Assembly: GCF_024171955.1 (NCBI RefSeq)
Contig: NZ_JAMTCS010000003.1
Span: 1 to 64,000, forward strand
Source of the DNA: Promicromonospora thailandica
Lineage (GTDB): Bacteria > Actinomycetota > Actinomycetes > Actinomycetales > Cellulomonadaceae
Reading direction: 5' to 3'
Length of the DNA stretch: 64,000 bases
Position 1 is the stretch's first letter; every line of letters starts with the position of its first letter. The notes under the pieces are model-generated. The model did no database searches. It was not told the origin of the DNA and was given only the letters and a program-made list of their open reading frames with translations. Below are positions 1 through 64,000 of the stretch, in pieces. The translations under genes and the position numbers were made by a program.

Positions 1-432
1 GGCGTGGGGGCGGACGCCCAGGCCGGTGGCGATGTCGGTGACGGCCTTGTCGTGCACGTGGCGGTCGAACAGGAGCTGGCGGTCCTCGTCGGCCAGGTCG
101 GCCAGGGCGGTGCGCAGCATGGTGACGTCGGCCTGGCGTTCGGTGTCCAGCTCGGCGCCGTGGGCCGGTGGGGTCAGGTCCTCGAGGGTGTCGTCCTGGA
201 CGGGGGTGGTGCGGCCGGCTTCGCGGGTCATGGAGATGGCTTCGTTGACCGCGGCGCGTCGCCAGTAGGGGGCGGGGTCGGTGATGGTGGCGCCGGTGGT
301 GTGCAGGCGGACCATCTTCTCCAGGGCGCGGCTGGTGGCTTCTTCGGCGTCGATGCCGGGTACGCGGGCGGCGACCGAGCGCACGACGTTCCGGCGATGC
401 ACCACCCAGTCGTGCACCCCGCCTTCCGGCAT
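1..432 (-). CDS. Sigma-70 family RNA polymerase sigma factor (3' end outside the window)
   Basis: The reverse strand is open from an ATG at 432 to the window edge (144 codons, no stop). A GGAGGAG ribosome site lies 8 bases before the ATG, which decides this start over the GTG two codons upstream. The N-terminal half reads like sigma region 2, with YWRRAAVNEAI near residues 60-70. The C-terminal half reads like region 4: LADEDRQLLFDRHVHDKA, then DIATGLGV as the start of the helix-turn-helix. It would direct RNA polymerase to alternative promoters. No anti-sigma gene is visible because the downstream side is cut off. It is divergent from the LuxR-type regulator at 662. The family call rests on motif pattern only; a sigma-like phage or plasmid regulator is the main alternative. 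Confidence 0.72.
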   Translation of the reverse strand, partial: MPEGGVHDWVVHRRNVVRSVAARVPGIDAEEATSRALEKMVRLHTTGATITDPAPYWRRAAVNEAISMTREAGRTTPVQDDTLEDLTPPAHGAELDTERQADVTMLRTALADLADEDRQLLFDRHVHDKAVTDIATGLGVRPHA

Positions 433-505
433 GCTCACGGCTCCTCCTTCCCCCGGCACGGCACTGCCCACACCCTTTGATTCACAGAAGGGGTTTATGT
501 CCCAA

Positions 506-532
506 TTGCACCCCGGAAATGCGACACGGGGT
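506..532. promoter_or_regulatory. Candidate regulatory motif shared with 3043-3074
   Basis: This stretch reads TTGCACCCCGGAAATGCGAC followed by ACGGGGT. It lies between the divergent sigma factor and LuxR genes. A closely similar string occurs upstream of the surface protein gene at 3043-3074. Both share GCACCC, GAAATG, GCGAC and GGGGT in the same order. The similarity is seen directly; a regulatory role is inferred. Confidence 0.3.
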
Positions 533-661
533 CGATGACACAGCATACGGAAAAGGCCCCGGGAATCCTGTCCGAGTTCGGATCGCGCGAGCCGATAACT
601 GACTTAGGCTGCCCGTGGCAGAACCATCACCATTCATGGAGCTGGCTGGAAGGAATCAGGC

Positions 662-2995
662 GTGGGTCCGGAGAGCGGGCCCTCCGCCGCGATACGTCCG
701 GTGGTCGCACCGGAGCGCGCGGTCGAGGGCGACGGGGGGCTGGACCGCGTGGTTCACGGCCGGGAGCGCGAGCTGCGAGCGATCGCCGCGTTCGCGACGG
801 GCGTGGACCCCACGACGCTGGTCGTGAGCGGTCTGAGCGGGAGCGGGAAGAGCGTCACGGTGCTGGCCGCGCTGGGGCGGGCGGGGATGCGGGACGGCGT
901 CGTGCGTGTGGTGCGGTCGGCCTCGGCGCGGCCCGGCGCGCAGGGCCCGGCGGGTCTGCCCCGCCTGGACCTGGCGGCATGGACGGCGCCCGGGCCGGAC
1001 GGCGAGCACCGGCTCGACCCGGTAGGGCTGGTGGACGCCGTGTCCGGCGGCTTCGGCGGCGACCTCGGCCCCGGGCCGCGCGTGCTCGTCGTCGACGACC
1101 TCGACACCCTGTCCCCGGCGCGTGCCGCGTGGCTGCAGCGTGTGTCCGACGCGGCGTACGAGCGTGGCTGGCGCGTGATCGCCGCCGTGCGGCACGTGCC
1201 CGACGGCGTGCTGCCCGACGACCTCGACGTGCTCGCCCTCGGGCCGCTCGACGAGCCGTCGCTGCGCCGGGTGGTGGCGGGCACGCTCCGCCAGCCGGTG
1301 GCCGCCGACGTCGCGCAGCGCCTCCACCGGTGGAGCGCGGGCAACGTGCGGGTCGCCCTGGAGCTGGCCGACCCGCTCAGCGCGGCCCAGCTCCGGGGCA
1401 GCGCCGAGTGGGCGGGGCCGCACGCCGTCGGCCCGGTGGCGCGGCGGGCCTACCGCGTGCTGCTGGACGGGCTCACCCCGGCCGAGGCGGAACGCCTCGC
1501 GGCGACGGTGGGCGCCGCCCACCCGCTGCTGGCGCTGCTGTGCCGCGAGCGATCGGGTGCCGGGCGGGACCCGGCGGGTCTCGCCCCCGACGCCGCGGTC
1601 GAGGCCGTGCTCGAGGGGCTACACCTGGACGACCTCCCCGGTCTCCCGGCGGCCGACCACGACCCCCGGGCCGTCGCCCGCGCCGTCGGCGTGGTGCTCC
1701 TGACGGGGACCGCGTGGGCCGGCGTCGCGGAGCCGTGGCGGTACGCGGCGACCGTCGCGGAGTGGTCCGACCACCTGTGGTGGACGGGCGGCGCCGACGA
1801 CGGCGCGCGCGCCGCGGGCGTGCGCGTCGCCACGGAGCTCGTGGCGCTGGAGCGGCTCGGCGAGGTGGCCGACCCCGAACGGCTGCGCGCCGACCTCGGC
1901 GTGCTCGCCGGCACGCCCGGCCTGCACTGGGTGGGGGTCTGCGTCCAGGTGCGGGCCCACCTGCTGCTGGGCGACGTCGAGGGGGCGCGGCACCTGCTGG
2001 ACCGGGCACGCCCCGCCGAGGGGCGCAGCGTCGCCGAGATCGTGGCGCGGGACGTGGCCGAGGCGCGGGTCGCCGTGGTCGAGGGCCGCGCGGCGGACGT
2101 GCGGGCGCACCTCTGGCACGCGGCGCAGCTGCGGCCGGCGGTCGAGGACTGGCTGCCCGTGCGAGGGCTGCGGATCGTGGTCGACGCGCTGCTCGACGGG
2201 CGCGTGCCAGAGGGTGACCTGCCCGCGCCGGCGGGGGCGTCGTCGTCGCGCGCGCTCGGCGAGTTCGCCGCGGACCTGGGCCTCGCCCATCTCGCCGTCG
2301 GCCAGGCCGAGCGGGCCGCCGAGCTCCTGACCATCGGCCTGGAACGCTGCTCGTGGCCCTACCGGGGGCGCGCCCACATCCGGGCCGACCTGGTCGAGGC
2401 GGTCGTGGCCGCGGGTCGCATCCGCGACGGCATCCCGGCGCGGGTGCGCCGGCTGGTGGAGCCCCCGGTGGATCCGGAGGAGCGGGCCGCGCCCGATGCC
2501 GCGGCCGCCTACGTCCGCACACGGGCGCTGCTGGCCGGGCGGGCCGCGCTCACGGCCGGCGTGGAGGGCTGGCTGCCCCACGCGCCGTCCCCGGTGTCGC
2601 TGTGGCAGCGCCTGCGCTCGCTCGTCGCCTACGCCCGGCACTGCGTGGCGTACGGCGACCACACCGCCGCAGAGCCGGCGCTCCGCGAGGCGGCCACGCT
2701 CGCCCGGCTGAGCGGCGCGCCCGGCTGGCGCACGCGGGTCGACACGACGTCCGCGGGCGAGGGAGGGTCGGCCCCGCTCGCCTGGGACCGGCTGGCCGAC
2801 GACGAGCGCGAGATCGTCCGGCTGGCCCTCGGCGGCGCCACCAACGCGCAGATCGCGTCCGCCGCGTACCTGTCGGTGCGGTCGGTGGCGAACCGGCTGC
2901 GCGCCATCTATCTGCTCCTTGGCCTGCGCGACCGGCGAGACCTGGTCGAGCGGGCCCAGGTGGATCCGCCCGGCTGGCTCGCCGGTTCGGCATGA
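662..2995 (+). CDS. Large ATP-binding LuxR-type transcriptional regulator
   Basis: A 777-residue protein starting at GTG 662, preceded by AAGGAA. Residues 57-64 form a Walker A loop (GLSGSGKS). A Walker B-like stretch, VLVVDDLD, follows near residue 141. The middle is an Ala/Arg/Leu-rich helical region like the repeats of large LuxR (LAL/MalT-like) ATPases. The last ~65 residues hold a LuxR helix-turn-helix (EREIVRLALGGATNAQIA, then SVRSVANRLRAIYLLLGL). Such proteins couple nucleotide binding and an unknown effector to DNA binding. It precedes the wall-anchored protein gene in the same direction, and both genes have a similar upstream motif, so it may regulate itself and that neighbour. The effector cannot be deduced. 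Confidence 0.8.
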   Translation: MGPESGPSAAIRPVVAPERAVEGDGGLDRVVHGRERELRAIAAFATGVDPTTLVVSGLSGSGKSVTVLAALGRAGMRDGVVRVVRSASARPGAQGPAGLPRLDLAAWTAPGPDGEHRLDPVGLVDAVSGGFGGDLGPGPRVLVVDDLDTLSPARAAWLQRVSDAAYERGWRVIAAVRHVPDGVLPDDLDVLALGPLDEPSLRRVVAGTLRQPVAADVAQRLHRWSAGNVRVALELADPLSAAQLRGSAEWAGPHAVGPVARRAYRVLLDGLTPAEAERLAATVGAAHPLLALLCRERSGAGRDPAGLAPDAAVEAVLEGLHLDDLPGLPAADHDPRAVARAVGVVLLTGTAWAGVAEPWRYAATVAEWSDHLWWTGGADDGARAAGVRVATELVALERLGEVADPERLRADLGVLAGTPGLHWVGVCVQVRAHLLLGDVEGARHLLDRARPAEGRSVAEIVARDVAEARVAVVEGRAADVRAHLWHAAQLRPAVEDWLPVRGLRIVVDALLDGRVPEGDLPAPAGASSSRALGEFAADLGLAHLAVGQAERAAELLTIGLERCSWPYRGRAHIRADLVEAVVAAGRIRDGIPARVRRLVEPPVDPEERAAPDAAAAYVRTRALLAGRAALTAGVEGWLPHAPSPVSLWQRLRSLVAYARHCVAYGDHTAAEPALREAATLARLSGAPGWRTRVDTTSAGEGGSAPLAWDRLADDEREIVRLALGGATNAQIASAAYLSVRSVANRLRAIYLLLGLRDRRDLVERAQVDPPGWLAGSA

Positions 2996-3042
2996 GGTAT
3001 TTTTCACCCACCCTTTTTCGCCCCTTTTTCCATGACGCGGGA

Positions 3043-3074
3043 ATGCACCCGAAATGGCGACGCCCTTGTGGGGT
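3043..3074. promoter_or_regulatory. Candidate regulatory motif, second copy
   Basis: ATGCACCCGAAATGGCGACG followed by CCCTTGTGGGGT matches the motif at 506-532 in order and content. It lies about 185 bases upstream of the surface protein start. The remaining intergenic sequence after the LuxR stop holds T-runs near 2999-3030 that could serve termination. Confidence 0.3.
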
Positions 3075-3093
3075 GAATTGTCGGCGGTTGCAC

Positions 3094-3115
3094 GAGTGCA
3101 CGGTGTGCTGCACTC
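3094..3115. promoter_or_regulatory. Inverted repeat upstream of the surface protein gene
   Basis: Perfect 7-base arms GAGTGCA and TGCACTC are separated by 8 bases. The spacing fits an operator for a dimeric regulator better than a terminator, since no T-tract follows. Confidence 0.3.
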
Positions 3116-3259
3116 CACTGCGCTGATGCAGACGTGCCGTTCCCGCGTGGCGGAAAGGCCCCGGCATAGGTCTTCTGGCACGGGGCGCGCTTCGTACCGA
3201 GCGCCGCCCTTCGTCATTTCCGACGCCGCTGGGACAGGGCGCGAACGTGAGGAGTGCTC

Positions 3260-6200
3260 GTGGTGATCTCGACGCATGTGCCGTTCACGAGGAGGCGAGA
3301 GCGAGCCCGCGCGACGGTGCGCAGGGGCCTCGCCGCGGTGGCCGCCTCGGCCTTCCTGGTCACGGCGGCAGGCCTGCCGGCCGTCGCCGTCGACAACTAC
3401 CCGGACGAGCCGGCCGAGGCCGCCGCGAGCGTGCTGGCGGCCGAGCTCCTGCAGCAGGCGCTGCTGGGCGCCGCGAGCTCCGACGCGGGGTCGGTGAGCA
3501 ACCCCGGGCCGAACACGGAGAACCTGGACGTCGACCTGCTGGGGTCCCAGCTCATCCAGATCGGCGACATCCAGCTCCCCGTGGACCAGCTCCTCGACTT
3601 CGGGCAGATCGGCGCGCTGGCCAGCACGAGCGAGGCGTCGGGTCCGGCCGACGCGCACGCGGTGTCCGGCCTGCTGGGCGCCGACGGCGGCGTCACGCTG
3701 GACGGAGCGGAGGACGCGTTCGGCACGGCGAGCATCGACGTGCTCTCGCTGGCCCGGCTCGCGGGCGTCGACGGCCTGACCGACGCCGTGGTCGACCAGC
3801 TCACGATCGAGCTCGGCGCCCTGGGTGCCGAGGTGATCGCCGAGGACGGCGTGATCCTCGACCCCGACGGCGGCGTCACGGGCCCAGGGCAGTACCGGCT
3901 CGGTGACGGCACGCTGCTGGTGCACTCGCCCCTGGTCGAGGACGCAGCGGCCGGGATCTACGACATCGGCGGCGCGATCGACGCGCAGATCGAGAGCCTG
4001 GTCAACGAGACGTTCGACCTGTCGGCGCTCACCGCCCTGCTGGCGGCCGTGCCCGGCATCCCCGAGCCGACGCTGACCGTGGACTCCGACCTGCAGGAGA
4101 CCCTGTTCCAGTCCGTGGTGGGCGAGCCGATCACGTCGGCGAACCAGCTCGTCACGCTCGACCTGTCCACGGGCGAGCTGCAGGTGCACCTCGAGCACCT
4201 GGTGGAGGGCAACGACCCGTGGGGCGGCGGTGACGACGTCGGCATGAACGGTCTCGCGCCCAACTACGAGGTGCTCGACGACCAGACCTACCCGCAGATC
4301 GCCGAGGGTGTGCACGAGATCATGCAGGAGGCCACGCGCATCCTGATCGGCGCCATCGAGGACTCGCTGGACGCCGTCACGATCAACATCGCCTTCTACG
4401 ACGAGTCCGTGCTCGGCACGCTCGACGTGTCGTGGTCCGTACCGCTGGCCGACGCTGTGAACGGCGACTTCCCGCTCGTGGAGAACAACAGCACGGGCAC
4501 GCAGGCGATCACCGGCACGCTGCTGGCCACCACGATCAACGGCCTGGGCACCGCCGCGGCACCGCTCTTCGGCACGGTCTACGACCTGATCATCAGCGAC
4601 GCGGGCGACCAGATCTTCGAGCTGCTGATCAACGACCTCAAGACCGGCATCACCTCGACCATCGGGGCGGCCCTGTCACCCGTGTTCGACGTGCTGGTGC
4701 AGTTCGTCTCGCTGCAGATCAACCACCAGGAGACGGCGGTCTGCACCACGGCCGACGGCGCCGAGCTGCTCGGGCAGGTCGAGGTCTCCGCGCTCAGCCT
4801 GGGCCTGGTGCAGTCGGCCGACGCCGGCCGGATCAGCCTCGGCAACGCGGGCGTGCGCATCGACGCGTGCGACCTGGCCGCGATCGCGCCCACGCTGACG
4901 GTGGACCCGTCCGAGGTGGCCCCGGGCGGCACGACGATGGTCACGGGTGCGGGCTACACGCCCGACTCGACCGTGACGGTGCAGCTCACGGACGCCGACG
5001 GCAACCCCGTGGGCGACCCGGTGGTCGTGGACACCGACGAGAACGGCGCCTTCACCACCGACCTGGTGGTTCCGGAGGACGCCGAGCCCGGTGACTTCAC
5101 CGTGGTCGGCACCGACGACACGACGGGCACGCCCGCCGAGGCGCCGCTGACGGTGGCCGAGGGCACGGCGGTCACGCCGGAGATCACGGTGGATCCGTCC
5201 GAGGTGGTGCCGGGGGCGTGCACGGTGGTCTCGGGTACCGGGTACACGCCGGACTCGACGGTCACGGTGCAGCTGACGGACGCCGACGGCAACCCCGTGG
5301 GCGAGCCGGTGTCGGCGGAGACCGATGCGGATGGTGCGTTCGAGGTGGAGCTGTGCGTGCCGGAGGACGCCGAGCCGGGTGACTTCACGGTGGTGGCGAC
5401 CGACGACACGACGGGTACCCCGGCCGAGGCGCCGCTGACGGTGATCACGCCGGCGGAGCAGTGCGAGTCGGACCCGGCGCTGACGGTGACGCCGTCGTCG
5501 GTAGAGGCTGGTGGCACGGTGACCGTGGTCGGTACGGGTTTCCCTGCCGGAGTCGAGGTGACGGTGCAGCTGACCGACGCCGACGGCAACCCGGTGGGCG
5601 AGCCGGTGACCGTGACGCCCGACGAGGCGTGCGGCTTCAGCACCGAGTACACGGTGCCGGAGGACACCGAGCCCGGTGACTACGAGGTCGTGGCCGAGCC
5701 CGAGGACGGCGGCGAGGGCGCTTCCACGCCGATCACGGTCGAGGGTTCGGACCTGACCCCGGAGATCACGGTGGACCCGGCCGAGGTGGACCCGGGCGAG
5801 TGCACGGAGGTCACCGGGACCGGCTACACCCCGGACAGCACGGTGACCGTGCAGCTGACCGACGCCGACGGCAACCCGGTGGGCGACGCGGTCACGGCCG
5901 GCACGGACGCGGACGGCGCGTTCACGGTCGAGCTGTGCGTGCCCGACGGCGCCGAGCCGGGCGACCACACCGTCGTCGGCACGGACGACACCACGGGAAC
6001 GCCGGCCGAGGCGCCGCTGACCGTGACCGCTCCCGCCGAGCAGTGCGACTCGGACCCGGCGCTGACGGTGACCCCGTCGTCGGTCCCGGCGGGCGAGACC
6101 GTGACCGTCGAGGGCACGGGCTTCCCGGCCGGGGTCGAGGTGACGGTCCAGCTCACCGACGCCGACGGCAACCCCGTGGGCGACCCGGTGACCGTCACGC

Positions 6201-7798
6201 CGGACGAGGCGTGCGCGTTCAGCACCGAGTACACGGTCCCGGCGGGTACGGAGCCGGGCGGCTACGAGGTCGTGGCCGAGCCCGAGGACGGCGGTGACGG
6301 CGCCTCGACGCCGATCACGGTCGAGGCGGCGGACCTGACCCCGGAGATCTCGGTGGACCCGTCGCAGGTGGCGGCGGGCGGCACGACGACGGTCACGGGC
6401 GAGGGCTACACGCCCGACTCGACCGTGACGGTGCAGCTCACGGACGCCGACGGCAACCCCGTCGGTGAGCCGGTGGTCGTGGACACCGACGAGACCGGCG
6501 CCTTCACGACGCCGCTGGTGGTCCCGGAGGACGCCGAGCCGGGCGACTTCACCGTCGTCGGCACGGACGACACCACGGGTACGGCCGCACAGGCGCCGCT
6601 GACCGTGATCACGGCGGCGGAGCAGTGCGAGTCGGAGCCGGCGCTGACGGTGGCACCGTCGTCGGTCGAGGCCGGTGGGACGGTGACGGTGGTCGGTACC
6701 GGCTTCCCGGCCGGTGCGGCCGTGACGGTGCAGCTCACGGACGCCGACGGCAACCCCGTCGGGGAACCCGTGACGGTCACCCCGGACGAGGCGTGCGGCT
6801 TCACCACGGAGTACACGGTGCCGGAGGGTACCGAGCCGGGTGACTACGAGGTCGTGGCCGAGCCCGAGGACGGCGGCGAGGGCGCCTCGACGCCGATCGT
6901 GGTCGAGGGTTCGGACCTGACCCCGGAGATCACGGTGGACCCGGCCGAGGTGGACCCGGGCGAGTGCACGGAGGTCACCGGGACCGGGTACACCCCGGAC
7001 AGCACGGTGACGGTGCAGCTCACGGACGCCGACGGCAACCCCGTCGGTGAGCCGGTCACCGCGGAGGCCGACGAGGCCGGTGCGTTCACGGTGGAGCTGT
7101 GCGTGCCGGACGACGCCGAGCCCGGCGACCACACCGTCGTCGCCACGGACGACGAGACCGGGACACCGGCCGAGGCGCCGCTGGTCGTGACCGGGCCGGA
7201 CGCCCGGGATCTCACGGCCTGGTTCGAGGAGGACTCCGTGACGGCGGGCGACAGCCAGACCTTCCTCGCGTCCGGCTTCGAGCCGGGCGAGATGGTGGTC
7301 GGCCAGATCCGGTCCACGCCGATCGCGCTCGCCGCGGTGGCCGCGGACGAGTCCGGCACGGTCGAGTGGACCTTCACCGTGCTGGCCGACCTCGCACCGG
7401 GCGAGCACACCGGCATCGCCACCAGCGTGGTGCTCGGCGACTCGGCGACGGCGGAGTTCGACGTCGTGGCCGTGCCGTCGGGCGACGGTGACGGTGACGG
7501 CGACGGTGCGGGCGACGGTGACGGTGACGGCGACGGTGCGGGCGACGGTGCCGGGAGCGGTTCGGGGGCCGGCCCCACGGGCGCGGGGTCGGGCGACGGT
7601 TCCGGCAACGGCAGTGGCTCCGGCTCCGGCGACGGTTCGGGTTACGGCGACGGCCTCGCCGCGACCGGCGCGGACGTGGCCACCCTCGTCACGGGCACGC
7701 TCCTGCTGCTCGGCCTCGGCGCGCTGCTGATCCGACGTCGGCGTGAGGTCGCGATGGCCCTGGCGACCGCGGCCGGGCGCCTGCCGGACGAGCAGTGA
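3260..7798 (+). CDS. Choice-of-anchor G family wall-anchored protein with eight Ig-like repeats
   Basis: About 1512 residues. GAGGAG at 3249-3254 favours the GTG at 3260 or 3263 over the one at 3254. An Arg-rich signal peptide with a hydrophobic stretch ends near AVAVD. Residues ~45-545 match the choice-of-anchor G pattern (NPGPNTENLDVDLLG, DFGQIGAL, LTDAVVDQLTIELGAL). Eight Ig-like repeats of about 95 residues follow, each with VQLTDADGNPVG. A ninth degenerate unit and a Gly/Asp/Ser linker come next. The C terminus has LAATG, a hydrophobic helix and RRRR. LAXTG signals are typical substrates of actinobacterial class E sortases. It is probably a cell-surface adhesin or stalk protein; the ligand is unknown. 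No sortase gene is in the window. Confidence 0.85.
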   Translation: MVISTHVPFTRRRERARATVRRGLAAVAASAFLVTAAGLPAVAVDNYPDEPAEAAASVLAAELLQQALLGAASSDAGSVSNPGPNTENLDVDLLGSQLIQIGDIQLPVDQLLDFGQIGALASTSEASGPADAHAVSGLLGADGGVTLDGAEDAFGTASIDVLSLARLAGVDGLTDAVVDQLTIELGALGAEVIAEDGVILDPDGGVTGPGQYRLGDGTLLVHSPLVEDAAAGIYDIGGAIDAQIESLVNETFDLSALTALLAAVPGIPEPTLTVDSDLQETLFQSVVGEPITSANQLVTLDLSTGELQVHLEHLVEGNDPWGGGDDVGMNGLAPNYEVLDDQTYPQIAEGVHEIMQEATRILIGAIEDSLDAVTINIAFYDESVLGTLDVSWSVPLADAVNGDFPLVENNSTGTQAITGTLLATTINGLGTAAAPLFGTVYDLIISDAGDQIFELLINDLKTGITSTIGAALSPVFDVLVQFVSLQINHQETAVCTTADGAELLGQVEVSALSLGLVQSADAGRISLGNAGVRIDACDLAAIAPTLTVDPSEVAPGGTTMVTGAGYTPDSTVTVQLTDADGNPVGDPVVVDTDENGAFTTDLVVPEDAEPGDFTVVGTDDTTGTPAEAPLTVAEGTAVTPEITVDPSEVVPGACTVVSGTGYTPDSTVTVQLTDADGNPVGEPVSAETDADGAFEVELCVPEDAEPGDFTVVATDDTTGTPAEAPLTVITPAEQCESDPALTVTPSSVEAGGTVTVVGTGFPAGVEVTVQLTDADGNPVGEPVTVTPDEACGFSTEYTVPEDTEPGDYEVVAEPEDGGEGASTPITVEGSDLTPEITVDPAEVDPGECTEVTGTGYTPDSTVTVQLTDADGNPVGDAVTAGTDADGAFTVELCVPDGAEPGDHTVVGTDDTTGTPAEAPLTVTAPAEQCDSDPALTVTPSSVPAGETVTVEGTGFPAGVEVTVQLTDADGNPVGDPVTVTPDEACAFSTEYTVPAGTEPGGYEVVAEPEDGGDGASTPITVEAADLTPEISVDPSQVAAGGTTTVTGEGYTPDSTVTVQLTDADGNPVGEPVVVDTDETGAFTTPLVVPEDAEPGDFTVVGTDDTTGTAAQAPLTVITAAEQCESEPALTVAPSSVEAGGTVTVVGTGFPAGAAVTVQLTDADGNPVGEPVTVTPDEACGFTTEYTVPEGTEPGDYEVVAEPEDGGEGASTPIVVEGSDLTPEITVDPAEVDPGECTEVTGTGYTPDSTVTVQLTDADGNPVGEPVTAEADEAGAFTVELCVPDDAEPGDHTVVATDDETGTPAEAPLVVTGPDARDLTAWFEEDSVTAGDSQTFLASGFEPGEMVVGQIRSTPIALAAVAADESGTVEWTFTVLADLAPGEHTGIATSVVLGDSATAEFDVVAVPSGDGDGDGDGAGDGDGDGDGAGDGAGSGSGAGPTGAGSGDGSGNGSGSGSGDGSGYGDGLAATGADVATLVTGTLLLLGLGALLIRRRREVAMALATAAGRLPDEQ
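4892..7191 (+). repeat. Eight tandem coding repeats of about 285 bp
   Basis: Two sub-types partly alternate. Type A contains GYTPDSTVTVQLTDADGNPV (units 1, 2, 4, 6, 8). Type B contains GFPAG, then VQLTDADGNPVG and DEAC (units 3, 5, 7). Units 2, 4 and 8 of type A carry a Cys pair (G-A/E-CT and ELCVP), while units 1 and 6 lack it. Type B units start with a Cys (EQCES or EQCDS) and carry a second Cys in DEAC. Near identity at DNA level suggests recent duplication or gene conversion. Confidence 0.9.
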
Positions 7799-7845
7799 CC
7801 CCACGGTGAGACCGGCGGCCGGTGATCCCGGCCGCCGCTCGACCC

Positions 7846-7884
7846 GGGCCGGCCCGGCACGACACGATCGTGCCGGGCCGGCCC
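7846..7884. terminator. Bidirectional hairpin between convergent genes
   Basis: Perfect 17-base arms (GGGCCGGCCCGGCACGA and its complement) flank a 5-base loop. It lies between the stop of the surface protein gene and the stop of the convergent SMP-30-like gene. No clear T-tract is present, which is common for actinobacterial terminators. Confidence 0.65.
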
Positions 7885-7897
7885 GCGTCCGGGTCCG

Positions 7898-8791
7898 TCA
7901 GCGCAGGCCGGTGGCCGTGACCCGGATCGAGAGGAGCAGGTGGGTCGCCGTCACGAACAGCACGTTGCGCTTGGCGCCGCCGAAGGCGAGGTTGGAGCAG
8001 GTCTCGGGCAGCAGCAGCTTGCCGAGCAGCGTGCCGTCGGGGTCCAGCACGTGCAGGCCGTCGGCGGCGGCACCCCAGATGCGGCCGGCCGTGTCGAGCC
8101 GCACGCCGTCCCACGCCCCGGCGTCGCACGTGGCGAGCACCTCGCCGCCGGACAGCGTCCCGTCGGGCGCGACGTCGAACCGCCGCAGGTGCGCGCGCTC
8201 GGTGTCGGAGACGTACAGCGTGCGCTCGTCGGCGGAGAACGCGAGGCCGTTGGGTCCGGCGAAGTCGTCGGCGACGCGGGTCACCGCACCGTCCGGGTCG
8301 CGCCGGTAGACGTGGCTCCCGGCGGTCTCGGACTCGGCCGCGAAACCCTCGTAGTCGCTCTGGATGCCGTAGGTCGGGTCGGTGAACCAGACGCTGCCGT
8401 CGCTGTGCTCGACCAGGTCGTTGGGGCTGTTGAACCGCTTGCCCGCCCACCGGTCGGCCAGCACCGTCACGGTGCCGTCCGGCTCGGTACGGGTCACGGA
8501 GCGGCTGCCGTGCTCGCACTGGAGCATGCGCCCGGCGCGGTCGACGGTGCGTCCGTTCGCGTACCCGCCCGGGCTGCGCCAGACGCCGACGGCGCCCGTG
8601 GCCTCGTCCCACGACAGCACCCGGTCGTTCGGGATGTCGCTGAACAGCACCGTGCGCCACGCCGGCGACCAGGCGGGTCCCTCCAGCCAGGCCCCGTCGT
8701 CGTACAAGACGCTCGCGAACCGGTCGCCGCGCACGGGCGCGAACCGCTCGTCGTGCCGCTCCCACTGCACGCGGATCCTGTCCAGGGCCAC
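7898..8791 (-). CDS. SMP-30/gluconolactonase/LRE family protein
   Basis: A 297-residue six-bladed propeller-type protein starting at ATG 8791, with GGAG just upstream. Family hallmarks are LEGPAW near residue 36, the NGRTVD and FNSPNDLV loops, WFTDPTYG, GPNGLAFSADE and VSDTE. In the family these residues hold a divalent metal and carry lactone or organophosphate hydrolysis. The natural substrate is probably a sugar lactone. No signal peptide is seen, so it is cytoplasmic. It stands alone on the minus strand, and its promoter would lie in the region holding the palindromic repeat at 8835-8910. No sugar dehydrogenase neighbour confirms the lactone substrate. Confidence 0.85.
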   Translation of the reverse strand: MALDRIRVQWERHDERFAPVRGDRFASVLYDDGAWLEGPAWSPAWRTVLFSDIPNDRVLSWDEATGAVGVWRSPGGYANGRTVDRAGRMLQCEHGSRSVTRTEPDGTVTVLADRWAGKRFNSPNDLVEHSDGSVWFTDPTYGIQSDYEGFAAESETAGSHVYRRDPDGAVTRVADDFAGPNGLAFSADERTLYVSDTERAHLRRFDVAPDGTLSGGEVLATCDAGAWDGVRLDTAGRIWGAAADGLHVLDPDGTLLGKLLLPETCSNLAFGGAKRNVLFVTATHLLLSIRVTATGLR

Positions 8792-8834
8792 ATCGTCTCC
8801 TTCGTCGGCATGCTCGTCCGGGCGCGACCGGCGC

Positions 8835-8910
8835 CCCTCCTCTTCGAACCCTACGTTTCTTCGCTTTGACGCCCGTCAAAGCGAAGCAGGCTCGGTCTCG
8901 AAGAGGAGGG
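8835..8910. repeat. Dispersed palindromic element, family 1, degenerate copy
   Basis: The outer arms (CCTCCTCTTCGA) and inner arms (TTCGCTTTGACG) pair perfectly. The middle 12 bases of the left arm have diverged. The right arm keeps CTCGGTCTCGAAG. Other copies are at 28752, 29277 and 53683. Confidence 0.8.
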
Positions 8911-8983
8911 ACTCGGGCCGACGGCGGCGGCCGCGCGGACGGGCACGCTGGGAGCTCTCCGGGAACGCGTAGGCAGAGAGCGG

Positions 8984-9058
8984 CTCGGTCTCGAAGAGGA
9001 AGAACCCGGCCGGCGGCGGTGCACGTCCGGTCTCGAAGGGGAGGAACCCGGACGGCGG
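8984..9058 (+). repeat. Two tandem half copies of family 1
   Basis: CTCGGTCTCGAAGAGGA...ACCCGGCCGGCGG at 8984-9016 and CCGGTCTCGAAGGGGA...ACCCGGACGGCGG at 9027-9058 repeat the right arm and flank of the palindrome at 8835-8910. They lie at the 3' end of the minus-strand hydrolase gene. Confidence 0.7.
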
Positions 9059-9077
9059 TCGACCCCCGCGTCCGGCC

Positions 9078-9638
9078 TCAGTGCGACGCGAGGACCTCCG
9101 CCGTCGTCGTCACCTCGATGAGCGGGGCGTACAGGCGCATGATCTCCAGGGCCCGCTCGTGGTTCTCCGGGGTCGAGCCCGCGCAGGCGTCCTCGACCAC
9201 GAGCACGTGGCGGCCCGCGTCGGCGGCGGCCAGAGCCGTCGAGATGACGCAGCAGTCGGTGGCCACGCCCGTGAGCACCAGCTCGCCCGCGCCGCCCGTC
9301 GCGGCGTCGAGCTCGGGGCCCCACTTGCCGAACGTCGTGCGGGTGACCACCGGGGCGCCGGCCGCCGCGACGTCGGAGAGGTCGGTGATCTCGTACAGCG
9401 GGTCGTCCTCCGGCACCCGCGCGAAGGGCCACTCCTCGAAGTAGGCGCGCCAGGCGCCGTCGGGCACCGTGGGTGCCACGTACCGCGTGAGCACCGTGCG
9501 GCCCTCGAACGCGTGCAGCAGGCGCCGGGTGCCGGTCAGTGCGGTGGGGTAGTCGGGGGAGGCCCAGGGGCTGGGCGGCCGCGCGAAGACGTCCTGCATG
9601 TCGATGATGACGAGCGCGGCGTCCGTCCCGGCGTTCAT
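9078..9638 (-). CDS. Isochorismatase-family cysteine hydrolase
   Basis: 186 residues from ATG 9638, with AGGAGG upstream. The family catalytic set is visible: Asp in VIIDMQD near residue 14, Lys in TFGKWGPELD, and Cys in TGVATDCCV. Members hydrolyse amide or ether bonds in compounds such as N-carbamoylsarcosine, biuret, nicotinamide or isochorismate. The start codon overlaps the stop of the upstream NCS1 permease by four bases (ATGA), so the two are translationally coupled. Permeases of that class import cytosine, allantoin, hydantoins or similar N-heterocycles. That points to hydrolysis of a ureido or amide intermediate of such a compound. The exact substrate cannot be read from sequence. 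Confidence 0.85.
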   Translation of the reverse strand: MNAGTDAALVIIDMQDVFARPPSPWASPDYPTALTGTRRLLHAFEGRTVLTRYVAPTVPDGAWRAYFEEWPFARVPEDDPLYEITDLSDVAAAGAPVVTRTTFGKWGPELDAATGGAGELVLTGVATDCCVISTALAAADAGRHVLVVEDACAGSTPENHERALEIMRLYAPLIEVTTTAEVLASH

Positions 9639-11059
9639 CGCGCCTCCTGGCGGCGGACGGCGCGGGCGCTGAGCAGGAGCGTCCCGGCGAAGCCGATCAC
9701 CAGCGCGACGAGCACGCCGAGGTTGGCCCACGCCCAGTCGCCGTCGACCCCGCCGAGCGGCCCGAGCAGGTAGCCCTGCCACTGGAGCCAGGGGGCGTAG
9801 GTGTTGGTGACCAGGCCCCAGCCCACGGCGGTGCCCGCGAGCACCAGGACGACGGCGGGCCAGCGCACGGCGCCGTAACGGCCCGCCGCGTCGTACAGGT
9901 CCGCGTCGGTGTAGTCCCGGCGGCGCAGCAGGATGTCCGCGAGCAGCACCCCGCACCAGGCGGCGACCGGCACACCGAGCGTGATGAGGAAGCCCTGGAA
10001 CGGCCCGATGAACGAGTCGGCGACGAACACCACGTAGACCGCGCCGACCACCATGAGGGCGCCGTCGATCGCGGCGGCGACCCAGCGCGGGGCGGGCAGG
10101 CCCAGGGAGAGCAGCGCCAGGCCCGACGAGTAGATGTCGAGCGCCGCGCCGCCGATCAGCCCGGCGAGCGCGACCACGGCGAACGGGATGAGGAACCACG
10201 TGGGCAGCAGCGTGGACAGCGCGCCGATCGGGTCGGCGCCGATGGCCTCGTCGAGCGTCGGGTCGGAGCCCGCGAGCAGCAGGCCGAAGACCAGCAGCGC
10301 CACGGGCGCGAGCGACGCGCCGAACGTGGTCCAGGCGACGATGCGCGGTCCGGAGGCGCTGCGGGGGAGGTAGCGCGAGTAGTCGGCGGCCATGTTGACC
10401 CAGCCGAGCCCGAAGCCGGTCATCATGAACACCAGCCCGCCGATCACCTGCGGCGTGCCGCCCGCGGGGAGCGCGGCGACGGCGGCCCAGTCGACGTGGT
10501 CGGCCACCAGCACCACGTACACGACGGTGAGGACGGCGGTGAGCACGGTGATGACCACCTGGAGCCGCATCACCAGGTCGAAGCCGAAGATGCCCGCCAC
10601 CACCACGATGCCGGCCACGACGACGAGGGCCACGACCTTGGTGACCGTGCCACCGCCCCAGCCGAGCGCGCCGAGCACGGTGGAGGTCGCGAGCGTGGCC
10701 AGCGCCACGAGCACGGTCTCCCACCCGACGGTGAGGATCCAGGACAGCAGGGAGGGCAGCGTGTTGCCGCGCACGCCGAACGCGGCGCGCGACAGCACCA
10801 TGGTGGGCGCCGAGCCGCGCTTGCCCGCCAGCGAGATGAACCCGCAGAACAGGAACGAGACGACGATGCCGACGACGCCGACCACGACGGCCTGCCAGAA
10901 CGAGACGGCGAAGCCGAGCAGGTAGGACCCGTAGCCCAGGCCGAGCACCGACACGTTGGCGCCGAACCAGGGCCAGAAGAGGTTGCGCGGCGAGCCCTTG
11001 CGCTCGGACTCGTCGATGGTGTTGAGCGCGTTGGTCTCCACGCTCGTGGGTGAGCTCAT
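9635..11059 (-). CDS. NCS1-family purine/cytosine-type permease
   Basis: 474 residues, ATG start at 11059, about 12 hydrophobic segments. The N terminus (NLFWPWFGANVSVLGLGYGS) is the classic NCS1/CodB-type entry to TM1. WQAVVVGVVG and SRAAFGVRGN follow, as in cytosine permeases. It is a proton- or sodium-coupled importer for nucleobases or related N-heterocycles. It is the first gene of a two-gene unit with the cysteine hydrolase, overlapping by four bases. No cytosine deaminase is nearby, so cytosine itself is not clearly the cargo. Confidence 0.85.
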   Translation of the reverse strand: MSSPTSVETNALNTIDESERKGSPRNLFWPWFGANVSVLGLGYGSYLLGFAVSFWQAVVVGVVGIVVSFLFCGFISLAGKRGSAPTMVLSRAAFGVRGNTLPSLLSWILTVGWETVLVALATLATSTVLGALGWGGGTVTKVVALVVVAGIVVVAGIFGFDLVMRLQVVITVLTAVLTVVYVVLVADHVDWAAVAALPAGGTPQVIGGLVFMMTGFGLGWVNMAADYSRYLPRSASGPRIVAWTTFGASLAPVALLVFGLLLAGSDPTLDEAIGADPIGALSTLLPTWFLIPFAVVALAGLIGGAALDIYSSGLALLSLGLPAPRWVAAAIDGALMVVGAVYVVFVADSFIGPFQGFLITLGVPVAAWCGVLLADILLRRRDYTDADLYDAAGRYGAVRWPAVVLVLAGTAVGWGLVTNTYAPWLQWQGYLLGPLGGVDGDWAWANLGVLVALVIGFAGTLLLSARAVRRQEAR

Positions 11060-11132
11060 TCCGGGATCTTCCCACCGCGCCCGCGCCCCGTCACGTGGCC
11101 GTGCGTCACACGGGTCGGCCCCGGGCAGACGA

Positions 11133-11166
11133 AAAGGCCCCGCACCCAGAGGGAGCGGGGCCCTTT
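11133..11166 (-). terminator. Rho-independent terminator of the NlpC/P60 gene
   Basis: On the minus strand GGCCCCGC, an 11-base loop and GCGGGGCC are followed by TTTTCGT. It lies 14 bases beyond the NlpC/P60 stop codon. Confidence 0.85.
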
Positions 11167-11179
11167 CGGGTGGCGCCGG

Positions 11180-12013
11180 TCAGCCGACGCGGAGGAACGT
11201 CGGGCTGTTCTGCCAGATCGACGTGTAGCGCACGGTCTCGCCGGGCACCGGGGCCTCGATCTGCATGCCGTCGCCCGCGTAGATGGCCACGTGGCCGGGG
11301 GTCCAGATGAGGTCGCCCGGCTGCGCCTCGGCGGCCGAGACCGCGGTGCCCACGTTCCGCTGGGCGGAGGAGCTGTGCGGCAGGCTGATGCCGACCTGGG
11401 CGTACACGTACGAGGTGAAGCCGGAGCAGTCGAACCCGGCGGGGGTCGAGCCGCCCCACAGGTAGGGCACGCCCAGGTACTGCATGGCGATGGACACGAC
11501 GTCCGACCCGGCGGCCGCGGGGGCCACGGCGGGCTCGGGAGCGGGCTCCTCGGCCGCGGCGGCGACCGGCTCGGCCTCGACGACGGGCTCCGGCTCGACG
11601 ACGGGCTCGGGCTCCGGCTCCGGCTCGGGTGCCGGGGTCACCGAGATGGTGCCGGTCTCCAGCTCGAAGGTGCTGTCGGCGGCGACACGTACGGCCGGCG
11701 CCACGGTGGCGGCCTCGACGGCGGCGGCGGCGACGGTGTCGCCCACGACGGCGTCCTGCGGGGCGTCGGCGACGGCCCGCGCGGCGGCGTCCTTCACCGT
11801 CTCGAGCTCCGCGGTGGCGGTGTTCTCGTCGGAGACGGGCGCGGCGTCGGCGGGGACGCTGAGCAGCGAGACCACGAGGCCGGAGCCCGCTGCGACGAGG
11901 GCGCCGCGGCGGGCGGTGGCCGTGAGGCCACGCGCGGCGGCGCGGGTCAAGGGTGTGAGGGGGGTGATGGGTGCGTGGGCAGCACGATGGCGCCCGGGCG
12001 TGCGAGTGGTCAC
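11180..12013 (-). CDS. Secreted NlpC/P60 (C40) peptidoglycan hydrolase
   Basis: 277 residues from GTG 12013, with AGGAGA upstream. An Arg-rich N terminus and hydrophobic helix ending at PADAAP form a signal peptide. A low-complexity spacer rich in Glu, Pro, Ala and Val (residues ~125-170) precedes the C-terminal NlpC/P60 domain (~175-277). Catalytic residues are Cys in GFDCSGFTSYVY, His in PGHVAIYAGDG and a Glu in MQIEAP. The Cys-His-Glu arrangement is the one known for the RipA-like group. It should cut the peptide stems of peptidoglycan outside the cell. A c-di-AMP riboswitch controls it, as for many actinobacterial wall hydrolases, tying wall cleavage to turgor signalling. Confidence 0.9.
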   Translation of the reverse strand: MTTRTPGRHRAAHAPITPLTPLTRAAARGLTATARRGALVAAGSGLVVSLLSVPADAAPVSDENTATAELETVKDAAARAVADAPQDAVVGDTVAAAAVEAATVAPAVRVAADSTFELETGTISVTPAPEPEPEPEPVVEPEPVVEAEPVAAAAEEPAPEPAVAPAAAGSDVVSIAMQYLGVPYLWGGSTPAGFDCSGFTSYVYAQVGISLPHSSSAQRNVGTAVSAAEAQPGDLIWTPGHVAIYAGDGMQIEAPVPGETVRYTSIWQNSPTFLRVG

Positions 12014-12028
12014 GTCGGTCTTCTCCTG

Positions 12029-12222
12029 GCGCCTACGAGGTCAGCTGTCGGATTCGGGTCGGAGAACTGACCCGGCCGCGAGACGTGCTGCGCGGCTTCA
12101 CCCCAAGGGCACCGGATGGTGCCCGCAAATCGTGGGTCCCCCGTCCCTGTCATGGTTCTGGAGCAGGTCCCTCGGCGGTGACAGGGCTCGGCGTCCGCCT
12201 CGAGAGCTCGCGGAGTTGCCCG
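12029..12222 (-). promoter_or_regulatory. c-di-AMP riboswitch (ydaO-yuaA type)
   Basis: The leader of the NlpC/P60 gene holds the conserved blocks of this class in order: GACGGGGGACCCACG, TTGGGGTGAAGC, CCGACCCGAATCCGACAGCT and ACCTCGTAGGCG. The last block ends about 15 bases before the GTG start. In this family c-di-AMP binding usually turns expression off. Boundaries are approximate. The rest of the 447-base gap to the next gene (12223-12460) holds the divergent promoters and nothing else recognised. Confidence 0.9.
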
Positions 12223-12448
12223 GGAGCGGGAACGACCGTAACCCCCGATCGCGAATAGTCACAATCGCGTCACGGTCGCGGCCTGGCGTGTTGCACCGCT
12301 TGACGGTCCTACGAGGTATGGGATAGGTCACACCGCGCACCCGTCGCCCCTGGTCAGGGACGCGCGACCCCCGCCGGTTCGTCCTGACGCACAACTGGTC
12401 CGATTTCTCCTTGTCCGACCGGACGAACACCCCGGATCGGGCTTTCCC

Positions 12449-12454
12449 TAGCGT
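12449..12454 (+). promoter_or_regulatory. -10 hexamer for leaderless serine hydrolase transcript
   Basis: TAGCGT lies 6 bases before ATG 12461, and no Shine-Dalgarno sequence fits, so transcription would start at the start codon. No good -35 is seen. Confidence 0.45.
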
Positions 12455-12460
12455 GTCGGC

Positions 12461-13879
12461 ATGACGTCCCCCGGTACCCCGAACGGCACCCCCGCAGCGG
12501 CGCCCCGCGCCGCGGCCTGGCTCGACGAGCACCTCGCTGACCTGGCCGGACGCCGCGGGGTGCCCGGCGCGAGCGTCGCCGTGCTCGCGGACGGGCAGGT
12601 CGTGGACGCCGCGGCGGGCGTGCTCAGCCGCGCGACCGGCGTGCCGGCCACGACCGACTCCGTGTTCCAGATCGGCTCGATCACCAAGCTGTGGACCACG
12701 GCCCTGGTGCTGCGCGCGGTGGACGACGGCGCGCTCGACCTCGACGCGCCGCTGCGCACCTACCTGCCCGGCTTCCGGGTCGGGGACGAGTCCGCGAGCG
12801 CCGCGATCACCACGCGGCACCTGCTGTCGCACACGGCGGGCTTCGAGGGCGACGTGTTCACCGACACGGGCCGCGGCGACGACGCCGTGGAGCGCTACGT
12901 GGACAGCCTGGGCGACCTGCCGCAGCTGTTCGCCCCGGGTGCGCTGTTCTCCTACAACAACGCGGGCTTCGTGGTGCTGGGCCGGCTGGCGGAGGTGCTG
13001 CACGGCCTGCCCTACGACGCGGCGCTGACGCGGCTGCTGGCCGAGCCCCTGGGGCTGACGCACGTGTCGCCCAGCCCGTACGAGGCGATCCTGCACCGCG
13101 CGGCGGTCGGGCACGTCCCGGGGCCTGACGGCGGGTGGACGCCCGCGCCCGTGTGGGCGCTGGCCCGGTCGAACGCGCCGGCGGGCTCGATGCTGGCGAT
13201 GCGGGCGCGGGACCTGGTCGCGTTCGCGGGCATGCACCTGGCGGGCGGTGTGGCCCCGGACGGCACGCGGGTGCTGAGCGAGGCGTCGGTCGCGGCGACG
13301 CGGCAGGTCCAGGTGGCGGTCCCGGACACCGGGTCGGGGGAGGCCGCGTGGGGTCTGGGCTGGTCGCACTACGCGGCTGCCGAGGCCGGGGCCGTCGTCG
13401 GCCACGACGGCGGCACGGTGGGCCAGGCGGCGTTCCTGCGGGTGGTCCCCGCCGCGGGTGTGGCAGTGGCCCTGCTGACCAACGGGGGCGACGTGCTCGG
13501 GCTGGCGGAGGACGTGGTGGGGCACCTGGTGCACGAGCTGGCGGGCGTCACGCTGCCCGGGCGGCCGGTGCCGCCGTCCGCCCCCGGACCCGTGGACCCG
13601 GGGCGCTACGCGGGGCGGTACGCGGACAGCCTGTACGACCTGGCGGTCAGCGGGGACGACGACGGTCGCGTGTGGCTGGACCGCACCCCGAAGGGCATGG
13701 CGGCGGAGCTGGGCGACACGCCCGCCCGCACCGAGCTGGTCCGCTACGCCGCCGACGCCCTGATCTCCGTGGACGAGGCGGGCGGCGGGCACACCGTCTA
13801 CGCGTTCGTGGGCGACGACGGCGCCGGCCGGGCCGCGTACCTGCACCACGGCCGCGCCGTCGCGCGCGTGCCGGGCTGA
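12461..13879 (+). CDS. Serine hydrolase, beta-lactamase/D-aminopeptidase (class C) family
   Basis: 472 residues. Active-site motifs are SITK at 73-76 (SxxK nucleophile and base) and YNN at 165-167 (YxN). HDGGTVGQ near residue 313 takes the place of the KTG box. A C-terminal domain of ~110 residues follows. Members include D-aminopeptidases, DD-peptidases and esterases. No signal peptide is seen, so it probably acts in the cytoplasm. It is strikingly similar to the second half of the fusion protein at 19432: both contain TDTGRGDD and GQAAFLRV. It opens the peptide-transport cluster; the gap of about 70 bases to the binding protein suggests co-transcription. The substrate is inferred from context to be an imported peptide, perhaps with D-residues. 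Confidence 0.82.
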   Translation: MTSPGTPNGTPAAAPRAAAWLDEHLADLAGRRGVPGASVAVLADGQVVDAAAGVLSRATGVPATTDSVFQIGSITKLWTTALVLRAVDDGALDLDAPLRTYLPGFRVGDESASAAITTRHLLSHTAGFEGDVFTDTGRGDDAVERYVDSLGDLPQLFAPGALFSYNNAGFVVLGRLAEVLHGLPYDAALTRLLAEPLGLTHVSPSPYEAILHRAAVGHVPGPDGGWTPAPVWALARSNAPAGSMLAMRARDLVAFAGMHLAGGVAPDGTRVLSEASVAATRQVQVAVPDTGSGEAAWGLGWSHYAAAEAGAVVGHDGGTVGQAAFLRVVPAAGVAVALLTNGGDVLGLAEDVVGHLVHELAGVTLPGRPVPPSAPGPVDPGRYAGRYADSLYDLAVSGDDDGRVWLDRTPKGMAAELGDTPARTELVRYAADALISVDEAGGGHTVYAFVGDDGAGRAAYLHHGRAVARVPG

Positions 13880-13948
13880 CACCGACCTCCGGCGCCGGAC
13901 CACGACCGGTACGGCGCCGTCGACGACATTCCGACGAGAGGGACTCCC

Positions 13949-15565
13949 GTGAGACGACTGACCTCCCCGCCCGGACGGGCCGCGCGCCCCGCCGTGCTGC
14001 TGCTGGCGCTCGCGGCGGCCTCGACCACGCTCGCCGCCTGCTCCGGCGGTGACGACGGCGGCACCGGGCCGGCGTCCTACGCGACCGACGGCACGTTCAC
14101 GCTCGCCGTGGCCACCGACCCGGGTGCGCTGGACCCGCACGCGTCCGCCGCGAGCGCCGTGGTGACGATGAGCCGGTTCGCGTACGACTCCCTGGTGGGC
14201 GTCGACGCGGACTCCGCCGAGATCGTGCCGTCGCTCGCCACGGAGTGGACGGTCGCGGGCACGACGGCGACCTTCACGCTGCGCGACGACGTGACGTGCT
14301 CCGACGGCGAGCCGTTCACCGCGCAGACCGCCGCGGCGAACATCACCTACGTGGCCGACCCCGCGAACGAGAGCCCGTACCTGGGCGCCTACCTGCCGGC
14401 GGGGGTCACGGCGTCGGCCGACGGGGACACGCTGACGCTGGAGCTCGCCGCCCCTGCGCCGTTCCTGCTGGAGGGTCTGTCCAACCTGGCGATGGTCTGC
14501 GACGCGGGGCTGGCCGACCGCGACTTGCTCGCGGCGGCGACGGCGGGCACGGGCCCGTTCGTGCTGCAGGAGGCCGTGCCGGACGACCACTACACGTACA
14601 CCGTCCGCGAGGGCTACGTGTGGGGTCCCGACGGCGCGGGCACCGTCGAGCCCGGCACGCCCGCCACGGTGAGCGTGCGCGTGGTGGCCAACGAGACCAC
14701 GGTGGCCAACCTGCTGCTCTCGGGCGAGGTCAACGCGGCGCAGGTGATCGGCCCCGACACCGAGCGGCTGGACGCGGCGGGCCTGTACACCGTCGAGTCC
14801 GCGTCGGTGCTGGGGGAGCAGTGGTACAACCACGCCGAGGGGCACGTCACCGCGGACCCGGCCGTGCGCGCGGCGCTGGCCCAGGCGCTCGACCTCGACG
14901 AGCTGGGCCAGGTGCTCACCTCCGGCAAGGGCGGCCCGCCCACCACCCTGGCGACGGTGAGCCCCGCGGCCTGCACGGGCGACTCGATCACGGCGGCCCT
15001 GCCCGACCACGACCCCGCCGCGGCGGCCGCCACCCTGGACGCGGCGGGCTGGACCCTGGGTGCCGACGGGGTGCGTGCCAAGGACGGCGAGCCGCTGACC
15101 GTGACGTTCCTGCACGACACCGGCCTCGGCACGGGCGGCGGGTCCGCCGCCGAGCTCGCCACGGCCGCCTGGACCGAGCTCGGCGTCGACGTGCAGGTCT
15201 CCGGCAAGAACACCACCGAGCTGTCCGAGATCCTGTTCGGCTCGGGCGCCTGGGACGTGGCCTGGGAACCCATCAACGTGAACAGCCCCGACCAGCTCGT
15301 CGGCTTCCTGTCCGGACCGGCGATCGCGGACGGCGGCAGCAACTTCGCCGCGATCGACAACGCGGAGTACGCGGACGCCGTCGAGCGCGCCACCGCCATG
15401 CAGGGCACCGAGGGCTGCGACACCTGGCTCGCCGCGGAGACCGCCCTCATCGAGGAGACCAACCTGACGGCGTTCGCCAACAGCGTCGTCACGGTCTACG
15501 GCAGCGGCGCCGAGTTCCTCTCCAACGGCTCGATCGTCCCGACCAGCGTGCGCGTGCTGGGCTGA
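13949..15565 (+). CDS. Peptide ABC transporter substrate-binding lipoprotein
   Basis: 538 residues from GTG 13949. The N terminus has a lipoprotein signal peptide with lipobox LAAC at Cys31, so the protein is membrane-anchored on the outer face. The body matches the family 5 solute-binding fold of DppA/OppA proteins: DPGALDPHASAAS near the N terminus and FTLRDDVTCSDGEPFTAQ in the middle. It should capture di- or oligopeptides (some relatives take nickel or glutathione) for the permeases that follow. The next gene starts 11 bases after the stop. Confidence 0.9.
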   Translation: MRRLTSPPGRAARPAVLLLALAAASTTLAACSGGDDGGTGPASYATDGTFTLAVATDPGALDPHASAASAVVTMSRFAYDSLVGVDADSAEIVPSLATEWTVAGTTATFTLRDDVTCSDGEPFTAQTAAANITYVADPANESPYLGAYLPAGVTASADGDTLTLELAAPAPFLLEGLSNLAMVCDAGLADRDLLAAATAGTGPFVLQEAVPDDHYTYTVREGYVWGPDGAGTVEPGTPATVSVRVVANETTVANLLLSGEVNAAQVIGPDTERLDAAGLYTVESASVLGEQWYNHAEGHVTADPAVRAALAQALDLDELGQVLTSGKGGPPTTLATVSPAACTGDSITAALPDHDPAAAAATLDAAGWTLGADGVRAKDGEPLTVTFLHDTGLGTGGGSAAELATAAWTELGVDVQVSGKNTTELSEILFGSGAWDVAWEPINVNSPDQLVGFLSGPAIADGGSNFAAIDNAEYADAVERATAMQGTEGCDTWLAAETALIEETNLTAFANSVVTVYGSGAEFLSNGSIVPTSVRVLG

Positions 15566-15576
15566 GGGCGGCGACC

Positions 15577-16581
15577 ATGACGACCCCGACGGCACCGGCG
15601 GCCGCCCTCCCGGACCGCGTGCCCGCCCTCGCCCACCACCGGTGGGTGCGGTTCGCCGTGCGCCGGTCCGGGCGGCTGCTGGTGTCCCTCTGGGTGCTCG
15701 TCACCGCCGCCTTCGGCATGATCCACCTGGTGCCGGGCGACCCCGTGCGCGCGTCGCTCGGCCCCACCGCCTCGGCGGAGCTGGTCGCGGCGCGGCGCGA
15801 GTCGCTCGGCCTGGACCAGCCGCTGTGGGAGCAGTACCTCACCTACCTGCGCCACCTGCTGACCGGCGACCTCGGCACCTCGTTCGGCTCCCACCTGCCC
15901 GTCGCCGACACGATCGCGCAGCGCCTGCCCGCCACCGCCGGCCTCGCGCTGCTCGCGTTCCTCACCGCCGTGCTCGTCGCGGTACCCGTCGGCGTGGCCG
16001 TCGCCGTCGCCACCCGGCGCGGCCGGGCGCCGCGCACCGAGCTCGGGTTCGCGTCCACGAGCGTGCTGCTGGCCACCATCCCCGACTTCCTGCTCGCCGT
16101 CGCCCTCGTCTGGGTCTTCGGCGTCACGCTCGGCTGGCTGCCCATCGCGGGGCAGGACGGTGCCGGGTCGTTCGTGCTGCCGGTGCTGGCGCTCGCCGTC
16201 GGGCCCGCCGCCATCCTCGCGCGCATCGTGCGCGTCGAGATGCTGGCCGTGCTGGAGACCGACTACGTGCGCACCGCGCGCGCCAAGCGGCTGCCACCCG
16301 TGGTGGTGCACCTCGGGCACGCCCTGCCCAACGCCGTCACCGCGAGCCTCACGCTCGGCGGCCTGCTGCTCGGCCAGCTCGTGGCCGGCACCGTGCTGGT
16401 CGAGAGCGTGTTCGCCTGGCCCGGCCTGGGCAGCACCATCGTCAGCTCCATCCTCGCCAAGGACTACCCGCTCGTGCAGGGCACGGTGCTGGTCTACGGC
16501 GTCGGCGTGCTGCTCGTGAACACCCTGGTCGACGTGGCGCTCGCCGTGCTCGACCCCCGCTCCGCCATCGGGGAGAGCTGA
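15577..16581 (+). CDS. Peptide ABC transporter permease (DppB type)
   Basis: 334 residues from ATG 15577, with GAGGG 8 bases upstream. It has six hydrophobic segments. DppB hallmarks include MIHLVPGDPVRASLG near the N terminus, LGLDQPLWEQYLTYLRHLL, and the coupling-helix motif DYVRTARAKRLP for ATPase contact. It ends in the usual DPRSAIGES-like tail. It forms the membrane channel with the next gene, whose ATG shares one base with this stop (TGATG). Confidence 0.92.
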   Translation: MTTPTAPAAALPDRVPALAHHRWVRFAVRRSGRLLVSLWVLVTAAFGMIHLVPGDPVRASLGPTASAELVAARRESLGLDQPLWEQYLTYLRHLLTGDLGTSFGSHLPVADTIAQRLPATAGLALLAFLTAVLVAVPVGVAVAVATRRGRAPRTELGFASTSVLLATIPDFLLAVALVWVFGVTLGWLPIAGQDGAGSFVLPVLALAVGPAAILARIVRVEMLAVLETDYVRTARAKRLPPVVVHLGHALPNAVTASLTLGGLLLGQLVAGTVLVESVFAWPGLGSTIVSSILAKDYPLVQGTVLVYGVGVLLVNTLVDVALAVLDPRSAIGES

Positions 16582-18623
16582 TGCCCGCCCGCCCGTCCGC
16601 GCCGCGCCGCCTGCCCGCCGTGCTGCGCACCCCCGTGGGGCTGGCCGGCACCGGCCTGCTCACGCTGCTGCTCACCGTCGCCGTGCTGGCCCCGGTCCTG
16701 TGGGGCGACGCCGCCGAGGCCATCGACACCGCCGCCATGCTCCAGGGCTCCTCCGCCGACCACTGGGCCGGTACCGACAACCTGGGCCGCGACCTCATGC
16801 TGCGCACCCTGGTGGCCACCCGGCTGTCGCTGGTGCTCGCACTCGCCGCCACCGCGCTGGCCGTTGCCGTCGGGCTGCTGCTGGGCACCGCGTCCCTGCT
16901 GCTCGGCGCCCGGGCCGGGCGGCTCGTCACCGCGGGCGTCAACATCGCCGTCGCCTTCCCCGGCCTGCTGCTCGCCCTCTTCTTCGCGGTCGTGTTCGGC
17001 GTGGGGCAGGTCGGCTCCGTGCTGGCCATCGGGCTGGCCGGCGCCCCCGCGTTCGCCCGCCTGTGCCAGACCCTCGTGGCCGGCGTCGCGAGCCGGGACT
17101 ACGTGGCCGCCGCCCGGCTCGCGGGCGTCGGGCGCCTGCGCATCCTGCTGCGCCACGTGCTGCCCAACGTGGGCGGACCGCTCGTGGTCAACGCGACCAT
17201 CGGCGCGGGCGGCGCCCTGCTGTCGTTCGCGGGCCTGTCCTTCCTCGGCCTCGGCGTCCAGGCGCCCGCCTACGACTGGGGCCGCCTCATGCAGGACGGC
17301 CTCAACCGCATCTACCTCGACCCCCTCGCCGCGCTCGTACCCGGCCTCGCCGTGGTCGTCGCGGGCCTCGCGTTCAACCTCACCGGCGAGGCCGTGGCCC
17401 GCGGGTTCAGCATCGACACCGCCGACGGACTCGGCGGGGTGTCGCTGCTGGCCGGTGGCGCCGTCCGCACGCGGCGCGGCCGCGCCCGCCGGGACCGTGC
17501 CGCCGGGGCCGCTGCGTCCCGGACGGCGCCCGGGGCCGTCGCCCCGGACCCGACGGTGGCCGACGACGGCGCCTCCGGCGCTGGGCCCGGCGGCGCCTCC
17601 GGCGCTGGGCCCGACGGCGCCTCCGGCGCTGTGCTCGACGTCGCCGACCTCGTCGTCACCGTCCCCACCCCGGGCGGCCCCGTGCGGCCCGTGCGGGGCG
17701 TGACGTTCCGGGTCGGCCGCGGCGAGGCCGTCGGCGTCGTCGGCGAGTCCGGCTCCGGCAAGACGCTCACGGCGCTCGCCGTCGCGCGCCTGCTGGAGGC
17801 CCCCACGACGGTCACGGCCCGCACCCTGCGGTTCCAGGGCGCCGACCTGCTGGCCACCGACCTGACCGCCGCGCAGCGCACCCTGCTCGACACCCTGCTC
17901 GGCACCGAGCTGGCCATGGTCTTCCAGGACCCCATGTCGTCGTTCAACCCGGTGCGGCGCATGGGCACCCAGCTCGCCGAGGGCGCGCGCCACCACCTGC
18001 GGCTCGGACGCCGGGCGGCCCGCGAGCGCGCCGTCGACCGGTTGCGCGCCGTACGCATCCCCGACCCGGACCGGCGCGCCGGCCAGTACCCGCACGAGTT
18101 CTCCGGCGGCATGCGGCAGCGCGCCATGATCGGGCTCGGCCTGATGGGCAGCCCCGCGCTGATCGTCGCCGACGAGCCCACCACTGCCCTCGACGTCACC
18201 GTGCAGCGGCAGGTGCTCGACCTGCTCGCCGAGGTGCGCGCCCAGGACGCCGTCGCGCTGCTGCTGATCAGCCACGACGTGTCGGTCGTGGCCGACGTCT
18301 GCGACCGCGTGCTCGTCATGTACGCGGGCCGCGTGGTCGAGGACCTGCCCGCCGCCCACCTCGCCACCGGCGCCCGCCACCCCTACACCCGCGCGCTCGT
18401 GTCCGCGGTGCCGCACCTCGCGACCGACCTGGACCGGCCCCTGACCGTGATCCCCGGCCGCCCCGTCGACCCCGCCGACGTGCCCGCCGGGTGCCCCTTC
18501 GCGCCGCGCTGCCCGCTCGCCGACGCGCGCTGCCGCACCGAGGACCCCGAGCTCGTCGACGGCGTGGCCTGCTGGCACCCCGGCGAGCGCCGGCCCGCCG
18601 AGCCCGCGGTGGTGGTCGCGTGA
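16581..18623 (+). CDS. Fused peptide ABC permease and ATPase (DppC-DppD)
   Basis: 680 residues, about the sum of a DppC and a DppD. Residues 1-~300 are a permease, with WAGTDNLGRDLMLRTL, the coupling motif DYVAAARLAGVGRLRILLRH and a final LTGEAVARGFS. Residues ~300-355 are an Ala/Gly/Arg linker with three copies of GASGAGP-like repeats. From ~355 there is an ATPase with Walker A GESGSGKT, Q-loop FQDPMSSFNP, signature FSGGMRQRAMI, Walker B LIVADEPTTALD and switch His in LLISHDVS. The C-terminal CPFAPRCPLADARC Cys cluster is typical of DppD/OppD. There is no stop or frameshift at the junction, so the fusion is genuine. It overlaps the next gene by four bases. Confidence 0.92.
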   Translation: MPARPSAPRRLPAVLRTPVGLAGTGLLTLLLTVAVLAPVLWGDAAEAIDTAAMLQGSSADHWAGTDNLGRDLMLRTLVATRLSLVLALAATALAVAVGLLLGTASLLLGARAGRLVTAGVNIAVAFPGLLLALFFAVVFGVGQVGSVLAIGLAGAPAFARLCQTLVAGVASRDYVAAARLAGVGRLRILLRHVLPNVGGPLVVNATIGAGGALLSFAGLSFLGLGVQAPAYDWGRLMQDGLNRIYLDPLAALVPGLAVVVAGLAFNLTGEAVARGFSIDTADGLGGVSLLAGGAVRTRRGRARRDRAAGAAASRTAPGAVAPDPTVADDGASGAGPGGASGAGPDGASGAVLDVADLVVTVPTPGGPVRPVRGVTFRVGRGEAVGVVGESGSGKTLTALAVARLLEAPTTVTARTLRFQGADLLATDLTAAQRTLLDTLLGTELAMVFQDPMSSFNPVRRMGTQLAEGARHHLRLGRRAARERAVDRLRAVRIPDPDRRAGQYPHEFSGGMRQRAMIGLGLMGSPALIVADEPTTALDVTVQRQVLDLLAEVRAQDAVALLLISHDVSVVADVCDRVLVMYAGRVVEDLPAAHLATGARHPYTRALVSAVPHLATDLDRPLTVIPGRPVDPADVPAGCPFAPRCPLADARCRTEDPELVDGVACWHPGERRPAEPAVVVA

Positions 18624-19435
18624 GCGAGCTCCGCTTCGACGACGTGACCGTGCGGTACGGGTCCGGGCGCAGGGCCACGACAGCCGTCGACGGCGTGCGC
18701 CTGGTCGTGCCACCGGGCCAGGTCGTGGGCCTGGTCGGGGAGTCGGGGTCGGGCAAGTCGACGCTCGCACGCGCCGCCGTCGGGCTCGTGCCCGTGCACT
18801 CCGGCCGCGTGCTGCTCGACGGCGAGCCCGTGGCCCGCCGCCGCAGGGGCCCGAGCCCCGTGCAGATGGTCTTCCAGGACCCGGCCTCGTCGCTCGACCC
18901 CCGCATGACGGTGGGGGAGAGCATCGCGGAGGCGGTGCCGCACCGGACGGGCGGCGGAGCCGCGGCCCTGAGGGCCGAGGTGGCCCGGCTGCTCACGCTG
19001 GTGCACCTGGACCCCGACCGCGCCGGTGCCTACCCGGGGCAGCTCTCCGGCGGGCAGCGCCAGCGCGTCGCGATCGCCCGCGCGCTGGCCGCCCGGCCGC
19101 GCCTCGTGGTCGCCGACGAGATCACGTCGGCCCTCGACGTCTCCATCCAGGGCGCCGTGCTCAACCTGGTCCGCGAGCTCCAGCGCGACCTCGGCCTCAC
19201 CGTCCTGTTCATCTCCCACAACCTCGCCGTCGTGCGGTACGTCGCCACGCAGGTGGCCGTGCTGCACCACGGCCGGGTCGTCGAGCAGGGCACGACCGCC
19301 CAGGTGCTCGGCGAGCCACGGCACGACTACACCCGCAGTCTGCTGGCCGCCGTGCCGGCACCACTGACCAGCACCGAGCCAGTCAGCACCGAGCCAGTCA
19401 GCACCGAGCCCGCCAGCACAAGGAGTACGACGTGA
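18620..19435 (+). CDS. Peptide ABC transporter ATPase (DppF type)
   Basis: 271 residues from GTG 18620, overlapping the previous stop (GTGA). Walker A is GESGSGKST, Q-loop FQDPASSLDP, signature LSGGQRQRVAIA, Walker B LVVADEITSALD and switch His in FISHNLAV. It pairs with the ATPase half of the preceding fusion to power uptake. The extreme C terminus is a small tandem repeat of STEPV units beyond the usual family end. An AGGAG inside its 3' end serves as the ribosome site of the next gene, which overlaps by four bases. Confidence 0.92.
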   Translation: MSELRFDDVTVRYGSGRRATTAVDGVRLVVPPGQVVGLVGESGSGKSTLARAAVGLVPVHSGRVLLDGEPVARRRRGPSPVQMVFQDPASSLDPRMTVGESIAEAVPHRTGGGAAALRAEVARLLTLVHLDPDRAGAYPGQLSGGQRQRVAIARALAARPRLVVADEITSALDVSIQGAVLNLVRELQRDLGLTVLFISHNLAVVRYVATQVAVLHHGRVVEQGTTAQVLGEPRHDYTRSLLAAVPAPLTSTEPVSTEPVSTEPASTRSTT

Positions 19436-22400
19436 CCCGTCACCTCACGCTCGAGGACCTGCCCTCGATCGCCGTCCCGTCCCAGCCCGCGCTCGCGCCG
19501 GGCGGCGCGCTCGCGTACGTGGTGCGCACGCTGGACACCGAGGCCGACACGGCCGTGCACAACATCTGGCTCGCCGGCCCCGGCGACGCCGCGCCGCGCC
19601 GGCTCACCCACGGCCGCGCCGACACCGCGCCCGCCTGGTCGCCCGACGGCGGCACGCTCGCCTTCCTGCGCGCCGAACCCGCGGGCCCGCCGCAGCTGTG
19701 GACGCTGCCCGCCGCGGGCGGCGAGGCGACCGCCCTGACCGACCTACCCCTGGGCGCCGGCGCACCCGTGTGGAGCCCGGACGGCACACGCATCGCGTTC
19801 GTCGCGCCCGTCGACCCCGCGGGGCCCGACCCGGCGCGACCCCTGGTGACCGAGGGCCTCGGCTACGCCGTCGACGGCGCGGGCCTGCTGCCGACGGTGC
19901 GCACCCAGGTGCACGTCGTGGACCTCACCGGCCCCGCCGTCCGCCAGCTCACCTTCGGCGACACGCACGTGGGCGCCGTCGGCTGGCACCCGGACAGCGC
20001 CCGGCTGGCCTTCACGACCCGGCCCGCCGACGCCTCCGACCTCGACCCCGTCGCGGCGGTGCACACGCTGGAGGTGACCGACCCCGCGGCCCCGCCCGTG
20101 CTGGTGGCGCTCGCCGACGGGCTGGCCGGGACCGTCTCGTACACGCCGGACGGTGCGCACCTGCTGGTCGTGGGCTACGCCGGGGCCCCGCGCGGGCACG
20201 CGGGCCTGCTCCGGATCACGCTGGACGCCGACGGCGTCGGCACGGGCGAGGTCGCCGACCTCGCCGCGCCGCTGGACCGCAACGTGATGGCGGGCGCCCC
20301 CGCCTACCCGGGCGCCGAGCCCGTCGTCGTGGGCGACGAGGTGCTGTTCTGCGTGCGCGACCACGGGTGCACCCACCTCTACGCCGTACCCCTGGCGGGC
20401 GGTGTGCCCCGCCTCGTGCTGGGCGGCTCGGGCCGGGTGGTCTCGGGGCTGTCCGTGGCGGACGGCACGGCCGCCGTCGTGCTCGCCACGCCCGCCTCGT
20501 TCGGGGAGGTCGTGACGATCGACCTGGACGCCGTCGGCGCCGAGCGCGTGGTGACCGACCTCGGCGCGCCCCTGGCCGACGTCACCGGCTTCGTGCGCGA
20601 GGAGCGCTGGTTCGAGATCTCCGATGGCACGCGCGTGCAGGCGTGGCTCTGCCACGCGCCGCAGCCCGCGGACGAGGTGGGCCCGCGGCCGCTGTACGTG
20701 GACGTCCACGGAGGCCCGCACAACGCCTGGAACGGCGCCGCGGACGAGATGCACCTGTACCACCACGACCTGGTCGCCCGCGGCTGGGCCGTGCTGCTGG
20801 TCAACCCGCGCGGCAGCGACGGCTACGGCGCCCGGTTCTACGACGCCGTGCGCGGCGCCTGGGGCACGGCCGACGCCCGCGACTTCCTGGAGCCCGTCGA
20901 CTCCCTCGTGGCGGAGGGGTACGCCGACCCGCACCGCCTCGCCGTGGGCGGGTACAGCTACGGCGGGTTCATGACCTGCTACCTCACGGCCCGCGACAAC
21001 CGGTTCGCCGCCGCGGTGGCGGGCGGGGTGGTGGCCGACCTGTCGAGCATGGGCGGCACCTCGGACGAGGCCCACTTCATGAGCGAGATCGAGCTGGGCG
21101 CCTTCCCGTGGGGCGCCGACGCCGCGCGCCTGGTCGAGATGTCGCCGTTCGCGAACGTGGACCAGGTCTCCACGCCGACGCTCGTGCTGCACGGCACCGA
21201 CGACCTGCGCTGCCCCGTGGGCCAGGCGCAGCAGTGGCACACCGCGCTGCGCGAGCGCGGCGTGCCCACCCAGCTCGTGCTCTACCCGGGCGGGAGCCAC
21301 ATCTTCCCGCTCGCCGGACGCCCGTCCCACCGCCTCGACTACGCGCGCCGCACCGTGGCGTGGCTCGACCAGCACGTGCTCGACGTCGACCGGGCCCGGC
21401 CCGCCCTCGACGCGGCCCACTGGGAGCGCCGGCTGGCCGTGCTGGCCGAGCGGCACCAGGTGCCGGGCGCGCAGCTCGGCATCCTGCGGGTCGGCGCGGG
21501 CGGACGGCCCGACGAGGTGGTACGCGCCGCGACCGGCGTGCTCAACGCAGCCACGGGGCAGCCGGTGACCGTGGACTCGATCTTCCAGATCGGGTCGATC
21601 ACCAAGGTCTGGACCGCGACCGTGGTGATGATGCTGGTCGACGAGGGCGCGTTCGGCCTGGACACGCCCGTGGCCACGATCCTGCCGGGCCTGGAGCTGT
21701 CGAGCCCCGAGGTGACCGCCGGCGTGACCGTGCGCCACCTGCTCACGCACACCAGCGGCATCGACGGTGACATCTTCACCGACACGGGCCGCGGCGACGA
21801 CGTGCTGGAGAAGTACGTGGCGCTGCTGGCCGACGCGCCGCAGAACCACCCGCTCGGCGTCACCTGGTCGTACTGCAACTCGGGCTACTCGCTGCTGGGC
21901 CGGGTCATCGAGCAGGTCACGGGGCAGACGTGGGACGCCGCGATGCGCGAGCGCCTGTTCACGCCGCTCGGGCTGGCCCGCACCGTGACGCTCCCGGAGG
22001 AGGCGCTGCTGCACGGCGCGGCCGTCGGGCACGTCGAGGGCGGCGCGACCGCCCCGGTGTGGCAGCTGCCCCGGTCGCTCGGGCCCGCCGGGCTCGTCAC
22101 GGCGCCCGTGGCCGACGTGCTCGCGTTCGCGCGCCTCCACCTGACCGGCGGCGTGGCGGCCGACGGCGCGCGCCTGCTCTCCTCGGGCGCCGCGGCCGCC
22201 ATGGCCCGGCACCAGGCGGAGCTGCCCGACAAGTACTCGCTCGGCGACTCCTGGGGCCTGGGCTGGATCCGGTTCGGCTGGGACGACCGGCGCGTGATCG
22301 GGCACGACGGCAACACCATCGGCCAGGCCGCGTTCCTGCGGGTCCTGCCGGAGGAGGGGCTGGCCGTGACCCTGCTGACCAACGGCGGGCACACCCGCGA

Positions 22401-22842
22401 CCTGTACGAGGACCTCTACCGCGAGATCTTCGCCGAGCTCGCCGACGTCGAGATGCCCCGCCCCCTGGCACCGCCCGCCGAGCCGGTCACCACCGACATC
22501 ACGCCGTACCTCGGCACGTACCGGCGCGAGTCGGTGCGGATGGACGTGCTCGACAGCGACGGCGGGCCCCGCCTGCGCTCCGAGCTGCTGGGCCCGCTGG
22601 CCGAGCTCGAGGAGCAGCCCGTGGACGAGTACCCGCTGGTGCCCGTCGCGGACGGGCTCTACGTGGTGCGCCCGGAGGGCACGCAGACCTGGTTCCCCGT
22701 GACCTTCTACACGCTGGACTCCGGCGAGGAGTACCTGCACTTCGGCGTCCGCGCGACGCCCAAGGTGCCGCACGCCGAGCCGCTGCCCGGCACCGCGGCG
22801 CGCGAGGCCGCGCCGCAGAGCGTCCCCGGGACCGCACGGTGA
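19432..22842 (+). CDS. S9 prolyl-oligopeptidase fused to a class C serine hydrolase
   Basis: 1136 residues from GTG 19432. Residues 1-~380 form a propeller with WSPDG repeats. Residues ~400-650 are an S9 alpha/beta-hydrolase: oxyanion motif DVHGGPH, nucleophile Ser509 in GYSYGGF, Asp590/591 in HGTDDLRCP and His623 in GGSHIF. From ~660 a second enzyme begins, with SITK at 722-725, YCN at 814-816 and HDGNTIGQ, closely resembling the product of the gene at 12461. Both active sites look complete. No signal peptide is present. It should break down imported peptides in the cytoplasm. The two halves may cut different bonds, such as L-peptide and D-amino-acid linkages, but that is inference. It overlaps both neighbours by four bases. 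Confidence 0.85.
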   Translation: MTRHLTLEDLPSIAVPSQPALAPGGALAYVVRTLDTEADTAVHNIWLAGPGDAAPRRLTHGRADTAPAWSPDGGTLAFLRAEPAGPPQLWTLPAAGGEATALTDLPLGAGAPVWSPDGTRIAFVAPVDPAGPDPARPLVTEGLGYAVDGAGLLPTVRTQVHVVDLTGPAVRQLTFGDTHVGAVGWHPDSARLAFTTRPADASDLDPVAAVHTLEVTDPAAPPVLVALADGLAGTVSYTPDGAHLLVVGYAGAPRGHAGLLRITLDADGVGTGEVADLAAPLDRNVMAGAPAYPGAEPVVVGDEVLFCVRDHGCTHLYAVPLAGGVPRLVLGGSGRVVSGLSVADGTAAVVLATPASFGEVVTIDLDAVGAERVVTDLGAPLADVTGFVREERWFEISDGTRVQAWLCHAPQPADEVGPRPLYVDVHGGPHNAWNGAADEMHLYHHDLVARGWAVLLVNPRGSDGYGARFYDAVRGAWGTADARDFLEPVDSLVAEGYADPHRLAVGGYSYGGFMTCYLTARDNRFAAAVAGGVVADLSSMGGTSDEAHFMSEIELGAFPWGADAARLVEMSPFANVDQVSTPTLVLHGTDDLRCPVGQAQQWHTALRERGVPTQLVLYPGGSHIFPLAGRPSHRLDYARRTVAWLDQHVLDVDRARPALDAAHWERRLAVLAERHQVPGAQLGILRVGAGGRPDEVVRAATGVLNAATGQPVTVDSIFQIGSITKVWTATVVMMLVDEGAFGLDTPVATILPGLELSSPEVTAGVTVRHLLTHTSGIDGDIFTDTGRGDDVLEKYVALLADAPQNHPLGVTWSYCNSGYSLLGRVIEQVTGQTWDAAMRERLFTPLGLARTVTLPEEALLHGAAVGHVEGGATAPVWQLPRSLGPAGLVTAPVADVLAFARLHLTGGVAADGARLLSSGAAAAMARHQAELPDKYSLGDSWGLGWIRFGWDDRRVIGHDGNTIGQAAFLRVLPEEGLAVTLLTNGGHTRDLYEDLYREIFAELADVEMPRPLAPPAEPVTTDITPYLGTYRRESVRMDVLDSDGGPRLRSELLGPLAELEEQPVDEYPLVPVADGLYVVRPEGTQTWFPVTFYTLDSGEEYLHFGVRATPKVPHAEPLPGTAAREAAPQSVPGTAR

Positions 22843-23699
22843 ACGACGCGCTCGCCGACGCCGACCCCCGAGCAGATCCCCTGGCCGATCCCCTGGTCGA
22901 GCAGGCCGGCCGCGACGCCCGGACGGCGGCCGACGCGGCGCACGTCGTCGTCCGGGAGGTCTCCGGCCTGGGCGAGCTGGCCGCCGTCGGCGACCTGTTC
23001 ACCCGCATCTGGGGCAGGCCGTCGGTCTCGACCGAGCTGCTGCGCGCCTTCAGCAAGACGCAGAGCTACGTGGGCGGCGCGTTCCGCGACGGCGCGCTCG
23101 TGGGCGCGTGCGTGGCGTTCCACGCGGCGCCGCGGCTGCGCTCCCTGCACAGCCACATCGCGGGCGTGACGCCCGGCACCGGGGGACGCGGCGTCGGCTT
23201 CGCGCTCAAGGTGCACCAGCGGGCCTGGGCGCTGCGGCACGGCGTGGACGAGATCGCCTGGACCTACGACCCGCTCGTGGCCCGCAACGCCCACTTCAAC
23301 GTGGTCAAGCTCGCGGCCCGGCCCACGGAGTACCTCACCAACTTCTACGGGCCCATGGCCGACGCGATCAACGGCGACGAGGACACCGACCGGCTGCTGG
23401 TGCGCTGGGACCTGCGGGCGCCCGCCGTGATCCGCGCGGCCGCCCCCGGCGCCGCCTGGCGCTCCGTGCCCGGCGGCTCGGACGGCGTCCCGCCCGACGC
23501 CGTCGTGCCCGTGCCGCCCGACATCGAGCGCCTGCGCGCCACGGACCCCGCGGCGGCGCACGACTGGCGGCTGCGCGTGCGCGAGAGCCTGGCGCCGCAC
23601 CTGGCGGCGGGCGCCGCCGTCGGCTACGACCGCGAGCGCGGCTACCTGGTCCATGTCCCGGCCCGCACCGGGGCCGCCTCAACCACGGGAGACGTCTGA
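22839..23699 (+). CDS. GNAT-superfamily acyltransferase (COG3375-like)
   Basis: 286 residues from GTG 22839, overlapping the previous stop by four bases. After a ~35-residue charged leader, the fold shows GNAT features. HIAGVTPGTGGRGVGFALK contains a Q/RxxGxG-like CoA loop, and ARNAHFNVVKLAARPTEYLTNFYG follows. Enzymes of this type are often encoded beside OSBS/N-succinylamino-acid racemases. A known D- to L-amino acid pathway uses a GNAT succinyltransferase with that racemase. The next gene encodes just such an enolase-superfamily enzyme and its ATG overlaps this stop by one base, so succinylation of an amino acid is a reasonable inference. Confidence 0.75.
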   Translation: MNDALADADPRADPLADPLVEQAGRDARTAADAAHVVVREVSGLGELAAVGDLFTRIWGRPSVSTELLRAFSKTQSYVGGAFRDGALVGACVAFHAAPRLRSLHSHIAGVTPGTGGRGVGFALKVHQRAWALRHGVDEIAWTYDPLVARNAHFNVVKLAARPTEYLTNFYGPMADAINGDEDTDRLLVRWDLRAPAVIRAAAPGAAWRSVPGGSDGVPPDAVVPVPPDIERLRATDPAAAHDWRLRVRESLAPHLAAGAAVGYDRERGYLVHVPARTGAASTTGDV

Positions 23700-24838
23700 T
23701 GAAGCAGGGGACGAAGCTGCAGGGAATCGAGCTGCGCCGGATCACCATGCCGCTCGTGGCACCGTTCCGGACCTCGTTCGGCACGCAGCGCGAGCGCGAC
23801 ATCCTGCTGCTGCGCGTGGTCACCGACGACGCGGAGGGCTGGGGCGAGTGCGTGGCCATGACGGAGCCGCTGTACTCCGCGGAGTACGTGGACGCGGCGG
23901 CCGACGTCGTGCGGCGGTTCCTGCTGCCCGCGCTGGTGCGCCGGCAGGAGTCCGGCGGCGGGCTGACGGCGAACGCCGTCGGCCACGCGCTCGCGCCCGT
24001 GAAGGGGCACCGCATGGCCAAGGCGGCGCTGGAGATGGCGGTGCTCGACGCCGAGCTGCGCGCCCTGGGCCGGTCGTTCGCGACCGAGCTGGGTGCCGTG
24101 GTCGACCGGGTGCCGAGCGGCGTGTCCGTGGGCATCCACGACTCGGTGCCGGAGCTGCTGGACGCCGTGGGCGGCTACCTCGACGAGGGGTACGTGCGGA
24201 TCAAGCTGAAGATCGAGCCGGGCTGGGACGTGGAGCCGGTGCGGGCCGTCCGCGAGCGGTTCGGCGACGACGTGCTGCTCCAGGTGGACGCCAACACGGC
24301 CTACACGCTGGCCGACGCGCGCCACCTCGCGCAGCTCGACCCCTTCGACCTGCTGCTGATCGAGCAGCCGCTGGAGGAGGAGGACGTGCTGGGCCACGCC
24401 CAGCTCGCCCGGGCCCTGCGGACGCCGGTGTGCCTGGACGAGTCGATCGTCTCGGCGCAGACCGCCGCGGCCGCGATCACGCTGGGCGCCTGCTCGGTCA
24501 TCAACATCAAGCCGGGCCGCGTGGGCGGCTACCTGGAGGCGCGCCGCATCCACGACCTCGCCGTCGCGCACGGCGTCGCGGTCTGGTGCGGCGGCATGCT
24601 GGAGACGGGCCTGGGGCGGGCGGCCAACGCGGCGCTCGCCGCGCTGCCGGGGTTCACGCTGCCGGGCGACGTGTCCGGGTCGGGCCGGTTCTACCGCACC
24701 GACGTCACGGAGCCGTTCGTGCTCGACGACGGTCACCTCGCCGTGCCGACCGGCCCGGGGCTCGGCGTCGCCCCGCTTCCCGAGGTGCTCGACGAGCTCA
24801 CCACCCGTACGGAGTGGCTCCCGCTGGCCGACGTGTGA
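23699..24838 (+). CDS. OSBS/N-succinylamino acid racemase-type enolase-superfamily enzyme
   Basis: 379 residues from ATG 23699. The enolase-superfamily active site is complete: KLK at 169-171, metal ligands Asp197 (QVDAN), Glu222 (LLIEQP) and Asp247 (CLDES), and the second acid/base Lys271 (INIKPGR). MLETGLGRA near the C terminus is typical of the o-succinylbenzoate synthase group, which includes N-succinylamino acid racemases. No other menaquinone genes are here. The partners are a peptide importer, peptidases and a GNAT enzyme, so amino acid racemisation is favoured over menaquinone synthesis. Dipeptide epimerase is a further option. It closes the overlapped operon. Confidence 0.85.
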   Translation: MKQGTKLQGIELRRITMPLVAPFRTSFGTQRERDILLLRVVTDDAEGWGECVAMTEPLYSAEYVDAAADVVRRFLLPALVRRQESGGGLTANAVGHALAPVKGHRMAKAALEMAVLDAELRALGRSFATELGAVVDRVPSGVSVGIHDSVPELLDAVGGYLDEGYVRIKLKIEPGWDVEPVRAVRERFGDDVLLQVDANTAYTLADARHLAQLDPFDLLLIEQPLEEEDVLGHAQLARALRTPVCLDESIVSAQTAAAAITLGACSVINIKPGRVGGYLEARRIHDLAVAHGVAVWCGGMLETGLGRAANAALAALPGFTLPGDVSGSGRFYRTDVTEPFVLDDGHLAVPTGPGLGVAPLPEVLDELTTRTEWLPLADV

Positions 24839-24882
24839 CGGTGCCGTGGCCTGCCGCTGACACGGGCGACACGTGGAGCGCC

Positions 24883-24888
24883 TATCCT
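24883..24888 (+). promoter_or_regulatory. -10 hexamer for leaderless pucR-type transcript
   Basis: TATCCT ends 6 bases before ATG 24895 in the short gap after the racemase gene. TGACAC at 24858-24863 is a weak -35 candidate with a long spacer. Confidence 0.45.
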
Positions 24889-24894
24889 CCCGGC

Positions 24895-26553
24895 ATGAGC
24901 CGGCGGCCACGGGCGAGCCTCGGCAGGGTGCTCGACGACCTCGGGGCGACCCTGCTCGACGTCGTGCGCGAGGGGCCGGACGACGGCCGCGAGGTGGGCG
25001 GCCTCGTGATCCACGACCCGCTGGAGGAGGCGGTGTACCCGCCGTGCGCGCTGGTGCTCGGCGTGGGCCTGGCGCAGGAGGCCGACGTCGTCGCGCTGCT
25101 GCGCCGCCTGGGCGAGCAGGACGCGGCCGGGCTGGTCGTGCGCGAGCCCGTCCCGGCGACGCCCGCGGTGCTGGAGGCCGCGCGCGCGAGCGGGGTGGCG
25201 CTCCTGGGCCTGAGCCGCGGCGCCACGTGGGCGCAGCTCGCGGCCCTGCTGCGCACGGTCCTGGCCGAGGGCGACGTGGGCGTGGACGACGCCGAGTCGC
25301 TGGGCGGGCTGCCGTCGGGCGACCTGTTCGCCGTGGCGAACGCCGTCGCCGCGCTGCTGGACGCACCCGTGACCATCGAGGACCGCAGCTCGCGCGTGCT
25401 CGCGTTCTCCGTGCGGCAGGACGAGGCGGACGACCCGCGGGTCGAGACCGTGCTCGGCCGTCGCGTGCCCGAGCGGTACGCCCGGATCCTCACCGAGCGG
25501 GGCGTGTTCCGGGACCTGTACCGCAGCACCGACCCCGTCCGCGTGGACCCCATCCCGATCGACGGGGAGGCGCGGACCCTGCCGCGCGTGGCCATCGCGG
25601 TCCGCGCGGGCGACGAGGTGCTCGGGTCGATCTGGGCGGTCATGGACGTGCCGCTCGACGACCGCCGGGTGGACGCGCTGCGCGACGCCGCGACCCTGAC
25701 CGCCCTGCACCTGCTGCGGGTGCGCGCCGGGTCGGACGTGCGCCGCCGCGTGCGCACCGACCTGCTCAGCACGGCCCTGGAGGGCGGCACGGGCGCGCGC
25801 GAGGCGCTCGAACGCCTCGGCCTCGGCAGGCAGGCGGTGGTCGTGCTCGGCGTCACCGCCCGGGCCGACGACGGCGAGCGCTCCGCCGCGGGCGACGTGG
25901 TCGAGGCGAGCGTGCGCGAGCGGCTGTCGGACGCCTTCGCCCTGCACCTGCAGTCGGCGCACCCGGCGTCCGCCGTGGCCCTCGTGGGCGACGTGGCCTA
26001 CGGCCTGCTGCCGTGCGGGCCCGACGGCGAGGACCGCGCCGGGCGGATCGCCCGCGCCTTCGCCGACAAGGTGGGCCGGCGATCGAGCGTCGTGGCGGCC
26101 GTGGGACCCGTGGCGCCGGACGTGCGCGGCGTGGCCCGCTCGCGCGAGGTGGTCGACCGCGTGCTGCGCGTGCTGCGGGCGAGCGACCCCTACCGCGGGC
26201 CGGGCACCGAGCCCGGGGGCGGGCTGCGCGTCGCCCGGTTCAGCGACGTCCAGGCCGCGTCCCTCGTGCTGGAGCTGCGCGACCTGGTCGCGGCGCGTGG
26301 CGACGAGATCGCGGGCCCCCTGGCCCGCCTCCTGGAGTACGACGCCGAGCACGGTGCCGGGCTGGTCGCCACCCTCCGGGCCTGGCTCGACGCGTTCGGC
26401 GACGTGCCCGCCGCGGCGGCGGCGGAGTTCGTGCACCCCAACACGTTCCGCTACCGCCTGCGCCGGGTGGGGCAGGTCAGCGGCATCGACCTCGACGACC
26501 CGGAGGCGCGGTTCGCCGCGATGCTCCAGCTCCGTGTGATGCTCTCCGTGTGA
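24895..26553 (+). CDS. PucR-family transcriptional regulator
   Basis: 552 residues. The N-terminal ~120 residues form a PucR ligand-sensing domain (EVGGLVIHDPLEE, CALVLGVGLAQ). A GAF-like region follows (LLDAPVTIEDRSSRVLAFS). The C terminus has the PucR helix-turn-helix: LLEYDAEHGAGLVATLRAWL, then HPNTFRYRLRRV. Such proteins usually sense small metabolites and control nitrogen or amino acid catabolism. Its place right after the peptide/racemase operon suggests it regulates that operon. It has its own putative leaderless promoter and could also be read through from upstream. Confidence 0.85.
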   Translation: MSRRPRASLGRVLDDLGATLLDVVREGPDDGREVGGLVIHDPLEEAVYPPCALVLGVGLAQEADVVALLRRLGEQDAAGLVVREPVPATPAVLEAARASGVALLGLSRGATWAQLAALLRTVLAEGDVGVDDAESLGGLPSGDLFAVANAVAALLDAPVTIEDRSSRVLAFSVRQDEADDPRVETVLGRRVPERYARILTERGVFRDLYRSTDPVRVDPIPIDGEARTLPRVAIAVRAGDEVLGSIWAVMDVPLDDRRVDALRDAATLTALHLLRVRAGSDVRRRVRTDLLSTALEGGTGAREALERLGLGRQAVVVLGVTARADDGERSAAGDVVEASVRERLSDAFALHLQSAHPASAVALVGDVAYGLLPCGPDGEDRAGRIARAFADKVGRRSSVVAAVGPVAPDVRGVARSREVVDRVLRVLRASDPYRGPGTEPGGGLRVARFSDVQAASLVLELRDLVAARGDEIAGPLARLLEYDAEHGAGLVATLRAWLDAFGDVPAAAAAEFVHPNTFRYRLRRVGQVSGIDLDDPEARFAAMLQLRVMLSV

Positions 26554-26684
26554 TGCTCGGCGGGGCGTAGCCCGGGCCGGGCCCGCCTGCCCGCGGCGTC
26601 GGTATCGTACGGGGCGACCGCCCTGCGAGCCGGCGTCCGGCACGGGGACCGGGACCGGACGAGGCGGACGACGAGGGGACAGGG

Positions 26685-27338
26685 ATGATCAGGGTCGTGC
26701 TGGTCGACGACCAGGCCGTGGTCCGGGCGGGGTTCCGGTACCTGCTGGAGCAGGTCGAGGACATCGAGGTGGTCGCCGAGGCGTCCGACGGGCCGACGGC
26801 GGTCGAGCTGGTGCGCCGGCACGCCCCCGACGTCGTCTGCATGGACGTCCGGATGCCCGGCGGCGACGGCCTGGCCGCGACCCGGCAGATCGTCGCGGGG
26901 CCCGGCGCGGTGCCCGCCGTCCTGGTGGTCACGACGTTCGACCTGGACGAGTACGTCTTCGGCGCGCTGGAGGCGGGGGCCGGCGGGTTCATCCTCAAGG
27001 ACTGCGAGCCGGAGGAGCTCGTCGACGCCGTGCGCCGGCTCGCCGACGGCCAGGGCCTCATCGACCAGGCGGTGACGCACCGCGTGATCACCGAGTTCGC
27101 GCGCCGCACGGCGCCGCCGGCCCCGGCCACCGACCTGGTCGCGCAGCTCACGGCACGCGAGGCCGAGATCGTGCGGCAGCTCGCCCGCGGGCTGTCGAAC
27201 GCCGAGATCGCGCGGGAGCTCGTCGTGGAGACCAGCACCGTGAAGTCCCACCTGGGGCGCGCGATGGCGAAGATCGGCACGCGTGACCGGCTCCAGACCG
27301 TGGTGTGGGCCTACCAGAACGGCCTGGCGGCGCGCTGA
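26685..27338 (+). CDS. NarL/FixJ-type response regulator
   Basis: 217 residues from ATG 26685. The receiver domain has the acidic pair in LVDDQ, the phosphoacceptor Asp54 in CMDVRMP, Thr in VVTTFD and Lys in FILKD. The LuxR-type helix-turn-helix is LTAREAEIVRQLARGLSNAE, then STVKSHLGRAMAKI. A TATCGT hexamer at 26603-26608 suggests a ~70-base leader. No histidine kinase is adjacent, so it is an orphan within this window. Its sensor and target genes cannot be told. Confidence 0.9.
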   Translation: MIRVVLVDDQAVVRAGFRYLLEQVEDIEVVAEASDGPTAVELVRRHAPDVVCMDVRMPGGDGLAATRQIVAGPGAVPAVLVVTTFDLDEYVFGALEAGAGGFILKDCEPEELVDAVRRLADGQGLIDQAVTHRVITEFARRTAPPAPATDLVAQLTAREAEIVRQLARGLSNAEIARELVVETSTVKSHLGRAMAKIGTRDRLQTVVWAYQNGLAAR

Positions 27339-27385
27339 TCCCGCGCCGGTCCCGCGCTGGTCCTCGGGGGCGCGGCATGTGGGAA

Positions 27386-27405
27386 ACCCCGATGTTCTCC
27401 GGGGT
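27386..27405. promoter_or_regulatory. Inverted repeat and promoter region of the cellulase gene
   Basis: ACCCCG and CGGGGT arms with an 8-base spacer lie just upstream of TAACGT at 27416-27421, a good -10. It could be an operator for catabolite or inducer control. It does not match the CebR operator I know. Confidence 0.3.
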
Positions 27406-27455
27406 GCTCGGCGGATAACGTCGGTCGACTCGTCCACGAACCCGAGGTGGTCCCC

Positions 27456-28718
27456 ATGGTCTCCCGACGCGCCCCGATCGTCGTCGCCGTGCTCACGGCA
27501 GCGACTTTGGCCCTAGGAACGGCTCTCGTCCCGCTGCTGCCCGCCACGGCCGCCCCGCAGGCCGCCGCCGCGGTCGACTGCTCCGCACCGGCCTGGGCCG
27601 AGGGCCGGAGCTACACGGCGGGCCAGCACGTCACGCACGCCGGCCGCGGCTACACCGCCCTCGTGTCGCACACCGCGCACCCGGGCGCCGGATGGGACCC
27701 GGCGTCGACGCCGACCCTGTGGACCCTCGACGGCACGTGCGACGGCGCACCGGACCCGGACCCCGACCCGACCGGTCCCGGCGAGGAGGCCGACACCCCC
27801 GTCGCGGCGAACGGGCAGCTCAGGGTCTGCGGCACGGGCCTGTGCAACGAGCGCGGCACGCGGATCCAGCTGCGCGGCATGAGCACGCACGGCACGCAGT
27901 GGTACTCGCAGTGCGTCACCGACGGCTCGCTCGACACCCTCGCGCACGACTGGAACGCCGACGTCGTGCGGATCTCCACCTACGTGCAGGAGGGCGGCTA
28001 CGAGACCGACCCCGCCCGCTTCACCGCGCTGGTGAACACCTACATCGACAAGCTGACGGCCCGCGGCATGTACGCGATCGTCGACTGGCACATGCTCGAC
28101 CCGGGCGACCCGCACTTCAACCTGCAGCGCGCCAAGACGTTCTTCACGGCGATCGCGGAGCGGAACAACGGGAAGAACAACATCATCTACGAGGTCGCGA
28201 ACGAGCCGAACGGTGTCTCGTGGCAGACCATCAAGAGCTACCACGAGCAGATCGTCCCGGTGATCCGCGCCAAGGACCCCGACGCCGTGGTCCTGCTCGG
28301 CACCCGCGCGTGGTCGTCGCTCGGCGTCTCGGACGGCGCGAACGAGTCCGAGGTGGTCAACAACCCGGTGAACGCCTCGAACGTCATGTACACGTTCCAC
28401 TTCTACGCGGCGTCGCACCGCGAGGAGTACCTGAGCGCCCTGTCCCGCGCGGCCGACCGCATCCCGGTGTTCATCACCGAGTTCGGCACCCAGGACTACG
28501 CGGGCGAGGGCGCCAACGACTTCGCGATGGCGCAGCGCTACCTCGACCTCGCGGCGTCGAAGAAGATCAGCTGGGTCAACTGGAACTACTCCGACGACCA
28601 CCGCTCCGGCGCGGTGTGGACCGAGGGCACCTGCGCGAGCGGCGACTTCGGCGCCCACCGCCTCAAGCAGGCGGGCACCTGGATCCGCGACCGCATCCGC
28701 ACCCCGGACGCGTTCTAG
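27456..28718 (+). CDS. Secreted GH5 endoglucanase with N-terminal carbohydrate-binding module
   Basis: 420 residues from ATG 27456; GAGG 8 bases before favours it over the GTG at 27447. A signal peptide runs to the Ala-rich stretch near residue 38. Residues ~40-95 form a CBM5/12-type module with aromatic residues in WAEGRSYTAGQHV and GWDPASTPTLW. An Asp/Pro linker leads to a GH5 barrel: LRGMSTHGTQWY, acid/base Glu in YEVANEPNG and nucleophile Glu in VFITEFGT. It should cleave beta-1,4-glucan chains outside the cell. The CBM5/12 fold also binds chitin, so the polymer bound may differ from the one cut. Confidence 0.92.
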   Translation: MVSRRAPIVVAVLTAATLALGTALVPLLPATAAPQAAAAVDCSAPAWAEGRSYTAGQHVTHAGRGYTALVSHTAHPGAGWDPASTPTLWTLDGTCDGAPDPDPDPTGPGEEADTPVAANGQLRVCGTGLCNERGTRIQLRGMSTHGTQWYSQCVTDGSLDTLAHDWNADVVRISTYVQEGGYETDPARFTALVNTYIDKLTARGMYAIVDWHMLDPGDPHFNLQRAKTFFTAIAERNNGKNNIIYEVANEPNGVSWQTIKSYHEQIVPVIRAKDPDAVVLLGTRAWSSLGVSDGANESEVVNNPVNASNVMYTFHFYAASHREEYLSALSRAADRIPVFITEFGTQDYAGEGANDFAMAQRYLDLAASKKISWVNWNYSDDHRSGAVWTEGTCASGDFGAHRLKQAGTWIRDRIRTPDAF

Positions 28719-28751
28719 CGGCGCCGCCCGAATTCTCGCCGCCCGGATTCT

Positions 28752-28813
28752 CTTCGAGACCGAGGCTGCTTCGCTCCGAGGGCCTCCAGAGCGAAGCAAC
28801 CTCGGTCTCGAAG
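28752..28813. repeat. Dispersed palindromic element, family 1
   Basis: 25-base arms with one mismatch (CTTCGAGACCGAGG...TTCGCTC) flank a 12-base loop. It lies between the cellulase stop and the cupin start. Confidence 0.88.
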
Positions 28814-28854
28814 GTGGGTGCGGCGGGGGAGCCCCCCCGCGAGAGGATGGCCGG

Positions 28855-29241
28855 ATGCGGATCATCCAGCTCCCCGCGCGGGAGATCACGCGCTACGGCA
28901 GCTCGGGCGTCGACATGGACTTCCTGCCCGTGGTGCCCGACGCCGAGCGCACCACCGTGCACGTCGCCCGGATCGTGGCCGGCGGCGTGCTGGGCGAGCA
29001 CCCGGCCACGACGCTGCAGGTCTTCGCGGTGCTCGCGGGAGAGGGCGTCGTCACCTCGAAGGCGGCCGACGGCGCCGTCGACGAGCAGCCGGTCCAGGCG
29101 GGCCAGGCCGCGATCTGGGAGCCCGGCGAGATCCACGAGACGACGGCGACCACCGACCTGCTCGCCGTCATCGTCGAGACGACGGCGGACGCGTTCGTGC
29201 TGCGCGACCACGAGCTGCTGCCCGGGCCGCCCCTGCCCTGA
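28855..29241 (+). CDS. Small cupin-domain protein
   Basis: 128 residues from ATG 28855, with GAGAGGA 7 bases upstream. It has a single beta-barrel cupin pattern: HVARIVAGGVLGEHPATTLQ, then GQAAIWEPGEIHETTATTD. The His and Glu in EHPATT and PGEIHE are possible metal ligands, though the motif is incomplete relative to classic cupins. It could be a small-molecule binder or regulator. It is bracketed closely by two copies of the family 1 palindrome. No operon partner is evident. Confidence 0.75.
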   Translation: MRIIQLPAREITRYGSSGVDMDFLPVVPDAERTTVHVARIVAGGVLGEHPATTLQVFAVLAGEGVVTSKAADGAVDEQPVQAGQAAIWEPGEIHETTATTDLLAVIVETTADAFVLRDHELLPGPPLP

Positions 29242-29276
29242 GCCGGCAGGTCGGCCGGCCGGGATCACCCCTTCAC

Positions 29277-29338
29277 CTTCGAGACCGAGGTTGCTTGGCT
29301 TTGCGGGCCTCCAAAGGCAAGCAACCTCGGTCTCGAAG
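29277..29338. repeat. Dispersed palindromic element, family 1
   Basis: 27-base arms (CTTCGAGACCGAGGTTGCTT...CTTTG) with one mismatched pair flank an 8-base loop. It begins 35 bases beyond the cupin stop. Confidence 0.9.
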
Positions 29339-29451
29339 GGGAGCGGCGGGCGGTGGCCCGGCGGACGACGATCCGGCCGCCGCAGCCCCGGCGTCGCCAG
29401 GATCGCACCCCCGGCCGGCCGGGACACGCCGCTCCGGCGAGGGCCAAATGC

Positions 29452-29480
29452 TTGACACCCCGTCCCCGGGACGGCAGCGT
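29452..29480 (+). promoter_or_regulatory. Promoter of the sugar importer operon
   Basis: A perfect -35 TTGACA at 29452-29457, a 17-base spacer and CAGCGT as -10 end 7 bases before ATG 29488. The transcript would start at or next to the start codon, making it leaderless. Confidence 0.6.
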
Positions 29481-29487
29481 CCGGCGC

Positions 29488-30792
29488 ATGAGCCGCAGAA
29501 TCACCCGTGCCACAGCCAGCGCAGCCCTCGTGGCACTGACCCTCGGCGCGTGCGCGCCGTCGGCGGACAGCCCCGAGCCCGGCGCGGCACCGGGCCAGGG
29601 GTGCGACGGCGACGCCGTGGCCCTCGACGTCTGGTCCTGGCGCACCGAGGACGTGAAGACCTACGACCGGATCTTCGACGTCTTCGAGGAGGCCAACCCC
29701 TGCATCACGGTGAACTTCCAGGCCCACCTCAACACCGAGTACGACCAGATCCTGCGTACCGGCCTGACCGGCTCGGACGGCCCCGACATCGCGCAGGTGC
29801 GGTCCTACGGCCTGCTCCAGCCGCTCGTCGAGGGCGGCAACCTGGAGCCGCTGGACGACGTGGTCCCGGCGCTCGGCGAGTTCGACGACGCCGCGCTGGA
29901 CGGCGCGCGCGGCCGCGAGGACGGCGCCGTGTACGGCGTCCCGCTGGCCACCCAGACCATCCAGGTCTGGTACAACACCGCGATCTTCGAGGAGAACGGG
30001 CTCGAGGAGCCCGAGACCTGGGACGACTTCGTGGCGCTGAACGACACGCTCCTGGAGGCGGACGTGACGCCGCTCGCCGTCGGCGCGCGCGACGGCTGGT
30101 TCGTGCCCACGGTGCACGACGCCCTCACGGCCGCGCAGTACGGCGGCGCCGACTTCCAGCAGGCGCTGCGCGACGGCGAGACCGACTTCACCGACCCCGC
30201 CTACGTGGACTCGATCCAGACCCTGAAGGACCTGCAGCAGTACATGCCCGACGACGTGACCGGCGTGGCGTACACGGACGCGCAGGTGCTGTTCACGTCG
30301 GGCCAGGCCGCGATGTTCGCCGGCGGCTCGTACGAGCAGGCCTTCTTCCAGGAGGCGAACCCGGACCTCGAGCTCGGCGTGTTCCAGGTGCCGCCGCCAC
30401 CCGGCTCGGCCCTCGACCACCCGGTCACGCCGGGGTACGCGGACGGCAACTGGGGCCTGTCGGCGACCACGCAGCACCGCGCGGAGTCCGAGACGCTGCT
30501 GACCTGGCTGGCCACGCCGGAGTTCGGGCAGCTCGTGGCCGACGAGCTCAAGCAGTTCTCGCCGATCCCCGGCGTCGAGTACGCCGACCCGCTCCAGCAG
30601 GAGATGTGGGACCTGTACCAGGAGAACCCGGCGCCGTACCTGCTGCTGGTCGACTACCGCTACGGCGACCCGGTCGGCACCGACCTCATGGGCGAGGCCG
30701 GGCAGAAGCTGTTCCTCGGCGACACCGACGCCGCGGGTGCCGCGGACATCGTCCAGGACGGGCTGTCGGCCTGGTGGACGCCGGGCGAGTGA
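29488..30792 (+). CDS. Sugar ABC transporter substrate-binding lipoprotein
   Basis: 434 residues from ATG 29488. A lipobox LGAC at Cys22 marks lipid anchoring. The mature part shows family 1 binding-protein features: NFQAHLNTEYDQILRTGLTG, DGPDIAQVRSYGLLQPLV and WYNTAIFEENGLEEPETWDD. It probably binds an oligosaccharide. The cellulase 0.8 kb upstream makes a plant cell-wall sugar plausible, but that is inference. It overlaps the first permease by four bases. Confidence 0.9.
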   Translation: MSRRITRATASAALVALTLGACAPSADSPEPGAAPGQGCDGDAVALDVWSWRTEDVKTYDRIFDVFEEANPCITVNFQAHLNTEYDQILRTGLTGSDGPDIAQVRSYGLLQPLVEGGNLEPLDDVVPALGEFDDAALDGARGREDGAVYGVPLATQTIQVWYNTAIFEENGLEEPETWDDFVALNDTLLEADVTPLAVGARDGWFVPTVHDALTAAQYGGADFQQALRDGETDFTDPAYVDSIQTLKDLQQYMPDDVTGVAYTDAQVLFTSGQAAMFAGGSYEQAFFQEANPDLELGVFQVPPPPGSALDHPVTPGYADGNWGLSATTQHRAESETLLTWLATPEFGQLVADELKQFSPIPGVEYADPLQQEMWDLYQENPAPYLLLVDYRYGDPVGTDLMGEAGQKLFLGDTDAAGAADIVQDGLSAWWTPGE

Positions 30793-31709
30793 GCCGCCGT
30801 CGTACCGCGGCGCTGCCCACGCCCGTCGCCCTGCTCTTCCTGCTGCCCGCCGCCGCGCTGTTCGCCGTCTTCGTGCTGTACCCGATGGCGACGGCGCTGA
30901 CGTACTCCCTGTTCTCGTGGCGCGGCACCGCGCAGGAGGAGTTCGTCGGCGCGGCCAACTTCGTCGCGCTGTTCACCACCGAGCCGTACCGCAGCCAGCT
31001 CCCGCGCGCGTTCGGGCACAACGCGCTGCTGTTCGCCGGCGCCATGGTGGCGCAGAACACCGTCGGTCTGCTGCTGGCGTACGTGCTGCACCAGCGCGCG
31101 CGGTTCCGCCGCCTGTTCCAGGTGCTGTTCACCATGCCGTACCTGGTGTCGCCGCTCGTGGTCGGCTACCTGTGGTCGCTGCTGCTCTCGCCCCTGTTCG
31201 GGCCGGTGAACGCGCTGCTGCGCGCCGTCGGGCTGGACGCGGTGGCCCAGCCCTGGCTGGGCGACCCGGACACCGCCCTGTGGGTGGTCGTGCTGGTCAC
31301 GGCATGGCAGTGGGTGGGGTTCCCGCTGCTGGTCTACGGCGCCGCGCTCGGTGCGCTCGACCCGAGCACCCAGGAGGCCGCGATGCTCGACGGCGCGAGC
31401 TCCGCCCAGCGGTTCTGGCACGTCACGCTGCCGCTGCTGACGCCCGTGATCGGCACCGTCAGCGTGCTCACGTTCATCTTCTCCATGGAGGCGTTCCCGA
31501 TCCCGTACGCGCTGGGCGGGTCGAGCGGCAGCCCGGCCGGAGCGACCGACGTCATGTCGCTCCTCTTCTACCGGACCGCGTTCCACTCCGGGGCGTCCAA
31601 CGCGATCGGCGTCTCGTCGGCGGTCGCCATCGTGCTGTTCCTCGTCATCGTCGGGGTGTCCGTCGCGTTCACGCGCTGGTTCCGCGGCGTCGAGCGGAGG
31701 CTGACGTGA
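30789..31709 (+). CDS. Sugar ABC transporter permease (MalF type)
   Basis: 306 residues from GTG 30789, overlapping the previous stop. It has six hydrophobic segments starting at PVALLFLLPAAALFAVFVLY, and the coupling motif EAAMLDGASSAQRFWHVTLP in the cytoplasmic loop. It pairs with the following permease. The GTG of that gene overlaps this stop by four bases. Confidence 0.92.
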   Translation: MSRRRTAALPTPVALLFLLPAAALFAVFVLYPMATALTYSLFSWRGTAQEEFVGAANFVALFTTEPYRSQLPRAFGHNALLFAGAMVAQNTVGLLLAYVLHQRARFRRLFQVLFTMPYLVSPLVVGYLWSLLLSPLFGPVNALLRAVGLDAVAQPWLGDPDTALWVVVLVTAWQWVGFPLLVYGAALGALDPSTQEAAMLDGASSAQRFWHVTLPLLTPVIGTVSVLTFIFSMEAFPIPYALGGSSGSPAGATDVMSLLFYRTAFHSGASNAIGVSSAVAIVLFLVIVGVSVAFTRWFRGVERRLT

Positions 31710-32536
31710 GGCGGCCCGGCCCGGTGCTGAACCGGGTGGTGGTGAACGTCGTGCTCTGGGGCTACGCGGTCGTGGCCCTCGTGCCGCTGCTGGTCATGGT
31801 CTGGAACTCGGTCCGGTCCGACCAGGAGCTCGTCTCCGAGCCGCTGGGGCTGCCGCACGCGCCGTCGTTCGACGCCTACCGCGCGGCCTGGGTGGAGGCG
31901 TCCTTCTCCACCTACTTCCTCAACTCGGTGCTGGTCACCGTGGCGTCCGTGGCGCTGTCGACGGCGGTCTCGCTGCTGGCGGCGTACGCGCTGGCCCGGT
32001 CGCGCTCGCGGCTCATGGCCGTGATCGAGCAGGTGTTCGTCTCCGGCCTCATGATGCCCGTGTTCCTCATGATCGTGCCGATCTTCTACCTGCTCGACAC
32101 GATCGGTCTCGCCTCGACCCGGACCGGCCTGATCCTGGTCTACGCCGCGGTGTCCGTCCCGTTCTCGGTGTTCGTGCTGGCCACCTTCCTGCGCCAGCTC
32201 CCCGACGAGCTGGAGGACGCCGCGCGGATCGACGGCGCGGGCCCGCTGCGCACGTTCTGGTCGGTGCTGCTGCCGCTCGTGCGGCCCGCCGTCGCCACGG
32301 TGGTGGTCTTCCGCTTCGTGCCCATCTGGAACGACTTCTTCTACCCGCTGATCCTGGTGCGCGACCGGGCGAGCTACACGCTGCCCGTGGGACTGACCAC
32401 GTTCTTCGGGGAGTACCAGACCTCGTGGTCCACGCTGTTCGCCGGGCTGGTCATCGCGACGCTGCCGCTCGTGGTGCTGTTCCTGGTCGCGACGCGGCAG
32501 ATCGTGGCGGGGCTCACGGCCGGGATGGGGCGGTGA
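31706..32536 (+). CDS. Sugar ABC transporter permease (MalG type)
   Basis: 276 residues from GTG 31706. It has six hydrophobic segments and the coupling motif ELEDAARIDGAGPLRTFWSV. The C-terminal region PVGLTTFFGEYQTSW is typical of MalG-like proteins. No ATPase gene follows, which is usual for actinobacterial sugar importers that share an MsiK-type ATPase. Confidence 0.92.
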   Translation: MRRPGPVLNRVVVNVVLWGYAVVALVPLLVMVWNSVRSDQELVSEPLGLPHAPSFDAYRAAWVEASFSTYFLNSVLVTVASVALSTAVSLLAAYALARSRSRLMAVIEQVFVSGLMMPVFLMIVPIFYLLDTIGLASTRTGLILVYAAVSVPFSVFVLATFLRQLPDELEDAARIDGAGPLRTFWSVLLPLVRPAVATVVVFRFVPIWNDFFYPLILVRDRASYTLPVGLTTFFGEYQTSWSTLFAGLVIATLPLVVLFLVATRQIVAGLTAGMGR

Positions 32537-32542
32537 GCTCCG

Positions 32543-32572
32543 TTCGGCTCCCGTGGCCATGAGGCGTACCAT
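32543..32572 (+). promoter_or_regulatory. Candidate promoter of tig
   Basis: TTCGGC, 18 bases and TACCAT give a plausible vegetative promoter with a leader of about 120 bases before GTG 32703. Nothing else was recognised in this gap. Confidence 0.35.
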
Positions 32573-32702
32573 TGACGGGTTGCCCGTGCGCCTGCCGCAC
32601 ACGCTGTCAGCGAGCAGCTGCAACTGAGTTGAGCATCCCCGCGCCACCCGGGAGTCAGTACGCCGGCGTGCGCGCACCCCCGACATTCTGGAGACCATCG
32701 AA

Positions 32703-34082
32703 GTGAAGAGCGCCGTCGAGACCTTGGAGCCCACCAAGGTCAAGCTGACCGTCGAGGTGGACTACGACGAGCTCAAGCCGAGCATCGATCACGCCTACGA
32801 GCACATCGCGGACCAGGTGAACGTCCCGGGCTTCCGCAAGGGCAAGGTGCCCCCGCGCATCATCGAGCAGCGGGTCGGCTGGGCCGCCGTGATCGAGCAC
32901 GCCGTGAACGACGGGCTCTCCGGCTTCTACCAGCAGGCGCTCGGCGAGACCGAGCTGCGCCCGCTCGCCCAGCCCGAGGTGGACGTCACCGAGATCCCGG
33001 CCAAGGCCGGCGAGGGCCAGCTGAAGTTCACCGCCGAGGTCGAGGTCCGCCCCGAGATCGAGCTCCCCGAGCTGTCGGACGTCGACCTGACCGTCGACTC
33101 CACGACCGTCACCGACGAGGACGTCGCCGAGCGCCTCGAGGCGCTGCGCGAGCGCTTCGGCACCCTGGTGGGCGTCGACCGCCCGGCCGTCGAGGGCGAC
33201 TACGTCGTCATCGACCTCAAGGCCGTCATCGGCGACGAGGAGGTCGACTCCGTGTCGGGCGTCTCGTACCAGATCGGCTCCGGCAACATGCTCGAGGGCC
33301 TCGACGAGGCGCTCACGGGCCTGTCGGCGGGCGAGACCACCACGTTCAAGGCGCCGCTCGCGGGCGGCGACCACGAGGGCGAAGAGGCCGACGTCACCGT
33401 CACCGCCACGTCCGTCAAGCAGCGCGACCTGCCCGAGGTGGACGACGACTTCGCCCAGCTCGCCTCCGAGTTCGACACCATCGACGAGCTCAAGGAGGAC
33501 CTGAAGACCCAGGTCGCCGGCATCAAGACCTCCAACCAGGCCGTCACCGCGCGCGACGCCCTCATGGAGAAGCTGCTGGAGACCGTCGAGGTCCCCGTGC
33601 CGACCGGCGTGGTCGAGGCCGAGGTGCACCGTCACCTGGAGTCCGAGAACCGCCTCGAGGACGACACGCACCGCGAGGAGGTCCGCGAGGACGCCACCAA
33701 GGCGATCAAGAACCAGATCCTGCTCGACACCCTCGCCGAGAAGCTCAAGGTCCAGGTGAGCCAGGGCGAGCTCGTCGAGTACCTGGTGAGCGCCTCGCAG
33801 CAGTACGGCATGGAGCCGGGCGAGTTCATCAAGACGCTCGAGCAGGGCGGTCAGATCCCGGCCATGGTCGGCGAGGTCGCGCGCTCCAAGGCGCTCGCGG
33901 TCGCGCTGCGCCAGATCGAGGTCAAGGACGCCGAGGGCAACGTCGTCGACCTGAGCGAGTTCATCGGCTCGGACGAGGCCGACGAGGCCCAGGCCGCGCT
34001 CGCGGACGCCGTCGCCCAGGCGCAGGACGCGGACGCCGCCGAGGGCGCCGACGCCGAGGCCTCGGAGCCCGCGAAGGCCTGA
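32703..34082 (+). CDS. tig: Trigger factor, ribosome-associated chaperone and prolyl isomerase
   Basis: 459 residues from GTG 32703, with GGAG upstream. The N-terminal ribosome-binding domain carries the signature GFRKGKVP (around residue 44). The FKBP-like domain (~160-245) shows GDYVVIDLKAVIGDEE and GSGNMLEGLDEALTGL. The C-terminal chaperone arms end in an acidic Ala/Glu tail, common in actinobacteria. It binds nascent chains at the ribosome exit. It precedes the clp genes, a conserved order, but a strong hairpin at 34120 separates the transcription units. Confidence 0.95.
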   Translation: MKSAVETLEPTKVKLTVEVDYDELKPSIDHAYEHIADQVNVPGFRKGKVPPRIIEQRVGWAAVIEHAVNDGLSGFYQQALGETELRPLAQPEVDVTEIPAKAGEGQLKFTAEVEVRPEIELPELSDVDLTVDSTTVTDEDVAERLEALRERFGTLVGVDRPAVEGDYVVIDLKAVIGDEEVDSVSGVSYQIGSGNMLEGLDEALTGLSAGETTTFKAPLAGGDHEGEEADVTVTATSVKQRDLPEVDDDFAQLASEFDTIDELKEDLKTQVAGIKTSNQAVTARDALMEKLLETVEVPVPTGVVEAEVHRHLESENRLEDDTHREEVREDATKAIKNQILLDTLAEKLKVQVSQGELVEYLVSASQQYGMEPGEFIKTLEQGGQIPAMVGEVARSKALAVALRQIEVKDAEGNVVDLSEFIGSDEADEAQAALADAVAQAQDADAAEGADAEASEPAKA

Positions 34083-34119
34083 CCCGGACCCCGCCGCGCG
34101 CGGCCCCGGGACGACGTCG

Positions 34120-34162
34120 GACGGCGGTCCGCACCCCCTCCGAGGGGGTGCGGACCGCCGTC
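34120..34162 (+). terminator. Strong hairpin terminator after tig
   Basis: Perfect 21-base arms (GACGGCGGTCCGCACCCCCTC and its complement) are separated by a single base. It lies 37 bases after the tig stop. No T-run follows. Confidence 0.75.
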
Positions 34163-34206
34163 TGCGTCCCGGCCGCCTTCGCCCTGGGCAGCACCGGTGC
34201 GCTGTA

Positions 34207-34258
34207 GGCGAAACGGTCGCCGGATCGGGAGTTCTGGCGGGCAGCGGCACGTTAGGGT
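34207..34258 (+). promoter_or_regulatory. clpP1P2 promoter region with inverted repeat
   Basis: GGCGA, 5 bases and TCGCC (34207-34221) form an inverted repeat. GTTCTG at 34231, 16 bases and TAGGGT at 34253-34258 make a candidate promoter just downstream. Actinobacterial clpP operons are commonly activated by ClgR, but the repeat is not an exact match to the ClgR motif I recall. Confidence 0.35.
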
Positions 34259-34319
34259 CGAGCGACACGACGTCTTAGGACGTGGTCCACAGACGAGAGT
34301 CAGAACCGAGGAGATGGAC

Positions 34320-34949
34320 GTGAACGATCTGCTGCGGATGGATGCTGGGCCGGTAGCGCGGGCGGAGGGTGCTGGCTTCGGGCTCAACGACTCCATCTAC
34401 AACCGGCTGCTCAAGGAGCGCATCATCTGGCTGGGGTCGGAGGTGCGCGACGAGAACGCGAACGCGATCAGCGCGCAGATGATGCTTCTCGCGGCCGAGG
34501 ACCCCGACAAGGACATCTGGCTGTACATCAACTCGCCGGGCGGCTCGATCACCGCCGGCATGGCGATCTACGACACGATGCAGTTCATCAAGCCGGACGT
34601 GGCCACGGTCGCGATGGGGATGGCGGCATCGATGGGCCAGTTCCTGCTGTCGTCGGGAACCAAGGGCAAGCGCTACATCACGCCGCACGCCCGGGTGCTC
34701 ATGCACCAGCCGTCCGGTGGCGTCGGCGGTACCGCCACGGACGTCCGGATCGGCGCGCAGCTCATCATGCACATGAAGAAGGTGCTCGCCGAGCTGACCG
34801 CCGAGCAGACCGGGCAGACCGTCGAGACGATCATGAAGGACAACGACCGGGACAACTGGTTCACGGCCACTGAGGCGCTGGAGTACGGCTTCGTCGACCA
34901 CGTCGTCGAGACCGCGGCGCTGGCCGGCGGCGGCGGTATGGCCAGCTGA
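34320..34949 (+). CDS. clpP1: ATP-dependent Clp protease proteolytic subunit 1
   Basis: 209 residues from GTG 34320. GAGGAG at 34308-34313 abuts the ATG at 34314 and so fits the GTG six bases on. Catalytic Ser is in [10 protein letters not shown], His in [10 protein letters not shown] and Asp in [26 protein letters not shown] is the family signature. It forms the mixed ClpP1P2 barrel with the next gene product and degrades unfolded proteins delivered by ClpX or ClpC. Confidence 0.95.
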
Positions 34950-34995
34950 CCGTCCCCCCGACACGTACACCAGACTTTCTCAGAGGAGACCCACC

Positions 34996-35715
34996 GTGAG
35001 TCCTGAAGCCCAGTTCGTCGCAGCAGCAGAGCGCCTCGCCGGCGTGCGCGCCCAGTCGGGTGCGGGGCTGCCCTACGGCGCCGCCGGCGCGATGCCGTCC
35101 GCCCGCTACGTGCTCCCGCAGTTCGAGGAGCGCACCGCGTACGGTTTCAAGCGCCAGGACCCGTACACCAAGCTGTTCGAGGACCGCATCATCTTCCTGG
35201 GGGTCCAGGTCGACGACGCGTCCGCGGACGACGTCATGGCCCAGCTCCTGGTCCTCGAGACCCAGGACCCGGACCGCGACGTGATGATGTACATCAACTC
35301 GCCGGGTGGCTCGTTCACGGCCATGACGGCGTTGTACGACACCATGCAGTTCATCAAGCCGCAGATCCAGACGGTGGTGCTGGGCCAGGCGGCGTCGGCC
35401 GCTGCCGTGCTGCTCGCGGCCGGCCAGCCGGGCAAGCGTCTGGCGCTGCCCAACTCGCGCGTGCTGATCCACCAGCCCGCGATGGAGGGCGGCGGCTACG
35501 CGCAGGCCTCCGACATCGAGATCCACGCCAACGAGCTCATCCGCATGCGCGAGTGGCTCGAGCTGACTCTCGCGACCCACAGCGGCAAGTCGGTCGAGGA
35601 GGTCCGCGAGGACATCGAGCGCGACAAGATCCTCACGGCCGAGCAGGCGAAGGACTACGGCCTGGTCGACGAGGTGCTCCAGTCGCGCAAGCCGGTCACG
35701 GTCGTCACGAACTGA
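34996..35715 (+). CDS. clpP2: ATP-dependent Clp protease proteolytic subunit 2
   Basis: 239 residues from GTG 34996, with AGAGGAGA upstream. Catalytic Ser is in [11 protein letters not shown] and His in [11 protein letters not shown]. It is paralogous to clpP1, 46 bases upstream, and most likely co-transcribed. The ~35-residue N-terminal extension is longer than in clpP1 and may be removed as a propeptide, as in other actinobacterial ClpP2 proteins. Confidence 0.95.
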
Positions 35716-35815
35716 CGTCCGCGGCCGCCTGTCGAGGCCGGCGGACGCCGGGGCAGCTCCACCAGCAGTGGTTGGACGCGGGCCCCGGCGTCGGGCATTG
35801 TGGGACCTGCTGCAT

Positions 35816-35841
35816 ACTTCATGACAAAATTGTCATGAAGT
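35816..35841. promoter_or_regulatory. AT-rich perfect inverted repeat upstream of clpX
   Basis: ACTTCATGACAA and its exact complement are separated by AA. This 26-base AT-rich block stands out in the GC-rich region. It lies 155 bases before the clpX start, so it is a strong operator candidate. No T-tract follows as expected for a terminator. The remaining 35842-35996 holds clpX leader sequence with nothing recognised. Confidence 0.5.
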
Positions 35842-35996
35842 GGTGAAAGTCGGCTCGACGACCCGCCGGGTCGCCGGGCTGACAACAGGCCACGGGTGGT
35901 GTGGAATGGATCTGAGACCGCTCGACGTTGCGGATCTGCTGGGTCAACCGGCCTGTGCGGGACTCCGTGAGGGTGCACAAGGCGAGGAGACAGGTA

Positions 35997-37286
35997 GTGG
36001 TGCGAATCGGTGACGGCGCGGAGCTGCTGAAGTGCAACTTCTGCGGCAAGTCGCAGAAGCAGGTGAAGAAGCTGATCGCCGGTCCGGGCGTCTACATCTG
36101 CGACGAGTGCATCGAGCTCTGCAACGAGATCATCGAGGAAGAGCTCGGTGAGGCGGCCGAGCTCGGCCTGACGGAGCTGCCCAAGCCGCGCGAGATCTTC
36201 GACTTCCTCGAGCAGTACATCATCGGCCAGGACCCGGCCAAGCGTGCGCTGGCGGTGGCTGTCTACAACCACTACAAGCGCATCCAGGCGGGCGAGGCCG
36301 GCCGGTCGATCAGCCCGGACGACCAGGACGCGGTCGAGATCGCGAAGTCCAACATCCTGCTGATCGGCCCCACGGGCACCGGCAAGACCTACCTCGCGCA
36401 GACGCTCGCCAAGATGCTGAACGTGCCGTTCGCCATCGCCGACGCGACAGCGCTCACCGAGGCGGGCTACGTGGGCGAGGACGTGGAGAACATCCTCCTC
36501 AAGCTCATCCAGGCGGCCGACTACGACGTCAAGAAGGCCGAGACGGGCATCATCTACATCGACGAGGTCGACAAGGTGGCCCGCAAGGCGGAGAACCCGT
36601 CGATCACGCGGGACGTCTCCGGCGAGGGCGTGCAGCAGGCGCTCCTGAAGATCATCGAGGGCACCACGGCCTCGGTGCCGCCGCAGGGCGGGCGCAAGCA
36701 CCCGCACCAGGAGTTCATCCAGATCGACACGACGAACGTGCTGTTCATCGTGGCCGGCGCGTTCGCCGGCCTGGACGACATCGTCGCCGCCCGCTCCCGC
36801 AAGCGCGGCATCGGCTTCAGCGCCCCGATGGAGTCCATCGCCCGCGACGAGGACCTGTTCGCCGAGGTGCGGCCGGAGGACCTGCAGAAGTACGGCCTGA
36901 TCCCCGAGTTCATCGGGCGCCTGCCCGTCATCGCCTCGGTCTCGCCGCTGGACCGTGACGCGCTGGTCCGGATCCTCACGGAGCCGAAGAACGCGCTCGT
37001 GAAGCAGTACAAGCGGATGTTCGAGATCGACGGTGTGGAGCTCGAGTTCGACGAGCCGGCCGTCGAGGCGATCGCCGAGCAGGCCCTGCTGCGGGGCACC
37101 GGGGCGCGCGGCCTGCGAGCGATCATGGAAGAGGTGCTCCAGCAGGTCATGTTCGACGTGCCGAGCCGCGACGACGTCGAGCGCGTGGTCATCACGCGCG
37201 ACGTGGTGCTCGACAACGTGAACCCGACGGTCGTCCCGCGCAAGAGCCCGGTCCGCGGCCGCCAGCCCCGAGAGAAGAGCGCGTAG
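35997..37286 (+). CDS. clpX: ATP-dependent Clp protease ATP-binding subunit ClpX
   Basis: 429 residues. The start GTG 35997 follows GAGGAG by 7 bases and aligns with the usual ClpX N terminus. A four-Cys zinc-binding domain (CNFCG and CDECIELC) recognises substrates and adaptors. The AAA+ core has Walker A GPTGTGKT, Walker [10 protein letters not shown], pore loop YVGED and sensor region FIGRLPV. It unfolds tagged proteins and feeds them to ClpP1P2, encoded just upstream. The gene ends next to the long palindrome at 37293. Confidence 0.96.
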
Positions 37287-37292
37287 CCCCCC

Positions 37293-37400
37293 GCCGAGAT
37301 AGAACCGTGGCGAGGTAGAACTGTGGCGAGATAGAACGGGGGCCGGAGCGCTGATCAGCGCTCCGGCCCCCGTTCTATCTCGCCACAGTTCTACCTCGGC
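37293..37400. repeat. Dispersed palindromic element, family 2
   Basis: 46-base arms with one mismatch centre on CTGATCAG at 37351-37358. The left side has three 16-bp units (GCCGAGATAGAACCGT, GGCGAGGTAGAACTGT, GGCGAGATAGAACGGG) and the right side two. It sits between convergent clpX and the acyl-CoA ligase gene, and supplies the stop codon and last codons of the latter. It could act as a bidirectional terminator. Confidence 0.88.
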
Positions 37401-39223
37401 TGAAGCGTGTTCGCCGCCGGGGCGGCCGCGCCGTAGAGGGTGTCGATGGTGTCCGCGAAGTCGGCCAGCACCTGGGCACGCTTCACCTTGATCGACGGCG
37501 TGAGGTAGCCGTTCGCCTCGGTGAAGTCGATGTCGAGCACGGTGATCTTGCGGATCGACTCGGCCTTGGACACCGCCTCGTTGGCCACCGCGGCCGCCTT
37601 GTCGAGCTCCGCCAGGACCGTCGGGTGCACGCGAGCCTCCTCGACGGACAGCGCGGGCAGGCCGTTCGCCGCGCACCAGCCGGGCAGCATCTCGGCGTCG
37701 AGCGTCACGAGCGCGCCGATGAACGGCCGCTGGTCGCCTACGACCACGACCTGGCTGACGAGCGGGTGGGCGCGCATCCGGTCCTCGAGCACCGCCGGGG
37801 CGACGTTCTTGCCGCCCGCGGTCACGATGATCTCCTTCTTGCGCCCCGTGATGTGCAGGTGCCCGTGCTCGTCCAGGCGCCCGAGGTCACCCGTGCGGAA
37901 CCAGCCGTCGACGAGCACCTCGGCGGTGAGCTCGGGCTGGTTGCGGTAGCCCCGGAAGATGTGGGGCCCGCGCAGGAGCACCTCGCCGTCGTCGGCGATG
38001 GAGATGTCGGTGCCGAAGAAAGCGGGCCCCACGGAGCCGATCACGATCTGGCCGGGCCGGTTGACCGACGTCGGCGCCGTGGACTCCGTGAGCCCGTAGC
38101 CCTCCAGGATGGTCACGCACGAGCCGCGGAAGAAGTGACCCAGGCGCTCGCCCAGGGGCGCCCCGCCGGAGACGGCCCACCGGAGCTGACCGCCCATGGT
38201 GGCCTTGAGCTTGGCGTAGACGAGGCGGTCCGCGATCGCGTGCCGCACCTTGAGGCCCACCCCCGGGCCGGACGGCGTGTCCAGGGCACGCGACCAGGCC
38301 TCGGCGGTCCGGGCGGCCCACGCGAAGATCGTGGCCTTGAGGCCCGACGACGCCTTCTGCTCGGCGCTGTTGTACACCTTCTCGAACACGCGCGGCACGG
38401 CCAGGAGGTAGGTGGGCCGGAACGAGCCGAGGTCGCCCACGAGGTTCTTGATGTCCGGGGCGTGGCCCAGCACCGCGTTGCCCGCGACGGTCGCCACCTC
38501 GACGAAGCGCGCGAACACGTGCGCCAGCGGCAGGAACAGGAGCGTGCGGGCGCCCGGCGCCTGCAGCACCTCCGGGATGCCGACGGCGGAGTTCATCGTC
38601 AGGTGCGCGAAGTTGCCGTGCGTGAGCTCGACGCCCTTGGGCCGGCCGGTCGAGCCGGAGGTGTAGATCACGGTCGCGAGGTCGTCGCGGCGGACGGCGG
38701 TGCGGCGCTCGCCCACGATGCCGGCGGAGATGCCCGCACCCGCCGTGCGAAGGGCTGCCAGGGCGCCGTCGTCGAGCACGAGCACGTCCTCCAGGCCGGG
38801 CAGGGAGTGGCGCACCTGCTGGACCGTCGCGGCGTGCGCGGCGGTCTCGACGACGGCGAGCCGGACGTCGGCGTCCGACAGGATCCACTGCACCTGCTCG
38901 GCGGACGAGGTCTCGTAGACGGGTACGGCCACGGCGCCGGCGGCCCAGATCGAGAAGTCGAGCAGCGTCCACTCGTAGCGTGTGCGCGACATGATGGCGA
39001 CGCGGTCGCCGGGCTCGATGCCGCGGGCGACGAGGCCGCGCGCGACGGCGAGCACCTCGTCCTCGAACCGGCGAGCGCTCACCTCGATCCACGGGCCGTC
39101 GGCACTGTCGCGCCGTTCGATGAGCGTCTCGTCCCCGGTGCGGGCCACGCGGTCCGCGAGGATGGTGTTGATGCTGGTGCCTTCGGGCACCTCCACCAAG
39201 GCCGGCGACGAGACGAGTGTCAT
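37391..39223 (-). CDS. Long-chain fatty acid-CoA ligase (AMP-forming)
   Basis: 610 residues from ATG 39223. Adenylate-forming hallmarks are the P-loop IYTSGSTGRPKG, the A4-like EGYGLTEST, the hinge Asp in WFRTGDLG and the C-terminal ITGRKKEIIVTAGGKN. It activates fatty acids as acyl-CoA through acyl-AMP, for lipid synthesis or degradation. It is monocistronic and convergent with clpX. Its last codons lie inside the palindromic element, so the C terminus (LQPR) may have been altered by that element. Confidence 0.9.
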   Translation of the reverse strand: MTLVSSPALVEVPEGTSINTILADRVARTGDETLIERRDSADGPWIEVSARRFEDEVLAVARGLVARGIEPGDRVAIMSRTRYEWTLLDFSIWAAGAVAVPVYETSSAEQVQWILSDADVRLAVVETAAHAATVQQVRHSLPGLEDVLVLDDGALAALRTAGAGISAGIVGERRTAVRRDDLATVIYTSGSTGRPKGVELTHGNFAHLTMNSAVGIPEVLQAPGARTLLFLPLAHVFARFVEVATVAGNAVLGHAPDIKNLVGDLGSFRPTYLLAVPRVFEKVYNSAEQKASSGLKATIFAWAARTAEAWSRALDTPSGPGVGLKVRHAIADRLVYAKLKATMGGQLRWAVSGGAPLGERLGHFFRGSCVTILEGYGLTESTAPTSVNRPGQIVIGSVGPAFFGTDISIADDGEVLLRGPHIFRGYRNQPELTAEVLVDGWFRTGDLGRLDEHGHLHITGRKKEIIVTAGGKNVAPAVLEDRMRAHPLVSQVVVVGDQRPFIGALVTLDAEMLPGWCAANGLPALSVEEARVHPTVLAELDKAAAVANEAVSKAESIRKITVLDIDFTEANGYLTPSIKVKRAQVLADFADTIDTLYGAAAPAANTLQPR

Positions 39224-39362
39224 CTGCTGCTCTCCGTTGAAGTCATTGAAGGTGTGAGCCGAAGTTCATGGCCTTCACCAAGTTGCGTGCCTGCTCGGCA
39301 GACTGTAGCCGATCGGCGTCTCAGGTCGGAACAGCCTTCGTCGGGGGACGGTCGAGGAGGGT

Positions 39363-39368
39363 TAGTGT
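39363..39368 (+). promoter_or_regulatory. -10 hexamer for leaderless chorismate mutase transcript
   Basis: TAGTGT ends 6 bases before GTG 39375. GAGGAGG at 39354 is too far upstream to act as a ribosome site. Confidence 0.45.
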
Positions 39369-39374
39369 CTACCT

Positions 39375-39734
39375 GTGTCTGACAACGAACCGACCGGCGC
39401 TCCGGTGCCCCCCGAGATGCCGTCCGAGATCATCCGGCTGCGCGGGAGCATCGACAACATCGACGCGGCGCTGGTCTATCTGCTGGCGGAGCGGTTCCGG
39501 GTCACGCGGCGGGTCGGCGAGCTCAAGGCGGTGGGCGGCCTGCCCCCGGCCGACCCCTCGCGCGAGCAGGAGCAGATCGCGCGGCTGACCCGGATCGCCG
39601 AGGAGTCGGGCCTGGACCCCGACTTCGCCGAGCAGTTCCGTCAGTTCATCGTGAGCGAGGTGATCCGCCACCACGAGCTGATCGCCGCGCAGCACAAGGG
39701 GGACAACCTGCCCGAGGTCGACACCTACGCTTGA
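39375..39734 (+). CDS. Chorismate mutase (AroQ fold)
   Basis: 119 residues from GTG 39375, a small helical AroQ-type enzyme. Typical residues are the Arg in IIRLRGSIDNIDAALVYLLA, Arg and Lys in ERFRVTRRVGELKA, and the C-terminal helix FRQFIVSEVIRHHELI. It converts chorismate to prephenate for phenylalanine and tyrosine. Actinobacterial enzymes of this size usually need DAHP synthase to reach full activity; that gene is not in the window. Confidence 0.88.
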   Translation: MSDNEPTGAPVPPEMPSEIIRLRGSIDNIDAALVYLLAERFRVTRRVGELKAVGGLPPADPSREQEQIARLTRIAEESGLDPDFAEQFRQFIVSEVIRHHELIAAQHKGDNLPEVDTYA

Positions 39735-39935
39735 AGGTGAAGCCCCCTTGGTGCAACTTTGCCCGCTCTTGAATGCGGGTCGACGCCGAGGCGTGGAAAT
39801 TCGGTGCGCAGGTCACAACCATTTCCGGCACAAGGGTGGCGCGCGCCCGAGATCCGTCGTTTCCTGGAGGGGATGTCGGGGCGAGGGCGTGCGGCAGGGC
39901 ATGTCCTCGACCTCGGCGGAGACGCGGAGGTTCGA

Positions 39936-41111
39936 ATGAAGATCGACTGGCTCAAGCCCCTCCTCGGCCACCAGGGTCCGTTCGCGACCCTGCACCTCGA
40001 CGCCACGCCGTCGGAGCAGGCCGCCGAACGCGACGTCGAGGGCCGGTGGAACGCCGCCCGCAGGGAGCTGGCGCAGCAGGGTGCCACCCCTGCCGTGCTG
40101 GACGCGATCGCCGAGGTGGTGCTGCGACCCACGAGGGTCCCGGGCCCGCACGGCCGGGTCGTGATCGCCGACGAGTCGGGCGTGCTCGTGGACCGGGTGG
40201 TGAGCAATCCGCCCACGGGGACGACGTGCTCCTGGGCCCAGGTGCCGGCGCTGCTGCAGGCCGCGCTGGCCGCCGACGAGTCGGTCGAGCTGCTCAAGGT
40301 GGCGGTGGACCGTGCGGGCGCGGACTTCGCGCGCGTCGGCCCCGAGGGCAAGGTGCACAGCACCTTCCAGGCGCCCCACGACGAGATCGAGAAGACGGGG
40401 TCCCCGGGGACGAAGCGGGCCAGGATCGAGTCGCGCGCGGAGGACTCGTGGGCGCGCAACGCTGCGGCCATCGCGGCGGAGATCGAGCGCCACGTGTCCG
40501 AGACCCGGCCGGAGCTGGTGCTGCTCACCGGGGACGTGCGGGCCGTGTCGCTCACCCGCGGGGCGCTGACGGCGCCGACCGCCGAGATGGTCGTGGAGGT
40601 GCCCGGCGGCGGGCGCGCGGGCGGCGTGAACGAGAGCGCGTTCGCCGAGCGCGTGGGGGAGGCGCTCGACTCCTACCGCGAACGACGGCGTGAGCGCGTG
40701 CTGGCGGAGCTGCGTCAGGAGCTGGGTCGCGAGTCGAACGCGGTGACCTCGGTGGACGACGTCGTCGCGGTGCTGGCGCGCGGCCAGGTCAAGGACCTGG
40801 TGCTCGCCGAGGAGTACGGCACCGGCGCGGCGACGAACGGGCGCAAGCTCTGGATCGGCCCCGACCCCAAGCACATCGCCGCGTACCGCTCGGACCTCGA
40901 GGACCTCGGCGTGACCGAGGGCCTGGAGGAGCTGCCGGCGTCGGTGGCCCTGGTGCGTGCGGCGGTGGGGCAGGACGCCGGCCTCACGTTCGCCCCCGAG
41001 GGGTCGGTGGGGCTCATCGACGGCGTCGCGGCCACGCTCCGGTGGCGCGACGACGGCACGCCGACGGAGGCGCTCGCGAGCATGTCGGGCGACGACCGCA
41101 GGCTCTCCTGA
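39936..41111 (+). CDS. baeRF2-type (Vms1/Ankzf1-like) peptidyl-tRNA hydrolase family protein
   Basis: 391 residues from ATG 39936, with GGAGG 5 bases upstream; upstream in-frame starts lack a ribosome site. The N terminus LKPLLGHQGPFATLHLDAT and the central TKRARIESRAEDSWARNA match the bacterial eRF1-like baeRF2 pattern. Relatives of eRF1/Vms1 release stalled peptides from tRNA on ribosomes. Function in bacteria is mostly inferred. The 200 bases before it hold no recognised element. It is monocistronic. Confidence 0.7.
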   Translation: MKIDWLKPLLGHQGPFATLHLDATPSEQAAERDVEGRWNAARRELAQQGATPAVLDAIAEVVLRPTRVPGPHGRVVIADESGVLVDRVVSNPPTGTTCSWAQVPALLQAALAADESVELLKVAVDRAGADFARVGPEGKVHSTFQAPHDEIEKTGSPGTKRARIESRAEDSWARNAAAIAAEIERHVSETRPELVLLTGDVRAVSLTRGALTAPTAEMVVEVPGGGRAGGVNESAFAERVGEALDSYRERRRERVLAELRQELGRESNAVTSVDDVVAVLARGQVKDLVLAEEYGTGAATNGRKLWIGPDPKHIAAYRSDLEDLGVTEGLEELPASVALVRAAVGQDAGLTFAPEGSVGLIDGVAATLRWRDDGTPTEALASMSGDDRRLS

Positions 41112-41287
41112 CGGCCGCTTGTTAAATCGGCGTCAATTGTCGGCCAGCCGCGCGCGGTGAAAAGCCCCCAGAACGGACAGCGAATCGGCTGGTATTTCCG
41201 TTTTACCGCGTATGAGACTTTGTTGCATCGAAATGTGTCCGGTTTGCCCATACACACGGAAACGCATTATCGGTACGGTCTCGGGCC

Positions 41288-41794
41288 ATGGGGATGATTC
41301 ATTGTGAGTACGCGCGGCTGGCCGCCGACGACTTCGACAAGGCACGGACCGACCTGACCTGGGCGCTGGAGCACATCGACGAGCTCGCCGGGGAATGGGT
41401 GCAGAAAGACCTCCCGGTGCAGGAGGCGCGATACTTCAGCATCGGCACGGTGTGGGGCCCGCTCCACACCGTGCTGCGGGTGCATGGCGAAATGCCCGTC
41501 GACCCGGTCCAGGGCGGTGTCGAGCTGGGGCCCGCGGACGGGATCACGCCCGTGCGGTACCTCAGCCCCCAGGATGTGGCGAAGGCTGCCGCGTTCCTGG
41601 TCGGCACGTCGTTCGACACGCTGGCGCCGCTGGCCGACGCCCGGCACGTCTGCGACGAGGACGTCTGCCCGGACCCGGCCGAGCACACCGCCGAGACCGA
41701 CGCCGAGCGGCTCGGCAAGGCCTACGGGGAGCTGACGGCGTTCTACGGCGCGGCGGCCGAGGCCGGCGACGCCGTGGTGCTGATGCTCAACTGA
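41288..41794 (+). CDS. DUF1877 (YfbM-like) family protein
   Basis: 168 residues from ATG 41288. TACGGT at 41274-41279 is a -10 candidate 8 bases upstream. The pattern MGMI at the start, a Trp-Gly-Pro-Leu-His segment (SIGTVWGPLHTVL) and RYLSPQDVAKAAAFL fit the DUF1877/YfbM family, whose biochemical role is unknown. The 176-base gap before it is AT-richer than its surroundings, with no further feature seen. It converges with valS across the palindrome at 41799. Confidence 0.65.
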   Translation: MGMIHCEYARLAADDFDKARTDLTWALEHIDELAGEWVQKDLPVQEARYFSIGTVWGPLHTVLRVHGEMPVDPVQGGVELGPADGITPVRYLSPQDVAKAAAFLVGTSFDTLAPLADARHVCDEDVCPDPAEHTAETDAERLGKAYGELTAFYGAAAEAGDAVVLMLN

Positions 41795-41798
41795 CCCC

Positions 41799-41940
41799 GC
41801 CGAGGTAGAACCGTGGCGAGATAGAACTACGGCGAAGTAGAACCGTGGCGAGGTAGAACGGGGGCGGAGGTGCTGATCAGCACCTCCGCCCCCGTTCTAC
41901 CTCGCCCCAGTTCTACTTCGCCACGGTTCTACTTCGGCGA
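41799..41940. repeat. Dispersed palindromic element, family 2, longer copy
   Basis: 64-base arms with a few mismatches centre on CTGATCAG at 41873-41880. The left arm holds four 16-bp units of GGCGARRTAGAACYGT type and the right arm three. It begins 5 bases after the DUF1877 stop and ends 5 bases before the valS stop, exactly filling the convergent gap. Confidence 0.88.
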
Positions 41941-41945
41941 GGGGG

Positions 41946-44711
41946 TCAGCCCTTGTTGCGCGGCGGGGCCTCACCCAGCTCGCTGGAGGTCACCACCATG
42001 CCGCCCTGGACCGCCGGGTCGCCCTGACCGTCGGCCGCGGCCACGAGGCCGAGCGTGCCGGTGACGCGTCCAGCGGCCTTGACGTCCTCGACCGCGGTCT
42101 CGACCGCGGCCAGCGACGCGGCAGGCACGGCCAGCTCCGCCGCGAGGATCGGCGTGCGCATCGACGCCTTGGCCTCGGACTTCACCTTGCGCAGCGCTGC
42201 CAGGGCGTGGCCGGCCGCGGCGAGGTCCGCCGGGTCGGCGTCGCCGCCGGCCGCGCGCAGGGGCTCGGCCACGGGCCACGGCGCGCGGTGCACCGAGCCC
42301 TCGCGCCACCAGGACCAGACCTCCTCCGTGGCGAACGGGAGGTAGGGCGCCAGCAGGCGGAGCATGGTGTCCAGCGCGATCGCCAGCGCCGTCCGCGCCG
42401 AGGCAGTATCGGCGGAGACCTCCGCGGCGTCGGCACCCGCACCGTAGGCACGGTCCTTGACGAGCTCGAGATAGTCGTCGCAGAACGTCCAGAAGAACGT
42501 CTCCGTGAGCTCCAGCGCGCGGGTGTGGTCGTACGTCTCGAGCGCGGCCGTGGCCTGCTCGACCACACCCGCCAGCCCGGCGAGCATCGACCGGTCCAGG
42601 GCGACCGTGACCGCCGCCGGGTCGAGCGCGATCTCGCTGCCCGCTCCGCCGCCGAACGACAGCGCGAACTTCGAGGCGTTGAGGACCTTGATCGCCAGGC
42701 GGCGACCGATCTTCATCTGGCCCACCTCGAACGCCGCGTCCGTGCCCAGACGGGCCGACGCCGCCCAGTACCGCACCGCGTCGGAGCCGTGCTCGACGAG
42801 CAGGTCCATGGGCGTGACCACGTTGCCCTTGGACTTCGACATCTTCTTGCGGTCCGGGTCCAGGATCCAGCCGCTGATCGTCGCGTTCTTCCAGGGCAGC
42901 ACCTTGTTCTCCAGGTGCGAGCGCACCACGGTGGAGAACAGCCAGGTACGGATGATGTCCTGGCCCTGCGGGCGCAGGTCCATCGGGTAGACGCGCTCGA
43001 ACAGGTCCGGGTCGCGCTCCCAGCCGGAGACGATCTGCGGCGTCAGCGACGACGTGGCCCACGTGTCCATGACGTCGGCGTCCCCGACGAAACCGCCGGC
43101 CTGGCCGCGCTGGTCCTCCGTGTACCCGGCGGGCGCCTGCGACGTCGGGTCGACCGGCAGCGACGCCTCGTCGGGCACGATCGGGTTGTCGTAGTCGACC
43201 TCGCCGTCGGCGCCCACGGGGTACCACAGCGGGATCGCGACGCCGAAGAACCGCTGGCGGCTCACCAGCCAGTCGCCGTTCAGGCCGTTCACCCAGTTCT
43301 CGTACCGCACCCGCATGAAGTCGGGGTGGAAGTCGAGCTCCTTGCCCCGGCCCAGCAGCTCCTCCCGGAGCGCCTCGTCCCGGCCGCCGTTGCGGATGTA
43401 CCACTGGCGCGAGGTCACGATCTCGAGGGGCTTGTCGCCCTTCTCGAAGAAGTTGGCCTTGCGCTGCGTGGGCACAGGCTCGGTGGGCATGTCGCCCGAC
43501 GCCGTCAGCGCCTCCACGATCGCCTTGCGGGCGCTGAACGTGGTCTTGCCCGCCACCTCGGCCTCGAACAGCTCCACGCCCGGACCGCCCGCGAGCCACT
43601 CCGGCACCTCGCGGGTGATGCGGCCGTCGCGGTTGATGATCGAGCGCGTCGGCAGCTGCAGCTCGCGCCACCACTGCACGTCGGTCAGGTCGCCGAAGGT
43701 GCAGCACATCGCGATGCCCGCGCCCTTGTCCGGCTCGGCCAGGTGGTGCGCGAGCACCGGGACCTCGACGCCGAACAGCGGCGACGTCACCGTGGTGCCG
43801 AACAGGTGCTGGTAGCGCTCGTCGTCCGGGTGCGCGATGAGGGCGACCACCGCGGGGATCAGCTCCGGGCGCGTGGTCTCGATGTAGACGGGCTCGCCGT
43901 CCGCCCGGTGGAACGCGACCTTGTGGAAGTGCCCCGGGTAGTCCCGGGCCTCCAGCTCGGCCTGCGCCACGGCGGTCTGGAACGTGACGTCCCAGAGGCC
44001 CGGGGCCTCGGCCTGGTACGCCTCACCGCGACGCAGGTTGCGCACGAACGCACGCTGCGCCGTGGCCCGCGACGAGTCGCCGATGGTCTGGTACGTCTGC
44101 GCCCAGTCCACCGAGATGCCGAGGCGCCGCCACAGCTCCTCGAACTGCTTCTCGTCCTCGGCCGTGAGGCGCTCGCAGAGCTCGACGAAGTTGCGTCGGC
44201 TGACGGGCACCTGGTCGGCGGCCTTGACGTTCTTGTCCGTGCCCTCGAACGGCGGCGTGAAGTCCGGGTCGTAGGGCAGCGACAGGTCAACGCGCACGCC
44301 GTAGTAGTTCTGCACGCGGCGCTCGGTGGGCAGGCCGTTGTCGTCCCAGCCCATGGGGTAGAAGACCTCGAGGCCGCGCATGCGCTTGTAGCGCGCCACG
44401 ATGTCGGTGTGCGTGTAGCTGAACACGTGCCCCACGTGCAGGGAGCCCGAGGCCGTGGGCGGCGGGGTGTCGATCGAGTAGATCTCGTCGCGCGTGCGCG
44501 TGCGGTCGAACGCGAAGGTGCGCTCGGCCGTCCAGCGCTCGTCGAACTTGGTCTCCAGACCGTCCGTGCTGACCTTGTCCGGTACCTCCTTGACCACCGC
44601 GCGTACGACGTCGGTGCCCGGTACCGCGGGCGCGGCGGGGATCGGTGTCGTCTCGTGTGCGGGTGTGGTCGCTGCCGGGTCCGTCGGCCCGGAGGAGGAG
44701 GGAATGCTCAT
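41946..44711 (-). CDS. valS: Valine-tRNA ligase
   Basis: 921 residues from ATG 44711. The class I signatures HVGH (92-95) and KMSKS are present. The zinc/CP editing region includes TRPELIPAVVALIAHPDDERY. The sequence TPPPTASGSLHVGH and the anticodon domain fit ValRS rather than IleRS or LeuRS. It charges tRNA-Val and edits misactivated threonine. A ~45-residue Pro/Thr-rich N-terminal extension is unusual but in frame. No T-box was seen upstream. Confidence 0.95.
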   Translation of the reverse strand: MSIPSSSGPTDPAATTPAHETTPIPAAPAVPGTDVVRAVVKEVPDKVSTDGLETKFDERWTAERTFAFDRTRTRDEIYSIDTPPPTASGSLHVGHVFSYTHTDIVARYKRMRGLEVFYPMGWDDNGLPTERRVQNYYGVRVDLSLPYDPDFTPPFEGTDKNVKAADQVPVSRRNFVELCERLTAEDEKQFEELWRRLGISVDWAQTYQTIGDSSRATAQRAFVRNLRRGEAYQAEAPGLWDVTFQTAVAQAELEARDYPGHFHKVAFHRADGEPVYIETTRPELIPAVVALIAHPDDERYQHLFGTTVTSPLFGVEVPVLAHHLAEPDKGAGIAMCCTFGDLTDVQWWRELQLPTRSIINRDGRITREVPEWLAGGPGVELFEAEVAGKTTFSARKAIVEALTASGDMPTEPVPTQRKANFFEKGDKPLEIVTSRQWYIRNGGRDEALREELLGRGKELDFHPDFMRVRYENWVNGLNGDWLVSRQRFFGVAIPLWYPVGADGEVDYDNPIVPDEASLPVDPTSQAPAGYTEDQRGQAGGFVGDADVMDTWATSSLTPQIVSGWERDPDLFERVYPMDLRPQGQDIIRTWLFSTVVRSHLENKVLPWKNATISGWILDPDRKKMSKSKGNVVTPMDLLVEHGSDAVRYWAASARLGTDAAFEVGQMKIGRRLAIKVLNASKFALSFGGGAGSEIALDPAAVTVALDRSMLAGLAGVVEQATAALETYDHTRALELTETFFWTFCDDYLELVKDRAYGAGADAAEVSADTASARTALAIALDTMLRLLAPYLPFATEEVWSWWREGSVHRAPWPVAEPLRAAGGDADPADLAAAGHALAALRKVKSEAKASMRTPILAAELAVPAASLAAVETAVEDVKAAGRVTGTLGLVAAADGQGDPAVQGGMVVTSSELGEAPPRNKG

Positions 44712-44785
44712 GCGCACCAGTGTCCCAGATCCGGGCAAGCCGAGAGCACGTCGTCCACAGGCGCGGCCGGGGACGAGGCGGCCTG

Positions 44786-47700
44786 TCAGCCGGCCAGGTG
44801 GGACCACCGCGGGGCCAGATCGTGCCATGGTCCGACGGCGGCCACGCGCCCGCCGTCGAGCACCACCACGCGGTCGGCCACGGCGAGGGTCGCGGCGCGC
44901 GACGTCGTGCCCAGCACGGTGGTGCCTGTCGCGCGCAGCCCCGCCCACACCTCCGCCTCGGTGACGGCGTCGAGGGCGGAGGACACGTCGTCCACGAGGA
45001 GCAGGTCGGAGCCCGTGGCCAGGGCCCGGGCCAGACCGAGGCGCTGCACCTGACCGCCCGACAGCCGCAGGCCGCGGTGGCCGACCAGGGTGCCGGTGCC
45101 GCCCGCCTCCGCCACGTCGCGCTCCAGCCCGGCCGACCGCAGCGGCTCCTCGACGGGCCGGTCGTGGTCGAGGCGCACGTTGTCCGCGAGCGAGCCCGAC
45201 ACGACGTGCGGCACCTGCGCCACGTGCGCCACCCGGGGCGGGCGCAGGAAGGTCTCCGGGTCGTCGACAGCGGCGCCGTTCCACGCGATCCGGCCGTCGG
45301 TGTCGACGAGCCCGGACAGCGCTCCGAGCAACGACGACTTGCCGGCGCCGACCTGCCCGACGACCAGCACCAGCTCGCCGCGGCGGACGGTGAGGTCGAC
45401 GTCCGCCACACCCACGGTGCCGTCGTCGTGGACCGCGGTCAGGCCGTCGAGCCGCAGCTCACGGAGCGCTCCTGCGTCCTCCTGCGCGGCGAACGGCGTG
45501 CCGCCGTCCGGGATCGCCGTGCCCGCGAACAGGTCGACGTCGCGGGGGACGTCCGCCAGCCGCGCCGTGCCGGCGTAGCGGGCGCTGACGTCGACCCAGC
45601 GCCGGGCGGTCGCCCCGCTCGTGACCAGCTGCCCCAGCCCGTACCCGATCCAGCTGAAGGTGCCGATCGAGGTGCTGACCAGGAGCGTCGTGGCCAGCGA
45701 CCACGTACCGCCGAGGTGCAGGGCCCAGGCCAGGACCGTCGCCGCCCGGCTCAGCACGGACGGCGCGAGCCCGACCAGGAACCCGGTGCGTTCCTCCCGC
45801 AGCGACGCCTCGACACGACGGCCGTCCACCCGGGCGACCTGACCGAGCACGCCTTCGGCTGCCGCCGCGAGCTTGACGGTGCGCACGGCGTCCAGGGCGG
45901 AGCCGAGGAGCCGGCCCAGCTCGGCCGCGGCGTCGCCCGCCCGGCGGGCGGCGGCCGCGACGTAGCGGCTGCCCAGCACCTGGGTCGCGAACATCACCGC
46001 CGCCATCGTGAGCCCGATCGCGCCCGCCAGGAGGCTGTCGCTGAGCACGACGAGCAGCGCCAGGGTGAACGGCGCCGTGAGCAGCTCGCGCCACGCCTGG
46101 CTGTGGCCCGTGAGGCGGTACTCCTCCTGGGCCCGGGCCGTGATCTCGCCGGGGGCGTCGCGCACGGTGCGGCGCTGGGCCGTCTGCCCGCGCAGCAGGG
46201 CCAGCCGCACGCGCAGACGTGAGTCGGCCCACCAGCGCGCACTGGTACGCCGCACGGTGAGCGGCAGCAGGGTGTTGGCCGCGATCGCCACGAGGATGGC
46301 GACCGCCGGGAGCCAGGGTGCGCCGCCCTGCTCGAGGCCGACGACGAGCGACGCCCACAGCCAGCCGACCAGCAGGCCGCTGGAGGTCAGGTAGTCACCC
46401 ACCTCCCAGACGACGGCGGGCAGCACCAGCCCGGCGGGCCGGGCGCGCAGCGTGCTCCACACGGCCCGTGCCAGGGCCCGGCGCGGGAGTGCCGCACGCT
46501 GCCGCGCGGGGCCGGGTCCCGTGCGGCCCGGGCCGGTGGACGTGCCGCTCCCGCCGTCCGTCCCGCCGTCCGTCCCGCCGCGCGGCAGGCGGTCGGCGTC
46601 CGGCCCGCCTCTCGGCGGACCGTCGGTGCCTGGCCCGTGCGTCCGGTCGAAGTGTGCGGCCGCGCCCGCCGGCACCGTGCCGGCGTCGCCGGGCCCCGCT
46701 GCCGCCAGCAGCCGGGCGAAGTGCCCCTCCGACGCCGCCAGGTGGTCCCACGGGCCGTGCTCCACGAGGCGGCCCCCATCCAGCACCGCGACGGCGTCGG
46801 CGTGCCGGGCCGTCGCGAGCCGGTGTGCCACGACCACCGCGGTGCGCCCGGCCAGGAGCGTCCGGGCGGCGCGCGTGACCCGCTCCGCGGTGGCCGGGTC
46901 CATCCGCGCGGTCGCCTCGTCGAGCACGACCACCTCGACGTCGCGCACGAGCAGCCGCGCGAACGCGACGAGCTGTTCCTCGCCCGCCGACAGCGTGACG
47001 CCGTCGGGGCCCAGGCGGGTGTCGAGGCCCTCGGGGAGCGACGCGACCCACGCGGTCAGGCCGAGGGCGTCCATCGCACGCTCGACCCGGGCGCGGGGGA
47101 CGGGCGCCCAGAGGGTGACGTTGTCGGCCAGCGACGCGGCCAGGATCTCGGTGCGCTGCCCGACGACGCCCACGCGGCTGCGCAGCTCGCCGACGTCGAA
47201 AGTGGTGACGTCCCGCCCGCGCAGGAACACCGTGCCGGTGGGCGGCTCGACCGCCCGCGACAGCACCTTGGTGAGCGTCGTCTTGCCCGATCCCGTGCGT
47301 CCCACCAGGGCGCACGTGCTGCCCGCCGGGACCGTCAGGGACAGCGGGCCGAGCGTGAAACCCTCGCCGTAGGCGAAGCGCAGGTCACGCAGCTCGAGGT
47401 CGACGCCCACCCTGGCGCCGGACGCGCTCGTGGCCAGGTCGGCGGCCCGGGGGAAGGGGTCGCCGCCGGTGGCCTCTTGGCGTGCGCCCAGCAGGTCCCG
47501 GACCCGGTGGAACGTGCCGATCGCCTCCTCGACACGCGGCAGGAGCGCGCCCAGCACGTCGACGCGGCCCACGAACCCGGTGACCAGCAACCACAGCGTG
47601 ACCAGGCGCGCCACGTCGAGCGCGCCCCCGGTGACCGCCCACACCCCGCCCACCAGGACCGCGCCCACCAGGGCGTCCAGCGGTAGCTCCGTGCGGAGCC

Positions 47701-48442
47701 GGACGCGGGAGAACGTGACGGACCACTGCTCCCGGAGCCGGATCTGCCGCGCGGCGAGCTCGGCGTACCGGCGCAGCACATACCGCTGGCCGTGGGCGGT
47801 GCGCAGGTCGTCCCGGGCCGCCACGGCCTCCTCGAACTGTGCCATGTGCTCCGAGCCCGCCTCCGCGCTGCGTCGGCTGAGGTCGCGCAACGGGCGGGCG
47901 GACCGCCGCGCCAGGGCCAGCACGACGGCCGCCACCACCGGGAACGCGATCCACGCCGGCCACCACACGAGGCCCGCGGTCACCCAGCCGACGACGAGGC
48001 TGATCCCCGCCTGGCCGAGCGTGATGCCGATGCCGCTGATCGCCCGGGTGAGCCGCTCGGGATCGCCGTTCACCCGGTCGAGCAGCTCGCCCACCGCCTG
48101 CTCCTCCAGCTCCGGCAGGGGCTGCCCCAGGGCCGCGGCGGCGAGGTCCGCGCGCAGGACCGCCTCCGCGCGGGCCGTCGCACGCTGCACCACGAGCCAC
48201 GTCACGGCGTCCAGCACGACGACCGTGGCGCTCACCACCGCGAGCACCACCAGCGTGTCCCGGGTCGGGTGCGCCGCCATCCGGCCCGTCACGACCGCCG
48301 CGTACGCCGAGGCCCCGGCGGCCAGCAGCGCGGCCGGGACCGCGACGGCGGCAACCCGCAGCGCACGACGGCGCCACACGGAGCGGCGTCCGGCGCGGCG
48401 TGGCACGGTCCGGCGTCTCGGCCGGGGCAGGAGGGGAGGCAC
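44786..48442 (-). CDS. One-chain heterodimer-like ABC exporter (two membrane-ATPase halves)
   Basis: About 1218 residues; the GTG at 48442 is chosen but GTG codons upstream are possible. The order is six-helix membrane domain, ATPase 1, Gly/Asp linker, membrane domain and ATPase 2. ATPase 1 has Walker A GRTGSGKT, catalytic Glu in VVLDEAT and His in VVAHRL, but a poor signature LSAGEEQL. ATPase 2 has Walker A GQVGAGKS and a good signature LSGGQVQRL, but Asp replaces the catalytic Glu (VDDVSS) and Ser the switch His (TTSRAAT). This yields one competent and one degenerate site, as in heterodimeric exporters. The substrate is unknown; drug or lipid export is likely. Confidence 0.85.
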   Translation of the reverse strand: MPPLLPRPRRRTVPRRAGRRSVWRRRALRVAAVAVPAALLAAGASAYAAVVTGRMAAHPTRDTLVVLAVVSATVVVLDAVTWLVVQRATARAEAVLRADLAAAALGQPLPELEEQAVGELLDRVNGDPERLTRAISGIGITLGQAGISLVVGWVTAGLVWWPAWIAFPVVAAVVLALARRSARPLRDLSRRSAEAGSEHMAQFEEAVAARDDLRTAHGQRYVLRRYAELAARQIRLREQWSVTFSRVRLRTELPLDALVGAVLVGGVWAVTGGALDVARLVTLWLLVTGFVGRVDVLGALLPRVEEAIGTFHRVRDLLGARQEATGGDPFPRAADLATSASGARVGVDLELRDLRFAYGEGFTLGPLSLTVPAGSTCALVGRTGSGKTTLTKVLSRAVEPPTGTVFLRGRDVTTFDVGELRSRVGVVGQRTEILAASLADNVTLWAPVPRARVERAMDALGLTAWVASLPEGLDTRLGPDGVTLSAGEEQLVAFARLLVRDVEVVVLDEATARMDPATAERVTRAARTLLAGRTAVVVAHRLATARHADAVAVLDGGRLVEHGPWDHLAASEGHFARLLAAAGPGDAGTVPAGAAAHFDRTHGPGTDGPPRGGPDADRLPRGGTDGGTDGGSGTSTGPGRTGPGPARQRAALPRRALARAVWSTLRARPAGLVLPAVVWEVGDYLTSSGLLVGWLWASLVVGLEQGGAPWLPAVAILVAIAANTLLPLTVRRTSARWWADSRLRVRLALLRGQTAQRRTVRDAPGEITARAQEEYRLTGHSQAWRELLTAPFTLALLVVLSDSLLAGAIGLTMAAVMFATQVLGSRYVAAAARRAGDAAAELGRLLGSALDAVRTVKLAAAAEGVLGQVARVDGRRVEASLREERTGFLVGLAPSVLSRAATVLAWALHLGGTWSLATTLLVSTSIGTFSWIGYGLGQLVTSGATARRWVDVSARYAGTARLADVPRDVDLFAGTAIPDGGTPFAAQEDAGALRELRLDGLTAVHDDGTVGVADVDLTVRRGELVLVVGQVGAGKSSLLGALSGLVDTDGRIAWNGAAVDDPETFLRPPRVAHVAQVPHVVSGSLADNVRLDHDRPVEEPLRSAGLERDVAEAGGTGTLVGHRGLRLSGGQVQRLGLARALATGSDLLLVDDVSSALDAVTEAEVWAGLRATGTTVLGTTSRAATLAVADRVVVLDGGRVAAVGPWHDLAPRWSHLAG

Positions 48443-48548
48443 GGCACGACCCTGCCACCCGCCACTGACATCCACCCCCGTCCGGCCTCGACCAGGCCCG
48501 ACGCGTGCCGGCGATGCCGTGTCGGTGGTCGCGCGTACCGTGGCGGCC

Positions 48549-49271
48549 ATGACCACGTACCGAGAGCTCGCACCGCCCGCCGGCCTGCTGCCGGTCGTGG
48601 CGTGCCTGTGGGAGCACCAGGTGGCGCCGGGCGGGGAGCAACGGATCATCCCCGACGGCTGCGTGGACCTCGTCCGGCTCGACGGCGAGCTGGTGGTCGT
48701 CGGCGCCGACACGGGCCCGGTGGTCGCCCGGTCGGGAACGGCACCGGCGTCGCGCACCAGTGGGATCCGGTTGCGCCCGGGTGCCGCCGGCGCCGTCCTC
48801 GGCCTCCCCGCGGCCGAGGTGCGCGACCGGCGGGTGCCGCTCGCCGAGGTGTGGCCCGACGTCGCCCCCGCCCTCGCGGAGGCGCTCGCCGCGGCGGGCC
48901 CGGCAGGCAGGCTGGACCTCCTGGCGCGGGCGGTGCTGCGCCGGCGGGCGGAACGCGACGGCCTCGTGGCCGCCGCCGCGCGACGGCTCGGCGCGCCCGG
49001 CGCCCGGATCTCGGCTGTCGCCGCCGAGCTCGGCGTGAGCGAGCGCCACCTGCACCGGCGCACCGTGGACGCCGTCGGGTACGGGCCCAAGACGCTCGGC
49101 CGGGTGGCCCGCCTGCGCCGCCTCGTCGGACTCGGCAGGACGTCGCCGCTCGCGGAGCGCGCCCTCACCGCCGGCTACGCCAGCCAGGCGCACATGTCGG
49201 ACGAGGTGCGCCGGCTCACCGGGCTCACCCCCGTCCGATTCCTGGAAGACGCCACCCTGACCGCCGCCTAA
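48549..49271 (+). CDS. AraC-family transcriptional regulator
   Basis: 240 residues from ATG 48549. The N-terminal part (YRELAPPAGLLPVVACLWEH, IIPDGCVDLV) matches the domain found before AraC helix-turn-helix regions in many actinobacterial regulators. The C-terminal HTH pair is ISAVAAELGVSERHLHR, then AERALTAGYASQAHMSDEV. TACCGT at 48536-48541 gives a leaderless promoter. It is divergent from the ABC exporter, so it may control it. Confidence 0.85.
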   Translation: MTTYRELAPPAGLLPVVACLWEHQVAPGGEQRIIPDGCVDLVRLDGELVVVGADTGPVVARSGTAPASRTSGIRLRPGAAGAVLGLPAAEVRDRRVPLAEVWPDVAPALAEALAAAGPAGRLDLLARAVLRRRAERDGLVAAAARRLGAPGARISAVAAELGVSERHLHRRTVDAVGYGPKTLGRVARLRRLVGLGRTSPLAERALTAGYASQAHMSDEVRRLTGLTPVRFLEDATLTAA

Positions 49272-49281
49272 CGTCACCGAC

Positions 49282-50193
49282 ATGGGCACGGACACGAGCA
49301 CAGACAGGACCGCAGACATGACCGGACCGACGACGATCGACCTCGCGGCCGCCCGCCGGTTCCTCTACGACGACGCCCGACTCCTGGAGCGGCACCGCGT
49401 CGCCGTGCTGTTCGACGGTGCCCCGGCCGCCCCTGTCCTGGACGCCCTGCGTCCCTACCGGAACGACGACGGCGGCTGGGGGCACGCCCTCGAACCCGAC
49501 CTGCGCGGCCCCGACAGCCAGGTCTCCGGTGCCCTGTCCGCGCTGGAGGTGCTCGCGGAGCTGGGCCCTGGCACCGGTCCCGAGGTCCAGGCCCTGGCCC
49601 GCGAGACCGCAGACTGGCTGTCCTCCGTCAGCCTCCCCGACGGCCGCGTACCGCACGTGCTGCCCACCGCGGCCGGGTACCCCGCGGCCCCGTGGATGGT
49701 GCCCAACGACGGCGGGATGCTCACCTTCGGCATCGCCGCCCACCTGTGGGAGCTCGGCGTGGAGCACCCGTGGCTCGACGCCGCCACCGCGTGGTGCTGG
49801 CGACAGCTCGACGGCGAGGCCATGGTGGGCGGCTACACGGTCCACTTCGCGGTCGCGTTCCTCGACGCGGTGCCCGAACCGGACCGCGCGGCCGCCGCCG
49901 TCGAACGGCTCCGCCCCGCCCTGCGCGCGGACGGCACCATCCCGGTGGACGGCGGGCAGGACGGCGAGGTCCTGCGGCCGCTGACCATCTCCCCCCGTCC
50001 CGGCACCCCCAGCCGCGCCCTGTACACCACGGCGCAGATCGCCGTGGAGCTGGACCGGCTCGAGCACGAGCAGCTCGACGACGGCGGCTGGGAGTTCGAC
50101 TTCCTGCACTGGTCGCCCGGTCAGACCGTCGACTGGCGCGGCATCGTCACCCTCGGGGCCCTGGCGGCGCTCCGGCGGCACGGACGTCTCTGA
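49282..50193 (+). CDS. Alpha-toroid (prenyltransferase/squalene cyclase-like) protein
   Basis: 303 residues from ATG 49282. TAACGT at 49269-49274, overlapping the stop of the AraC gene, is a -10 seven bases upstream. Repeats such as RNDDGGWGHAL and LDDGGWEFDF resemble QW-type motifs of terpene cyclases and prenyltransferases. The cyclase DXDD acid motif is not evident, so catalysis is uncertain. It may be a binding or structural toroid. The gene lies between the AraC and F420 enzyme genes. Confidence 0.55.
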   Translation: MGTDTSTDRTADMTGPTTIDLAAARRFLYDDARLLERHRVAVLFDGAPAAPVLDALRPYRNDDGGWGHALEPDLRGPDSQVSGALSALEVLAELGPGTGPEVQALARETADWLSSVSLPDGRVPHVLPTAAGYPAAPWMVPNDGGMLTFGIAAHLWELGVEHPWLDAATAWCWRQLDGEAMVGGYTVHFAVAFLDAVPEPDRAAAAVERLRPALRADGTIPVDGGQDGEVLRPLTISPRPGTPSRALYTTAQIAVELDRLEHEQLDDGGWEFDFLHWSPGQTVDWRGIVTLGALAALRRHGRL

Positions 50194-50213
50194 CCCGTCC
50201 GTGCGCCGGGCCG

Positions 50214-50219
50214 TAGGCT
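50214..50219 (+). promoter_or_regulatory. -10 hexamer for the F420 enzyme gene
   Basis: TAGGCT ends 7 bases before GTG 50227, with no Shine-Dalgarno, indicating a leaderless transcript. Confidence 0.45.
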
Positions 50220-50226
50220 GTCCCGC

Positions 50227-51219
50227 GTGGTGACCATCGGTTATGCCGCGATGCTCGAACAGTTCGCGCCCCGCGAGGCCGTCGAGCTCGCGGCGCTCGC
50301 GGAGGCGCACGGCTTCTCCGGCGTCATGGCCGCCGACCACTTCCAGCCGTGGACGCCGCAGCAGGGGCAGGCGGGGTTCGTCTGGAACGTGCTCGCGGCC
50401 GCCGCCGAGCACACGACCGGTGACCTGGGGCCCGTGACCGCCCCGACCTTCCGGTGGCACCCGGCCGTCGTGGCGCAGGCCTCGGCGACCCTCGCGGCGA
50501 TGAACCCGGGCCGGCACTGGCTCGGCGTCGGCTCGGGGGAGGCGCTCAACGAGCACGTGGTCGGCGGGTACTGGCCCGAGGCGGCCGAACGCATCAACCG
50601 CATGTTCGAGGCCGTCGAGATCATCCGGAAGCTGTTCACCGGGTCTCTCGCGGGCCGGGACGTGAAGCATGCGGGCACCTACTTCCGGCTGGAGTCCACG
50701 CGGCTGTGGACCATGCCCGAGGTGGCGCCCGAGATCCTGGTCGCGACGGCGGGACCCGTCACCGCGCGCCGTGCGGGCCGCACCGCGGACGGGCTGATCA
50801 CGCAGGCGGCCCCGCCCGAGCGGATGGCGGCGCTGCTCACCCGGTTCGCGGACGGCGCGAAGGAGTCGGGCCGCGACCCGGCGACCATGCCGAAGGCGTT
50901 GCAGCTGCACCTGTCCTGGGCGCCGACGCACGAGGAGGCGGTGGCCAACGCCCTCACCGAGTGGCCGGTGGGCGGCATGCGGTTCCCGCGGTCCGACATC
51001 CGCTCGCCGCACGACTTCGCGCAGCTCGCCCGGATGGTGCGCCCCGAGGACTTCGAGGGACGGCTGCTCGTCTCGGCGGACCCGGACGAGCACCGTGCGT
51101 CGATCCAGCGCTACGTCGACCTCGGCTTCGACCGCATCTACCTGCACAACGTGGGCCGCAACCAGCGCGCGTGGATCGAGACCTTCGGACGCGAGGTGCT
51201 GCCCGCGCTGGTGCGGTAG
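50227..51219 (+). CDS. Luciferase-like F420-dependent oxidoreductase
   Basis: 330 residues from GTG 50227. The fold matches the TIM-barrel luciferase-like group that binds coenzyme F420: GYAAMLEQFAPREAVELA, ADHFQPW, GRHWLGVGSGEALNEHVVG and TAGPVTARRAGRTADGLI. Relatives include F420-dependent glucose-6-phosphate dehydrogenase and uncharacterised hydride transferases. CofE, a step of F420 synthesis, is encoded 1.7 kb away, supporting the cofactor. The substrate is not evident. Confidence 0.88.
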   Translation: MVTIGYAAMLEQFAPREAVELAALAEAHGFSGVMAADHFQPWTPQQGQAGFVWNVLAAAAEHTTGDLGPVTAPTFRWHPAVVAQASATLAAMNPGRHWLGVGSGEALNEHVVGGYWPEAAERINRMFEAVEIIRKLFTGSLAGRDVKHAGTYFRLESTRLWTMPEVAPEILVATAGPVTARRAGRTADGLITQAAPPERMAALLTRFADGAKESGRDPATMPKALQLHLSWAPTHEEAVANALTEWPVGGMRFPRSDIRSPHDFAQLARMVRPEDFEGRLLVSADPDEHRASIQRYVDLGFDRIYLHNVGRNQRAWIETFGREVLPALVR

Positions 51220-51236
51220 GAGGAGGGTCCGCCGGC

Positions 51237-52769
51237 TCAGCGGCCGGCGGCCCAGTGCCAGCCGTAGCCCTGTCCGTGCCGGATCTCGACGGCGGCCAGG
51301 GGGCCGACGTCGGGCAGCGTGATCGTGACGGTGACCGTCGAGGGGTCCGTGAGGTGCCCCTGGCTCCAGAACGTGTCCCAGTCGGTGGCCGACGCGGCGG
51401 TGGCCTGCGCGACCGTCCCGTCCTGCCCGACCGCGTAGACGTCCAGCCACTCGCGCGGCGTCGGGGTGCCGTAGGACGAGGTGCCCGCCTGGTCGCACGA
51501 GATGGTCAGCACCGCCTGCGGCCCCTGGACCGCGGCCACCGAGGCGATCCAGCAGGAGTCGTCGCCGAGCCGTCGCGCGGAACCCTGGGGCCACGGGGAC
51601 GAGGCGCTCCCGTCCGGGTCGGCCGCGGGTGCGCCGTCGCTCGCCCCGGTGGTCTCCTTCGGCTCGGGGGACGCACCGGGATCCTCCGGCGTGTCGCCCG
51701 GGCCACTGTTCGTGCCGCTGGTCGCCGCCTGCTCCCCGCCGCCGCGCGGGTCGTCCCCGAGCGAGTCCCAGAGGCCGGCGGCCGCGCCGCCCAGGACGAC
51801 GGTCGCCACGACCGCGGAGACCAGCACCGCGCGGGCGCGGCGCGGGCGACGTCGTGCCGGTGCCCCGGACCGTGGGTAGGGGAGCAGGCCGGGCCCTGCG
51901 ACGGGCAGCGTCGCGAGCGCCGACTGGTCGGGCACGCCGAGCGAGCGCAGGATCGCGTCCAGCGACGGGCGCTGCTCCGGGTCCTTGACGAGGCAGGCGT
52001 CGAGGAAGGGCCGCAGGTAGGCGGGCGCGTCGTCGTACGACGGGTCGTGCGCCGAGACGCGGTACAGCACGACGGCGGGGTGGTCGCCCTCGTACAGGTG
52101 GTGGCCGGTCGCGGCGTAGTACGCCAGGGCGCCGAGCGCCCAGACGTCGGCGGCCGACGTCGCCCGGCTGCCCGCCGCCTGCTCGGGCGCCATGTACATC
52201 GGCGTGCCGACGGGCTGCCCGGTCATCGTCACGCGCGTCGCGTCGGTCGTGGCGACCACACCCAGGTCGATCAGCCGCGGGCCGTCGGGCCCGAGGATCA
52301 CGTTGCCGGGCTTGACGTCGCGGTGCACCAGGTCGGCGCGGTGGATCGCCCGGAGCGCCTCGGCGACGCCCCGGACCAGCTCCAGGACGTCGCGCTCGGC
52401 CAGCGGCCCGTCGGTGGCCACCGACTGGGAGAGGGTCGGGCCCGCGACGTACTCGGTGGCGAGCCAGGGCAGCTCGGCCTCGGGGTCGGCGTCGACCAGG
52501 TTGGCGATGTGGCGGCTGCGTACCGTGGCGACGGCCCGGACCTCTCGCCGGAAGCGGGCGCGGAACTCGTCGTCGTGCAGCTGGGCGCCCCGGATCAGCT
52601 TGACGGCGACCTTGCGGCCGCGGCGTCCGGTGGCGAGGTAGACGTCACCCATGCCACCGCTGCCCAGCCGGGCCCGGACGCGGAACGGGCCGATCGTGCG
52701 CGGTTCTCCGGAGCGCAGTGCCGCAGGTTCGGGCATCGACGCGGTCCGCCGGGGCGGATCCTGCAACAC
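51237..52769 (-). CDS. Serine/threonine protein kinase (PknB/Hanks type), membrane-anchored
   Basis: 510 residues from GTG 52769, with GGGGGA upstream. The kinase domain spans ~28-290: glycine loop LGSGGMGDVY, Lys57 in VAVK, Glu76, HRD at 149-151 and DLG at 168-170 in place of DFG. GTPMYMAPEQ is the activation segment. A hydrophobic helix near 320-340 is followed by an extracytoplasmic Ser/Thr/Pro spacer. A C-terminal domain with Trp residues and three Cys (SCWIAS, SCDQAG) could sense a ligand or wall state. No PASTA repeats are present. Confidence 0.9.
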   Translation of the reverse strand: MLQDPPRRTASMPEPAALRSGEPRTIGPFRVRARLGSGGMGDVYLATGRRGRKVAVKLIRGAQLHDDEFRARFRREVRAVATVRSRHIANLVDADPEAELPWLATEYVAGPTLSQSVATDGPLAERDVLELVRGVAEALRAIHRADLVHRDVKPGNVILGPDGPRLIDLGVVATTDATRVTMTGQPVGTPMYMAPEQAAGSRATSAADVWALGALAYYAATGHHLYEGDHPAVVLYRVSAHDPSYDDAPAYLRPFLDACLVKDPEQRPSLDAILRSLGVPDQSALATLPVAGPGLLPYPRSGAPARRRPRRARAVLVSAVVATVVLGGAAAGLWDSLGDDPRGGGEQAATSGTNSGPGDTPEDPGASPEPKETTGASDGAPAADPDGSASSPWPQGSARRLGDDSCWIASVAAVQGPQAVLTISCDQAGTSSYGTPTPREWLDVYAVGQDGTVAQATAASATDWDTFWSQGHLTDPSTVTVTITLPDVGPLAAVEIRHGQGYGWHWAAGR

Positions 52770-52889
52770 GGACGTTCCCCCTGTCGGTCACGGTCGGCAC
52801 GGTCGGATCGTGTTAACCGGACATATTCGGATTCTGCGCCCAAAACGATATCGCACGGGCCAGCGCCTGCGCTGTAGAAAGATGGACCC

Positions 52890-53672
52890 GTGGAACGACT
52901 CAGCGTCTGGGCCCCTGACGGCCTGCCCGAGATCACCCCGGGCGACGACCTCGGCGGGCTCGTCGCCGACCTCCTGACCGGGCTCGACGAGCAGGACCGG
53001 CCGCAGGACGGCGACGTCGTCGTCGTGACCTCCAAGATCGTGTCCAAGGCCGAGGGCCGGGTGGTGGCCGCCGCCGACCGCGAGGAGGCGATCACGTCCG
53101 AGACGGTGCGGGTCGTGGCCCGGCGCGAGCGGCCCGGGCAGCCGCCGCTGCGGATCGTCGAGAACAAGCTCGGCCTCGTGATGGCCGCGGCGGGGGTGGA
53201 CGCGAGCAACACCCCGGAGGGGACGGTGCTGCTGCTGCCCGTCGACCCGGACGCGTCGGCCCGGACGATCCGCGCGGCGCTCACCCAGCGGCTCGGCCTG
53301 CGGCGGATCGGCGTCGTCGTCACGGACACCGCCGGCCGGCCCTGGCGCGACGCGCTGGTGGACATCGCGATCGGCTGCGCGGGCATCGCACCCACCGACG
53401 ACCTGCGCGGCAGCGCCGACAGCCACGGACGCCCGCTCAACGTGACCGTCACCGCGGTGGTGGACGAGATCGCCGCGGCGTCCGAGCTGGTCCGGGGCAA
53501 GTCGAGCGGGCGGGCGGTCGCCGTCGTCCGCGGCATGGGTCACCACGTGACCGACGACGACGGCCCGGGCGCCCGCGTGCTGGTACGGGGCAGCGCCGAC
53601 GACCTGTTCCGGGAGGGATCGGCCGAGGCCTACGCCCGCGGGCTGTCGGACGGCCGCGCGGCGCGGGACTGA
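52890..53672 (+). CDS. cofE: Coenzyme F420-0:L-glutamate ligase
   Basis: 260 residues from GTG 52890. Family motifs are [36 protein letters not shown] and [17 protein letters not shown]. The enzyme adds glutamate residues to F420-0 using GTP. In many actinobacteria this activity is the N-terminal half of FbiB; here the nitroreductase-like half is absent. It is divergent from the kinase, and the 120-base gap is AT-richer than its surroundings. TAGAAAGAT before the GTG may hold its -10. A perfect palindrome starts 11 bases after its stop. Confidence 0.92.
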
Positions 53673-53682
53673 CGCCCGCCCC

Positions 53683-53752
53683 TCACCTTCGAGACCGAGG
53701 TTGCTTGGCTTTGCGGGCCCGCAAAGCCAAGCAACCTCGGTCTCGAAGGTGA
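53683..53752. repeat. Perfect 70-bp palindrome, dispersed element family 1
   Basis: 35-base arms pair perfectly with no loop. They start TCACCTTCGAGACCGAGG and meet at GGGCCC (centre 53717/53718). It lies between convergent cofE and jetC and is the most intact copy of the family. Perfect cruciform-type palindromes are rarely retained in bacteria, so it may be recent or functional, for example as a terminator. Confidence 0.95.
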
Positions 53753-53805
53753 TTCGCGCGGGTCCAGGCGCCTCCCGGGCGACGTGCGGTGATCGGGCGG
53801 CGGGG

Positions 53806-56800
53806 CTAGATCGTCGGACGGCGGGACGTGATCCGCGTGACCGGCGACGACTCGTCCGTCCCCGGGGCGGCGTCGGTCGGTGCCGGCACGGTGACCGACC
53901 AGTCCGGCTCGGGCCCGTCGCCGGCCGCCCCGGCGTCGGTATCCGCAGCGGGAGCCGGAACCGCGGCCGGAGCCGGAGCCGCCGCCGCAGGGGCCGGAGC
54001 CGACGGCGACGCCGGGGTCCCGGCGCCTCCCGGCGGCGCCGACCGGTCGGCTCCCGCCGGGTCAGGCACCGGCGACGACGGGTGCGTCCCGGTCGGTCGC
54101 GGTGCCTCGGTGGCCGGGGGCGGCGGGGGAGGCGGCGGTACCGGTGCGGTCGCGCGCTGCGGCCCGACGGCGCCGTCGCCACCCGGGCGGGCCGGCTCGG
54201 CGGCGCCCACCCCGCCGGCCGCCGTGCCCGTCGCGCCGGCCGCCGTGCCCACCCCACCGGCCGCCGTGCCCGTCCCGCCGCGCGTCGCCGACGGCACCGG
54301 GTCCACCTCGGGCAGCGGCTTCTCGAGCAGCACCACGTCCACGCGCGACTCCCGCATCTCCCGGCAGGTGGCCAGGCCGATGCCGCCCACGTAGTCCTCC
54401 AGGGTCTGGAGCAGCTTGAGCGGCGTCGCCAGGATCATGTGGAAGCCGAACGCCGCGAACGTGTCCATGGCGGTCCGGGTGAACGCGGTGTCCGCCTTGT
54501 CGAAGGCCTCGTCCAGCAGGATGGAGCCGTACGCCGGGGCGGCCGAGTCCGACGTCCCCGCGAGCTGGTAGCGCAGCGCCGCCGCGAGGCAGAACACCAC
54601 GAGCTTCTGGCGCTGGCCGCCGGACAGGCCCGCCGAGGAGTCGTGCACGGCCAGCGCGATGCCGCCCGCCGTGACCTCGACACCGGTGAAGTGCACGTGC
54701 CGGCGCGTGTCCAAGCACAGCGCCCGCCACGCACGGTCGGCGGGGTCGCTCGACCCGAGGCGCCGCACCAGCCGCTCGAGCACCTCGTACTCGGGCTCGG
54801 CCTCGCCCGTGAGCGTGTCGAGCGTCGAGAGGAACTCCTCGACCGCGGCCGGACGGCGTTCCTTGACCCGGATCTCCAGGTACCGGTCGGTGTCGAACGG
54901 GGACCGACGCAGCGCCGTGTTGACCCCCACGATCCGCTCGCGGATGGTCGCGGGCGCCTGCCTGATCTCGGCGGCGAGCTTGCGCAGCGCGCGGCGCGCC
55001 TGGTCGGTCAGGAGGTCGGAGAACCGCGCCTCCTGCTCGGGCAGGCGCGAGGTGCGGATGCGCTCCAGCACCTCCAGGTACCGGGTGCGGTCGCCCACCT
55101 GTGCCGTCAGGTCGCGCGTGATCGCGGGCCAGCGCCGGCGGAACTCCGACAGCAGCCCGACGATCTCCCGCTCCGCGGCGGCGGACGAGCGCAGCCCGGC
55201 CTCCCGCTCGGCGTCGAGCGTGCGCGACACGGCCAGCGAGACGTCGTCGATGACCTCGTGGGTCACCGTCGTGCGCACGGCGGCGTACCGCTTCTCGAGC
55301 TCCTCCCGGTGCGCGAGCGGGATCGCCGTCGTCGGTGCGTCACCGAGCTCGGCCACCACGCGCTCCAGGGAGCGGCGGTGCGCACGGGCCTCCGCGAGCG
55401 TGTCGGCCGCCTCGGCGGCCGCCGCACGCGCCTGGTCCAGCCGGGTCTCGGCGGCCGCGACGTCCTGCGACGCCTGCAGCAGGTCCATCGTGCCGTCGAG
55501 CAGCCGGTCGAACGACGCCTGCGCGTCGGTCAGGTCGGCCTCGGCGGTGTCGATGTCGACCTCGCGCCACTCCCGGCGGGCCACGTGCCGCAGCGTGAGC
55601 TGTCGGCGCACGGCCTCCCGCTGCTCGGCGACGGCGTCGGCCACCGCGGCGTCGGCCTCCGCGAGCCGGGCCTGGGTCGCGCGCGCGAGCTCGAGGAGCT
55701 GGTCGAGCCGGTCGTCGGCGTCCCAGCCGAGCGCCCAGTCCTCGACACCGGGCAGCTCGGGCTGCTCGATCTCCTCGGGGCCGTGCTTGACCAGCCCGTC
55801 GCGGGTCACGGCCCGCTCGTGCAGGTCGAGGCCCGACGGGTCGTCCACGCACAGGTAGTCGTACTGCTCGGACAGCCGGCGGTGCAGCCAGCCCGCCATG
55901 GGGCCCTCGGCCACCTCGATCTTGTGCACCAGGGAGGCGTCGTCGGCGGACCGGGGCGCGTCGTTGCGCACCCCCACCACGCGGTAGCGCAGACCCGGCC
56001 CGGCCCCCACGGCGCCCGCGACGGCCGCGCGGTGGGCCGGGGCCACGAGCACGAGCGTGGCCAGCGGCCGCAGGACCGCCTCGATCACGGGGCGCCAGGC
56101 GGCGTCGTCCTCGCGGACGCGCAGCAGCTCCGCCGCGAACGGGAGCGCCGAGACGTCGAGCCCCGCCCGCTCGGCCACCGCCCGGCGTGCCGCGGCCAGG
56201 TCGGCCGGCACGTTCGTGCGGTTCTGCCGTACCGCCTGGATCCGCGAGGCCACGGCCTCGTGCCGCAGCCCGACAGCGGAGCGCGCCGCCAGCGCCTCCC
56301 GGATGCCGGCGTCGAGCGCCTCGGGGGCCCGCTGCCTGCCGACGGCCGCCACGGCCCCCGTCGCGACCGACGGCAGCGCGCCCGTCGCCACCGACGGCAG
56401 CGAACCCGTCACCACCGACGGCACGGCCCCCGTCTCGACCGACGGCGTCGCCCCCGTCACCGCGGGCACCTGCCCGCTGGTCACGGCCGGGACGGCGCCG
56501 GTCAGGGTCGGCACGGCGCCGGTCGCGGGCGGCTTGGTGCCACCGAGCTCCCAGCGGGCCTTCTCCTTGAGCGCCGCGAACTCCGCGAACGTCTCCGGCA
56601 TGTTCATGCCCACGGACTCCAGGTCCGTGGCCAGCTCGCCGCGCCGGGTCCGCACCAGCGCCGCGATCTCGCCCGCGCGCTGCAGCCGGTCCGCCTGCGT
56701 GGCCAGGGCCTGCCCGCCGCGGGCGCCCAGCACGTTCACCGCCTGCTGGTGGGTGTTCGCCGCGACGTCGACCTCGGTGTCCGCCGCCTTGCGGTGGTGC

Positions 56801-57762
56801 TGCGCCCGCTCCTCGGCCGCCCTGGCCTCGGCCAGCGCCCGGTGCGCCAGGTCCAGCTTCCAGGCGTCCTTGAACGTCTCGAGCGACCCGCGCAGGGTCG
56901 CGGCGCGCACACCCGCCGCCGACCCCTCGTCGTACGCCTTGGTCAGCGACGCCAGACGGCTCAGGTGCTCGATCTGGCGGCGCGACGTCTCGATGTCGGC
57001 GTAGGCCCGTGCCACGTCCGCGAACTGCTCCACGGCCTGGGCGGCCAGCTCGAACGTGCCGGGCTCGTCCAGCATGTGCCCGCGGAACAGGTCGTCCAGG
57101 CTGCCCAGGTTCTTCGCGGACTGCGTGCGGTGCAGCAGCACCAGCGCCTGCTCCGAGCCGATGCCCAGGGCCTGCGTGAACGCCGCCGCGAACGGCCCGT
57201 GCCGCTCGCTCACCGTCGCCTCCGGCCATGCGGCGGACACGCCCGCGGCGTCGGGGCCGGACCGCACGTACCGCTCGAGGTCCAGCAGCCCCACCTCACC
57301 GGGCACCACGACGTGCAGCGTCGCCGGCGCCGACGAACCGCGCGTCAGGTGGAACAGCCGCACCAGCGTCACCACGGAACCCGGGCCCTCGGCGCCGTTC
57401 GCGTACCGCAGCAGCACGCCCGACCACGTCGCACCGGGGCGCAGATGGTCGGCCACGACCTCGCCCGTGCTCTCGTCCGTGCGGTGCCGCCAGGCGCCGC
57501 GCACGTAGGAGACGACGTCGCGGTCGCCCGCCTCGCGCTCCGTCGTGCCCGTGCCCGCCGCGGCGGCGTTGAACCGGAGGTGCTCCGGCGGGGTCAGGAC
57601 GGCGGCCACGGCGTCGACCACCGACGACTTGCCCGAGCCCGAGTGGCCCGTCAGCAGGAAACCCTCGCGCGGGACGGGCACCACGTGGTGCCCGGAGAAC
57701 GTTCCCCAGTTCACCAGCTCGATGCGCGCCAGGCGCCACTGTCCGGGGTGCGGCGACGTCAT
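53806..57762 (-). CDS. jetC: JetC/MksB-type SMC-like ATPase (Wadjet/MksBEF system)
   Basis: 1318 residues from ATG 57762, sharing one base with the jetB stop (TGATG). Head parts are Walker A GHSGSGKS (39-46), signature AGLSGGQRQKL and Walker B SILLDEAFDKAD. Long coiled-coil segments lie between them, with a hinge-like region near VREDDAAWRPVIEAVLRPLA. A repeat of VP-containing units is inserted at ~411-475, just before the hinge. The last ~165 residues form a low-complexity Pro/Ala/Gly tail. Wadjet complexes extrude DNA loops, and JetD cuts the plasmid. No JetD follows here. It is the SMC subunit of the operon with jetB and jetA. Confidence 0.85.
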   Translation of the reverse strand: MTSPHPGQWRLARIELVNWGTFSGHHVVPVPREGFLLTGHSGSGKSSVVDAVAAVLTPPEHLRFNAAAAGTGTTEREAGDRDVVSYVRGAWRHRTDESTGEVVADHLRPGATWSGVLLRYANGAEGPGSVVTLVRLFHLTRGSSAPATLHVVVPGEVGLLDLERYVRSGPDAAGVSAAWPEATVSERHGPFAAAFTQALGIGSEQALVLLHRTQSAKNLGSLDDLFRGHMLDEPGTFELAAQAVEQFADVARAYADIETSRRQIEHLSRLASLTKAYDEGSAAGVRAATLRGSLETFKDAWKLDLAHRALAEARAAEERAQHHRKAADTEVDVAANTHQQAVNVLGARGGQALATQADRLQRAGEIAALVRTRRGELATDLESVGMNMPETFAEFAALKEKARWELGGTKPPATGAVPTLTGAVPAVTSGQVPAVTGATPSVETGAVPSVVTGSLPSVATGALPSVATGAVAAVGRQRAPEALDAGIREALAARSAVGLRHEAVASRIQAVRQNRTNVPADLAAARRAVAERAGLDVSALPFAAELLRVREDDAAWRPVIEAVLRPLATLVLVAPAHRAAVAGAVGAGPGLRYRVVGVRNDAPRSADDASLVHKIEVAEGPMAGWLHRRLSEQYDYLCVDDPSGLDLHERAVTRDGLVKHGPEEIEQPELPGVEDWALGWDADDRLDQLLELARATQARLAEADAAVADAVAEQREAVRRQLTLRHVARREWREVDIDTAEADLTDAQASFDRLLDGTMDLLQASQDVAAAETRLDQARAAAAEAADTLAEARAHRRSLERVVAELGDAPTTAIPLAHREELEKRYAAVRTTVTHEVIDDVSLAVSRTLDAEREAGLRSSAAAEREIVGLLSEFRRRWPAITRDLTAQVGDRTRYLEVLERIRTSRLPEQEARFSDLLTDQARRALRKLAAEIRQAPATIRERIVGVNTALRRSPFDTDRYLEIRVKERRPAAVEEFLSTLDTLTGEAEPEYEVLERLVRRLGSSDPADRAWRALCLDTRRHVHFTGVEVTAGGIALAVHDSSAGLSGGQRQKLVVFCLAAALRYQLAGTSDSAAPAYGSILLDEAFDKADTAFTRTAMDTFAAFGFHMILATPLKLLQTLEDYVGGIGLATCREMRESRVDVVLLEKPLPEVDPVPSATRGGTGTAAGGVGTAAGATGTAAGGVGAAEPARPGGDGAVGPQRATAPVPPPPPPPPATEAPRPTGTHPSSPVPDPAGADRSAPPGGAGTPASPSAPAPAAAAPAPAAVPAPAADTDAGAAGDGPEPDWSVTVPAPTDAAPGTDESSPVTRITSRRPTI
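56342..56524 (-). repeat. VP-repeat insertion in the coiled coil of jetC
   Basis: About eight coding units of consensus TGAVPSV (TGAVPTL, TGAVPAV, TSGQVPAV, TGATPSV and so on) form ~60 residues with many prolines and no coiled-coil propensity. They break the N-terminal arm of the SMC-like protein. The near-identical units suggest slippage or unequal exchange. Confidence 0.85.
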
Positions 57763-58478
57763 CAGCTCTCCTTCGCCAGTCGGGCGTACTCGGTGCTCAG
57801 CGCCGCCACCTGGTCCGCGCCGAACACGGTCCGCAGCACCGGCGAGACGGCCGCGCGGTCCCCGCCGAGCGGCTCCAGGATGCCCGACTCGACCAGCCGC
57901 GCCCACGTCGCGTCCAGCTGCCGGGAGAAGTCCATGGGCGAGGCGCCGCCTCGCCGCCGGTACGCGCCGAGGTGGTCGGCGACCTCGTCCCGGCTCACCG
58001 CCACGCGGCTGTCCGGCGCGTCCAGCAGCAGGCCGCGCAGGTGCAGCAGCAGAGCGGTGTCGAGGAACGTCAGGGCCACCTCGCGCACCACCCGCGGCGC
58101 GTCCGCCGTCGGCACGTCGCGCACGAAGGCGACCTGCGAGTCGGCGTCCACCACCAGGTCGAGGTACTGGTCGGCCAGGCGCTCGCGGACCACGTCCTCG
58201 TTCGTCAGCAGCGCGCGCCAGGTGTCCGGGTCGGTCTCCGCCGCGAGGTACGGGCCGCGTACCAGGCGGGCCAGGGCGAGGCGGGCCGGGGCCGGCAGCG
58301 TGCCGCGGTCGTCCGGCCAGAGGCGGTTCCCGCGGCCGGCGTCGTCGGGCTCGCGGCCGACGGCGCTCCCCGCGGTGCTCCCGGGGGACGGCGCGGACGT
58401 CGTCCGGCCGGCGGGGGTTCCGGGCCGTGCCGCGCGCAGGTCCGCGCGCGCGGGGCCGGTCACGTCGGGTTCTGTCAC
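57762..58478 (-). CDS. jetB: JetB/MksE-like subunit (DUF4194)
   Basis: 238 residues from GTG 58478, overlapping the jetA stop by four bases (GTGA). The first ~60 residues are disordered and Pro/Arg-rich. The rest matches DUF4194: ARLVRGPYLAAETDPDTWRA, DADSQVAFVRDVP, a stretch of Leu-rich helices and SPVLRTVFGADQ. In Wadjet and MksBEF systems this winged-helix subunit bridges kleisin and SMC. The order jetA-jetB-jetC is canonical. Confidence 0.85.
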   Translation of the reverse strand: MTEPDVTGPARADLRAARPGTPAGRTTSAPSPGSTAGSAVGREPDDAGRGNRLWPDDRGTLPAPARLALARLVRGPYLAAETDPDTWRALLTNEDVVRERLADQYLDLVVDADSQVAFVRDVPTADAPRVVREVALTFLDTALLLHLRGLLLDAPDSRVAVSRDEVADHLGAYRRRGGASPMDFSRQLDATWARLVESGILEPLGGDRAAVSPVLRTVFGADQVAALSTEYARLAKES

Positions 58479-59992
58479 GGGACTCGCTCCTCGAACTGGT
58501 GCTGGGGAAGGACGGCCCGGCGCGCGACGCCGCGCGAGGACCGCCAGCTCACGTCCTCGGTGCCGCCCGTGGTCGTGCCGTGCTCCTCGGCGAGCGTCAG
58601 CAGGCCGACGACGCTCGCGGCGCCCTGCGTGGCCGGGTGCGCGGCGAGCACGGAGGCGACGGTGGCCCGGCCGGCGCCGTCCACCACGTCGTTCACGTGC
58701 CCGCGCAGCTCGTCCACGTCGATCTCCGAGTCGCGGGCCATGGCCCGCAGCGCCGTGAGCGAGACGGGGCGGGGCGCCGCGGCGGGCGCGGCCTCGGGTG
58801 CCTCCGCGTCCTCGCCACCGGGGTTGTGCGGCACGAACCCGCCGGGGGACCGGGGGGCCACGTCGCCGAGGCGCAGCGTCAGGCGCATCTCGGTGCCCGC
58901 CGGGACGTCGGCCGCGGCGGCGAGCGCGGCGTCCTGGGCCTCGCCGAGCAGGCGCCGCAGCGCGCGCTCCGCGGGGAGCTCGCCGGAGCGGACCATGCGC
59001 TGCAACGCCCGGCGCAGCGCCGTCATCGTGTCGGTCAGCTCGTCCGCGGCGTCCTGCAGCGTGGGCAGCAGACGGCGCAGGGCGGACGCCTCCGGCGGCG
59101 CGAGGTGCACCGAGTCGAGCACGCGGCCGACGTCGTCCTGCGCGCGGTGCTCCGCCTGCCGCAGGAGGTCCCGGAACGCGACCAGGCCGCGTCCCGCCTC
59201 CGACTCGGCGAGGTGGTCGACGCCGCGGTAGATGTCGTCCAGGAACGTGTCGCGCGAGCCGTCGGACTCCAGGAGCCGGCGCCGCAGCTCACGGTCGGTG
59301 CGCTCCAGCTCGGTGCGCACCCGGGCCAGGTCGGCGGGGATGTCGCCGGCGAGCGCGAGCACCTCGCGGGCGCGCTCCGCGGCCGCCTCCGGTGGCAGCG
59401 GCGCGGAGTCGCCGCGGCGGGCGCGCTCGATGCGGGCGTCGAGGGCGGCCCGCTGCTCCAGCAGCGACTCCAGGCGCGCCTCGGGGTCGGGGTCGGCCTC
59501 GTCGGCCAGCGCGTGCAGCCCGTCGAGCACCGCTCCGAGCCGGGACGGGGTGACGGCGGGGTGCGGCCTGCCGAGGCGGGCGACGAAGCGGAGGGCGACC
59601 AGGGCGCCGTCCGACAGCTCGACCGTCTCGGTGGCGGTGTCGCTCGTGGCCGGCGCGGCCCGGCGCCGGACGAGCACGCCCTCGTCGATCCACTCCGAGA
59701 CGTAGAACCAGCCGGAGTACGGCAGCTCGAAGCCGGCGCGCCGCAGCTCGGGGATGTCGTCGTCGATGCGGTCGGCGAGCTGTTCGACCGGCAGCCGGCG
59801 CCGTGCCGCGCCGAGGTGGCGCTCCAGCAGCACCACGGCGGCCGCGGCGTTCCGCGACCGCAGCAGCACCCACGCGGGATGCTCCTGGAGGAGGGCGCGC
59901 ACGGCGCGCGCCGCCTGGCCGCGGCGCCCCGAACCGTGCCCGGCGGCCGGCCGGGCCGCAGCGCCGTCGCCCGGTGAGCTCGCAGTACCCAT
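58475..59992 (-). CDS. jetA: JetA/MksF-like kleisin subunit (DUF3375)
   Basis: 505 residues from ATG 59992, with TACTCT 7 bases upstream as a -10 for a leaderless transcript. DUF3375 features are ALLQEHPAWVLLRSRNAAA at the N terminus, ADRIDDDIPELRRAGFELP and WFYVSEWIDEGVLVRR. Coiled-coil segments (EQRAALDARIERARRG, VRTELERTDRELRRRLLE) and a C-terminal winged-helix region follow. In Wadjet it is the kleisin-like subunit linking JetC heads. It is the first gene of the minus-strand jet operon and is divergent from the XRE gene. Confidence 0.88.
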   Translation of the reverse strand: MGTASSPGDGAAARPAAGHGSGRRGQAARAVRALLQEHPAWVLLRSRNAAAAVVLLERHLGAARRRLPVEQLADRIDDDIPELRRAGFELPYSGWFYVSEWIDEGVLVRRRAAPATSDTATETVELSDGALVALRFVARLGRPHPAVTPSRLGAVLDGLHALADEADPDPEARLESLLEQRAALDARIERARRGDSAPLPPEAAAERAREVLALAGDIPADLARVRTELERTDRELRRRLLESDGSRDTFLDDIYRGVDHLAESEAGRGLVAFRDLLRQAEHRAQDDVGRVLDSVHLAPPEASALRRLLPTLQDAADELTDTMTALRRALQRMVRSGELPAERALRRLLGEAQDAALAAAADVPAGTEMRLTLRLGDVAPRSPGGFVPHNPGGEDAEAPEAAPAAAPRPVSLTALRAMARDSEIDVDELRGHVNDVVDGAGRATVASVLAAHPATQGAASVVGLLTLAEEHGTTTGGTEDVSWRSSRGVARRAVLPQHQFEERVP

Positions 59993-60121
59993 GGGGGCTG
60001 AGAGTAGTAGCCCAATGTGTCGGTACGGCACCCCCGGCGGAAACACACGGGGGTCCGCTCGTCGCCGAGCCGCAAGGCGCATAGAGGTATAGAGTTCGGG
60101 CGCGGGGACGGTGCGTCCTCG

Positions 60122-60427
60122 ATGGCCCAGCGTCGACGGGAGGGCGCCTTGCTCACGACCGCAGCCCAGATCCTGATCAGGATCCGAGACGAGCGGCAGC
60201 TCAGCATGAGCTCGCTCGCGGTACTGGCCGGCGTGCCGACGTCGACGGTGAGCCGCATCGAGTCGGGGCGGGTCGAGCCGACGCTCGGGATGATCCGGCG
60301 CCTCGCCCTGGGCGCCGGGTACCACCTGCACCTGCAGTACTACGACCTGTTCACCGGGCGCCTCGAGGACCATCCCGTCGGGGCCGGCGACGTCGACGAG
60401 GAGGGGGAGGGCGGGCGCGACCGGTAG
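60122..60427 (+). CDS. XRE-family helix-turn-helix regulator
   Basis: 101 residues if read from ATG 60122. A TTG at 60149 has GGGAGG 5 bases upstream and would give ~92 residues. The HTH is clear: RIRDERQLSMSSLAVLAGVP, then TSTVSRIESGRVEPTLGMIR. The short Asp/Glu/Gly tail resembles small repressors or antitoxin-like regulators. TATAGAGT near 60084 could hold its promoter. It is divergent from jetA with a ~130-base gap, so it may regulate the jet operon. Confidence 0.8.
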   Translation: MAQRRREGALLTTAAQILIRIRDERQLSMSSLAVLAGVPTSTVSRIESGRVEPTLGMIRRLALGAGYHLHLQYYDLFTGRLEDHPVGAGDVDEEGEGGRDR

Positions 60428-60542
60428 GGGTGGTCTCGCCCGTGTCCGCTACCTTGTCCTCGTAGGGGAGGTCTCGTATGGGATGCCTGCACAGGGGCCA
60501 TGACGGCAGGGGAAGGGGCGGTCTGCCGCCTGTTCCCGCGAC

Positions 60543-60569
60543 TTGTGACATTGAGCGCAAATGCCACAA
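60543..60569. promoter_or_regulatory. Inverted repeat upstream of the ydcF-like gene
   Basis: TTGTGACATT and AATGCCACAA are near-perfect complements (one mismatch) with a 7-base spacer. The AT-rich, dimer-operator spacing and its place ~65 bases before the start suggest a repressor or activator site. TATGGT at 60621-60626, 6 bases before ATG 60633, is the likely -10. The rest of the gap from 60428 holds nothing else recognised. Confidence 0.45.
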
Positions 60570-60632
60570 ATTTCAACCAGCGCAGCACGCTCAGGTTGTG
60601 CCCGACATTCAGCCGCGCAATATGGTCGTCAT

Positions 60633-61316
60633 ATGCCGAACGTCATGATCCCCGCCGCGGTGCGGGCGGACGTGGAGACGCTGTGGGCGTTCCACGACCT
60701 GCGGCACGAGCCGCGGCCCGTCGACGTCTGCATCGGCCTGGGCGGTCACGACCTCGGCGTGGCCGACTACACGGCCGACCTCTACCTCCAGGGACTGTTC
60801 CGGCAGATCGTGTTCACGGGCGCGAACGCCCCGACGACGGTGGACGCCTTCCCCGAGGGCGAGGCCTTCGGCTACCGCGACCACGCGGTCGCGCGGGGAG
60901 TCCCGGCCGATGCCGTGCTCGTGGAGCCGTCCGCGACGAACACCAGCGAGAACCTGGAGTACAGCCGCAAGGTGCTCGCGGACCACCGCATCGAGCCGTC
61001 GTCCGTGCTCCTGGTCTCCCACCCGTACCAGCGGCGGCGGGCGTTCGCGACGTGCCGCGTGGTCTGGCCGGAGGTCGACGTGCTGTGCGTCTCCCGTCCC
61101 CTGGGCCTCGACGCGTACGTCGGGACCATCGGGGACGCCGACCGCGTGGTCGACATGCTCGTCGGCGAGACGCAGCGGCTCACCCTGTACGCGGACCGAG
61201 GCTTCATCGCCCACGAGGAGGACGTGCCGGACGACGTCATGGGCGCCTTCGACCGCCTCGTGTCGGCCGGCTACACGTCACGGCTCGTGGAGGACCGGCG
61301 TCCGATCGACGTGTAA
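60633..61316 (+). CDS. YdcF-like (DUF218) family protein
   Basis: 227 residues from ATG 60633. The DUF218 pattern is present: VDVCIGLGGHDLGVADYTADLY, FRQIVFTGANAP, SATNTSENLEYS and VLLVSHPYQRRRAFATC. Unlike membrane-bound SanA-type members it has no membrane helix, resembling cytoplasmic YdcF. The biochemical role is not established; nucleotide or SAM-like ligand binding has been suggested. The leaderless-type start and upstream repeat suggest separate regulation. Confidence 0.8.
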   Translation: MPNVMIPAAVRADVETLWAFHDLRHEPRPVDVCIGLGGHDLGVADYTADLYLQGLFRQIVFTGANAPTTVDAFPEGEAFGYRDHAVARGVPADAVLVEPSATNTSENLEYSRKVLADHRIEPSSVLLVSHPYQRRRAFATCRVVWPEVDVLCVSRPLGLDAYVGTIGDADRVVDMLVGETQRLTLYADRGFIAHEEDVPDDVMGAFDRLVSAGYTSRLVEDRRPIDV

Positions 61317-61397
61317 AGCCACCTGAGGTCGATGTCACGAAGCGGATGATCCGTACATCCCTGGCGGGTCGCCTCGTTCTCCGTTACGTTCCGGGGC

Positions 61398-61754
61398 ATG
61401 GGCGAGGAAAACAAGCGGGGCAAGGATCCCAGGAAGTTCACGTGGCAGGAGATCCTCACCTTCATCGCGGGTGCGGGGTACGTGGCCAGCCCGATCGACC
61501 TGCTGTCGGAGGGCGTGCTGGGCCCGCTCGGCCTCGGTGACGACGCGATCGCGATCATCATCGCCGGCGTCACGCTCTACAAGGCGGTGCAGCGGTTCCG
61601 CAAGCACCGGGACGTGCCGGGCGCCTCGGGCCCGACGACGGGCGGGAGCCCGGGCGGCCCGACGACGGGCACCTCGCGCCCCGGCCCCGGCGCCCCCGGC
61701 AACACCGTCCCGGGCACGGCCGAGGACGTGACCGACCGCAGACCTCGCCGCTGA
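61398..61754 (+). CDS. DUF1232 (YkvA-like) small protein
   Basis: 118 residues from ATG 61398. TACGTT at 61385-61390 is a -10 seven bases upstream. The core YVASPIDLLSEG and GPLGLGDDAIAIIIAGV follows the DUF1232 pattern of SPIDLIP plus an acidic helix, perhaps a small membrane-associated helical hairpin. The C-terminal half is Gly/Pro/Thr-rich and disordered. Function unknown. Confidence 0.7.
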   Translation: MGEENKRGKDPRKFTWQEILTFIAGAGYVASPIDLLSEGVLGPLGLGDDAIAIIIAGVTLYKAVQRFRKHRDVPGASGPTTGGSPGGPTTGTSRPGPGAPGNTVPGTAEDVTDRRPRR

Positions 61755-61779
61755 CCTGGTCGACCGGCCGGGGCGGGGT

Positions 61780-61785
61780 TAGGGT
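61780..61785 (+). promoter_or_regulatory. -10 hexamer for the flavoprotein gene
   Basis: TAGGGT ends 7 bases before GTG 61793, with no Shine-Dalgarno: a leaderless-type start. Confidence 0.45.
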
Positions 61786-61792
61786 CGACGGC

Positions 61793-63064
61793 GTGGCCGG
61801 CACCGAAGCACCCCGGATCCTCGTCGTCGGGGGTGGTCCCACCGGGGCCGTGACGGCGGTGGCCCTGCGGCGCGAGCTGCCCGGGGCCCGCGTGACCCTC
61901 ATCGACAAGGCGACGTTCCCGCGCGACAAGACCTGCGGCGACGGGCTCGGCCCGGGCGCCCGGCGGGTGCTCGACGGGCTCGGCCTGTCGCACCTGCTGC
62001 GCGACTTCCACATGCCGATGTCCGTGGCGATCAGCGGCCCGGGCGGCGTGGAGGCGTTCGCGCGCGGCCCGCTCATGGACGGGCACGACCTCGCCGGGTA
62101 CGTCGCGCCGCGCCTCGTGCTCGACGACCTCCTGCTGGGCGCCGCCCGCGACGCGGGCGCGGACGTGCACGAGGGCGTCGCGTTCCGGGGCATGACGGCC
62201 ACGGGGGACGGCGAGCTCGTCGACCTGCCGTCCGGCGAGACCGCCTTCGACCTGGTGGTCGGCGCGGACGGCGCCTACTCCACGGTGCGGCGGGCCCTCG
62301 GTGTCGACCGCCCCGCGATGGGGCACACGCACGTCGCCATGCGCGCGTACGGGACCGTGACGCATCCCGACAAGCCCGTCGGCGACACCCTGCGATTCGA
62401 CTTCCTGGAGTCGCTGCTGCCCGTCTACGGGTGGGTCTTCCCGCTGCCGGGGGACGGCGCCAACATCGGCGTCGGCCTGCCTGTGGACCAGCTCAAGCGG
62501 CAGACCGCGCGGCACGGCCGCACGCTGCGTGACCTCTTCGACCTGTACGTCGAGGACCTGCGGGGGCGTGGCTTCGAGGTGTCCGGGCTGGGCCGGGTGG
62601 CGACGCACCAGCTGCCGCACGCCGCGGCCCGCACGCCGATGACGGCGCCCGGCCGCGCCGCCGTGCTGCTCGGCGACGCCGCCGCGACGATCAACCCGCT
62701 CAGCGGCGAGGGCATCTTCTACGGCATGGCCGCCGGGGTGCAGCTCGCGGAGCACCTCGGCGCCCTGGACCGCGCGGGCGAGGACTGGCGCGGCGCGCAC
62801 CTGGCGGGCGCGCTGGGCGGTTTCGAGCGGGCGCACCGGGACCGGTTCGGCCGGCACTACCGGGAGTGCTACCTGGCGCAGCGGCTCATGAGCTCGCGCG
62901 CGTGGGCGGGCACCGCGACCCGGGCCGTGGCGGCGTCGGACGAGGCGATGGCGCACGTGGCGCTCATGCTCTTCGACGAGCAGTCGGCGGGCTCGCGCGG
63001 GCTGCTGCGCCTGGTGGGGAGCATCCTGCGGCCGCTGGTCGGGCCGGGCCGGGCACGTCGGTGA
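61793..63064 (+). CDS. Geranylgeranyl reductase-family FAD-dependent oxidoreductase
   Basis: 423 residues from GTG 61793. The FAD-binding Rossmann motif is ILVVGGGPTGAVTAVAL. The family Cys-containing segment FPRDKTCGDGLGPGA, DLVVGADGAYSTVR and the second FAD motif VLLGDAAATINPLSGEGI are all present. Members reduce isoprenoid double bonds, for example in menaquinone side chains or lipids. No isoprenoid gene is adjacent, but an acyltransferase gene follows. Confidence 0.88.
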   Translation: MAGTEAPRILVVGGGPTGAVTAVALRRELPGARVTLIDKATFPRDKTCGDGLGPGARRVLDGLGLSHLLRDFHMPMSVAISGPGGVEAFARGPLMDGHDLAGYVAPRLVLDDLLLGAARDAGADVHEGVAFRGMTATGDGELVDLPSGETAFDLVVGADGAYSTVRRALGVDRPAMGHTHVAMRAYGTVTHPDKPVGDTLRFDFLESLLPVYGWVFPLPGDGANIGVGLPVDQLKRQTARHGRTLRDLFDLYVEDLRGRGFEVSGLGRVATHQLPHAAARTPMTAPGRAAVLLGDAAATINPLSGEGIFYGMAAGVQLAEHLGALDRAGEDWRGAHLAGALGGFERAHRDRFGRHYRECYLAQRLMSSRAWAGTATRAVAASDEAMAHVALMLFDEQSAGSRGLLRLVGSILRPLVGPGRARR

Positions 63065-63081
63065 GCCGGTGCGGCATCTGT

Positions 63082-63097
63082 CAGAATTGAGATTCTG
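63082..63097. promoter_or_regulatory. Short inverted repeat before the acyltransferase gene
   Basis: CAGAAT and ATTCTG arms with a 4-base spacer lie in the 77-base gap between the flavoprotein and the acyltransferase. It could be a weak operator or hairpin. Confidence 0.25.
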
Positions 63098-63141
63098 CCT
63101 GCACCCGGGGTCCACGATCCCGCCCTGACTCGAGGATGACG

Positions 63142-63732
63142 ATGTCACGCACCATCCGCCGGGCCGTAGCACGCCTGATCTGGGCCGTCACCGGCTACCG
63201 GATGCGCTCCGAACCCGCCCCGACCCGGCCGACGGTGTTCATCGGCGCCCCGCACACGTCGAACACCGACTTCTTCCTCATGCTGGCCATCGCGTTCGAG
63301 ATGGACCTGACGATCCGGTTCCTCATCAAGGACTCCTGGTTCAAGGGTCCGATGGGCGCCGTGATGCGGTCGCTCGGCGGCATCCCGGTGGACCGCCGCG
63401 ACCCGGCCAGCATCGTGGACGAGGTGCTCGCCGCCGTGGACCGCGGCGAGGAGTTCCACCTCGTGGTGACGCCCGAGGGCACCCGGGGCGCCGGCTCGGG
63501 CTACTGGAAGTCGGGCTTCTACCGGATCGCCCTCAAGGCCGGGCTGCCCGTGACGCTGGGGTACGTGGACGGCGTCGCCCGCGTCGCCGGCCTGGGGCCG
63601 AGCATCGAGCTCACCGGTGACGTCGCCGCCGACATGGACCTGATCCGAGAGTTCTACCGGGACAAGTCCGGCGTCAAGCCGAAGAACCGCACCGAGCCCC
63701 GCCTGCGCTCCGAGGACGGCTCCGCGGTCTAG
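63142..63732 (+). CDS. 1-acyl-sn-glycerol-3-phosphate acyltransferase-like protein
   Basis: 196 residues from ATG 63142, with GAGG 6 bases upstream; the ATG at 63136 overlaps that site. The PlsC-type motifs are an HX4D box in PHTSNTDFF and PEGTRG, with GGIPVDRRD between them. This short form resembles small membrane-associated acyltransferases in actinobacteria. It could transfer an acyl chain to lysophosphatidic acid or another small acceptor. Confidence 0.85.
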   Translation: MSRTIRRAVARLIWAVTGYRMRSEPAPTRPTVFIGAPHTSNTDFFLMLAIAFEMDLTIRFLIKDSWFKGPMGAVMRSLGGIPVDRRDPASIVDEVLAAVDRGEEFHLVVTPEGTRGAGSGYWKSGFYRIALKAGLPVTLGYVDGVARVAGLGPSIELTGDVAADMDLIREFYRDKSGVKPKNRTEPRLRSEDGSAV

Positions 63733-63744
63733 CGGGATCCCGCG

Positions 63745-64000
63745 TCACCCGGCGGCCGCCTCCAGCGCGTCGAGCACGCGGTCCAGCCCGAACTCCCAGG
63801 CGTGGGCGGGGGAGGACGGCGCGTTCATCGCCGCCCCCGCCGCGCCGCCCACACGCTGCGCCAGCGGGTGGGCGTCGCCCAGGTACTCCGCGAGCCGCCC
63901 CGCCCAGCGGGCCCAGACCTGCGGCATCTCCTCGGCCCGGGGGTCGCGGCGCCGCGCCCGGGCCGCTCCGCGCACGAAGTCGAGCACGAAGGTGAGCGCG
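63745..64000 (-). CDS. TetR-family regulator, C-terminal part (5' end outside the window)
   Basis: The reverse strand is open from the window edge to TGA at 63745-63747, giving 85 residues of a C-terminal effector domain. AHPLAQRVGG and HAWEFGLDRVLDALEA are typical of TetR_C domains. The DNA-binding part and start are beyond the window. It is convergent with the acyltransferase gene. Confidence 0.65.
   Translation of the reverse strand, partial: ALTFVLDFVRGAARARRRDPRAEEMPQVWARWAGRLAEYLGDAHPLAQRVGGAAGAAMNAPSSPAHAWEFGLDRVLDALEAAAG

Follow-up and report, generated by a model that had tools for sequence, protein, structure and literature searches.

The window analyzed here, a stretch of 64,000 nucleotides from Promicromonospora thailandica, carries three genes on the minus strand: jetA (58475–59992, ATG start), which encodes a kleisin of the DUF3375 family (Pfam score of 365 bits for a cut-off of 28.6), jetB (57762–58478, GTG start), which encodes a KITE protein of the DUF4194 family (112 bits, cut-off 32.7), and jetC (53806–57762), whose product is an SMC-like ATPase of 1318 amino acids matched by the Pfam models AAA_29 and SbcC_Walker_B. 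The top PADLOC models are JetA1 (PDLC00460, 462 bits), JetB1 (PDLC00481, 199 bits) and JetC1 (PDLC00518, 1087 bits), the "1" in these names being taken to mean type I. Together with overlaps of 4 bases between jetA and jetB and of 1 base between jetB and jetC, these Pfam and PADLOC matches confirm the overlapping jetA-jetB-jetC order proposed by an earlier, sequence-only reading. By sequence search, JetA and JetC also match the solved E. coli chains 8q72_E (JetA, E = 2e-13) and 8as8_A (JetC, E = 1.4e-58); a single-sequence search with JetB returned no solved Wadjet chain.

JetC displays a Walker A motif (GHSGSGKS, 57625–57648), an ABC signature (GLSGGQRQ, 54607–54630) and a Walker B motif (SILLDEAF, 54502–54525), all on the minus strand, and these ATPase motifs are intact in the 15 JetC sequences of the window type within a set of 78. 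A TGxVPxV-type tandem repeat (56354–56533, minus strand), located by tandem-repeat search and alignment, is inserted in a coiled-coil arm; among aligned window-type sequences it is found only in Promicromonospora, where it varies between genomes. The protein ends in a Pro/Ala/Gly/Ser/Thr-rich tail of variable length (53809–54330, minus strand) with a conserved tip (53809–53919), and all 10 Promicromonospora JetC tails examined contain DWSxTV and finish with T-[ST]-RRP plus two residues.

Downstream lies the convergent gene cofE (52890–53672, plus strand; F420_ligase, 172 bits), and upstream, on the plus strand, are an XRE-family HTH gene divergent from jetA (60122–60427; HTH_3, 38.5 bits) and a ydcF-like DUF218 gene (60633–61316; 58 bits); cofE and the ydcF-like gene are syntenic and served as site markers. 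These neighbors are those named in the sequence-only reading, as is the perfect palindrome between jetC and cofE, which measures 64 bases (53686–53749). The palindrome was rejected as a part of the operon, a search for its arm, allowing 2 mismatches, giving 46 matches across the genome (0 for the reversed control), as befits a dispersed repeat family that is not operon-specific. The XRE gene is co-distributed with the window-type operon: of 121 family genomes, 18 have it (E up to 1e-8), and 17 of these belong to Promicromonospora, Myceligenerans and Antribacter, the three genera with this operon.

The missing nuclease

In gene order and overlap, the operon resembles Wadjet type I/MksBEFG (JetABCD; E. 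coli GF4-3, C. glutamicum), and JetA, JetB and a JetC with Walker A, signature and Walker B are all present. It differs by having no JetD Toprim nuclease, at the locus or in the genome, and its gene content, three Jet/Mks subunits without a nuclease, is that of MksBEF. The stops of jetC and of the convergent cofE lie 133 bases apart, and no jetD follows jetC. Searches of the 5.38 Mb genome with JetD_C (PF09983), with DUF3322 (PF11795) and with a profile built on 15 JetDs of the same subfamily as the window operon returned no JetD; as a positive control, the latter profile finds JetD in 3 of 12 congeners (E from 6e-61 to 3e-45). Across the 13 Promicromonospora genomes, three thus encode one JetD each and ten, including this one, encode none. 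The absence of jetD noted from the sequence alone therefore holds at the locus and, for three models, genome-wide; a JetD encoded elsewhere, which the same reading had envisaged with DUF3322 as a search model, finds no support.

A diverged jetD beside jetC was ruled out by running a JetD HMM on the six-frame ORFs (≥60 aa) of the fetched loci, and a broader JetD HMM returned the same family loci. A replacement gene 3' of jetC was likewise rejected, neighbor clustering having yielded the site markers and no recurrent nuclease recognized by eye. In 14 window-type loci, two recurrent same-strand frames downstream overlie cofE and its neighbor on the opposite strand; by eye they look like antisense frames, and neither was recognized as a nuclease.

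Distribution, ancestry and selection

The cofE-jetCBA-xre-ydcF synteny is shared by Promicromonospora, Myceligenerans and Antribacter. Within a JetC-subfamily set of 52 named loci, jetD is absent from all 12 scorable loci of these three genera; in the other named loci it follows jetC in 36 of 37 cases, the remaining one being cut off. In a JetC tree of 142 loci, the 16 window-type sequences form one clade (support 1.0), and its eight successive sister groups (41 sequences) have jetD in every case. Because the window clade is nested in these 41 JetD-bearing sequences, a single old loss of JetD, followed by purifying selection, is suggested. Loss had been one of the explanations offered at the outset, and the comparison with close relatives proposed at that time now speaks for it, none of the relatives scored having jetD at this site.

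Separate JetD-less clades certainly exist, namely the window clade, clade Y (9 loci), clade X and others. Fitch parsimony on the midpoint-rooted JetC tree gives a JetD-less root, which for clade X is compatible with either loss or gain of jetD; loss is the simpler direction in both the window clade and clade Y. Clade X includes a second jetABC of the same genome, on another contig (C13), which resembles the window operon in lacking jetD and in occupying a chromosomal site, but its JetC is only about 30% identical to window JetC over the matched part, and a few of its relatives have jetD, one of them a congener with the gene at that very site. The clades also have their own neighbors: ydcF and xre for the window clade, topA in 6 of 9 loci for clade Y, and leuS in 22 of 46 loci for clade X, with degV and comEA in about 11 each (neighbors named by eye). 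More broadly, JetABC operons lacking JetD are common across the sampled order. A search of 72,556 plasmids gave only three matches, none covering more than 80% of the query.

The jetABC genes are under purifying selection, with dN/dS values over nine genome pairs of 0.06–0.25 for jetA, 0.09–0.32 for jetB and 0.10–0.14 for jetC (0.08–0.18 for cofE). Positions conserved in JetD-bearing relatives were then scored in five window-type sequences. All five keep 54 of the 105 such residues of JetA (controls, 473/579) and 187 of the 228 of JetC (controls, 1057/1226); lost from all five are 11 of the JetA positions and 4 of the 228 in JetC (controls for JetC, 0/1226). The loss of conserved residues is therefore strongest in JetA, exceeding that in the motor JetC, a further difference from Wadjet type I; the median retention of JetC is also lowered (0.910 in the window clade versus 0.971 in JetD-bearing relatives), so that JetA is not alone in having changed. 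As a general rule, JetA-specific decay was ruled out: strong in the window clade, it is weaker in clade V (equally low values occur there in 2 of 12 JetD-bearing sequences) and absent from the JetD-less clade Y, and hence does not mark nuclease loss in general. Loss of the N-terminal motif of JetB was rejected as such a mark as well. A review names an N-terminal IFDR motif of JetB as touching JetD; in our alignment, LWxxDxGxL is kept in window JetB and throughout the set of 11 JetBs, whether or not JetD accompanies them.

A proposed nuclease-free loop extruder and its alternatives

The explanation we favor, with somewhat better than even confidence, is that the operon is a Wadjet type I system which lost JetD a single time, no later than the last ancestor shared by the three genera, and was kept as a nuclease-free, MksBEF-like extruder. 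Its retention at the same site in three related genera suggests recruitment to a new, non-cutting task. An ATP-driven DNA loop extruder would be formed by JetC together with the kleisin JetA and the KITE protein JetB and, with no JetD to fire once extrusion completes, DNA would be compacted, tethered or segregated and left uncut. The divergent XRE protein probably regulates jetABC. The main substrate would most likely be the host chromosome, because the operon has a fixed site and is present throughout the sampled genus beside a canonical Smc (hinge) and ScpB. Smc-ScpAB, also a chromosomal complex, likewise comprises an SMC, a KITE and a kleisin, but its subunits belong to other families. Chromosome organization thus appears the most likely role in view of the fixed site, the genus-wide presence, the purifying selection and the MksBEF precedent. 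This precedent, compared by description, is the three-subunit complex of P. aeruginosa, which has no MksG nuclease and contributes to chromosome organization (PMC7083940, PMC10586767). It belongs to another phylum; in the present case, the closest JetD-bearing relatives have been identified and the branch of the loss can be specified. In C. glutamicum, the contact of MksG with MksBEF runs via MksF, a point in favor of our explanation (PMC7083940). C. glutamicum MksBEFG is reported to act on plasmids only and not on the chromosome, which counts against it (PMC7083940).

JetABC could instead still restrain plasmids without cutting them, by extruding and entrapping small circles and so blocking their replication, expression or partition. 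We regard this as unlikely: the motor is retained along with its ATPase motifs, but a defence locus does not usually keep one site across three genera. In a review, Smc5/6 is proposed to be capable of compacting circular DNA and preventing gene expression (PMC10586767), but anti-plasmid activity is reported to need all four subunits (PMC10123090). Less probable still is an unrelated nuclease, encoded elsewhere and acting in trans in place of JetD. The conserved tip of the JetC tail could be its docking peptide, but the alignment has no such tail in Myceligenerans and a different one in Antribacter, conserved JetA residues have been lost, and no nuclease was recognized in the neighbor clustering of the 14 window-type loci.

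The action in trans of a JetD from other jet operons of some strains is very improbable: the three JetDs of the genus all sit in such operons (two in clade X, one in a sister of clade Y), and the other ten genomes have none to lend. Equally improbable is the view of the operon as a relic, still in decay, of a Wadjet system that was lost. The changes at conserved JetA positions would fit, as would a jetC broken into two frames in one congener (L052), where the operon may be dispensable or the assembly erroneous; three open frames, dN/dS far below 1 in the nine genome pairs, intact motifs and retention across three genera largely contradict it. Lastly, a jetD overlooked through an assembly gap or extreme divergence is scarcely credible, the genome being in 24 contigs but 99.8% complete, with cofE following jetC on the same contig and the same arrangement in other assemblies.

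Implications for JetABC systems

JetD-less JetABC in actinobacteria is not described in the titles and abstract openings of the literature matches listed. Tentatively, and at slightly less than even confidence in view of the JetD-less root given by parsimony, Actinomycetales may have turned plasmid-cutting Wadjet more than once into nuclease-free chromosomal SMC complexes, an immune sensor becoming a chromosome organizer, and the present genome would hold three SMC systems, Smc-ScpAB and two JetABCs. Since JetD_C matches nothing in 80 of the 98 sampled family genomes that have JetA, a JetABC match alone cannot be called plasmid defence. Whether a Wadjet motor acts on chromosomes becomes directly testable in close relatives that either have or lack the nuclease, and congeners differing in jetD at the site of clade X offer one such setting.

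The jetABC operon and its conserved site

The operon lies on the minus strand, with jetA at 59992-58475 (DUF3375 match; PADLOC best model JetA1), jetB at 58478-57762 (DUF4194; JetB1) and jetC at 57762-53806 (AAA_29/SbcC_Walker_B; JetC1), and these PADLOC models are presumably of type I, going by their names. The coordinates, with overlaps of 4 bases between jetA and jetB and of 1 base between jetB and jetC, together with the DUF3375, DUF4194 and SMC-like ATPase matches, bear out the overlapping jetA-jetB-jetC order proposed in the sequence-only reading. In single-sequence searches, JetC and JetA matched solved E. coli Wadjet chains (8as8_A, E=1.4e-58, and 8q72_E, E=2e-13), and for JetB no solved Wadjet chain was hit; the Walker A, signature and Walker B motifs of JetC are all intact.

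The positional claims of the same reading also held. No jetD is present at the locus, as the 133 bases between jetC and the convergent downstream cofE leave room for a jetD fragment at most, and upstream lie two genes transcribed away from the operon, one of XRE type (60122-60427) and one ydcF-like. The palindrome announced between jetC and cofE is a 64-base element at 53686-53749, found again at 29276-29339 (common arm TTCGAGACCGAGGTTGCTTCGCTTTGA); its arm is dispersed, with 46 matches in the genome at up to two mismatches and 0 for a reversed control, and the element is perhaps a terminator or REP-like.

The order cofE-jetC-jetB-jetA-xre-ydcF recurs at nine other fetched Promicromonospora loci, one of them cut off by its contig end ahead of cofE, and at four Myceligenerans loci; two Antribacter loci keep it except for cofE, which in one was not found near the operon. 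The XRE protein occurs in 18 of 121 genomes of the GTDB family (E up to 1e-8), distributed over Promicromonospora (11/11), Myceligenerans (4), Antribacter (2) and one genome elsewhere, and none was found in the fetched flanks of the JetD-bearing named loci at E up to 1e-4. The operon is on a single contig in 10 of 11 Promicromonospora genomes examined, the eleventh having jetA divided between two contigs, with one part beside xre; in congener G077 the contig stops in the jetC tail, and in G111 jetC occupies two frames.

Loss of the nuclease gene

The 5.38 Mb genome, in 24 contigs and 99.8% complete, contains no match to JetD_C or DUF3322, both of which are positive in the C. glutamicum control, nor any to a profile built from 15 JetDs of the same subfamily as the window operon, at E up to 10. 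This whole-genome search, suggested by the sequence-only reading, leaves its proposal of a JetD encoded elsewhere unsupported. The subfamily profile detected JetD in 3 of 12 other sampled Promicromonospora genomes (E 6e-61 to 3e-45; two more matches in the genus, at E 0.2 and 0.5, were taken as noise), in other jet operons: two in clade X, to which the second jetABC of the window genome belongs, and one in a sister of the JetD-less clade Y. The window genome also encodes canonical ScpB and has one SMC_hinge match, within a 1333-residue frame.

When named genomes were scanned for two peptide patterns taken from JetC of the window type, 52 loci were found, of which the nearest 15 belong to Promicromonospora, Myceligenerans and Antribacter. 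Scored by the JetD HMM, all 12 loci of these three genera that could be judged lack jetD, the other three ending with the contig inside jetC; such a comparison of close relatives had also been called for. Among the remaining 37 (Arthrobacter, Nesterenkonia, Microbacterium, Georgenia, Cellulomonas, Demequina, Eggerthellales and others), jetD follows jetC in 36, two of these copies being cut short by a contig end, and the last locus stops within jetC.

A JetC tree was computed for 142 loci, 63 with and 79 without jetD; left out were eight loci in which jetA and jetB are separated and 23 that were broken, partial, doubled or duplicates of family genomes. The 16 window-type rows form a single clade (support 1.0), all scored as JetD-less, including L050, whose contig ends after the jetC core and whose genome has its sole JetD in another operon. 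The clade's eight successive sister groups comprise 41 rows, all with jetD, several intervening nodes being weak (0.11-0.61), and a 78-row tree agrees (15 window-type rows, support 100, JetD-bearing sister). Parsimony on the 142 loci gives 11 JetD-state changes, with a JetD-less midpoint root. With this clade nested among JetD-bearing rows, the direction of change is clearly loss, one of the options first considered; for clade X it is not clear. The data support a Wadjet at the window site that lost its nuclease once, long ago, and was then kept.

JetABC without JetD is common among the sampled genomes of the order. In the family (121 genomes), JetA occurs in 98 genomes and JetD_C in 18, all of which also have JetA, so that 80 of 98 lack a JetD_C match. 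Across the order (119 genomes), JetA occurs in 49, JetD_C in 27 and both in 26; 23 of the 49 lack JetD_C. Nine of the 49 are from the window's family, and of the 40 outside it 16 lack JetD_C. Family f11 of the same order contributes seven of these 16; its jetB does not adjoin jetA: five genomes have it at a distance of about 2.5 to 5.5 kb, and for the other two the fetched 11 kb showed no jetB or jetC. Dispersed f11 loci, with jetA apart from jetB, were seen at L175, L180, L183-L186, L188 and L192; at L188 jetB and jetC are about 2.6 and 4.5 kb from jetA, and the stretches fetched for L186 and L192 hold neither gene. More jetABC operons without jetD were seen outside the family (L199-L202, L204, L207-L209, L211-L213), the L211 and L212 genomes having JetD in another operon.

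The second jetABC of the window genome (G000 contig C13, 68000-87900; locus L041, 8499-14060) also lacks jetD; downstream of jetC, on the opposite strand, is a gene identified by eye as an M15-type peptidase. Clade X comprises 46 rows of the family tree, 42 without jetD. At this site, G077 has jetD between jetC and the peptidase gene, and the window genome, G006 and G087 have the same flank without it, so that congeners differ in jetD at a single site. Clade Y (L061, L062, L065-L069, L110, L111) is a separate JetD-less jetABC from four genera of the family, with topA nearby in six of nine loci.

Selection and subunit change

Nei-Gojobori dN/dS values over nine genome pairs (eight for cofE) were 0.06-0.25 for jetA, 0.09-0.32 for jetB minus its first 50 residues and 0.10-0.14 for jetC minus its tail, with 0.08-0.18 for cofE and 0.06-0.57 for xre. 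The operon has been under purifying selection since the nuclease was lost.

For residues shared by at least 90% of 27 JetD-bearing relatives of our choosing, retention was counted in five window-clade rows, with five groups of five JetD-bearing rows as leave-one-out controls. All five window rows kept 54/105 in JetA (pooled controls 473/579; 0.72-0.90 by group), 39/56 in JetB (249/295; 0.73-0.93) and 187/228, or 0.82, in JetC (1057/1226; 0.79-0.92), and all five had lost 11/105, 2/56 and 4/228, respectively, versus 0/579, 1/295 and 0/1226. Fisher values for JetA, JetB and JetC (kept 3e-10, 0.013, 0.10; lost 7e-10, 0.07, 6e-4) are rough because the pooled controls reuse columns. Median retention per sequence was 0.83, 0.84 and 0.91 in 16 window-clade rows versus 0.97 for each subunit in 36 JetD-bearing rows, and JetA minus JetC retention was at most -0.068 in the window clade and at least -0.044 in JetD-bearing rows. 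Together, retention and loss counts indicate drift in all three subunits, largest in JetA, beyond every control. The JetA-specific effect is absent from clade Y (nine rows); in clade V (four strongly diverged rows, with a JetD elsewhere, in another operon, in two of the genomes) it is weaker, and 2 of 12 JetD-bearing rows fall as low.

From the operon order mksFEBG, we take MksF to be JetA. In C. glutamicum, MksG is reported to join the complex via MksF in two-hybrid assays, although it was not enriched in an MksB pull-down (PMC7083940). JetA, which changed most, would then correspond to the reported nuclease-docking subunit; this is suggestive but no proof of lost nuclease docking.

In Promicromonospora JetC a TGxVPxV-type repeat, varying among genomes, is inserted in a coiled-coil arm, and the C terminus extends into a tail of 160-338 residues with a linker of 73-85% P, A, G, S and T. 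The tail tip (53809-53919) is conserved in 10/10 Promicromonospora tails examined, each with a near-terminal DWSxTV and a terminal T-[ST]-RRP, and looks like a docking peptide. Myceligenerans JetC lacks a tail of this type and shows no more than one repeat-like unit, and Antribacter JetC has different, shorter ends, so neither addition is required for the nuclease-less state. At L052 (4393-8282), in a single-contig congener genome, the jetC reading frame is broken in two beside the repeat insert, by real mutation or assembly error.

A probable non-cutting role

Lacking the nuclease, the window JetABC is not a Wadjet by membership. Its most likely role would be to extrude loops of chromosomal DNA without cutting them, modelled on the chromosomal role of P. 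aeruginosa MksBEF; C. glutamicum MksBEFG, reported to act on plasmids only (PMC7083940), counts against a chromosomal reading. The complex should work like the Wadjet motor or an MksBEF complex.
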